From the NCBI GenBank assembly GCA_947623995.1, contig CANQIN010000007.1, forward strand, positions 1 to 34,097: a stretch of DNA of 34,097 bases, written 5' to 3'. Every line of letters starts with the position of its first letter. The stretch's first letter is position 1. The stretch comes from an uncultured Bacilli bacterium (GTDB lineage: Bacteria; Bacillota_I; Bacilli_A; RF39; UBA660). The translations under genes were made by a program, and so were the position numbers. A model generated the notes under the pieces. That model saw only the letters and a list, made by a program, of their open reading frames with translations, ran no database searches and had not been told where the DNA came from. Positions 1 through 34,097 of this stretch are shown here, in pieces.

Positions 1-308
1 TCTTAGATAAACTTTTATAATCACTATAATTTATTTCTAATGAAATATAAATTTTATCATTTTCAAAAACTAAATCAACTTCAGAATTAATATTTTTATT
101 ATTTAAAGCTATTTGGGGATGCATTATTTTAAAATCTCTTTTAAGGTCTTCTTTGGGTACTTTTATTGCTTTACTAATTATTAGATATAAAAAATCTTCA
201 CTTGCTTTAGAACCATTAGTAAATAACTTTTTAACAATTCGATCATTTAACATATAAAATTTTTCCTTTTTATTCTCTTTTTTTTTCATCAATAACTTCG
301 TTTTTCAT
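1..308 (-). pseudogene. Rpn-family/PD-(D/E)XK nuclease N-terminal region, truncated by window edge; frame interrupted at an A9 run near the 5' end
   Basis: Minus-strand reading ...MLNDRIVKKLFTNGSKASEDFLYLIISKAIKVPKEDLKRDFKIMHPQIALNNKNINSEVDLVFENDKIYISLEIN...; NSEVDLVF...LEIN resembles the PD-(D/E)XK D...ExN core. AAGGAGG at 318-325 precedes ATG 308, whose frame only continues if the A9 (278-286) is A8; an in-frame ATG at 289 is the alternative start. Confidence 0.55.
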
Positions 309-351
309 CAAATTAATCCTCCTTTCAGTTGCTTTGAAAAACGATTAAAAT

Positions 352-366
352 TTAAGAACTGTTCAT
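352..366 (-). other. minimal ORF ATG AAC AGT TCT TAA (MNSS) behind a strong Shine-Dalgarno
   Basis: AAAGGAGGAA at 371-380, 6-7 nt upstream of ATG (366-364), stop TAA 354-352. Confidence 0.35.
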
Positions 367-469
367 AGAGTTCCTCCTTTCTATTGAAAAGTAAATCTAA
401 TTTACTCTTCTACCCATATATTACCTATAGAGGTATCAATTTCCTTTTTTTTCACTTAAAATAAAACAC

Positions 470-496
470 AAAAAAAGAAAGAAAAGCTCTTCCTTT
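470..496 (-). terminator. putative weak intrinsic terminator of the STAS-sigma operon
   Basis: Minus strand AAAGGAAG-AGC-TTTTCTTT (with G-U pairs) followed by CTTTTTTT, directly after the sigma stop codon. Confidence 0.4.
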
Positions 497-497
497 G

Positions 498-1148
498 TTA
501 TGCAACTTCATAAAATTGTCTTAATTTTTCAAGGCTTTTCTTTTCATATCTAGAAACCATTACTTGAGTCATCTTTAATTTTCTCGCTATTTCTTGTTGA
601 GTCATGTCCTTAAAATAACGATAGTTAATAATTTTTTGTTCATCTGGATTTAGAGTTGTAATACTATCTTTTAATGTTAGTTTTTCATCTAAAGATAAAT
701 CTTCTTTTAAAGGAATTGTTTCATAGTAGTCTTTTTCATCTTTAGAAGCTCCATCTAAACTAATTGGTTCATAAATAGAATTAACTGCTTCATAAACAAT
801 TTTTAAATCCAAGCCTAGAAATTTGGCAATTTCTTCATAAGTGGCTAGGCGGTTTAATTTTTGACTTAAAACATTTTTAGCAATTTCAATTTTTCTTACT
901 AAACGAATAATATCTTTACTAACTTTTAATTTTTGATTTTTATAAACACATTCATACATTTCACCAAAAATATAATCATAAGCATAACTAGAAAATTTAG
1001 TCGTGCCATTCTTTTGATAATTTTTATAAGCTTTTATAACACCCATACAACCAGCTTGAAATAAATCTTCAAAAGGGACATTATAAAATTTAGTTGCAAT
1101 TTTCTTAATTAAGGGAATATTAGCTTTAATAATTTGCTCTGTATTCAT
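498..1148 (-). CDS. RNA polymerase sigma factor, sigma-F/G/B-like
   Basis: 216 aa; region 2 (FEDLFQAGCMGVIKAYKNY), LKVSKDIIRLVRKI region resembling sigF LKVSRSLKEL, region 4 TQQEIARKLKMTQVMVSRYEKKSLEKLR; AGGAGG SD at the end of the preceding STAS gene. Confidence 0.9.
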   Translation of the reverse strand: MNTEQIIKANIPLIKKIATKFYNVPFEDLFQAGCMGVIKAYKNYQKNGTTKFSSYAYDYIFGEMYECVYKNQKLKVSKDIIRLVRKIEIAKNVLSQKLNRLATYEEIAKFLGLDLKIVYEAVNSIYEPISLDGASKDEKDYYETIPLKEDLSLDEKLTLKDSITTLNPDEQKIINYRYFKDMTQQEIARKLKMTQVMVSRYEKKSLEKLRQFYEVA

Positions 1149-1157
1149 TTATTCCTC

Positions 1158-1457
1158 CTAATTCATAATTTTAAAATGAAAACCTATTAAACCCTCCTTT
1201 AAAGTTTTTTTCATGTTGCATAACAGAAAATTACCCCCATTTTTTTTCATTTCGATTTTAGCACTTAATAAGGCATATTTTCCGTCTAAATCTATTTTCC
1301 TTAATTTAGTACAATCACAACATAAACTTTTAATATTATTTTTCTCTAAATACGGTATTAAATAATATTCAATGTGATGAACACTTCTTTTACATAAATT
1401 TCCTTCTAAATGTGCATATAAAACATCTCCTTGTCGTTTTAAGTTTAAATAAAACAT
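1158..1457 (-). CDS. STAS-domain protein, SpoIIAA/RsbV-like anti-anti-sigma factor
   Basis: 99 aa; aligns by eye with SpoIIAA (LEKNNIKSLCCDCTKLRKIDLDG...MKKNGGNFLLCNM vs LEKDDIRHIVLNLEDLSFMDSSG...IKQIGGEMVVCAI); adjacent to sigma gene. Confidence 0.75.
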   Translation of the reverse strand: MFYLNLKRQGDVLYAHLEGNLCKRSVHHIEYYLIPYLEKNNIKSLCCDCTKLRKIDLDGKYALLSAKIEMKKNGGNFLLCNMKKTLKEGLIGFHFKIMN

Positions 1458-1477
1458 ATAATCACCCTACCTAGTTT

Positions 1478-1519
1478 AATATAGAATGTTTTAATTAAAC
1501 TTTAAACACTTTCGACAAA
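1478..1519 (-). promoter_or_regulatory. putative promoter TTTAAA-N17-TATATT with adjacent Spo0A-box-like TTTGTCGAA upstream of STAS-sigma
   Basis: -10 at 1478-1483, -35 at 1501-1506, TTTGTCGAA at 1511-1519 (minus strand), 4 nt between box and -35; STAS start at 1457. Confidence 0.5.
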
Positions 1520-1530
1520 GATAGATAAAA

Positions 1531-2970
1531 TTAGTAATTATTAGTTATTTCATTAATTTTATTTTTAGCACTTTCGATACTTTCTTCATCAGGAATCATA
1601 ACATAACCATAACATTCAGGAAACGTATAAGTAAGTTCTGAAGAATCACTTCCGGTTAAAACTTGCTTTTCGATTGTCCAATTAGGCATTTCTTTAATTT
1701 GTTTTTTAACTAATGAAGTTATTTCATTCATAGATATATTGGTAGAAAAATTACCTTCAATAGAACCCAATAAAGACGCATAATTAGTTAAAAATTTAGT
1801 AGATGTTAATTTATTTACCATCGCTTCAATTACTTGTTGTTGATGTCTAGCTCTTCCAATATCCCCTTCTCTTAAATTATAACGTTCTCTAGAATAGGCT
1901 AAAGATTGTTTACCATCTAAATGCATTAATCCTTTAGTAAATTCATAATAAATAAACTCGCCATCTTCTTCTTGATAATCCGCACTAAAAGAAAAAGGAA
2001 CATCAATATCTATACCATCAATAGCATCAATAATTTTAACTAAAGATGTAAAATTAATTTTAAGATAATAATTTATTTCTTCATCTAATAAATCTTCAAT
2101 AGTTTTAATACTCATATCAATTCCTTTTAAACCAGCATGCGTTAATTTATCTTTCAAACCAGTTGTATTATGTAACTTTACATAATAATCTCTAGGAATT
2201 GATGTAAGTAAAATTTGATTAGTTTTCGGATTAACAGTAGCCACAATATTAACATCACTTCTTGATACTTTATTAATACTACCATAAGTATCAATTCCCG
2301 TAATATAAATATTAAATGGTTCTTCCGTTACTTTAACTTTTTTATTTTCTCTTATAATATCTACTTGATAAGTTTTTAAAACTTTAGTATCTTCTTTAAA
2401 TTCTTTTTGCATTTCTTGATATAATTTAGATTCTTCATCAGAAATCATAATAGCATCTACTTCATTATCTAATAAAGCAGTAATTAAAGAAGAAGTATCT
2501 TCTAATTCTTTCTTAGAATACTTTATTTCTTTATTTAAAAGATTTTCTACTTTATTAGTTGATTCATCACTTACTAAAGCAAAACTTTTATTACTTAAAT
2601 CTTTAATATCATTATAATTACTATTATTTAAAGTTATAATATTAATACTTTTAGTTTCAATATTTAAAAAACTTAAATTATGTAAAAAATTTAAAGTAAG
2701 AGATTGATAACTTAAACCAATACCAAATAATAAAACCAAAACAAAACTAACAAATACTCCTACTTTTCTAATTTTTTTATGTCCTAAACAATAGTAGATA
2801 CCTAAATTTAAAATAACTAAAATAATAAACATTAACATTAAATAAATAAACGGCAATATATTTAATCTAATAAACATTATATAAAAACTAACAGTTAAAA
2901 TTAAAACAACTAAAAACAAACTTTTATAAATAACATTTTTCTTAAGTCTTAATCTTTTTTTAGTTTTCAT
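1531..2970 (-). CDS. LytR-CpsA-Psr (LCP) family protein with N-terminal TM helices and SBP-like extracytoplasmic segment
   Basis: FNIYITGIDTYGSINKVSRSDVNIVATVNPKTNQILLTSIPRDYYV, KLTHAG, YSRERYNLREGDIGRARHQQQVI motifs. Confidence 0.93.
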   Translation of the reverse strand: MKTKKRLRLKKNVIYKSLFLVVLILTVSFYIMFIRLNILPFIYLMLMFIILVILNLGIYYCLGHKKIRKVGVFVSFVLVLLFGIGLSYQSLTLNFLHNLSFLNIETKSINIITLNNSNYNDIKDLSNKSFALVSDESTNKVENLLNKEIKYSKKELEDTSSLITALLDNEVDAIMISDEESKLYQEMQKEFKEDTKVLKTYQVDIIRENKKVKVTEEPFNIYITGIDTYGSINKVSRSDVNIVATVNPKTNQILLTSIPRDYYVKLHNTTGLKDKLTHAGLKGIDMSIKTIEDLLDEEINYYLKINFTSLVKIIDAIDGIDIDVPFSFSADYQEEDGEFIYYEFTKGLMHLDGKQSLAYSRERYNLREGDIGRARHQQQVIEAMVNKLTSTKFLTNYASLLGSIEGNFSTNISMNEITSLVKKQIKEMPNWTIEKQVLTGSDSSELTYTFPECYGYVMIPDEESIESAKNKINEITNNY

Positions 2971-3047
2971 CTTCTCACCTATTTTTAATTATAAAGAAAA
3001 AATAAGAAAATATCATCTTATTTTTTAAATTATATGTAAAGTAAAAT

Positions 3048-3401
3048 TTACTTTATAGCTTTTTTTAATTTAAGTACATCTTCTTTAGTAAGACCGGTTA
3101 CTCTACTAATAAGATTTATATCTTCTTTCATTTTTAACAGATTTATGGCAATATTTTTTATAGCTTTTTCTCTACCGCGTTCCATATCAATTTCTATTGC
3201 AAGCTTCTTTACTATTCTTTTTGGTAAACCGGTAACAGCCGAAATATATCTAGGACCATATTCTTCTTCATTTATCATTTCAGTAGCAATTTTTCTTTTA
3301 ACTAATTTGATATCAACTTCTCGATTATTTTTATTTTTCCATATTTTTTCATTAAACTCTTTTCTTGTTAGCCAAAGAGATGCATAAAATTTTAAATTCA
3401 T
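3048..3401 (-). CDS. stand-alone C-terminal module related to Rpn-family protein (two repeats of the module)
   Basis: AIKNIAINLLKMKEDINLISRVTGLTKEDVLKLKKAIK matches the C-terminus of 4070..4954; a weaker copy precedes it (RKIATEMINEEEYGPRYISAVTGLPKRIVKKLAIEI). Start overlaps upstream stop (TAATG). Confidence 0.6.
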   Translation of the reverse strand: MNLKFYASLWLTRKEFNEKIWKNKNNREVDIKLVKRKIATEMINEEEYGPRYISAVTGLPKRIVKKLAIEIDMERGREKAIKNIAINLLKMKEDINLISRVTGLTKEDVLKLKKAIK

Positions 3402-3640
3402 TAATCTTCCAACTCCCTTAATTTTTTAACCTTTATGATTGTTTTTTCATTAAGTCCTGTAAAAGCTGTTATTCGTTCAATTGATTCATTAGCATTTAAC
3501 ATATTTAAAGCAACAATATTTTTAGCTTTTTCTTCACCAATTACTTGATTTGCCTTATCTTTCCATGTATCCCAGTCAAAAATCAAATGTATATTATTAT
3601 GATAAAAATAAACGTATAATTTTCTTCTTATTTTACCCAT
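3401..3640 (-). CDS. stand-alone C-terminal module related to Rpn-family protein
   Basis: DWDTWKDKANQVIGEEKAKNIVALNMLNANESIERITAFTGLNEKTIIKVKK parallels the C-terminus of 4070..4954. Confidence 0.6.
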   Translation of the reverse strand: MGKIRRKLYVYFYHNNIHLIFDWDTWKDKANQVIGEEKAKNIVALNMLNANESIERITAFTGLNEKTIIKVKKLRELED

Positions 3641-3645
3641 ATTAT

Positions 3646-3963
3646 TTAAACTCCTTTATTTGAAATTGATTTTTCTAATTCTTTTATATCATTTTCCATA
3701 AGCCCTGTAAAAGTTTTTATATTTTCTATTGGTTCATTAGCTTTTAGCATGTTAATAGCAAGATTCTTTAAACCACATTCTTTTCCAATATCTTGATTAG
3801 ATCTAGCATTCCATAAGTCTCTATCAAACAACCTTCTAGTCTGTCTATCAACAAAATAGTTTTCTAATTTTTCCATTATACTCATCAACATATCACTCCT
3901 CGTATTCAGCAAAAATATTATTTATGCCCACATTATATCTTTAATATTATATTTTGTCAAGAT
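3646..3963 (-). pseudogene. truncated Rpn-family copy: 3' third of the gene plus decayed upstream sequence (ORF 3646..3912)
   Basis: ORF MLMSIMEKLENYFVDRQTRRLFDRDLWNARSNQDIG... matches LMSITECLKEFLNNEETRKDFAREEWEARKNQAIG; upstream DNA AATCTTGACAAAATATAATATTAAAGATATAATGTGGG matches AATCTTGACAAAATAAAAGAAGAAGATTATAATGTAGG in the full gene. Confidence 0.7.
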
Positions 3964-3966
3964 TAT

Positions 3967-3998
3967 AAAAAAAACTTGGAGATAAAGTTTTCCAAGTG
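3967..3998 (-). terminator. intrinsic terminator downstream of the Rpn-family gene
   Basis: ACTTGGA (3974-3980) / TCCAAGT (3991-3997) 7-bp stem; T-run on the minus strand follows. Confidence 0.6.
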
Positions 3999-4069
3999 CT
4001 ACCATCACCATTTATTCGTTCCGCCTACATATTTACCCAAATTTAATAATTTCATTTTTCATATCTAAT

Positions 4070-4954
4070 TTATTTTTTTATAGTTTTTTTTAATTCAAGT
4101 ACAGCTTCTTCATTAAGGCCAGTAAAAGCTGTTATTTCGTCAATTGGTTTATTAGCTTGTAGCATATTTACAGCAACAGTATTTAAACTTCGTTCTTCTC
4201 CACGTTCTTCGCCAATTTTTATGCCACGTTCTTCTCCACGTTCTTCGCCAATTTTTATGCCACGCTCTTCACCAATAGCCTGATTCTTTCTAGCTTCCCA
4301 TTCTTCTCTTGCAAAATCTTTTCTAGTTTCTTCATTATTTAAAAATTCCTTTAGACATTCAGTTATGCTCATTAAGACATCATCTCCTTTACTTATTTTT
4401 TTCATTTCTTTTATACTTTTGGCATTAAATAGTCTAAAATATTTATTTAATTTATCATTTACACCTACATTATAATCTTCTTCTTTTATTTTGTCAAGAT
4501 TTATAAAATAGATAATAAAATCATCATCTAATATACCAAATATTTTTCTATCAATATCTAATAGTCCATATTTACTAAATCCTATATTACCAGCCATTTT
4601 TCCACAAATATTAACTTGAATGACTCTTTTGGGAAGATATTCGCTACCCCTTTTAATCTGGGTTCCATATATTCTAAAAGCATAGCTTTTACTTTTATTA
4701 GCTTCTCGTTTTCCAAAAACTGAATAAGCTTCTAGATTAAGTATAACATCATTAAATTCAGCAACAATGTCACATCTTAACTTTTTATCGTTATATTCAG
4801 TTTCAGGTAAAACATCTTCACTTTTAAGTAGGATATCTTCATGTTTGTATTTAGTATTAAAAAAAGCATTAATAAAATCAAGAGCATATTCTTCTTTACT
4901 AAAAACATGATTAAAACATTTATCTTTAAATAATGGGTAAAATTTTCTAGACAT
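4070..4954 (-). CDS. Rpn family / PD-(D/E)XK nuclease family putative transposase
   Basis: FYPLFKDKCFNHVFSKEEYALDFINAFF; RCDIVAEFNDVILNLEAYSVF nuclease core; GEERG-rich linker and TAFTGLNEEAVLELKK C-terminus. Confidence 0.88.
   Translation of the reverse strand: MSRKFYPLFKDKCFNHVFSKEEYALDFINAFFNTKYKHEDILLKSEDVLPETEYNDKKLRCDIVAEFNDVILNLEAYSVFGKREANKSKSYAFRIYGTQIKRGSEYLPKRVIQVNICGKMAGNIGFSKYGLLDIDRKIFGILDDDFIIYFINLDKIKEEDYNVGVNDKLNKYFRLFNAKSIKEMKKISKGDDVLMSITECLKEFLNNEETRKDFAREEWEARKNQAIGEERGIKIGEERGEERGIKIGEERGEERSLNTVAVNMLQANKPIDEITAFTGLNEEAVLELKKTIKK
4191..4262. repeat. perfect 36-bp tandem repeat x2 plus partial third unit inside the Rpn gene (12-aa GIKIGEERGEER units)
   Basis: cgttcttctccacgttcttcgccaatttttatgcca at 4191-4226 and 4227-4262. 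Confidence 0.9.
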
Positions 4955-5010
4955 TTAAACAAATCTCCTTTCTGAAATCCATTAAATCAAAGAAAAAAAT
5001 AAATAGCAAA

Positions 5011-5118
5011 ATACCAATTTTGTAATTTAGATTAAAATTGGCTAACAAATTTTCAAAATTGGTCTAGCGAATTTTCAAAATTTGCAAAAAAAATAATACC
5101 AATTTTCAATTTTGGTAT
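5011..5118. repeat. intergenic inverted/tandem repeat block bounded by ATACCAA...TTGGTAT
   Basis: CCAATTTT...AAAATTGG dyad, direct repeats AAAATTGG-ctaac-AAATTTTC / AAAATTGG-tctagcg-AATTTTC / AAAATTTGC, then ATACCAATTTTCAATTTTGGTAT at 5096-5118. Confidence 0.6.
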
Positions 5119-5223
5119 ATTTTTTGAATTTACGTAAATTTACACTATTTTACGCAAATATTTTACTATATATAATTTTAATAATATTAATTAACAAAAT
5201 AAAAAAGCGTTATAAATTAACAC

Positions 5224-5313
5224 TTAATTAATATCTGTTCTTTTAGCTACAATTAATGAGCCAATAAAGAATAAACTAAACATTATTATAATTAAAATTA
5301 AAATCCACTGCAT
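5224..5313 (-). CDS. small single-TM membrane protein (29 aa), absent from the supplied ORF track
   Basis: ATG...TAA = MQWILILIIIMFSLFFIGSLIVAKRTDIN; SD AGGTGG (5321-5326) 7 nt upstream; own promoter-like sequence. Confidence 0.6.
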   Translation of the reverse strand: MQWILILIIIMFSLFFIGSLIVAKRTDIN

Positions 5314-5334
5314 AATATCCCCACCTGTTATGAT

Positions 5335-5377
5335 ATTATATCCAGATTTAATTTTTTTATACAAGATTTTCGACTAA
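5335..5377 (-). promoter_or_regulatory. putative promoter TTGTAT-N18-TATAAT with near Spo0A box (TTAGTCGAA) upstream of the microprotein
   Basis: -10 5335-5340; -35 5359-5364; TTAGTCGAA at 5369-5377, again 4 nt from the -35. Confidence 0.4.
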
Positions 5378-5388
5378 ATATGACAAAA

Positions 5389-6558
5389 TTAGTCACGATT
5401 ATATATATCTCTAGTATATACTTTATCTTTAACTTCATCTAATATTTTTTCTTGTCTATTTGCTAAGATTACATCAGATATTTTTTTAAATTCATTAAAG
5501 TCTTTAACAACTTCACAATCAGCAAATACTTCACTATTTAAAGTTGGTTCATAGATTACTACTTTAACATTATTCTCTTTCAAATATAAAATAATATCTT
5601 GAATAGCGCTCGCTCTAAAATTATCAGAATTAGTTTTCATTGTTAAACGATATACTCCAACAGTTTTAGGTTTCTTATTCATTATCATATTAACAATATG
5701 TTCTTTTCTAGTTTGATTTGATTTAATTATTGCTTCAATTAAATTTTCAGGTACATCTTTATAATTAGCAAGTAATTGTTTAGTATCTTTTGGTAAACAA
5801 TAACCACCATAACCAAAACTTGGATTATTATAATGATTACCTATTCTAGGATCTAAGCAAACACCATCAATAATAGATTTAGTATCTAAACCTTTAATCT
5901 CGGCATACGTATCTAATTCATTAAAATATGCTACTCTAAGAGCTAAATAAGTATTAGCAAATAATTTAACTGCTTCAGCTTCAGTACTATTCATAAATAA
6001 TATTGGCACTTCTTCTTTCAAAGATGAATGAACTAATAAATCTGCAAAAGTTTTAGCTTCTTCATTTTTACCACCAACAATTATTCTTGATGGATATAAA
6101 TTATCATATAAAGCTTTACCCTCTCTTAAAAATTCTGGAGAAAACATTAAATTATCAATATGATATTTCTTTTTCATGCTTTCTACAAAACCAACGGGAA
6201 TAGTTGATTTAATAACCATAGTACAATGTTTTAATCCCATACTAAGTACTTTTTCAATAACATCTTCAACAGATGAAGTATCAAAATAATTTAATTCTTC
6301 ATCATAATTAGTTGGTGTAGAAATAATAACATACTTAGCATCAGAAAAAGCTTCACGATAATCTAGAGTTGCTCTTAAATTTAAATCTTTTTCTTTAAAA
6401 AACTTTTCAATATATTCATCTTTAATTGGTGATATCCGATTATTAATCATATCAACCTTTTCTTCAATAACATCTAAAGCAACTACTTCATTTTTTACAC
6501 TTAAAAGAGTTGCTAAAGACAATCCTACATAACCTGTTCCTGCTACTGCAATTTTCAT
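5389..6558 (-). CDS. ugd: UDP-glucose 6-dehydrogenase / nucleotide-sugar dehydrogenase
   Basis: [62 protein letters not shown]. Confidence 0.95.
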
Positions 6559-6573
6559 TTTACATAAACTCCT

Positions 6574-7116
6574 TTATTTATCATTTTTAAGATTATCTAT
6601 AGATTTAAAAGTATTATCTCTTTTATTATGGTGAGCAATAATTCTGTTAGGTGATACAACAACAGTTGAATTACTTGGAATGTCATTTACAATTACAGCG
6701 TTTGCCCCAATACGTACATCATCGCCAATATTTACATTTCCTATTATTTTAGCACCTGCACCAATATACACATTATTTCCTATTGTAGGTGCACCATAAT
6801 GTTTAGAATCAGTCAAAGTATTACTTCCTATTGTGACTTGATGAAAAATAGTACAATTATTACCTATTTTAGCTTTTCCAGAAATATAAATACCACTTAT
6901 TCCATGAGGAAAAGTAATTAAATTAAAATCAGTAGGAATATCAGAGCTAATTCCAATAAACGAATTATTTCGGTAACATAATTTTTGATATTTTCTTATT
7001 CTTAATAATTTAATTGCTTTGACTAAATACCCCCCCCCCACTGGGATTTGGGTTATTTTTCTTTTCAATTTTAGTATTTTTTTGGTATCAATTTTATCAA
7101 AGTCACTACATTTCAT
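6574..7116 (-). CDS. hexapeptide-repeat (CysE-like) acetyltransferase, frame open through a G10 tract
   Basis: Left-handed beta-helix repeats IGNNCTIFHQVTIGSN...IGNNVYIGAGAKIIGNVNIGDDVRIGANAVIVNDIP; IPVGGGYLVKA encoded by the G10. Confidence 0.9.
   Translation of the reverse strand: MKCSDFDKIDTKKILKLKRKITQIPVGGGYLVKAIKLLRIRKYQKLCYRNNSFIGISSDIPTDFNLITFPHGISGIYISGKAKIGNNCTIFHQVTIGSNTLTDSKHYGAPTIGNNVYIGAGAKIIGNVNIGDDVRIGANAVIVNDIPSNSTVVVSPNRIIAHHNKRDNTFKSIDNLKNDK
7030..7039. repeat. C10 homopolymer (G10 on coding strand), putative phase-variation tract in acetyltransferase gene
   Basis: aaataCCCCCCCCCCactggg; G9 or G11 each give a stop within a few codons. Confidence 0.9.
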
Positions 7117-7190
7117 TGCATATCACTCCTCAATATTTTTTTGACAATTTAGTCAATGGATATAATTATTTAAACTATTAAATATTTATT

Positions 7191-7216
7191 TTTTAACAAA
7201 TATATTTTTGTTAAAA
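7191..7216. repeat. perfect 10-bp-arm inverted repeat overlapping the MBOAT stop codon
   Basis: TTTTAACAAA-tatatt-TTTGTTAAAA. Confidence 0.7.
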
Positions 7217-8602
7217 TTGAAAATAAACAAATGGAGATTCACCAGTAAATGCTAGTATTAATAGTAATCCACACATTACCAAAAATATTGTTAAACCTAA
7301 AATATTATTTAAATTTACAACTGGATAATAACCATTAATTGAATCATTTTTAAGTTTTCTAGATTTTATTATAGCACATACAGTGGCAATTATCATTACT
7401 AATAATGAAAGATATGACCAAAAGAAATTATGAATTATACCATTTTGCAATGTGAATATTCCTTTTATTACTTTCCATGCTATCATAAAATTTTCAGCTC
7501 TAAAAAATATCCAAGTAAATGTTATAAAACAATATGTTATAAAAATATTAAAACATATTTTTATAATATTTTTTGATTTCTTATGCTTTAACATTTTATC
7601 AAAACATAATGCTAGACCATTTAAACCTCCCCAAAAAACAAAAGTCCAATTAGCTCCATGCCATAGGCCACCTAATAACATTGTTATAAATAAATTTATA
7701 TATTGTCTAATTTTGCCTTTTCTATTACCCCCTAAAGGTATATACAAATATTCTTTTAACCAAGTAGATAAGCTTATATGCCATCTACGCCAAAATTCAG
7801 TTACATTTTGAGATAAATAAGGTAAATTAAAATTACAATTAAAATCATAACCTAAACATTTTGCACACCCTATTGCTATATCAGAATATCCAGAAAAGTC
7901 AAAATAAATTTGAAAAGAATATGATACTATACATAATAACAACGTTGTCCAATGAAATGCACTTGGAGCAAAAAATACTTCATCTATAAATACAGACATA
8001 TGATCTGCTAAAACAATTTTTTTAAACAATCCAAAAATTATTAATTGAATACCATATTTAAAATTATCAGCAGTTATTTTGCGTTCTTCTTTTAATTGAG
8101 GTAAGAAATCTTTTGCTTTTACAATTGGACCAGCAACAAGTTGTGGAAAAAAGCTTAAATATAATGCTAATCTAATAAAATCATTTTCTACGGGAATTTT
8201 ATTTCTTTTAACATCGATAACATAACTTAATGCTTGAAAAGTATAAAAAGAAATTCCTACAGGGAGAATAATATTCAAAACTCCTAAATTATGTCCAACA
8301 ATATTAGAAAATGAAGTTAAAAAGAAATTAAAATATTTAAAGAAACCAAGTACTACTAAAGGAATTACTATTCCAAGTACATATATTCCTTTTTTATCTT
8401 TATATTTTGCCGTAAAATAAGAACTTATAGTTACAAACATTAATAGAAAACAAAAACGCCAATCCCAATATCCATAAAAGAAATAACTAGCAATTAATAA
8501 AAATACTTCTTTTACTCTTTTAGAAAAAAATTTTTGAATTATAAGCGTTCCTACTATTACTACTATAAAAAATATTATAAAATCTATTGACGCAAATGAC
8601 AT
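7211..8602 (-). CDS. MBOAT family O-acyltransferase (AlgI/DltB-like)
   Basis: FRLALYLSFFPQLVAGPIVKAKDFLPQ; NVTEFWRRWHISLSTWLKEYLYIPLGGNRKG; GGLWHGANWTFVFWGGLNG. Confidence 0.95.
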   Translation of the reverse strand: MSFASIDFIIFFIVVIVGTLIIQKFFSKRVKEVFLLIASYFFYGYWDWRFCFLLMFVTISSYFTAKYKDKKGIYVLGIVIPLVVLGFFKYFNFFLTSFSNIVGHNLGVLNIILPVGISFYTFQALSYVIDVKRNKIPVENDFIRLALYLSFFPQLVAGPIVKAKDFLPQLKEERKITADNFKYGIQLIIFGLFKKIVLADHMSVFIDEVFFAPSAFHWTTLLLCIVSYSFQIYFDFSGYSDIAIGCAKCLGYDFNCNFNLPYLSQNVTEFWRRWHISLSTWLKEYLYIPLGGNRKGKIRQYINLFITMLLGGLWHGANWTFVFWGGLNGLALCFDKMLKHKKSKNIIKICFNIFITYCFITFTWIFFRAENFMIAWKVIKGIFTLQNGIIHNFFWSYLSLLVMIIATVCAIIKSRKLKNDSINGYYPVVNLNNILGLTIFLVMCGLLLILAFTGESPFVYFQF

Positions 8603-8603
8603 A

Positions 8604-9671
8604 TTATTCTGCCCCCTTAATTATTTTATATAGTTCTTCAGCAATCATATTATGACCATATTTATTTAAATGACCTTTTCCAATTGTAGTATTATTAAAA
8701 CCATATGGTAAAATATAATTTTTTTCATATTCTTCTCTAAATCTATTACTCATATCAAGAAAATAAATTTCATTTTCTTGACATAATTTAGAAAATCTTT
8801 CTACATCTTCTTTTTCACTGTTTAAAAATTGCAAATTTCCACTAGAATCTAAAGATAAATTAGGATGGTAAACGATTATTACTTTAACTTTATTTTCAAC
8901 TGTATTCTTTATTTTATTTAGAATTTCCCAAGTAAGTTGTTCATTAAATCTTATTTCTTCATCTTTTGAAGAAGTAGTTTTTTTAGATGTTAGTTCATCT
9001 AATTGCCTTCTTACTAATCTTAAAAATAAACTTTGTTTATAAAAATATTTAATGATTTTTTTTACTGAATTTAAAAGTCCAGAATTTTCTGAAGAAATTT
9101 TATCATTGCTTTCTTTTTCCAAAATATCGATTAGCTCTTTATCAGAGTATTTAACATCTGCCATTTCTAAAATTATATAATCAGTAGGATTATATTTACT
9201 AATTGCTGGAGATATATTACTTATACTTTTTGGAAATAAATTACTTGAAATTCCAATGTTATAAACAAATTTATTTTCTAACATTTCATTTAATTTAGCA
9301 GTAACTGAATCTTTAATATCAACTTGAAAAGCTTCAAATTGTGATGAACCTACCATTAATATATTGACTTCCTTATTAGAATCATAATCTTCTATATTTA
9401 CATATCCATCGTTATTAATTCTACCATGACCATATCCTTCAAGAGCATATGTATAATTTTCCATAGGTTCATATTTATAATCTGTTACTTTAAAAGAAGA
9501 ACTTTCATCCTTATCAGAATATGGCATATTAGAATAAAAACGACTAATAAATTCTAATATCAAAAATGCAAGCATACAAGATACTAGAATTTTAAAACAG
9601 TAATTTATTTTTGGCTTATATGAATTATTTCGATAGGTACCCCCCCCCCTAAAATTGCTATTTTTATGCAT
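8604..9671 (-). CDS. membrane-anchored SGNH/DltD/AlgX-like protein, partner of MBOAT; G10 tract at codons 8-11
   Basis: N-terminal TM helix; NILMVGSSQFEAFQV (SGNH block I-like), C-terminal GHLNKYGHNMIAEEL; abuts MBOAT gene. Confidence 0.82.
   Translation of the reverse strand: MHKNSNFRGGGTYRNNSYKPKINYCFKILVSCMLAFLILEFISRFYSNMPYSDKDESSSFKVTDYKYEPMENYTYALEGYGHGRINNDGYVNIEDYDSNKEVNILMVGSSQFEAFQVDIKDSVTAKLNEMLENKFVYNIGISSNLFPKSISNISPAISKYNPTDYIILEMADVKYSDKELIDILEKESNDKISSENSGLLNSVKKIIKYFYKQSLFLRLVRRQLDELTSKKTTSSKDEEIRFNEQLTWEILNKIKNTVENKVKVIIVYHPNLSLDSSGNLQFLNSEKEDVERFSKLCQENEIYFLDMSNRFREEYEKNYILPYGFNNTTIGKGHLNKYGHNMIAEELYKIIKGAE
9640..9649. repeat. C10 homopolymer (G10 on coding strand), putative phase-variation tract near 5' end of SGNH gene
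   Basis: ggtaCCCCCCCCCCtaaaat; MHKNSNF-RGGG-TYR. Confidence 0.92.
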
Positions 9672-9719
9672 AACTATAAACTCCTTCCTACTGATATTTA
9701 CTAATCTAATTTAATTTAA

Positions 9720-10748
9720 TTATTTTTCAAAGTAAATATCATTTATATTTTTTCTTATACTATAGGTTACTTTAACTTCTTCATCGTAATAACCAGCTCC
9801 AATTACTATAGCTATACGTTCATTGTTTGGAATTCCAATTACTTTTTTTAATTCTACCTCATCATCTAAGTAATTTCCAAACTGTAATAAACATGATCCT
9901 ATTCCAAGTGAATGTAAGCCATTTACAAAATTCATTGCTATCAAGCCAGCATTAAATCTTCCATCATGCCTATCACTTGTAAACAAACAATTATTCATAT
10001 CAAAGGTAATAACAAAAAAATCTATATTATTATCTAAATTAAAATTTCCTAATCCTGATAAGCTTTTCTTTAATATTTCTACTTTATCCTTACTAAGGAT
10101 ATGCCAAATTTTACACATCTGTCTATTACAAGCTGATGGTGACATAATAGCCATTTTTATAGCTTTTTCAATATCTTCCTTTTTTAAAGGTATATCCTTA
10201 AAACTTCTTACAGAATGCCTACTTGATAAAAATGATAAATAATCGATTTCAGAATTCTTTAATATTTCTTTTTTATTTAAAACATAAGTACCAGCATTTT
10301 TGGATTCTTTATCTAAATAATTGTTAATAAAATTTTTTGCTTTTATATATTCATCTTTTGAAGTCCAACCATTTTTTTCATAGACATCAACATAGGCTTT
10401 TAATAAGCCAATTGTTAAAGAACAAGCAAAAGAATCATTATTAACTTCTTTATAAAGTTTGATTAATTCATTAACTTTTTCTACCCCAAAAGGTCTCATA
10501 TTTTTATTTAGCATTCCTTTTTCTAAAGCATGAATATTAAGTAACATTTTATATTCTTTTTTTTGAATAGTAAGTTTTGGCATATCATAATATTCATAAA
10601 AATATTTGTATTCTTTTAAAAATTCTTTTCGTGTATGTCTTTTTTCTCTATATTTTACTATTTTTTTAAATATTTTATATTTTCTTAATTTTTTCTTTAA
10701 TTTAGTTATCAATTTAATCATCCTTTCCTTATTTAACTTATAAACCAA
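9720..10748 (-). CDS. nitroreductase-family flavoprotein (start may be ATG at 10721)
   Basis: FLSSRHSVRSFKDIPLKKEDIEKAIKMAIMSPSACNRQMCKIWHI; GRFNAGLIAMNFVNGLHSLGIGSCLLQFG; IAIVIGAGYYDEE. Confidence 0.88.
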   Translation of the reverse strand: MVYKLNKERMIKLITKLKKKLRKYKIFKKIVKYREKRHTRKEFLKEYKYFYEYYDMPKLTIQKKEYKMLLNIHALEKGMLNKNMRPFGVEKVNELIKLYKEVNNDSFACSLTIGLLKAYVDVYEKNGWTSKDEYIKAKNFINNYLDKESKNAGTYVLNKKEILKNSEIDYLSFLSSRHSVRSFKDIPLKKEDIEKAIKMAIMSPSACNRQMCKIWHILSKDKVEILKKSLSGLGNFNLDNNIDFFVITFDMNNCLFTSDRHDGRFNAGLIAMNFVNGLHSLGIGSCLLQFGNYLDDEVELKKVIGIPNNERIAIVIGAGYYDEEVKVTYSIRKNINDIYFEK

Positions 10749-10814
10749 ATTTTTTATTAAATAAGTAAATATTCTATATATTTGTACGTGATGATTAAAT
10801 CTTATAACTTATTA

Positions 10815-12024
10815 TTAATTTAAAAATTTCTTGATTTTTTCCTTAATACTTTTTGGAAGTAATCTTAAAATTTTTCTTGGCAAAAATAAAATTTTATACT
10901 TTATTAATTCATCCTTTAAAGCTTTTGTAGCAGATATTTTAAAATTATTTGTTAAAACATATTCTTCTTCAAAAAGTTTTCTATTCTTATGCTTGATAGT
11001 TGGTGAATTTAAAGCTTTATTATATTTTATTGCCTCAATAGCATTATTTTGTTTAAAAACTACTATTTTTTTATCAGTAATTAAATTATTGATTAAATTT
11101 TTACCTTTTTGAGTATTTTCTAATATCACAGACACTTGTGTACGATCATTTTCACTAATTCTTAAATCTTTTGAGCCATCAACATCACCAAGTGTAATAT
11201 CCGATATTCTTTCATTTCTAGCATAATGACAATGATAACAATTTTCTCTTAAAATTAAATTATTTATAAAACCTCGATAATAAACATCATCTTGATAAGG
11301 TGTCTTTGAATAAAATTTTTCAAGATTGTCATCATATAAAGATAAATAATAACTAGAATTTTTATTTCTAAAAGTAATATTTGATACCTCTTTATTATAT
11401 TTCTTAGAAATACTAGAAATATGTTGTTTTAAATACTCAGAAGGTACAACTCCATGACAAGCAAGATCGACTAAAATTAAGTTATCTATCTTTTTAGCTT
11501 TCATAAACATACTTTTTACTGCTGCAGCTTGACATGGCAAACCAACAAATAAAACCCTTTTATCATTTAAAATATCATTTTCTAAACTTTTAAAAATGTT
11601 AGATAAATCAGCATGACAATATTTAGAACCAATTACTTTTTTAATATCTTTTATGTTGTCAATTTTTACATAGTTGTAAACGTACCCCCCCCCCTATTGC
11701 ATTACAAGCTACACCATAAGTTGAATATTTTTTTTCTAAAGCATACTTATATAATTCTTGAGCAATACCTCCACTGGTACTACTATTTCTTATATCTATG
11801 TCACTACTCCATCCAAAATAAACATTTTGGGGTAATTTATATTCTAATTTCTGCTTAGCTGGACAATTTTTTTTGCAAAGATGACAAGATATACATTTAT
11901 CTTTATCAATAACTGGATATTGAACTCCTAATTCATCCTTTTTAAAAGATATACACTTTTTAGGACATACATTACTACATAACTTACAACCAGTACAATC
12001 ATTTTTACTACATATATCTGACAT
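10815..12024 (-). pseudogene. FrhB-like (coenzyme F420 hydrogenase/dehydrogenase beta subunit family) 2x[4Fe-4S] protein, split by a G10 frameshift (ORFs 11659..12024 and 10815..11540): phase-OFF allele
   Basis: N-part CTGCKLCSNVCP...CISCHLCKKNCP; removing one G gives ...NAIGGGYVYNYVKIDNIKDIKKVIGSKYCHADLSNIFKSLENDILNDKRVLFVGLPCQAAAVKS... running directly into the C-part. Confidence 0.9.
11685..11694. repeat. C10 homopolymer (G10 on coding strand) at the frameshift of the FrhB-like gene
   Basis: cgtaCCCCCCCCCCtattgc; present frame stops at TGA 11661-11659. Confidence 0.95.
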
Positions 12025-12047
12025 AATATTTAACCTCCCTTATATTA

Positions 12048-13070
12048 TCAAATGTTTTTTAATTCTGGATTTTTATTTAAATATATTTGAGTTATTACTA
12101 AAGATGGAATATATAATAAAAATATATAAAATTTAATATTTTTATCTTTAATTTTATAATCAAAATATATTTTTGTATTAGAACTTTTTACAACACTTTT
12201 AGCTATTTGAAATCTTAAAATTGTCCTAATTTTTTCTTTAAAAGAATAAAAATAAGTTTTTCTGTCATTTAAATAAGTTTGAGTAGCATATAAACTATTA
12301 ATCATCATTTGAATACTCTTTTTACTTCTACTCATATGATCATTACCACATTGATAATTAATTCCTAAAGGTTTGTTAATATAGTATGCTTTATATTTTT
12401 TATCTAATTTTCTCCATATAATATTTTCTGCAACATATTTTACGCCTTTAGGTTCTGGAAATAAATTATCTTTTAATATTTTGGTAATATTTAAACTACA
12501 GTGATCTCCTTTTATCGAAGCACATATTTGTTTGGCACTTTTATTATCCATATTATTAATGCCATCAGGAAAATATTCTCCCACAATTTCATGATTTTCA
12601 TTTTCAAATAATCCAATAATTTCCCGATATTCATTTACTTTATCTTTTGGGATACTTTCCCAAGCTTCAATAAAAGTTGACATTGCATTTGGCAAAAAAG
12701 CGTCGTCACTGTCTATATTTGCAAAAAATTGGCCTTTAGCAATTCTAATAGCAACATTTCTTGCTGTGTGAACACCACCATTAACTTTTCTAATAAATAT
12801 TACTGGAAAATCAACTTCATCCATATATTCATTTACTATTTTTTCAACACCATCAGTCGAACCATCATCGACAATTATAAATTCAAAATTTTTATAATCT
12901 TGATTTTTAATTGAATTTAATGGTCTTTCTATAGTATTGATTCTATTATAAATTGTTGTACATATGGAAATTTGTGGCTTTATTTTATCATAATATTTAT
13001 TTTTTCTAATACTTATTATTTCTCCATTTGGACACAATTCCTTGTTTAATTTACTATTCATTTTTTTCAC
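12048..13070 (-). CDS. family 2 glycosyltransferase
   Basis: ISICTTIYNRINTIERPLNSIKNQDYKNFEFIIVDDGSTDG; ANIDSDD. Confidence 0.93.
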   Translation of the reverse strand: MKKMNSKLNKELCPNGEIISIRKNKYYDKIKPQISICTTIYNRINTIERPLNSIKNQDYKNFEFIIVDDGSTDGVEKIVNEYMDEVDFPVIFIRKVNGGVHTARNVAIRIAKGQFFANIDSDDAFLPNAMSTFIEAWESIPKDKVNEYREIIGLFENENHEIVGEYFPDGINNMDNKSAKQICASIKGDHCSLNITKILKDNLFPEPKGVKYVAENIIWRKLDKKYKAYYINKPLGINYQCGNDHMSRSKKSIQMMINSLYATQTYLNDRKTYFYSFKEKIRTILRFQIAKSVVKSSNTKIYFDYKIKDKNIKFYIFLLYIPSLVITQIYLNKNPELKNI

Positions 13071-13091
13071 TTCTCTTTCATAATTATATTT

Positions 13092-14039
13092 TTACTTTTG
13101 GCTTATTTTCAAATTATCAAGCTTTATCAAATTTCCCCATTTTAAATCATCACTACTAGGTGTAAAGTGTTCATATCCTCCACCATGGTAAAATGTTATT
13201 TCTCCAAAATATATTTGATTATTAACAAAATATAAATCAATTCTAACATATGGGATATTCTTTGATAATTTTTTGGCAATATCAAGCATTTCTTCTAATT
13301 TTTTCGGCTTTTCTATAATCTTTTCTTTATTAGTTGGATATTTTATTTCTAAATCAACATAATTCCAATTTGAATCATAAATATTTCTATGATGATCGGT
13401 AAACCTATCAAAATCAACTTGAATATACTTTGGAATTCCATTAAAACATTGAATTTTATAATCTTTTAAATCTTCACCTTTTTTATCATAAAGATATTCT
13501 TCTATAATTATTTTAGGTTTAATATTTTTATAAGGCCATTCTCTACAATTATAATAATAATTTTTATGAAGAGAATCATTAATAATTTTTTTAGTTTTTA
13601 TTAAATCAAGATTTTTTTTATCCTTACATATAACAATTCCACCAGAATCATTATTACTTTTAATAACAAATTGATTAGGCAATTTTGAAAAATCTATATC
13701 ATCAAATTCATCATAAACTCCTAAAGTAGGAATAATATATTTATTTCCTATAATATTTGTTACATAATCTTTTACTAGATATTTATCAACCATCGTTGTA
13801 TAAATATTTTTTCTATCATATAATTTTAGCCATTGTATTTTTTCATTAAATGTTTTAGGATTATTTAAATCTAATTTTTTACCCATTTCCAATTTATATA
13901 ATAACTTAATATAAGTTTTATCATTTAAAAACCAAAAAAATTTTTTTTTCATTAAATATATTATTAATTTTGAAGGCTTTCTTATGCAGCTCATTAATTT
14001 AGATAATTTTGAATTTTTCTTTTTATTTTCATTTTTCAT
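13092..14039 (-). CDS. TupA-like ATP-grasp family protein
   Basis: LNNPKTFNEKIQWLKLYDRK; DKYLVKDYVTNIIG; IPTLGVYDEFDDIDFSKLPNQFVIKSNNDSGG; RIDLYFVNNQIYFGEITFYHGGGYEHF. Confidence 0.88.
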   Translation of the reverse strand: MKNENKKKNSKLSKLMSCIRKPSKLIIYLMKKKFFWFLNDKTYIKLLYKLEMGKKLDLNNPKTFNEKIQWLKLYDRKNIYTTMVDKYLVKDYVTNIIGNKYIIPTLGVYDEFDDIDFSKLPNQFVIKSNNDSGGIVICKDKKNLDLIKTKKIINDSLHKNYYYNCREWPYKNIKPKIIIEEYLYDKKGEDLKDYKIQCFNGIPKYIQVDFDRFTDHHRNIYDSNWNYVDLEIKYPTNKEKIIEKPKKLEEMLDIAKKLSKNIPYVRIDLYFVNNQIYFGEITFYHGGGYEHFTPSSDDLKWGNLIKLDNLKISQK

Positions 14040-15007
14040 ATGCTATGCCTCTTTTCTTTATACCATTCTATAAATTTTTTTATTCCTTCTTCAAAAGATA
14101 TAGAAGGATTATATCCTAATAATTCTTTTGCTTTATTAATATCAGCAAATGTTCTATCAACATCTCCAGGCTGCATATTCATTTGTTTAATTTTTGGTTC
14201 TATTCCTAGCGTTTTACCAATTACCTCAATCATTTGTTTTAAACTAATTGGATTATTACTTCCTAAATTGATTATTTCATAAACATTATCATTATTCATA
14301 ACATAATCACAAGATTTACAAATACCATCTACTATATCATCAACATAAGTATAATCTCTTGAAGTTGTACCATCTCCAAACATTGGAATTTCTTCATCAT
14401 TTAACATTAATCTTGTAAATTTATTAATTGCTAAATCTGGTCTTTGTTTAGGTCCATATACAGTAAAGAAACGTAACATAATAATATTCATATTATTTAA
14501 TTTATGATAAACATGAGCCATAACTTCATTAGCTTTTTTAGTTGCGGCATAAGGACTAATTGCAAAATCTACTACCATGTCTTCTCTAAAAGGAACTTCT
14601 TTACAATTACCATATACACTACTAGAAGATGCCATTACTAAATTTTTAACATTATGAAGTTTAGCTTCCTCTAATAAATTTTGTGTCCCTAATCCATTTA
14701 CATTTTGATATAAAATAGGATCTTCAATAGATGGTCTAACACCTGCCATAGCTGCTAAATGCATAACTACATCAATTTCATTTTCATCAAATACTTTCTT
14801 AATATCTATTCTGTTTCTTATATCACCACGATATAATTTATAATTAGGATTATTTAAAAATAATTTAATATTATCCTCTTTTATTTTTTGGTCATAAAAA
14901 TCACAAAAATTGTCTAATGTAATTATTTTATTACCTTCATTTAATAATCTTTCTGTTAATGTTGAACCAATAAAACCAGCTCCACCAGTTATAAAATATG
15001 TTTTCAT
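14036..15007 (-). CDS. NAD-dependent epimerase (UDP-glucuronate 4-epimerase-like)
   Basis: YFITGGAGFIGSTLTERLL; SSSSVYG; YAATKKANEVMAH; GDGTTSRDYTYVDDIVDGI. 4-nt overlap with next gene. Confidence 0.92.
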   Translation of the reverse strand: MKTYFITGGAGFIGSTLTERLLNEGNKIITLDNFCDFYDQKIKEDNIKLFLNNPNYKLYRGDIRNRIDIKKVFDENEIDVVMHLAAMAGVRPSIEDPILYQNVNGLGTQNLLEEAKLHNVKNLVMASSSSVYGNCKEVPFREDMVVDFAISPYAATKKANEVMAHVYHKLNNMNIIMLRFFTVYGPKQRPDLAINKFTRLMLNDEEIPMFGDGTTSRDYTYVDDIVDGICKSCDYVMNNDNVYEIINLGSNNPISLKQMIEVIGKTLGIEPKIKQMNMQPGDVDRTFADINKAKELLGYNPSISFEEGIKKFIEWYKEKRHSI

Positions 15008-15014
15008 TTTCTAC

Positions 15015-16133
15015 CTACTTTCCTACGTGCTTTATAAAAAGGATTAATTTCCACTTTTTATGAAATATATTTTTTCTATTATAAGCTAATTTAACTATAG
15101 TATAAGGAACATATAAATAAAGTTTATTATTAATATGTAGAAAACTAGATTTATATAAATGTTGATTTTTATACAAATATTCTTTAGGTGCATAATAAAG
15201 TTTTATATTTTTAGTATCTTTAAAATTTTTACCATCTTTAGAAAAAGCAAAATATAAATTATAATTTCTATCCATAAATAATAACTCAAAATTATTTTCA
15301 ACTAATCTTACTTCACCATGCCAAAATTGTCCATCAAAATCATTTACATTTATTTTTATTTCTTTTCCCCAATTAATTAAATCTTTACTACTTCTCATAT
15401 GTAAACAATAGTCAATATCAAAATAATACATATAATATTGATTATCTTTTTTTACTATACTTAAACTCATATAATAAGAATTATTATCATCAATTATAAG
15501 TTCTGGTTCTGACCACTTTATTCCATCTTTAGAACAAATCCTATATATATAATTTTTAAACTCTTTATCTTCAATTGTATAACGATACCATAATTCTAAT
15601 CTATCAGTATAAATTAAAAATGGATCATTATAATATCTAAGAGGTTCTTGTTTTTCTATAATTTTTAATAAAGGATTTTTAATTTTTGTAGGTACTTCCC
15701 AACTAATTCCATCATTAGAAACTGCTATACATGGATTTTCTAAATCGACACGGTCATTATCATAAGGAGTAAAAGCCATCCAAAATTTATAACCATTAAA
15801 ACCAGTTTCAAAATATAATACAGAAGGATGAGTTAAAGAACCTGTTCCATCAAAAGTTTTGATATCTAATTCTTTAGAATAAATCTCATTATCTAAAAGT
15901 TTTCTTCTTTTTTCATTTATTATTTTTTTATTATGAATTTTTTGATAATTAATTATTGGTAATTTAAGTATAAATGTTAAAAAAATTATTAGTAATATTA
16001 TATGAATAGTTATTAACATTAAAATATTTAATACAAAATTAGGGCCAAAACAACACACTAATAAAATTATAATTAAATCAAATAAAATAACTAAACCATC
16101 AACAATTTTATTTTTTAATATCTTTTTTATCAT
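15015..16133 (-). CDS. membrane-anchored GH43/GH117-like beta-propeller protein
   Basis: Two N-terminal TM segments, then THPSVLYFETGFNGYKFWMAFTPYDND..., AVSNDGISW, CSKDGIKWSEPELI, FSKDGKNF repeats. Confidence 0.7.
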   Translation of the reverse strand: MIKKILKNKIVDGLVILFDLIIILLVCCFGPNFVLNILMLITIHIILLIIFLTFILKLPIINYQKIHNKKIINEKRRKLLDNEIYSKELDIKTFDGTGSLTHPSVLYFETGFNGYKFWMAFTPYDNDRVDLENPCIAVSNDGISWEVPTKIKNPLLKIIEKQEPLRYYNDPFLIYTDRLELWYRYTIEDKEFKNYIYRICSKDGIKWSEPELIIDDNNSYYMSLSIVKKDNQYYMYYFDIDYCLHMRSSKDLINWGKEIKINVNDFDGQFWHGEVRLVENNFELLFMDRNYNLYFAFSKDGKNFKDTKNIKLYYAPKEYLYKNQHLYKSSFLHINNKLYLYVPYTIVKLAYNRKNIFHKKWKLILFIKHVGK

Positions 16134-16154
16134 GATTAAAACTCCTTACATAAT

Positions 16155-17321
16155 TTATAATATTTTTTGCCAACTTTTAACAATTTTTTCTATAGAATAA
16201 TTATCAGCATTTATAATAGCCTTTTTTGATAAATTATGTAAAAGTTCTTTATCATTAACTAAATCCAACATTGCTTTAGCATATCCAACAATATCATTAT
16301 TTTTAACTAACACTGAACACGTTTTAAATTGTTCTACTGTGCTTGGTAAATCATAAGAAATAATTGGAACTCCACATTCACAAGCTTCTACTAACACTAT
16401 TCCTAAGCCTTCAATATAAGATGAAAGAAGATAAATTGATGATTGTAGATAAAATTTTTGAATTTCATTAGTTCGTGGTAACAATTTTATTCTGTCTTCT
16501 AAACCAAACCTTTTTATTTCATTTTCTAGTTGTTCTTTTAAACTTCCTTCGCCAATTATCATTAGATTCCAATCTTTATTATTTTTGCTAAAGATATTAA
16601 AAGCCTCAATTAATCTATCAAAACCTTTTTCTTGTGAAAATCTTCCAACAGCAATAAAATTTTTAGACTTTAAATCTGATTTTTCTTCAGAAATAAAGCT
16701 TTTAGGATTATATATACAAGTTGCATTATAGTTAAATTTTTGTTTTATCCATCTAGCATCATAATCTGTAAGGACTACATAATTAGATAATAAATCAAGT
16801 TTTTCTTTAAATAAGTATTTTAAATATACATTGTTTAAACTTAATTCAAAGTAAGATTCACAAGTACTATGCTGCCATCCAATTAACTTTTTTACAGAAA
16901 GTTTATTTTTAAATACACATAAAAACATTGTGTAAAAAGAAGCAACACCAACAACATCATCTATTTTATTTTCATTAATATAATTTATAATTTCTCTATT
17001 TTGAAAAATTTTAACTTTAAAAAAACATAAAGAAATTAATTTGGTTTTTTTATATAAATTTTCATTTTTTATAATTATTTTTTTTAAAATAAAAGCCCAA
17101 AAAAACAAAATTTTTTCAAGTATGTTTTGAGATACAAATTTTACTTTTATGTTTTCATTTAAACCATAAAGATCGTTATCTCGTTTATTGTCATTAGTAA
17201 CACAAATAATATGAACATCATATCCTTCATGGTATAAAGCATTTGAAACTACTGTTACTGCTCTTTGAACTCCACCTAATGTAAATATTGATCCAGTTAA
17301 AAAACATATCTTTTTTTTCAT
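16155..17321 (-). CDS. family 4 glycosyltransferase
   Basis: FLTGSIFTLGGVQRAVTVVSNAL; AVGRFSQEKGFDRLIEAF; SSYIEGLGIVLVEACECGVPIISYD. Confidence 0.93.
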   Translation of the reverse strand: MKKKICFLTGSIFTLGGVQRAVTVVSNALYHEGYDVHIICVTNDNKRDNDLYGLNENIKVKFVSQNILEKILFFWAFILKKIIIKNENLYKKTKLISLCFFKVKIFQNREIINYINENKIDDVVGVASFYTMFLCVFKNKLSVKKLIGWQHSTCESYFELSLNNVYLKYLFKEKLDLLSNYVVLTDYDARWIKQKFNYNATCIYNPKSFISEEKSDLKSKNFIAVGRFSQEKGFDRLIEAFNIFSKNNKDWNLMIIGEGSLKEQLENEIKRFGLEDRIKLLPRTNEIQKFYLQSSIYLLSSYIEGLGIVLVEACECGVPIISYDLPSTVEQFKTCSVLVKNNDIVGYAKAMLDLVNDKELLHNLSKKAIINADNYSIEKIVKSWQKIL

Positions 17322-17347
17322 TAATACACCACCAATTAAGCAGCATT

Positions 17348-17376
17348 ATTATATCATGGTTAACAATATAAAACAA
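17348..17376 (-). promoter_or_regulatory. putative internal sigma-A promoter TTGTTT-N17-TATAAT (extended -10 TGA) upstream of GT4
   Basis: -10 17348-17353; -35 17371-17376; ATG at 17321. Confidence 0.5.
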
Positions 17377-17418
17377 CAAAAGAAAAGTACAGAAATTTTG
17401 GGAATTTTATGAACTTTT

Positions 17419-17800
17419 TTATATTTTATCAATTTTTAACTTTTTCATTAAGTTCTCTATATTTTTTTGAGGATTAATATTATTCTTTAGATATTGTTGA
17501 CATTCATTGGCTATTTGTTCATATTGTTTTTTTGAACTTGTATATAATTTCATAATTTTTTCTTTTAAATCATCTTTGTCTTTTAAAGTATATAATAATT
17601 ATTGTTGCATTTTATTAAAGCAATATGTTTTTATAATATTAAAATTTTAACTATTATTACTAAATTTTAATTTAGGAAACATTCTTGATATTCTAAAATA
17701 AGTTTTAGAAACTCCTGACTAATTAATTTAACATTTCCATATTTTTTTTAATTCTTCATACAACCATAATTTATTTATCACATATTTTTAAAGAGCAATC
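17419..17800 (-). pseudogene. debris of degraded glycan-biosynthesis gene(s)
   Basis: Minus strand LYTLKDKDDLKEKIMKLYTSSKKQYEQIANECQQYLKNNINPQKNIENLMKKLKIDKI* resembles a GT4 C-terminus with no N-terminus; upstream fragments NKLWLYEELKKIWKC* and VKLISQEFLKLILEYQECFLN*. Confidence 0.55.
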
Positions 17801-17859
17801 ATATAATAAAACAAAATTATTCATAACTAAACATCACCACTTTCTATTTAAAAAAATTG

Positions 17860-19404
17860 TTATGATTCTATTTTTCTTTTATTAAAAATCTTATTTTTAA
17901 ATAATGTTATAAAATAATTCATATCTTCTGTTTTACCAAAAAAGATTATAAATATAATTAAGTATACAATTGAAATTATTAATATTTTTATAATAAAGCC
18001 TACTAAATTACCCATAAATATTCTTTGAATTATTAAATTTGATATAATATAACAAATGGAGAAAAAGCAAAACCATTTAAATAGTAATTTATAATAATTT
18101 AAAGGATTTTTTTTAAAGCCAAATTTATAAACTGAATAAATATCAACCATATATGTTATTCCACGACATATAATAGTAGCAAATAAAAGTCCCGCAATAC
18201 CAAATGGTTTAACTAAGACGAAATCTAAAATTATATTTAAAATAGCTGCAATTAAAAAGAATATCTTATATTGCGAAAATAAACCTAAAGCTGTTCTTGT
18301 TGTATATAAAGGATAATGTATTGATCTTAAATATAATTCAATTATTAGTATAATAATTATTGAATTACTTAAAAAAAACTCGTTATTAAGCCAAATGTTA
18401 GTTACAAATTCTTGCAATAAAATTATCATACCTACACATATATAAGTATATATAGCTGCATTTAAAAAAAACATCTTAAACAAAACATTTTCAGTTTTAG
18501 TTTCACTATCTTTAGATACACCAAGATTTCCAATTGAGGCCGTTATTGAATAAAAAATTTTATTCATCATTGTGTTTATCATTGAAATTATTAAGGAATA
18601 GTTTGAAAGTATTCCAACATATTTTATTCCTATAAAAGATGATATAAAAATATTATCAGTTCCTCCAAACGCAACACTTGCAACTTTTGTCATTACTAAT
18701 CCTTTAGTATCTCTTTTTAAATTTTGAACTTCTTGTTTACTAAGTTTTCCTTTGACTTTATTATTTAAAAATTTATATTTTTTTGAAACATACATAGAAC
18801 ACAAAACATTATTTAATATTCCAAAAATTATTGATAATAAAAAATAAAATACAAAATTTTCAAAAACAATTAAAACTATACATTGAAAGATATTCATAAC
18901 TAAATTAGTAATTTCTGTAAATAAACTTACAATATAATCTTTTTGATCTGCAGTTAATAATGTTTTTTTATAAACAAATAAATATGATGTTAATGTTTGA
19001 ATTAAATAAAGTACATATAATAATATTAAACTTTCTTTAACGTTAGGAGCTTCCACTAAATATTTTAAAAAAGGTATTACTCCTATTCCTAATACTAATA
19101 TAATTAACATTATAGCACTATATATTTTTTTATATAACCTTACATATAAATTTACTTTATTATAATCCTCATCAGCAAGAGGTTTATATAAATGATAAAC
19201 TAAACTACTACCAAGCCCTAATTCAGCAAAAGATAATATAGTTAATATATTAGAGAATAATCCCCCTATTCCCAAATATTCAGCACCTAATTTTTGAGTA
19301 AAAATTGTTCTACACACAAAAGAGACTATTAAATACATAATATAACAAATCATTGTTATAGTTGTATTTTTTATTGCATTATTAGTTCTAGATTCTTTCT
19401 TCAT
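17860..19404 (-). CDS. polysaccharide flippase (Wzx/PST family)
   Basis: Multi-TM; FTQKLGAEYLGIGGLFSNILTILSFAELGLGSSLVYHLYKPLAD. Confidence 0.93.
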   Translation of the reverse strand: MKKESRTNNAIKNTTITMICYIMYLIVSFVCRTIFTQKLGAEYLGIGGLFSNILTILSFAELGLGSSLVYHLYKPLADEDYNKVNLYVRLYKKIYSAIMLIILVLGIGVIPFLKYLVEAPNVKESLILLYVLYLIQTLTSYLFVYKKTLLTADQKDYIVSLFTEITNLVMNIFQCIVLIVFENFVFYFLLSIIFGILNNVLCSMYVSKKYKFLNNKVKGKLSKQEVQNLKRDTKGLVMTKVASVAFGGTDNIFISSFIGIKYVGILSNYSLIISMINTMMNKIFYSITASIGNLGVSKDSETKTENVLFKMFFLNAAIYTYICVGMIILLQEFVTNIWLNNEFFLSNSIIIILIIELYLRSIHYPLYTTRTALGLFSQYKIFFLIAAILNIILDFVLVKPFGIAGLLFATIICRGITYMVDIYSVYKFGFKKNPLNYYKLLFKWFCFFSICYIISNLIIQRIFMGNLVGFIIKILIISIVYLIIFIIFFGKTEDMNYFITLFKNKIFNKRKIES

Positions 19405-19504
19405 ACTAATTCTTTCCTTTCAAAAGTAATCAAGAATACAGTTATACTTTATATCAGCTTGATAAAAATTACAATAATAAATAACTTTTTTAGAAATAAA
19501 ATCA

Positions 19505-20590
19505 TTAATTATTTTCCTCTAATATTTTTTTTAAATTATTAATTGATTTACAACGTAAATCAGATATTTTTTTATTAATATTTTTAAAATCACATTCAAT
19601 TTCTGGTATATAATCTCTAGTTAATCTTCTACTTTCTATACCAACAATTTTAGCTATACTTTCCATTCTAGGCGAATTTGATTTGCAATAATACATAAAG
19701 TTAGTATTATAATTTATAGAAAATAGTATCCCATGATATGACGCAGTAACAACTAATTCAGCATGGTGAATGTAATATAAAAATTCGCCAATAGTTGCAT
19801 TAGGTACACAAGTAAAATTCTCTATATCTTTCTTCAAGTGTCCTAAAAATATAACGTGATAATTATTTTCTTTAGCAATTTTTTTTGTTGCTTCTAACTC
19901 AATACCATCAGCATCAATAAAATATAATACAATATATTTTTTATTAGGAATTATTAATGGTTTTTCTTCATAATTTTGCCAAAAAGTTTTATCATGTAAT
20001 AAAGTGGGATCAATATCAAAATGAACATCATTTTTCAAAATAGTATTAAAATATTCTTTTGTTTGTAATTCTCTAACAGATAAATATCTAAATCTATCTA
20101 AATTTTTTTTACATACCTCTAAATATTTATCTTCAATTTTATCAACGCCTAAACTTGCAGCATAAGAATACTTTTTATTATCATTAGCAAAGTCCAAATA
20201 ATATGCTGTATCTCCTTTTGAAATATTTAAATTAAATACCATATCACTTCCAACTATAATTTTATCATATTCATTGTTAGCTAAATTTATATTTTCTTTA
20301 TTATAATCCTTTTTTGATAAAATAATATTTTGTCTTATAAATTCTTCTATTGTTTTTCGCTTCTTTCTAGAAAGTAAATAACCTCTAATGTCTTTAATAT
20401 AATTAATAAACGATTTATTATTACATTTTGGAAACCTAATATATTCTTTATATTCTAGATAACTATGATAATTTATTATTTCACAATTATATCCTAATTC
20501 AATTATTTTTTTTTCTAAGGCAAAAGACTGTAAAACAGCACCATAATTTGTAGTTGTATGAAAAGTTAATATTCCAATCTTCTTAGTCAT
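19505..20590 (-). CDS. polysaccharide pyruvyl transferase family protein
   Basis: IGILTFHTTTNYGAVLQSFALEKKI; IVGSDMVFN; VTASYHGILFSINYNTNF. Confidence 0.93.
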   Translation of the reverse strand: MTKKIGILTFHTTTNYGAVLQSFALEKKIIELGYNCEIINYHSYLEYKEYIRFPKCNNKSFINYIKDIRGYLLSRKKRKTIEEFIRQNIILSKKDYNKENINLANNEYDKIIVGSDMVFNLNISKGDTAYYLDFANDNKKYSYAASLGVDKIEDKYLEVCKKNLDRFRYLSVRELQTKEYFNTILKNDVHFDIDPTLLHDKTFWQNYEEKPLIIPNKKYIVLYFIDADGIELEATKKIAKENNYHVIFLGHLKKDIENFTCVPNATIGEFLYYIHHAELVVTASYHGILFSINYNTNFMYYCKSNSPRMESIAKIVGIESRRLTRDYIPEIECDFKNINKKISDLRCKSINNLKKILEENN

Positions 20591-20629
20591 TATATTTTTT
20601 TCCTCCTATTATTTTTTTATAAATGTCAA

Positions 20630-21763
20630 TCACTTTATTTTTTTATTTTTAATGATTTGATCTATATAATTTTCCCATTTATTGTATATAACATTATAAG
20701 ATAAATTTTCTCTTATTTTTTTGGCATTCTTGCCAATTAAATTAGCAAAATTATTATCATTAACTATTTTTTCTAATCCTTTTACTAATGATTCAACATC
20801 ATTTTTTGAAATTAATATTCCATTTTCATTATTTATAATTAACTCTTTTGCTCCTCCACCATAAAAATCAGTTGTTATACATGGTATTCCCATGCACATT
20901 GCTTCTATTAAAGAATTGGGCATTCCTTCATAATCTGATGTCATTACAAAAGCTTTAGCATTAGAAATTTTACTATCAATATTTTTAACATATCCCATAA
21001 AAAAAACTTTATCATTTAAATTATATTTATTTACAATTTCTTTAAGCATTTCTTCTTGTGGACCTTTTCCATATATTTCTAGTTTATAATTAGGATATTT
21101 TAAAGAAAATTTATAAAAAGCATCTAGTAACATTTTATAATTTTTTTGTTTATCTAATCTTCCAACTGCTACAATCTTATCTTCTATTAACTTTTCATTT
21201 CTTAAAGAAAATGTAATATCTTTATTAATTGCATTAGGTATAACAATTTGATTTTTATTAGGATACCATTTACCTATTTCTTTGGTTTGAACTACTAAAC
21301 CATCACATCTTTTAGAAGCATATTTCATAATTAATTTTTCATAAAGTTTATAAGTAGAAGGATTATTTCTTTCAGAAATAATTACTTTTCCATGAATATA
21401 TTTTTTTAAACTAATAAGTAAAAAAATAGTTATTGGAAGCATTACAATATAACAATCAATATCATTATTATTTAAAATATATTTTTTTAAATTTTTATAT
21501 CTTAATATAGTATCATGTATTTTATTTTTTCTTTCTTTTTTATTAATCAAATAAATTCTATTAATATTTTTATTTAATTCATAATTATCTTTAACATCAG
21601 ACATTGTTATAAGATTAACAATATAGTCTTTTTGATATAAATAATTTGCTAAATTACAGGTAACTCTTTCTGCTCCACCGCCAGTTAAACTTCCTATAAA
21701 AAGAGTAATTTTTTTTCTTTCATGCTCCATATTTAACACCTTTCTGCAACAAAAGTATAGCAT
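20630..21763 (-). CDS. family 4 glycosyltransferase (likely start 21730 by SD)
   Basis: LFIGSLTGGGAERVTCNLANYL; VAVGRLDKQKNYKMLLDAF; TSDYEGMPNSLIEAMCMGIPCITTD. Confidence 0.93.
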   Translation of the reverse strand: MLYFCCRKVLNMEHERKKITLFIGSLTGGGAERVTCNLANYLYQKDYIVNLITMSDVKDNYELNKNINRIYLINKKERKNKIHDTILRYKNLKKYILNNNDIDCYIVMLPITIFLLISLKKYIHGKVIISERNNPSTYKLYEKLIMKYASKRCDGLVVQTKEIGKWYPNKNQIVIPNAINKDITFSLRNEKLIEDKIVAVGRLDKQKNYKMLLDAFYKFSLKYPNYKLEIYGKGPQEEMLKEIVNKYNLNDKVFFMGYVKNIDSKISNAKAFVMTSDYEGMPNSLIEAMCMGIPCITTDFYGGGAKELIINNENGILISKNDVESLVKGLEKIVNDNNFANLIGKNAKKIRENLSYNVIYNKWENYIDQIIKNKKIK

Positions 21764-21784
21764 ATTAATATTTAAAAAACAAAT

Positions 21785-22621
21785 TTAGTCTGTATGCTTT
21801 CTTAAGAAAGTATTATAAAAAAAACTTCTTAAATCACTAGGGAAAATAGCAATTAATGTTCTTTCAATTACATTAATAATAAACTCAAAATAATTAATTG
21901 TCCCTAACTTTAAAATTTTCTTTTCAAAAAAAATTATATTTTTAACATAATTAAATCCCCCTCTTCTTTTAAACATACTTTTTCCTGCCCTAACATCAAC
22001 TAAACATTCTTGAATATTATATCCTTTATACTTTTTTAAAACTTTACACCATAAATAATAATCTTCAAAATATCTAACATCTTCATAACTTCCTACTTCT
22101 AAAATAATTGATTTTCTATAAGCAACACTCATATGATTAAAAGGATTCCGTTTTTTTACATATTTTGAAATCTCTAAAGAAGTTTCTGGAACAGATTTAA
22201 TACTTAAAGAGTTTTCCATATTTTCATCAAATTCTTCTATATTTGTTCCAACAATTGCAATATCTTTATCTTTAAAAACTTTTATTTGTTTTTCAAAACG
22301 ATTATTCTTAGAAATATCATCTGTATCCATTCTAAAAACAATATCATATTTACAAGCTTTTAAACCATCATTTAAAGCTAAACCAAGTCCTCGATTTTCT
22401 GAAAAAGCTAATATATTTAGAATATTTGGATATTCTTTTTTTACTTTATTAATAACTTCTTCAAGTTCTTTATTTAACTTACCGTCTTTTACCAACAATA
22501 CTTCATTAGGCATTAAAGTTTGATTTAAAACGCTATATAATGCTTGTTCTAAATATTGTGGCTTTTCTTTATCATATACAGACATTAATACAGAAAACTT
22601 TTCCATAAACAAAAACCTCAC
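21785..22621 (-). CDS. family 2 glycosyltransferase
   Basis: FSVLMSVYDKEKPQYLEQALYSVLNQTLMPNEVLLVKDG; FRMDTDDISKNNR. Confidence 0.93.
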   Translation of the reverse strand: MRFLFMEKFSVLMSVYDKEKPQYLEQALYSVLNQTLMPNEVLLVKDGKLNKELEEVINKVKKEYPNILNILAFSENRGLGLALNDGLKACKYDIVFRMDTDDISKNNRFEKQIKVFKDKDIAIVGTNIEEFDENMENSLSIKSVPETSLEISKYVKKRNPFNHMSVAYRKSIILEVGSYEDVRYFEDYYLWCKVLKKYKGYNIQECLVDVRAGKSMFKRRGGFNYVKNIIFFEKKILKLGTINYFEFIINVIERTLIAIFPSDLRSFFYNTFLRKHTD

Positions 22622-23721
22622 TCTTTATTTTGTTCTAATAATTTAAGATATTTATCTTGTAAAATTTTAGTTGCATTTTGAATTTCAAATTGATTATTTG
22701 TAACAACATTATCATTTCGATTATATTTTGCTTTTTCATTTATTTTTTTGGCCCATTCTTTAGCTGAAAGATTTAAAGATAAAAAGTAACAATTATTTGA
22801 TATTTTTACTTCTTCCGTAATACTATCAGAGAAAAAGCATTCTAACTTAGCATATTGAGCTTCAACTCCTGTCAAAGGTAAGCCTTCAAAAAAAGATGGT
22901 AAAAGAAATATATCCATAGCTTGATATATATTATAAACATCTTTTCTAACACCTAAAAATATGACATTTTTACAGAACGCTTTTTCTTTTACCATATTTT
23001 TTATTTCTTGTTCAAGTTTACCTTTACCAACTAAAATTAATTTATAATTATGATTAATATTATATAGTTCTTCAAATATTTCAATAATAAATTTATGATT
23101 TTTTTGTTGTTCAAATCTTCCAACATTTCCAATAACAATATCATTGTTATTTAATTTTAATTCTTTTCTAATTTCTTTTCTTTTTTTCTCGTTATATTGA
23201 AATTTTTCTGTTTCTATTCCATTAGGTATAAATTCAAAATTACTATTTTTTCCAAATAAATATTCTCCTGCTAATTTTGAACAGGCATAATAATAATTAG
23301 CTGGATATTTGTTAAGTTTAAATCCAAAACCTTTTATATATCCTTTTATATTATTTTCATGATTAGTACCATGAGCATGAGTTATTCTAACAGGAACACC
23401 ATATTTTTTAGCTACACCCAAATATAAAAAACCAACGCTGGTTAGATGACCATGAATAATTTTATATTCTTTATGTTCTTTAAAAAAATTATTTAAGTCT
23501 TTTATATATTTAAATATATTTTTATCATCTAAGAAAGAAAAACGGTATATCTTACCACCCATTTTTTCTATTTCATCATCAAAATCAGATTTTTCCATAT
23601 GATGGGTTATAAAATCAAATTGAATTTTATTTCTATCTATATTTCTATAAATATTCATTATTAAGTTTTCTAAACCGCCCTGATGCATAGCAGAAACAAC
23701 TTGTAATATTCTAATCATCAT
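22618..23721 (-). CDS. family 4 glycosyltransferase
   Basis: RILQVVSAMHQGGLENLIMNIYRNID; IGNVGRFEQQKNHKFIIEIF; PSFFEGLPLTGVEAQ. Confidence 0.93.
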   Translation of the reverse strand: MMIRILQVVSAMHQGGLENLIMNIYRNIDRNKIQFDFITHHMEKSDFDDEIEKMGGKIYRFSFLDDKNIFKYIKDLNNFFKEHKEYKIIHGHLTSVGFLYLGVAKKYGVPVRITHAHGTNHENNIKGYIKGFGFKLNKYPANYYYACSKLAGEYLFGKNSNFEFIPNGIETEKFQYNEKKRKEIRKELKLNNNDIVIGNVGRFEQQKNHKFIIEIFEELYNINHNYKLILVGKGKLEQEIKNMVKEKAFCKNVIFLGVRKDVYNIYQAMDIFLLPSFFEGLPLTGVEAQYAKLECFFSDSITEEVKISNNCYFLSLNLSAKEWAKKINEKAKYNRNDNVVTNNQFEIQNATKILQDKYLKLLEQNKE

Positions 23722-23731
23722 TACCTCCTAA

Positions 23732-25522
23732 TTATTTTTTTATAGCATCAATAATTTTTTTAGCTCTTTCTTGACCAAAACTTTTTTTTACTATTTCTTT
23801 TGCACTTCTCATTACTTCTGATTTTAAGCTTTTTGGTCGATTATATTTTAAAATATCATGAATAGTATCAGCATCAGTTTTCATTTCGGTAAACACTTCA
23901 AATAATATTGGTTCTTCACTATTAATAAAAGTATCTAAATTTTTATCAAAACTTTCTTTATCATTAGCAGTAATATATTTAATTGAATTTGATTTAACCC
24001 AACCTTCTGCTGTTACATTATGCCTAGCTGATGTGTGTAAATCACTATATTTATCTTGCCATATGTGATTATAATAAAATTCAGAACCACCATGATTATT
24101 TATTAAAAGAATATGTACTTTTTTAGGAATAGAATTTATTCTTAATGCATTCATATCATAAAAGAATGCTAAATCACCTATTATTAAGAAGGCATCTTTA
24201 GAAGGTGATGCTACAGCTTGTCCTAAAAAAGATGATAAACATCCATCAATTCCATGTGTTCCAATATTTGCATATGTATTAATTTTTTCATTAATTTTAA
24301 AGAAATTAGTAATTCTAATACTATCATTAATACTTAAATGCAAAATACTATTGCTCTTTATTTTTTCTACAACATTTTTAATTGCATAAACATGTGAATA
24401 TGGTATTTCTGGAAATACTACTTTATCAGAATTTTCTTTAAATATATTATAGTAATTCATATTATTTTTAGAAAGATTATTTTGATTAAATTTTTCAAAA
24501 AATAATTCAGGCTTACATTCAAATACATTAGTTATACTTTTAAATGGATCAATTATTTCTCCACTTTCGTTTATAAGCCAGTGTTCAAATTTACCACAAT
24601 TATTTTTTAATTCGGCTTTTATTGATGAAAAAATTTGCCCACCATATGAAATAACAATATCAGGAAGAACTTTATTCGTAATATCTGAATTAATAAAATT
24701 AGTATCCATAAACGCTACACTATTAAAGCTATTTTCAATGTCAACATTTGACATATAATCAACAACTATTATTGAATTATATTTTTTAAAAAAATCTTCT
24801 AATCCTTTTTTTAATTTATCACTGACTTGATTTTTTTGTCCACAAATAACCATTATTCTTTGAGCTTTTTTTAATTTTTCAACCATTTCATTCCAAAGGC
24901 TTACATTATCTATTTCAATTCTATTAATTTTTTTAGCTATTGGAAGATTTGAAACATTAAAAGTCCTATTGTAAGTATCCGTTGGAACATTAATATGTAT
25001 TGGACCAGTCTTACCATTATGATTTAATTCTAACAAAGCCTCATTTAATAATCTTACACAAAATATTTCATCATTTTTGTTATTAACAATTGGTAAATTT
25101 ACTGATTTTTTAACATGTCTATCGTACATTCCAACTTGATCTATCATTTGATCTTCCCATTGTCCAAGCATTCTTGGGTCTCTATCACTTGTTAAGACAA
25201 TTAATGGAACTCCTTGATAATAAGCCTCAGCAACTGCTGGCCAATAATTACATGTAGCAGTTGAAGATGTACATGATATAACAACAGGTTCATTTAATTC
25301 TTGCGCTAAACCTAGTGCAAAATATCCCGCACTTCTTTCATCCACTACTGAGTAGCATTTAAAATAATCATCTTTTTCTACTGAATGGACAAATGGTACA
25401 TTTCTAGAACCAGCAGATAAAACACAATGTTTTACTCCATATTGTTTTAATAATGATATTATAAGTTGATAACTTTTTACTTCTGTATACATAATTAATT
25501 CCTCCTTAATCCCAGTCATCAT
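23732..25522 (-). CDS. MenD-like thiamine-diphosphate-dependent enzyme (likely start 25492)
   Basis: CVLSAGSRNVPFV; VVDERSAGYFALGLAQELNEPVVISCTSSTATCNYWPAVAEAYYQGVPLIVLTSDRDPRMLG; GTHGIDGCLSSFLGQA; SD AAGGAGG precedes MYTEVKSYQ. Confidence 0.88.
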   Translation of the reverse strand: MMTGIKEELIMYTEVKSYQLIISLLKQYGVKHCVLSAGSRNVPFVHSVEKDDYFKCYSVVDERSAGYFALGLAQELNEPVVISCTSSTATCNYWPAVAEAYYQGVPLIVLTSDRDPRMLGQWEDQMIDQVGMYDRHVKKSVNLPIVNNKNDEIFCVRLLNEALLELNHNGKTGPIHINVPTDTYNRTFNVSNLPIAKKINRIEIDNVSLWNEMVEKLKKAQRIMVICGQKNQVSDKLKKGLEDFFKKYNSIIVVDYMSNVDIENSFNSVAFMDTNFINSDITNKVLPDIVISYGGQIFSSIKAELKNNCGKFEHWLINESGEIIDPFKSITNVFECKPELFFEKFNQNNLSKNNMNYYNIFKENSDKVVFPEIPYSHVYAIKNVVEKIKSNSILHLSINDSIRITNFFKINEKINTYANIGTHGIDGCLSSFLGQAVASPSKDAFLIIGDLAFFYDMNALRINSIPKKVHILLINNHGGSEFYYNHIWQDKYSDLHTSARHNVTAEGWVKSNSIKYITANDKESFDKNLDTFINSEEPILFEVFTEMKTDADTIHDILKYNRPKSLKSEVMRSAKEIVKKSFGQERAKKIIDAIKK

Positions 25523-26363
25523 ATGTTAAATTACCACAACCACCAGTTGCTAAAAGCGTATCCCCATCAACCATTCTTGCTAAATCACTTACTAAAATAA
25601 CAGATAAAGATGCTATTTCTTCAGGCGTAGCATATCTACCTATTGGCGAAGATGGTCTATTTATATTATCATCACCATCTAAAATCATGCTAGTTGCTGT
25701 TGGTCCTGGGGCAATACTATTAACAACTATATTTTTAGAACTTAATTCCTTAGCTAAACCTTTAGTAAATGCTCTAATACCCCATTTAGCAAGTTGGTAT
25801 GAAGTTGTAGCTGGCCTTACTGATGATGATGAAGAAACGTTTAATATATTCCCTTTAATTTTATTATCAATCATATATTTTGCAACTACTTTTGTTAAAA
25901 AATAAGTACCTTTTAGATTGGTATTAATAACATTATCAAAATCTTCTTCTGTAGAATTCCAAAAAGATGTCTTATTTATCACTCCGGCATTATTAACTAA
26001 AATATCTATTTTTTTATTATTTATATTGTCTAAAATATTTTTAAATTTTTTATCAATATCTTTTATATTACTATTATCTAAATTAAATCCATATACTTCA
26101 GAATCTAAATTATTTTCTTTCAATTTTTTTACAGCTTCATTAATTTTATTAATATTTCTACCAGTAATAATCACACATGCTCCATTTTTTAAATAGCAGT
26201 TAGCAATTTCATACCCTATTCCACTTGAACCACCGGTTATTAAAGCAACTCTATCCTTTAATAAATCACCATAAAGGGTTGGAATTGTTACATATTTTTT
26301 TATTGGAAAATATCTTAATATTTCTCTAAAACCTTTTCTAATCGTTTTTACAATTTTTCCCAT
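25506..26363 (-). CDS. short-chain dehydrogenase/reductase
   Basis: VALITGGSSGIGYEIA; NNAG; SSSSSVRP...YQLAK. Confidence 0.93.
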   Translation of the reverse strand: MGKIVKTIRKGFREILRYFPIKKYVTIPTLYGDLLKDRVALITGGSSGIGYEIANCYLKNGACVIITGRNINKINEAVKKLKENNLDSEVYGFNLDNSNIKDIDKKFKNILDNINNKKIDILVNNAGVINKTSFWNSTEEDFDNVINTNLKGTYFLTKVVAKYMIDNKIKGNILNVSSSSSVRPATTSYQLAKWGIRAFTKGLAKELSSKNIVVNSIAPGPTATSMILDGDDNINRPSSPIGRYATPEEIASLSVILVSDLARMVDGDTLLATGGCGNLTYDDWD

Positions 26364-26373
26364 ATCTTTCCTC

Positions 26374-27489
26374 CTAATTTTTTAAGGCATTTTCCAGCCA
26401 CTTTAAAGATTTATTTCTTTCTTGTTCTAATAATTTATTACATTCTTTAAAATTAATATTTTTATCAACAATTGATAAATCGTTCTCATCTTTAGCAACT
26501 CTATTTTCAAGATTACATAATTGTAAAATACTTTGTAATCTTGTGCTAAATTTTTCAGGATAAACAATAATAAAATTAATATTAAAATTTAATGAAAATG
26601 CAGTTGCGTGAAAAGAATCAGTTACAACATAACTAGCATTAGCAAACAATGATAAAAAATCTTCAACTTTAGGTGAACAATACATTTTTCCCTTTTTATA
26701 AAAATCATGTAATTGATAAGTTATATATTTAATAGGCAATCCAGTTTTCATAGATAAGTTATACGCATATTTGTCTATTTTCTGGTTTCTATTTAAATTA
26801 TAAACTAAAATGTATTTCTTAGTTTGAAATTTTTTACTTGCTATTTTTAACCAATCATTTTTATCAAATAGTAAAGTTGGGTCTAAAACTTGTGTGCCTT
26901 CTAAACCTATTTCTTCTAAAATTTTTAAGCCACTTTTTTCTCTTAAGGAAATATTAGAATAACGTTTTAAATAAGGTTTTAGCTGCCTAATTTCTTCTTT
27001 ATTTAAATTTGTTCTTCCAAAACTAGCAGAATAAGCAATTTTATTTTTATCATTAGGTGCAAAAGATAGATAAAAAGGACTATCAAATTTTCCATTCCAT
27101 TCAGAGTTCCAAACCTGGTCACTACCTGTACAATAAATGTCATATTTATCTACTAATTTAAAATCATTATCAGTTTTATAAGTTTTAGAACTAGTATATA
27201 AATATCTGCTAACAAATTTTTTAAAAGAAAAATATCGTTTAATATATGATGGAAAAATAATAATTCTTGCCATTGTTCTTAAAAGAAAACTATTTTCAAA
27301 TTTTGGAGATTTATTTTTAATTCCAAGTAACATTTGATAAATAGTTAATCTTTTAGGATAATAATCAATTAATTCCACATTATATCCCATTTTTTTTATT
27401 ACTTCTTGCAAAGCATATGCTTGCAAGACTGAACCATAATTTCTAACTCTATGTAATGTTATAATACCTACTTTTTCCATCAAACTCAT
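26374..27489 (-). CDS. polysaccharide pyruvyl transferase family protein (second copy)
   Basis: GIITLHRVRNYGSVLQAYALQEVI; CTGSDQVWNSEWNG; VTDSFHATAFSLNFN. Confidence 0.93.
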   Translation of the reverse strand: MSLMEKVGIITLHRVRNYGSVLQAYALQEVIKKMGYNVELIDYYPKRLTIYQMLLGIKNKSPKFENSFLLRTMARIIIFPSYIKRYFSFKKFVSRYLYTSSKTYKTDNDFKLVDKYDIYCTGSDQVWNSEWNGKFDSPFYLSFAPNDKNKIAYSASFGRTNLNKEEIRQLKPYLKRYSNISLREKSGLKILEEIGLEGTQVLDPTLLFDKNDWLKIASKKFQTKKYILVYNLNRNQKIDKYAYNLSMKTGLPIKYITYQLHDFYKKGKMYCSPKVEDFLSLFANASYVVTDSFHATAFSLNFNINFIIVYPEKFSTRLQSILQLCNLENRVAKDENDLSIVDKNINFKECNKLLEQERNKSLKWLENALKN

Positions 27490-27520
27490 TTTCCTTTTAC
27501 TTGATTAAATAATCATTGAA

Positions 27521-27549
27521 ATTATAATATATTACTCTATAAATGTCAA
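27521..27549 (-). promoter_or_regulatory. perfect-consensus sigma-A-type promoter TTGACA-N17-TATAAT inside the EPS locus, with TGTCA/TGACA dyad just upstream
   Basis: -10 27521-27526; -35 27544-27549; adjacent TGTCATTTATTGACA on the + strand. Confidence 0.8.
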
Positions 27550-27614
27550 TTGTCATTTATTGACACATATTTAAATAAAATAGATATGAAATTAAAAAAA
27601 ATTGATTACTTACT

Positions 27615-28235
27615 TTAATCAATATTTATATTTTTTTTCATTTTTAGAATATCTAATTCATCTTTTATTGTTTCTTTACCAGCATTAACTCCATCTTTTA
27701 CAAATATAGCTTTAATAGTTAGAAAAAAAACTTTTAAATCTTGTTTAAATGAAAAATTTCTAACATATTCTAAATCATAATTAATTTTTTCTATTATAGT
27801 TAAATTATTTCTTCCTTTTACTTGAGCAAGACCTGTAATTCCTGGTAAAACATCACATCTATGTCTTTGTTCTTCATTCATATTCTCGTAATATTCAGGT
27901 ATCCATGGTCTCGGTCCAATAAAAGCCATTTCACCTTTTAATATATTAATTATTTGAGGTAATTCATCTAAACTTAACGATCTAATAAACTTTCCAACTT
28001 TAGTATATTTATCTTTTTCTTTAAAATTATGAACATCATTTTCGGCAACCATACTTCTAAACTTATACATTTTAAATATTTTACCATTTTTGCCAGTCCG
28101 ATCCTGTTTAAATATCACTGGTCCTTTACTATCTATTTTTATTGCAATAGCTATTATAATCATTGGTATTAAAAATAATATAAGTATAGATAAAGCCATT
28201 AGAAAATCAGTAATTCTTTTAATAATTCTATACAT
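27615..28235 (-). CDS. priming sugar transferase (WcaJ/PglC-like), copy A
   Basis: KGPVIFKQDRTGKNGKIFKMYKFRSM; LDELPQIINILKGEMAFIGPRPWIPEY; LPGITGLAQVKGRN. Confidence 0.94.
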   Translation of the reverse strand: MYRIIKRITDFLMALSILILFLIPMIIIAIAIKIDSKGPVIFKQDRTGKNGKIFKMYKFRSMVAENDVHNFKEKDKYTKVGKFIRSLSLDELPQIINILKGEMAFIGPRPWIPEYYENMNEEQRHRCDVLPGITGLAQVKGRNNLTIIEKINYDLEYVRNFSFKQDLKVFFLTIKAIFVKDGVNAGKETIKDELDILKMKKNINID

Positions 28236-28239
28236 TTTA

Positions 28240-28330
28240 AATCCCCTATCCTTTATTCAAATGTTAGTATTTTTTTACATCTCATAGTTGCTCGTAATCG
28301 TCGATTATTATATCATTATGAATTATTGAT
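28240..28330 (-). pseudogene. remnant of the cpsB/ywqE 3' end upstream of priming transferase copy A
   Basis: AAATCAATAATTCATAATGATATAATAATCGACGAT (LKSIIHNDIIIDD) matches the CpsB C-terminus LKSIVHNDIIVDD at ~30260-30300. Confidence 0.75.
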
Positions 28331-28446
28331 TTCAACATTTTTTACCAACTTACTTCACATATTAAAAAAATGAGAACTTTCAATTTTATTTTTAGGTTAT
28401 CATTTTTATTCTTTATTTAAAATAATATTTTTATATATTATATTAT

Positions 28447-29514
28447 TTAAATAAAATATATATTGTTATAAGGGAATATTTCCGTTCGTCCATATATATA
28501 AAATACATATATAAAATATAAAATTAAACAAATATAATAAATTATTTTTATAATTTTCCTTGAATATTTGTCTTTTATTTTATTTAATAATAACGGAAAT
28601 AAAACTATTTGAATAAGTGAAAAATACAAAGCGATTCTAGAAATATCAGATGAAGATAGTAAAAATTCGAAAAGAAACCCAGTAAAAAAGATACTACAAT
28701 AGTTTTTTAATAATGTATTTTCACAAATACTTTTTTTAAACAAAAATAATAACACCAGAAAAGGAAAATAAGCTAATATAAAATTATAATCTATATTACT
28801 AAAAGATATTTTCAAAAAATATCCTTTATAATTATTAAAAATTGACAGTTTACTTAATATTGGAGAACCTAAAAAAAGTATGATTAACGTTGCAAATGTA
28901 ACCAAAATTAATTTTTTTGAAATTTTTTCAGTTTTTTTGGAAAACATTGCAACTAAAAAATACGGAAATAATACTATAGTAGAATTATGGATTAAAAAAG
29001 ATAAAAATAATAGTAGTATTGTTTGTTTTTTTTGATTGTTTTGGAGAAAAGCTAAAGCATATAATGCAAGTGCCATTGATAATCCTTGACGAATAATATT
29101 ATAAGAAAAAGGTAAATAAATAAATAAATATGAAGCAAAAATTAACATTGTTCCATTTTTTTTACCTAATTTTTTAATAGCAAGCATAACAAGCAAATTA
29201 GTTAAAAATGAATATATAAATATTATTGTTTGAGGTTCAGCAGATATCATATTGGCAATTTGAAATAATACACGATCTCCAATTTCTAAAAAACTATAGG
29301 AGTGATAATATTTGATATAGTTTGAATAATCAGTTCCTACATAATATCTAAAACCAGATACAAATGTTAAAACGATAAATACAATTAAAAATATAATATT
29401 ACAAATTTTCTTATGTTTTTTATTATAATTATAATCATATAAACCCATTAATCCTACCAAAGATGTAAATAATATAATATAAAAAAATAAACTTGCTGTA
29501 TTTGACATAGTCAT
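28447..29514 (-). CDS. EpsG/Wzy-like polysaccharide polymerase
   Basis: Multi-TM; FVSGFRYYVGTDYSNYIKYY; NIIRQGLSMALALYALAFL. Confidence 0.88.
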   Translation of the reverse strand: MTMSNTASLFFYIILFTSLVGLMGLYDYNYNKKHKKICNIIFLIVFIVLTFVSGFRYYVGTDYSNYIKYYHSYSFLEIGDRVLFQIANMISAEPQTIIFIYSFLTNLLVMLAIKKLGKKNGTMLIFASYLFIYLPFSYNIIRQGLSMALALYALAFLQNNQKKQTILLLFLSFLIHNSTIVLFPYFLVAMFSKKTEKISKKLILVTFATLIILFLGSPILSKLSIFNNYKGYFLKISFSNIDYNFILAYFPFLVLLFLFKKSICENTLLKNYCSIFFTGFLFEFLLSSSDISRIALYFSLIQIVLFPLLLNKIKDKYSRKIIKIIYYICLILYFIYVFYIYGRTEIFPYNNIYFI

Positions 29515-29558
29515 ACCTCACTTTTTAAAATTTTAATTTATGATTAATTATTATTGAT

Positions 29559-30170
29559 TTATATATCATTTTCTGTTTTTAAAATATCTAATTCATCTTT
29601 TATTGTTTCTTTACCAGCATTAACTCCATCTTTTACAAATATAGCTTTAATAGTTAAGAAAAAAACTTTTACATCTTGTTTAAATGAAAAATTTCTAACA
29701 TATTCTAAATCATAATTAATCTTTTCTATTATACTTAAATTGTTTCTTCCTTTTACTTGAGCAAGACCTGTAATTCCTGGTAAAACATCACATCTATGTC
29801 TTTGTTCTTCATTCATATTCTCGTAATATTCAGGTATCCATGGTCTCGGTCCAATAAAAGCCATTTCACCTTTTAATATATTAATTATTTGAGGTAATTC
29901 ATCTAAACTTAACGATCTAATAAACTTTCCAACTTTAGTATATTTATCTTTTTCTTTAAAATTATGAACATCATTTTCAGCAACCATACTTCTAAACTTA
30001 TACATTTTAAATATTTTGCCATTTTTTCCAGTTCTATCTTGTTTAAATATCACTGGCCCTTTACTATCTATTTTAATAGCTACTGCTATTAAAATCATCG
30101 GTATTAAAAATAATATAAGTATAGATAAAGCCATTAGGAAATCAATAATTCTTTTAAGAACTTTATACAT
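29559..30170 (-). CDS. priming sugar transferase (WcaJ/PglC-like), copy B
   Basis: ~96% identical by eye to copy A over ~198 aa. Confidence 0.94.
   Translation of the reverse strand: MYKVLKRIIDFLMALSILILFLIPMILIAVAIKIDSKGPVIFKQDRTGKNGKIFKMYKFRSMVAENDVHNFKEKDKYTKVGKFIRSLSLDELPQIINILKGEMAFIGPRPWIPEYYENMNEEQRHRCDVLPGITGLAQVKGRNNLSIIEKINYDLEYVRNFSFKQDVKVFFLTIKAIFVKDGVNAGKETIKDELDILKTENDI
29743..29978. repeat. 236-bp perfect direct repeat with 27808-28043 (within priming transferase copies)
   Basis: Direct comparison of the two segments; mismatches bound it at 29742/27807 and 29979/28044. Confidence 0.85.
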
Positions 30171-30181
30171 CTTAGACCACT

Positions 30182-30910
30182 TTATCCTTTTATTCCAATA
30201 TCGTAATTGTTTATAACCTTCTCAAAGTTGTTCATAAGTAAATCATCAACTATTATATCATTATGAACTATTGATTTTAACTTTTTTTTCATTTTATTTA
30301 TATCGTAGTTTCCATCATGATGCATATCACTTGCTAAAAAGCTTATCCAATTATTTTTTAAAAAGAATTTTAAAGATTTTTTGGCTTCTTTTCCATAAGC
30401 TCCTAATAGACTCAAATAATTACCTTGAAGTAATACACCCATTCTTAAAAATTCGATGGCATATTCTGGATGCTGTTTAAAAATATGATATCTTTCTGGG
30501 TGCGCTAAAATAGGAATATAATCATTAGTAATTAAATCATAAAGAATATCTTTAGCATTTTTCATAATATATTCTAAAGGAAATTCTACTAAGATATATT
30601 TAGAATTATTAATTGTTTTAATTTTTTTCTTTTTAATTAAATCAATTATTTCTTCATCTAAAAATACTTCATTACCTAAATATAAATTAATATCTATATG
30701 ATTAGTTTTAGCATATAATTTTAATTTTTCAAAAATCTTTTCTTTCTTTTCATTGTCGCAATTATATTTAGTATTTTTAATATAGTGAGGAGTTAAAACA
30801 ATATCTGTTATACCTTCTCTTTGAGCTTTTCTTAAAAGAACAACACTTTCTTTAAAATCTTTTGCTCCATCATCAATTCCTGGCAATAAATGGCAATGCA
30901 TATCCTTCAT
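30182..30910 (-). CDS. tyrosine-protein phosphatase CpsB/YwqE (PHP family)
   Basis: MKDMHCHLLPGIDDGAKD; VLTPHYI; PILAHPERY; ASDMHH. Confidence 0.94.
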   Translation of the reverse strand: MKDMHCHLLPGIDDGAKDFKESVVLLRKAQREGITDIVLTPHYIKNTKYNCDNEKKEKIFEKLKLYAKTNHIDINLYLGNEVFLDEEIIDLIKKKKIKTINNSKYILVEFPLEYIMKNAKDILYDLITNDYIPILAHPERYHIFKQHPEYAIEFLRMGVLLQGNYLSLLGAYGKEAKKSLKFFLKNNWISFLASDMHHDGNYDINKMKKKLKSIVHNDIIVDDLLMNNFEKVINNYDIGIKG

Positions 30911-30912
30911 AA

Positions 30913-31614
30913 CTAATTACTCTTTCCATAATAATCATTACAATAATATCCATAGTAACTATTATCTTTTACAGAAGCTCTATTTACAACAACGCCAGTA
31001 ATTGGTGCATTAGCTTGAGCAAAAGCTTTCTTAACTCGATCTAATAATTCAATTTTTGTTTTCTTATTTGATACTACTACAACATTAGCATCACTATACT
31101 GAGTCATAACTAGAGCATCACTAAGTCCTATTGCTGGAGGACAATCAAAAATAATAATGTCATACATTTTCTTTAATTTTTCAATTAATTTTTTATTATG
31201 AATAGAATTTAATAATTCAATTGGATTTGGAGGTGTTGGACCAGTAGTTATTAAATCTACTCTTTTAGTTCCAGTTTCAATTATATATTTATCTAAATTA
31301 ATATCTTCTTTGTAGTTTAATATTAAAGTAGAATATCCTCTACTAACTGAATTAGTTACTTTAAATATTTCATGTTGTCTTCCTTTTCTTAAGTCACAAT
31401 CAATTAATAAAACGCTTTTTCCTTCTTGTGCATATGCAACTGCTAAATTAGCCGTAATAAAACTTTTTCCATCACCACTTTCTGGTGAAGTAAATAAAAT
31501 AGTTTTTAGTTTACCTTTATTCATAACCGAAAAAGCTAAATTAGTTCTAATTGTCTTAATAGATTCACTAAAAACTGATTTTGAATTAGCCGTTATTTTT
31601 AAATCTGATTTCAT
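30913..31614 (-). CDS. CpsD/CapB family tyrosine-protein kinase
   Basis: TSPESGDGKSFITANLAVAYAQEGKSVLLIDCDLRKG; DIIIFDCPPAIGLSDAL; C-terminal Tyr cluster YYGYYCNDYYGKSN. Confidence 0.95.
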   Translation of the reverse strand: MKSDLKITANSKSVFSESIKTIRTNLAFSVMNKGKLKTILFTSPESGDGKSFITANLAVAYAQEGKSVLLIDCDLRKGRQHEIFKVTNSVSRGYSTLILNYKEDINLDKYIIETGTKRVDLITTGPTPPNPIELLNSIHNKKLIEKLKKMYDIIIFDCPPAIGLSDALVMTQYSDANVVVVSNKKTKIELLDRVKKAFAQANAPITGVVVNRASVKDNSYYGYYCNDYYGKSN

Positions 31615-31633
31615 AACACATTTCCTCCAAACT

Positions 31634-32296
31634 TTAGTCTTCTTTAGGTACGATACCTAAAACAGTTAATCCTAATTTTGTTTCAACAACTTCATCTGAT
31701 TTAATTGTTGTATCAAAATAAAACATTATAAATACCACACTCAAAGATAATACTAAACCAACAACTAAGTACATCATATTATCTTTCATAAAATTAACAT
31801 TGTATGGAGTATTATTAGGAATAGCTTCATCAACTATTGAAACATTTTCTAAATTATAAATTGTTTTTACTTCTTCACTAAATGCTTTAGCTGTTTCATT
31901 AGCGATTTTTGCAGCTGTATCAGCATTACGGTCTGAAACATTTATCTTAATAATTTCAGTATTAGTTACAGATGAAACTGAAATTTGACTAGACAAAGCT
32001 TCAACACTTGTATTTAAATTTAAAACGCTAATAACAGTATTTAAAACTTTTCTACTTTTAATAATTTCACTATATGTGCTAACTAAGTTTTTATTTAATT
32101 GAACATCATTAGAACTATAATTACCATTATTTTTTTCATTAACTAAAATAATAGTTGTGTTGCTTTTATAAAGCGGCTTACGAATAATTATAGAATAATA
32201 ATTACCTACTATTAAAACTACAAAAACCGCAATAATAATTCTAATAATATTTGATTTAAAGTATTCAAATACTTCTTTTAAATTAATTTCTTCCAT
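31634..32296 (-). CDS. Wzz/CpsC-type chain-length determinant
   Basis: MEEINLKEVFEYFKSNIIRIIIAVFVVLIVGNYYSI; two TM segments. Confidence 0.93.
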   Translation of the reverse strand: MEEINLKEVFEYFKSNIIRIIIAVFVVLIVGNYYSIIIRKPLYKSNTTIILVNEKNNGNYSSNDVQLNKNLVSTYSEIIKSRKVLNTVISVLNLNTSVEALSSQISVSSVTNTEIIKINVSDRNADTAAKIANETAKAFSEEVKTIYNLENVSIVDEAIPNNTPYNVNFMKDNMMYLVVGLVLSLSVVFIMFYFDTTIKSDEVVETKLGLTVLGIVPKED

Positions 32297-32330
32297 ATAA
32301 ATTCATTTCTCCCTTTATTTATCCCATAAC

Positions 32331-32360
32331 ACTATATCAAATTTAAAATGTTTAAGTCAA
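32331..32360 (-). promoter_or_regulatory. putative sigma-A promoter TTGACT-N18-TATAGT for the main EPS operon
   Basis: -10 32331-32336; -35 32355-32360; Wzz start at 32296. Confidence 0.6.
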
Positions 32361-32382
32361 TTAATTTTAAATTAAAAGATCA

Positions 32383-32400
32383 CAATAATTTTAATTATTG
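32383..32400. promoter_or_regulatory. palindrome CAATAATT-TT-AATTATTG upstream of EPS promoter (possible operator)
   Basis: Perfect 8-bp arms with 2-nt centre, ~23 bp upstream of -35. Confidence 0.35.
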
Positions 32401-32484
32401 ATATTAATATTGAACTTAAAATCAAATGTAATTTCAATATAAATATTTCATAAATTAACATGGTCTTTTTTTAAATTAATTCAA

Positions 32485-33945
32485 TTAATTTTCTTCTAAA
32501 ACTTCGTTTAACTTATTAATTGCTAAATTAATTGATTGCTCATCAACATTCATAACATATAAATCTCTTCCTGGATAACAATATGTAGGCATCATTGCAC
32601 CTGTTCCTGTAATATTAGATTTTTCTATTTTCCATGTAGCCATGTCATCTATTTGCATTTTTATTAAATTAGTTATATCTGTTTCATTAATGTTTGTTTC
32701 AAATGTTCCTTCTAATGAACTTAAGATATTTGAATAGTTATTTAAAATAGTACTTGATTTAGAAACTTTTTCAATTATTTTTTCAATTACTTGCTCTTGA
32801 TTTTCGCCACGATGGCGATCACCAGATTCATAAGCTTTTCTTTCTCTTGCAAATCCTAATGCACATCTTCCATCTACTTCATTTAATCCTGGATTTATTA
32901 TACAGCCATTAGCATTACACATAAATTGATAGTCAACATCTGAATTAATTGTAATACCCCCTATAGCATCTACTAATCTTGTTACTGAATTAAAGTTAAC
33001 TCTGACATAATAAGGAATTTTAATTTGTAATAAATCTTCTATTGTAGATTTTGACAATTCAATCCCACCAACTGTTCCTGAATGAGTTAATTTATCTTTT
33101 AAAGTTGTATCTATTCCATGTAAGTAGACATATGAATCTCTTGGAATATGAATCATTAATAATCTTTTAGTTTTAGGATTAACCGCTAAAATAATATTTA
33201 CATCACTTAGGCTTCTACTAGGCATATAATTACTTCTTGTATCAATCCCACTTATATATATTACAAAAGGATCTTTTCCAGTATTAATATTTACAGCTTC
33301 CATATCTACTTCTGTTGTAATATCGATTGAAGCAATAATCTTAACTTTATTTTCATAATCTTCATCTATTCCAGTTATTGCATCATAATTACCTGAATTA
33401 ACAATAATAATATAACTTAAATCATTAACAACATTATCAAATAACTCAGCAACATTAGTATGATAATTAATAGTTCCCTGTAATTTTTCTTTAATCTTTG
33501 CTTCTACTTTACTCATATCATCTAAATCTTTAAAAACATTTAATTCTTGATATTTAATATCTTCAATAGTTTCATAAGTAGAATTTTTATTAGCCAAAAT
33601 ATAATATGTATCAGTATTGTATCTTATACTGATATTTTTTAAGAAATTCATTGTATTATTAATAATACCAGTAACTATTATTAATATAGTAATAATTATA
33701 ATATTAACTATAATTGAACTTATATATGCAACGTTTTTCCTTTCTTTTTTTAAAATAATGAAGCCACTAATACCTATAATTATCAAAAAAACTATTATAC
33801 TAGCAATAAAATATTTGCTAGGTAAAATATTACTAGTAAATAAAGTGACTTCAAATATAATGCTCATAATTAAAAAAATAATTCCAACTACGATACTAGC
33901 TATTTGTACTCCATTCTTTTCACTATTAACTTTTTTGCGTTTCAT
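32485..33945 (-). CDS. LytR-CpsA-Psr (LCP) family protein
   Basis: FVIYISGIDTRSNYMPSRSLSDVNIILAVNPKTKRLLMIHIPRDSYV; DKLTHSGTVGG; FARERKAYESGDRHRGENQEQVI. Confidence 0.94.
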   Translation of the reverse strand: MKRKKVNSEKNGVQIASIVVGIIFLIMSIIFEVTLFTSNILPSKYFIASIIVFLIIIGISGFIILKKERKNVAYISSIIVNIIIITILIIVTGIINNTMNFLKNISIRYNTDTYYILANKNSTYETIEDIKYQELNVFKDLDDMSKVEAKIKEKLQGTINYHTNVAELFDNVVNDLSYIIIVNSGNYDAITGIDEDYENKVKIIASIDITTEVDMEAVNINTGKDPFVIYISGIDTRSNYMPSRSLSDVNIILAVNPKTKRLLMIHIPRDSYVYLHGIDTTLKDKLTHSGTVGGIELSKSTIEDLLQIKIPYYVRVNFNSVTRLVDAIGGITINSDVDYQFMCNANGCIINPGLNEVDGRCALGFARERKAYESGDRHRGENQEQVIEKIIEKVSKSSTILNNYSNILSSLEGTFETNINETDITNLIKMQIDDMATWKIEKSNITGTGAMMPTYCYPGRDLYVMNVDEQSINLAINKLNEVLEEN

Positions 33946-34068
33946 ATTTATTCACTCCTACCTGAATTTAAGTATACAAGATTTTAATGGATAAAACAAG
34001 ATTATAATTTTTTAATATGTAAATAAACTTATAAAAATATTAATAAAAATTAATACTATTATTCTTTA

Positions 34069-34077
34069 TTCGACAAA
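34069..34077 (-). promoter_or_regulatory. TTTGTCGAA Spo0A-box-like motif upstream of EPS-locus LCP gene
   Basis: + strand ttcgacaaa at 34069-34077, ~125 bp upstream of ATG 33945. Confidence 0.35.
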
Positions 34078-34097
34078 GTTCTTACATTCCTTAAGTT

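Follow-up and report, generated by a model that had tools for sequence, protein, structure and literature searches.

A G10 tract as a probable contingency switch in the SGNH partner gene of an MBOAT acyltransferase in a Bacilli capsule operon

What does a run of ten G residues do near the start of a membrane-protein gene in DNA that is otherwise almost devoid of such runs? The question is raised by a Wzy-type capsule locus encoding Wzz, CpsB/CapC, a sugar transferase, a flippase, EpsG, a pyruvyl transferase, and LytR-CpsA-Psr. It lies in the window, i.e., the whole 34,097-nt stretch of DNA from an uncultured Bacilli bacterium that was analyzed. On the plus strand of the window G runs extend to four and C runs to five, and the only longer runs are three of ten C; there are no G/C runs of six to nine. 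At 23% GC, these three runs compare with an expectation of 2e-5 for runs of at least 10 under an order-2 Markov model. On the sense strand, all three are G10 tracts within three genes of one capsule operon. The genome, a 1.47-Mb MAG that is 93% complete, contains 33 tracts of G9 to G11 (26 G10, 6 G9, and 1 G11) against fewer than 0.01 expected at lengths of at least 9, and the tracts outside the window are also found within surface-sugar genes or ahead of surface-protein genes. Only two contigs break off precisely at a tract, and such breaks, which repeats confound, were not taken as a sign of length mixture.

The gene in question is a real 355-codon open reading frame (8604..9671, minus strand) with an ATG start and a strong Shine–Dalgarno sequence, AGGAAGGAG (9681..9689, minus strand). 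Its tract (9640..9649, minus strand) occupies coding nucleotides 23–32, i.e., codons 8–11, exactly where the earlier note had placed it when recomputed. In silico, the full-length frame is available only when the tract length n equals 1 mod 3 (7, 10, 13). The G10 form present in the window therefore encodes the intact 355-residue protein (ON), and the other lengths give products of 14 (G8), 21 (G9, ending ...VPIEIIHISQK*), 15 (G11, ending ...GGGYLSK*), and 22 residues (G12); the early stops that the earlier note had predicted for G9 and G11 agree exactly with these lengths. That note had named a functional downstream start as what would undo its reading, and such starts were looked for. The further in-frame candidates, ATG33, TTG37, and ATG49, all lack a Shine–Dalgarno sequence; their use would truncate the membrane helix or leave it out altogether, with ATG33 inside the helix and ATG49 past it in the predicted structure. 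Weak reinitiation at ATG33 could occur in OFF states. The gene thus has a coding-region repeat far above chance length, and a change of one unit leads to an early stop without a good alternative start.

Directly downstream, 1 nt past the stop codon, is a 463-residue MBOAT acyltransferase (7211..8602, minus strand; PF03062, E 1.6e-32, 113.6 bits against a gathering cutoff of 27). MBOAT proteins generally work with SGNH partners, in pairs such as AlgI with AlgJ and DltB with DltD, and the proposal had been that this is an AlgI/DltB-type MBOAT with its SGNH partner. The pairing itself stands, as it is kept in six other loci described below. The Dlt assignment falls away: the protein scores 157 bits against a DltB equivalog cutoff of 375, and the best DltA match in this 93% complete MAG scores 66 bits against a cutoff of 560, so that no bona fide DltA was found. 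The MBOAT is more safely described as AlgI-like, with no acyl group named.

It had also been proposed that the tract would toggle acylation without touching the MBOAT gene, and the support for this is indirect. The MBOAT has its own strong Shine–Dalgarno sequence, AAGGGGG (8612..8618, minus strand), within the last codons of the SGNH gene. No rho gene was matched in the genome, in a search whose control succeeded in 12 of 14 genomes, which speaks against Rho-dependent polarity, and a scan of the window from 5.0 to 14.1 kb turned up no intrinsic terminator. Because of these three features, an OFF frame in the SGNH gene probably does not stop production of the MBOAT. The alternative is that an OFF frame also shuts the MBOAT and acetyltransferase genes, through polarity or lost translational coupling, so that one tract controls the entire acylation module. 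The 1-nt gap and the position of the MBOAT ribosome-binding site inside the SGNH coding end would suit coupling of this kind, but the failure to find a rho gene or a terminator and the strength of that same site argue against it. In addition, the next acetyltransferase, an EpsC/CysE-like hexapeptide O-acetyltransferase (6574..7116, minus strand), has a G10 tract of its own at codons 26–29 (7030..7039, minus strand) and is ON at G10; complete coupling would make this separate tract partly redundant. We regard control of the whole module by one tract as rather unlikely.

The assignment of the product as an SGNH protein is based on fold. The protein itself matches no Pfam family; because ALGX (PF16822) is among those without a match, it does not qualify as an AlgX by that model. 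A profile search against the sequences of solved structures returned only chance matches. An AlphaFold model built from an eight-row alignment (pLDDT 70, with residues 1–19 below 50) has the SGNH alpha/beta fold according to Foldseek: the top PDB hits are SGNH hydrolases, including TesA (1j00, E 1.4e-6), AlAXEase, and rhamnogalacturonan acetylesterase. Weak Lipase_GDSL_2 matches in seven of the eight aligned homologues agree with the SGNH identity given in the earlier note. Invariant blocks across the eight homologues include GSS at 108–110, YNxGxS at 137–142 (YNxG at 137–140), and GHLN at 333–336. G108-S109-S110 (9342..9350, minus strand) corresponds to SGNH block I with the putative catalytic serine, and H334-L335-N336 (8664..8672, minus strand) forms a putative catalytic histidine block. 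The Asp of the canonical DxxH motif is Gly in all eight (G331-x-x-H334), suggesting either that the catalytic triad is noncanonical or that the acid residue is supplied from elsewhere. The model places a single N-terminal membrane helix at codons 24–46 (9534..9602, minus strand), downstream of the tract.

The protein could be a capsule esterase, removing rather than adding acyl groups, given that the nearest folds are esterases and thioesterases. However, the SGNH transferases AlgX, AlgJ, PatB, and DltD share this fold, and the gene sits beside an MBOAT in the window and in six other loci. The N-terminal anchor fits an MBOAT partner but also an anchored esterase. An esterase seems improbable, and a role as transferase partner of the MBOAT is the preferred reading.

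The comparative data are the best evidence for a switch. Homologues were collected by a genome search and a scan of named genomes, giving six named loci (L111–L116) from MAGs named "Lapin...", probably of rabbit gut origin, that belong to Bacilli, Clostridia, and one Oscillospiraceae. These loci have 35–69% identity to the window SGNH protein and GC contents of 23–60%, and the MBOAT gene follows the SGNH gene directly in all six, as it does in the window. The homologue from another genus (L115, the same locus as in G259; 44% identity) has a G8 tract and is OFF, with ON at 9. Locus L112 carries two homologues: the first (L112a, 66% identity) has G10 and is OFF, with ON at 8 or 11, and the second (L112b) has G11 and is OFF, with ON at 9 or 12. 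In all three genes the tract lies between the start and the membrane helix, and its flanking bases differ from those in the window. L111, L113, and L116 have intact N termini without a tract. The homologues form a natural series of one ON, three OFF, and three tract-free genes. Tract length and frame state therefore vary among homologues, between species, and the presence of the same tract site in OFF frames supports the switch proposed in the earlier note. A short stretch ahead of the helix that is not itself conserved thus bears a G tract in several genomes, as a contingency site would. In L114 the likely ATG is followed by A8, which would be OFF if that ATG is used and ON at A7; because A8 is common in AT-rich DNA, this is suggestive only as a candidate switch. 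The same Clostridia MAG has (AT)14 (5100-5127) about 200 nt upstream of its SGNH–MBOAT operon, a possible transcriptional repeat.

The homologue family is rare (3 of the 389 genomes of the bacterial family), and many tract-bearing relatives lack this SGNH homologue. A congener (L100) has a different SGNH-like gene beside an MBOAT, with G10 near codon 21. One homologue, in G412 (L142, 1876-1884), was not counted as a switch: its G9 tract is in the middle of the gene and is followed by TAA in the frame of the second half. With TATAAT also following, it looks like a broken gene or a promoter-like insertion.

Other genes for surface sugars carry similar tracts. The third G10 tract of the window (11685..11694, minus strand) is in an FrhB-like iron–sulfur gene (10815..12024, minus strand) upstream of the SGNH gene in the same operon. 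This gene is split at the tract by a frameshift into halves matching FrhB_FdhB_N and FrhB_FdhB_C; it is OFF, and would be ON at 9 or 12. At the same site its homologues have (AT)17 in L112 (5931-5964) and (AT)8 in L113 (826-841), also out of frame. The site persists although its repeat type alternates between G10 and (AT)n, which points to selection on switching itself. MBOAT–SGNH pairs number only two in this genome, and each has a tract, one in the SGNH gene (ON) and one in the MBOAT gene (OFF). The second MBOAT, on contig C8 (25200-25210; L022, L103), has G11 on its YTWG motif, would be ON at 9 or 12, and has an ALGX-type SGNH protein encoded downstream as its partner. Acyltransferase-3 genes in L112 (10564, G8, ON) and L113 (11402, G9, OFF) have tracts directly after a short N terminus with a GTTAAC motif; the Acyl_transf_3 gene of L025 lies at a contig end. 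Two additional observations concern the window itself. Near-identical sugar transferase genes (27615-28235 and 29559-30170) flank an EpsG-type gene, making them a possible recombination site for swapping of that gene, and a protein encoded at 4070-4954 has a C-terminal array of in-frame imperfect IGEERGEERGIK repeats.

The OFF frames bear on whether the tract, though real, seldom changes and is little more than a tolerated glycine-rich stretch in a gene that is effectively constitutive in this lineage. The SGNH tract in this genome is seen solely as an ON consensus, and G10 is the precise length of 26 of the 33 tracts, which would suit a frozen tract. Set against this, three homologues are out of frame, as are the FrhB-like tract and the tract in the second MBOAT, and G runs of ten are strongly nonrandom. 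G tracts are also established as generally mutable from work in Campylobacter and Neisseria. A frozen tract is, in our view, quite improbable. Slippage of the polymerase or ribosome at G10, yielding a fixed mixture of frames in which tract length tunes dose with no on/off state, is more remote still: homopolymers can cause slippage, but no dedicated slippage architecture is seen, the G8 and G11 homologues would need it too, and stable G–C hybrids disfavor polymerase slippage.

The gene is thus best read, with good though incomplete confidence, as a simple-sequence contingency gene that switches the SGNH partner of an MBOAT and hence capsule acylation. Slipped-strand replication at G10 would change the tract by one base; lengths of 1 mod 3 would give the full protein, and the others would stop after 14–22 residues, ahead of the helix. 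The full product would be membrane anchored and extracytoplasmic. We infer that the MBOAT passes an acyl group through the membrane and that the SGNH protein most likely transfers it to the capsular polysaccharide that the locus produces. When the SGNH gene is OFF, the MBOAT would probably still be made and the capsule would be unacylated. Cells of one clone would then differ in capsule decoration, which might help them to evade phage, antibody, or host lectins. If true, capsule acylation would be a mosaic within one clone, a prediction that can be tested from existing metagenome reads.

Most tracts in the genome occupy a different position. In about 26 of the 33 cases the tract falls within a promoter, flanked by a TTGACA-like and a TATAAT-like box, mostly 35–42 nt ahead of a large paralogous family of surface proteins (MKLEKYVDKN...KTILISISVIVLISVSLLLYKTFASFTESAEFPMMKGKVDYF). 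Examples in this genome (G000) are found near 1500-1509 on the reverse strand in L001, L003, L005, L007, L009, L013, and L015. The layout is TTGACA-TA-G10-8 nt-TATAAT, with spacers that are mostly 19–21 bp at G9 or G10. Because the canonical spacer is 17 bp, shorter than these, expression of most copies may be low or off.

A related genus (G342, G259) has its G tracts in short leader open reading frames, with a U-tailed hairpin and a surface-protein gene coming next in turn (L119, L122, L130, L132, L134, and L136 in G342; L120, L123, L127, L135, and L137 in G259). One of the three frames reaches or nears the hairpin, and in most copies the other two end before that point. Most of the G342 and G259 copies are in a short (OFF) frame with G8 or G9, and copies in G141 and G260 (L117, L118) have G9 and the long frame. 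The layout is that of a putative phase-variable attenuator. Just ahead of the tract these leaders have GTTAAC-N5-GTCAAC, as does the G259/L115 homologue of the SGNH gene, and genes of L112 and L113 have similar bases there; the motif is absent at the window SGNH gene. The shared bases are read in two different frames, which points to sharing at the level of the DNA rather than the peptide, as if a ready-made switch module had been moved onto genes in the related genus. A wider proposal is that G tracts are a general switching device in this family, used in sugar genes, promoter spacers, and leaders, and that the two MBOAT–SGNH pairs, switched via different subunits, form a combinatorial capsule-acylation code. 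This we hold tentatively, with slightly less than even confidence.

In comparison with described systems, this looks like a genuine switch of a known kind that acts on an unusual target. The papers searched did not yield a report of phase variation of this target in this lineage. The leader attenuators would not be a wholly new mechanism. In Streptococcus gallolyticus Pil1, the length of the leader depends on a repeat and determines whether the terminator is read through (PMC3894217), as it would in the G-tract leaders of the related genus; Pil1 uses GCAGA repeats, whereas these leaders use a G tract and occur as several similar copies per genome. The window gene does not work by attenuation of this type.

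The pairs DltB–DltD and AlgI–AlgJ likewise combine an MBOAT with a distinct, anchored protein of SGNH fold in a polysaccharide locus, as do AlgI–AlgX and PatA–PatB (PMC9558356). The pair described here differs in that the curated model does not identify the MBOAT as DltB, no bona fide DltA was found, and the SGNH protein itself matches no Pfam family. No phase-variable SGNH partner of an MBOAT turned up among the papers searched. Phase-variable O-acetyltransferases of surface sugars include NeuO of Escherichia coli K1 (PMC13001214, PMC3046976) and OafA of Haemophilus influenzae (reviewed in PMC9558356), and these resemble the proposed system in the stochastic switching of capsule or LOS O-acetylation. 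However, NeuO acts on its own as one enzyme and OafA is an AT3 protein, whereas here a two-component O-acyltransferase would be switched at its transferase half.

The closest parallel for the tracts themselves is found in the polyG/polyC phase-variable surface genes of Campylobacter (PMC8437040, PMC4965091, PMC8355987), with intragenic G tracts, ON/OFF control by frameshift, capsule and surface-sugar genes as targets, and some tens of tracts per genome. In contrast to Campylobacter, most tracts here are in promoter spacers, the SGNH half of a two-component acyltransferase would be switched, and the host lineage is an uncultured low-GC Bacilli lineage. The comparison adds a dense repertoire of simple-sequence switching in an uncultured family of low-GC gut Bacilli.
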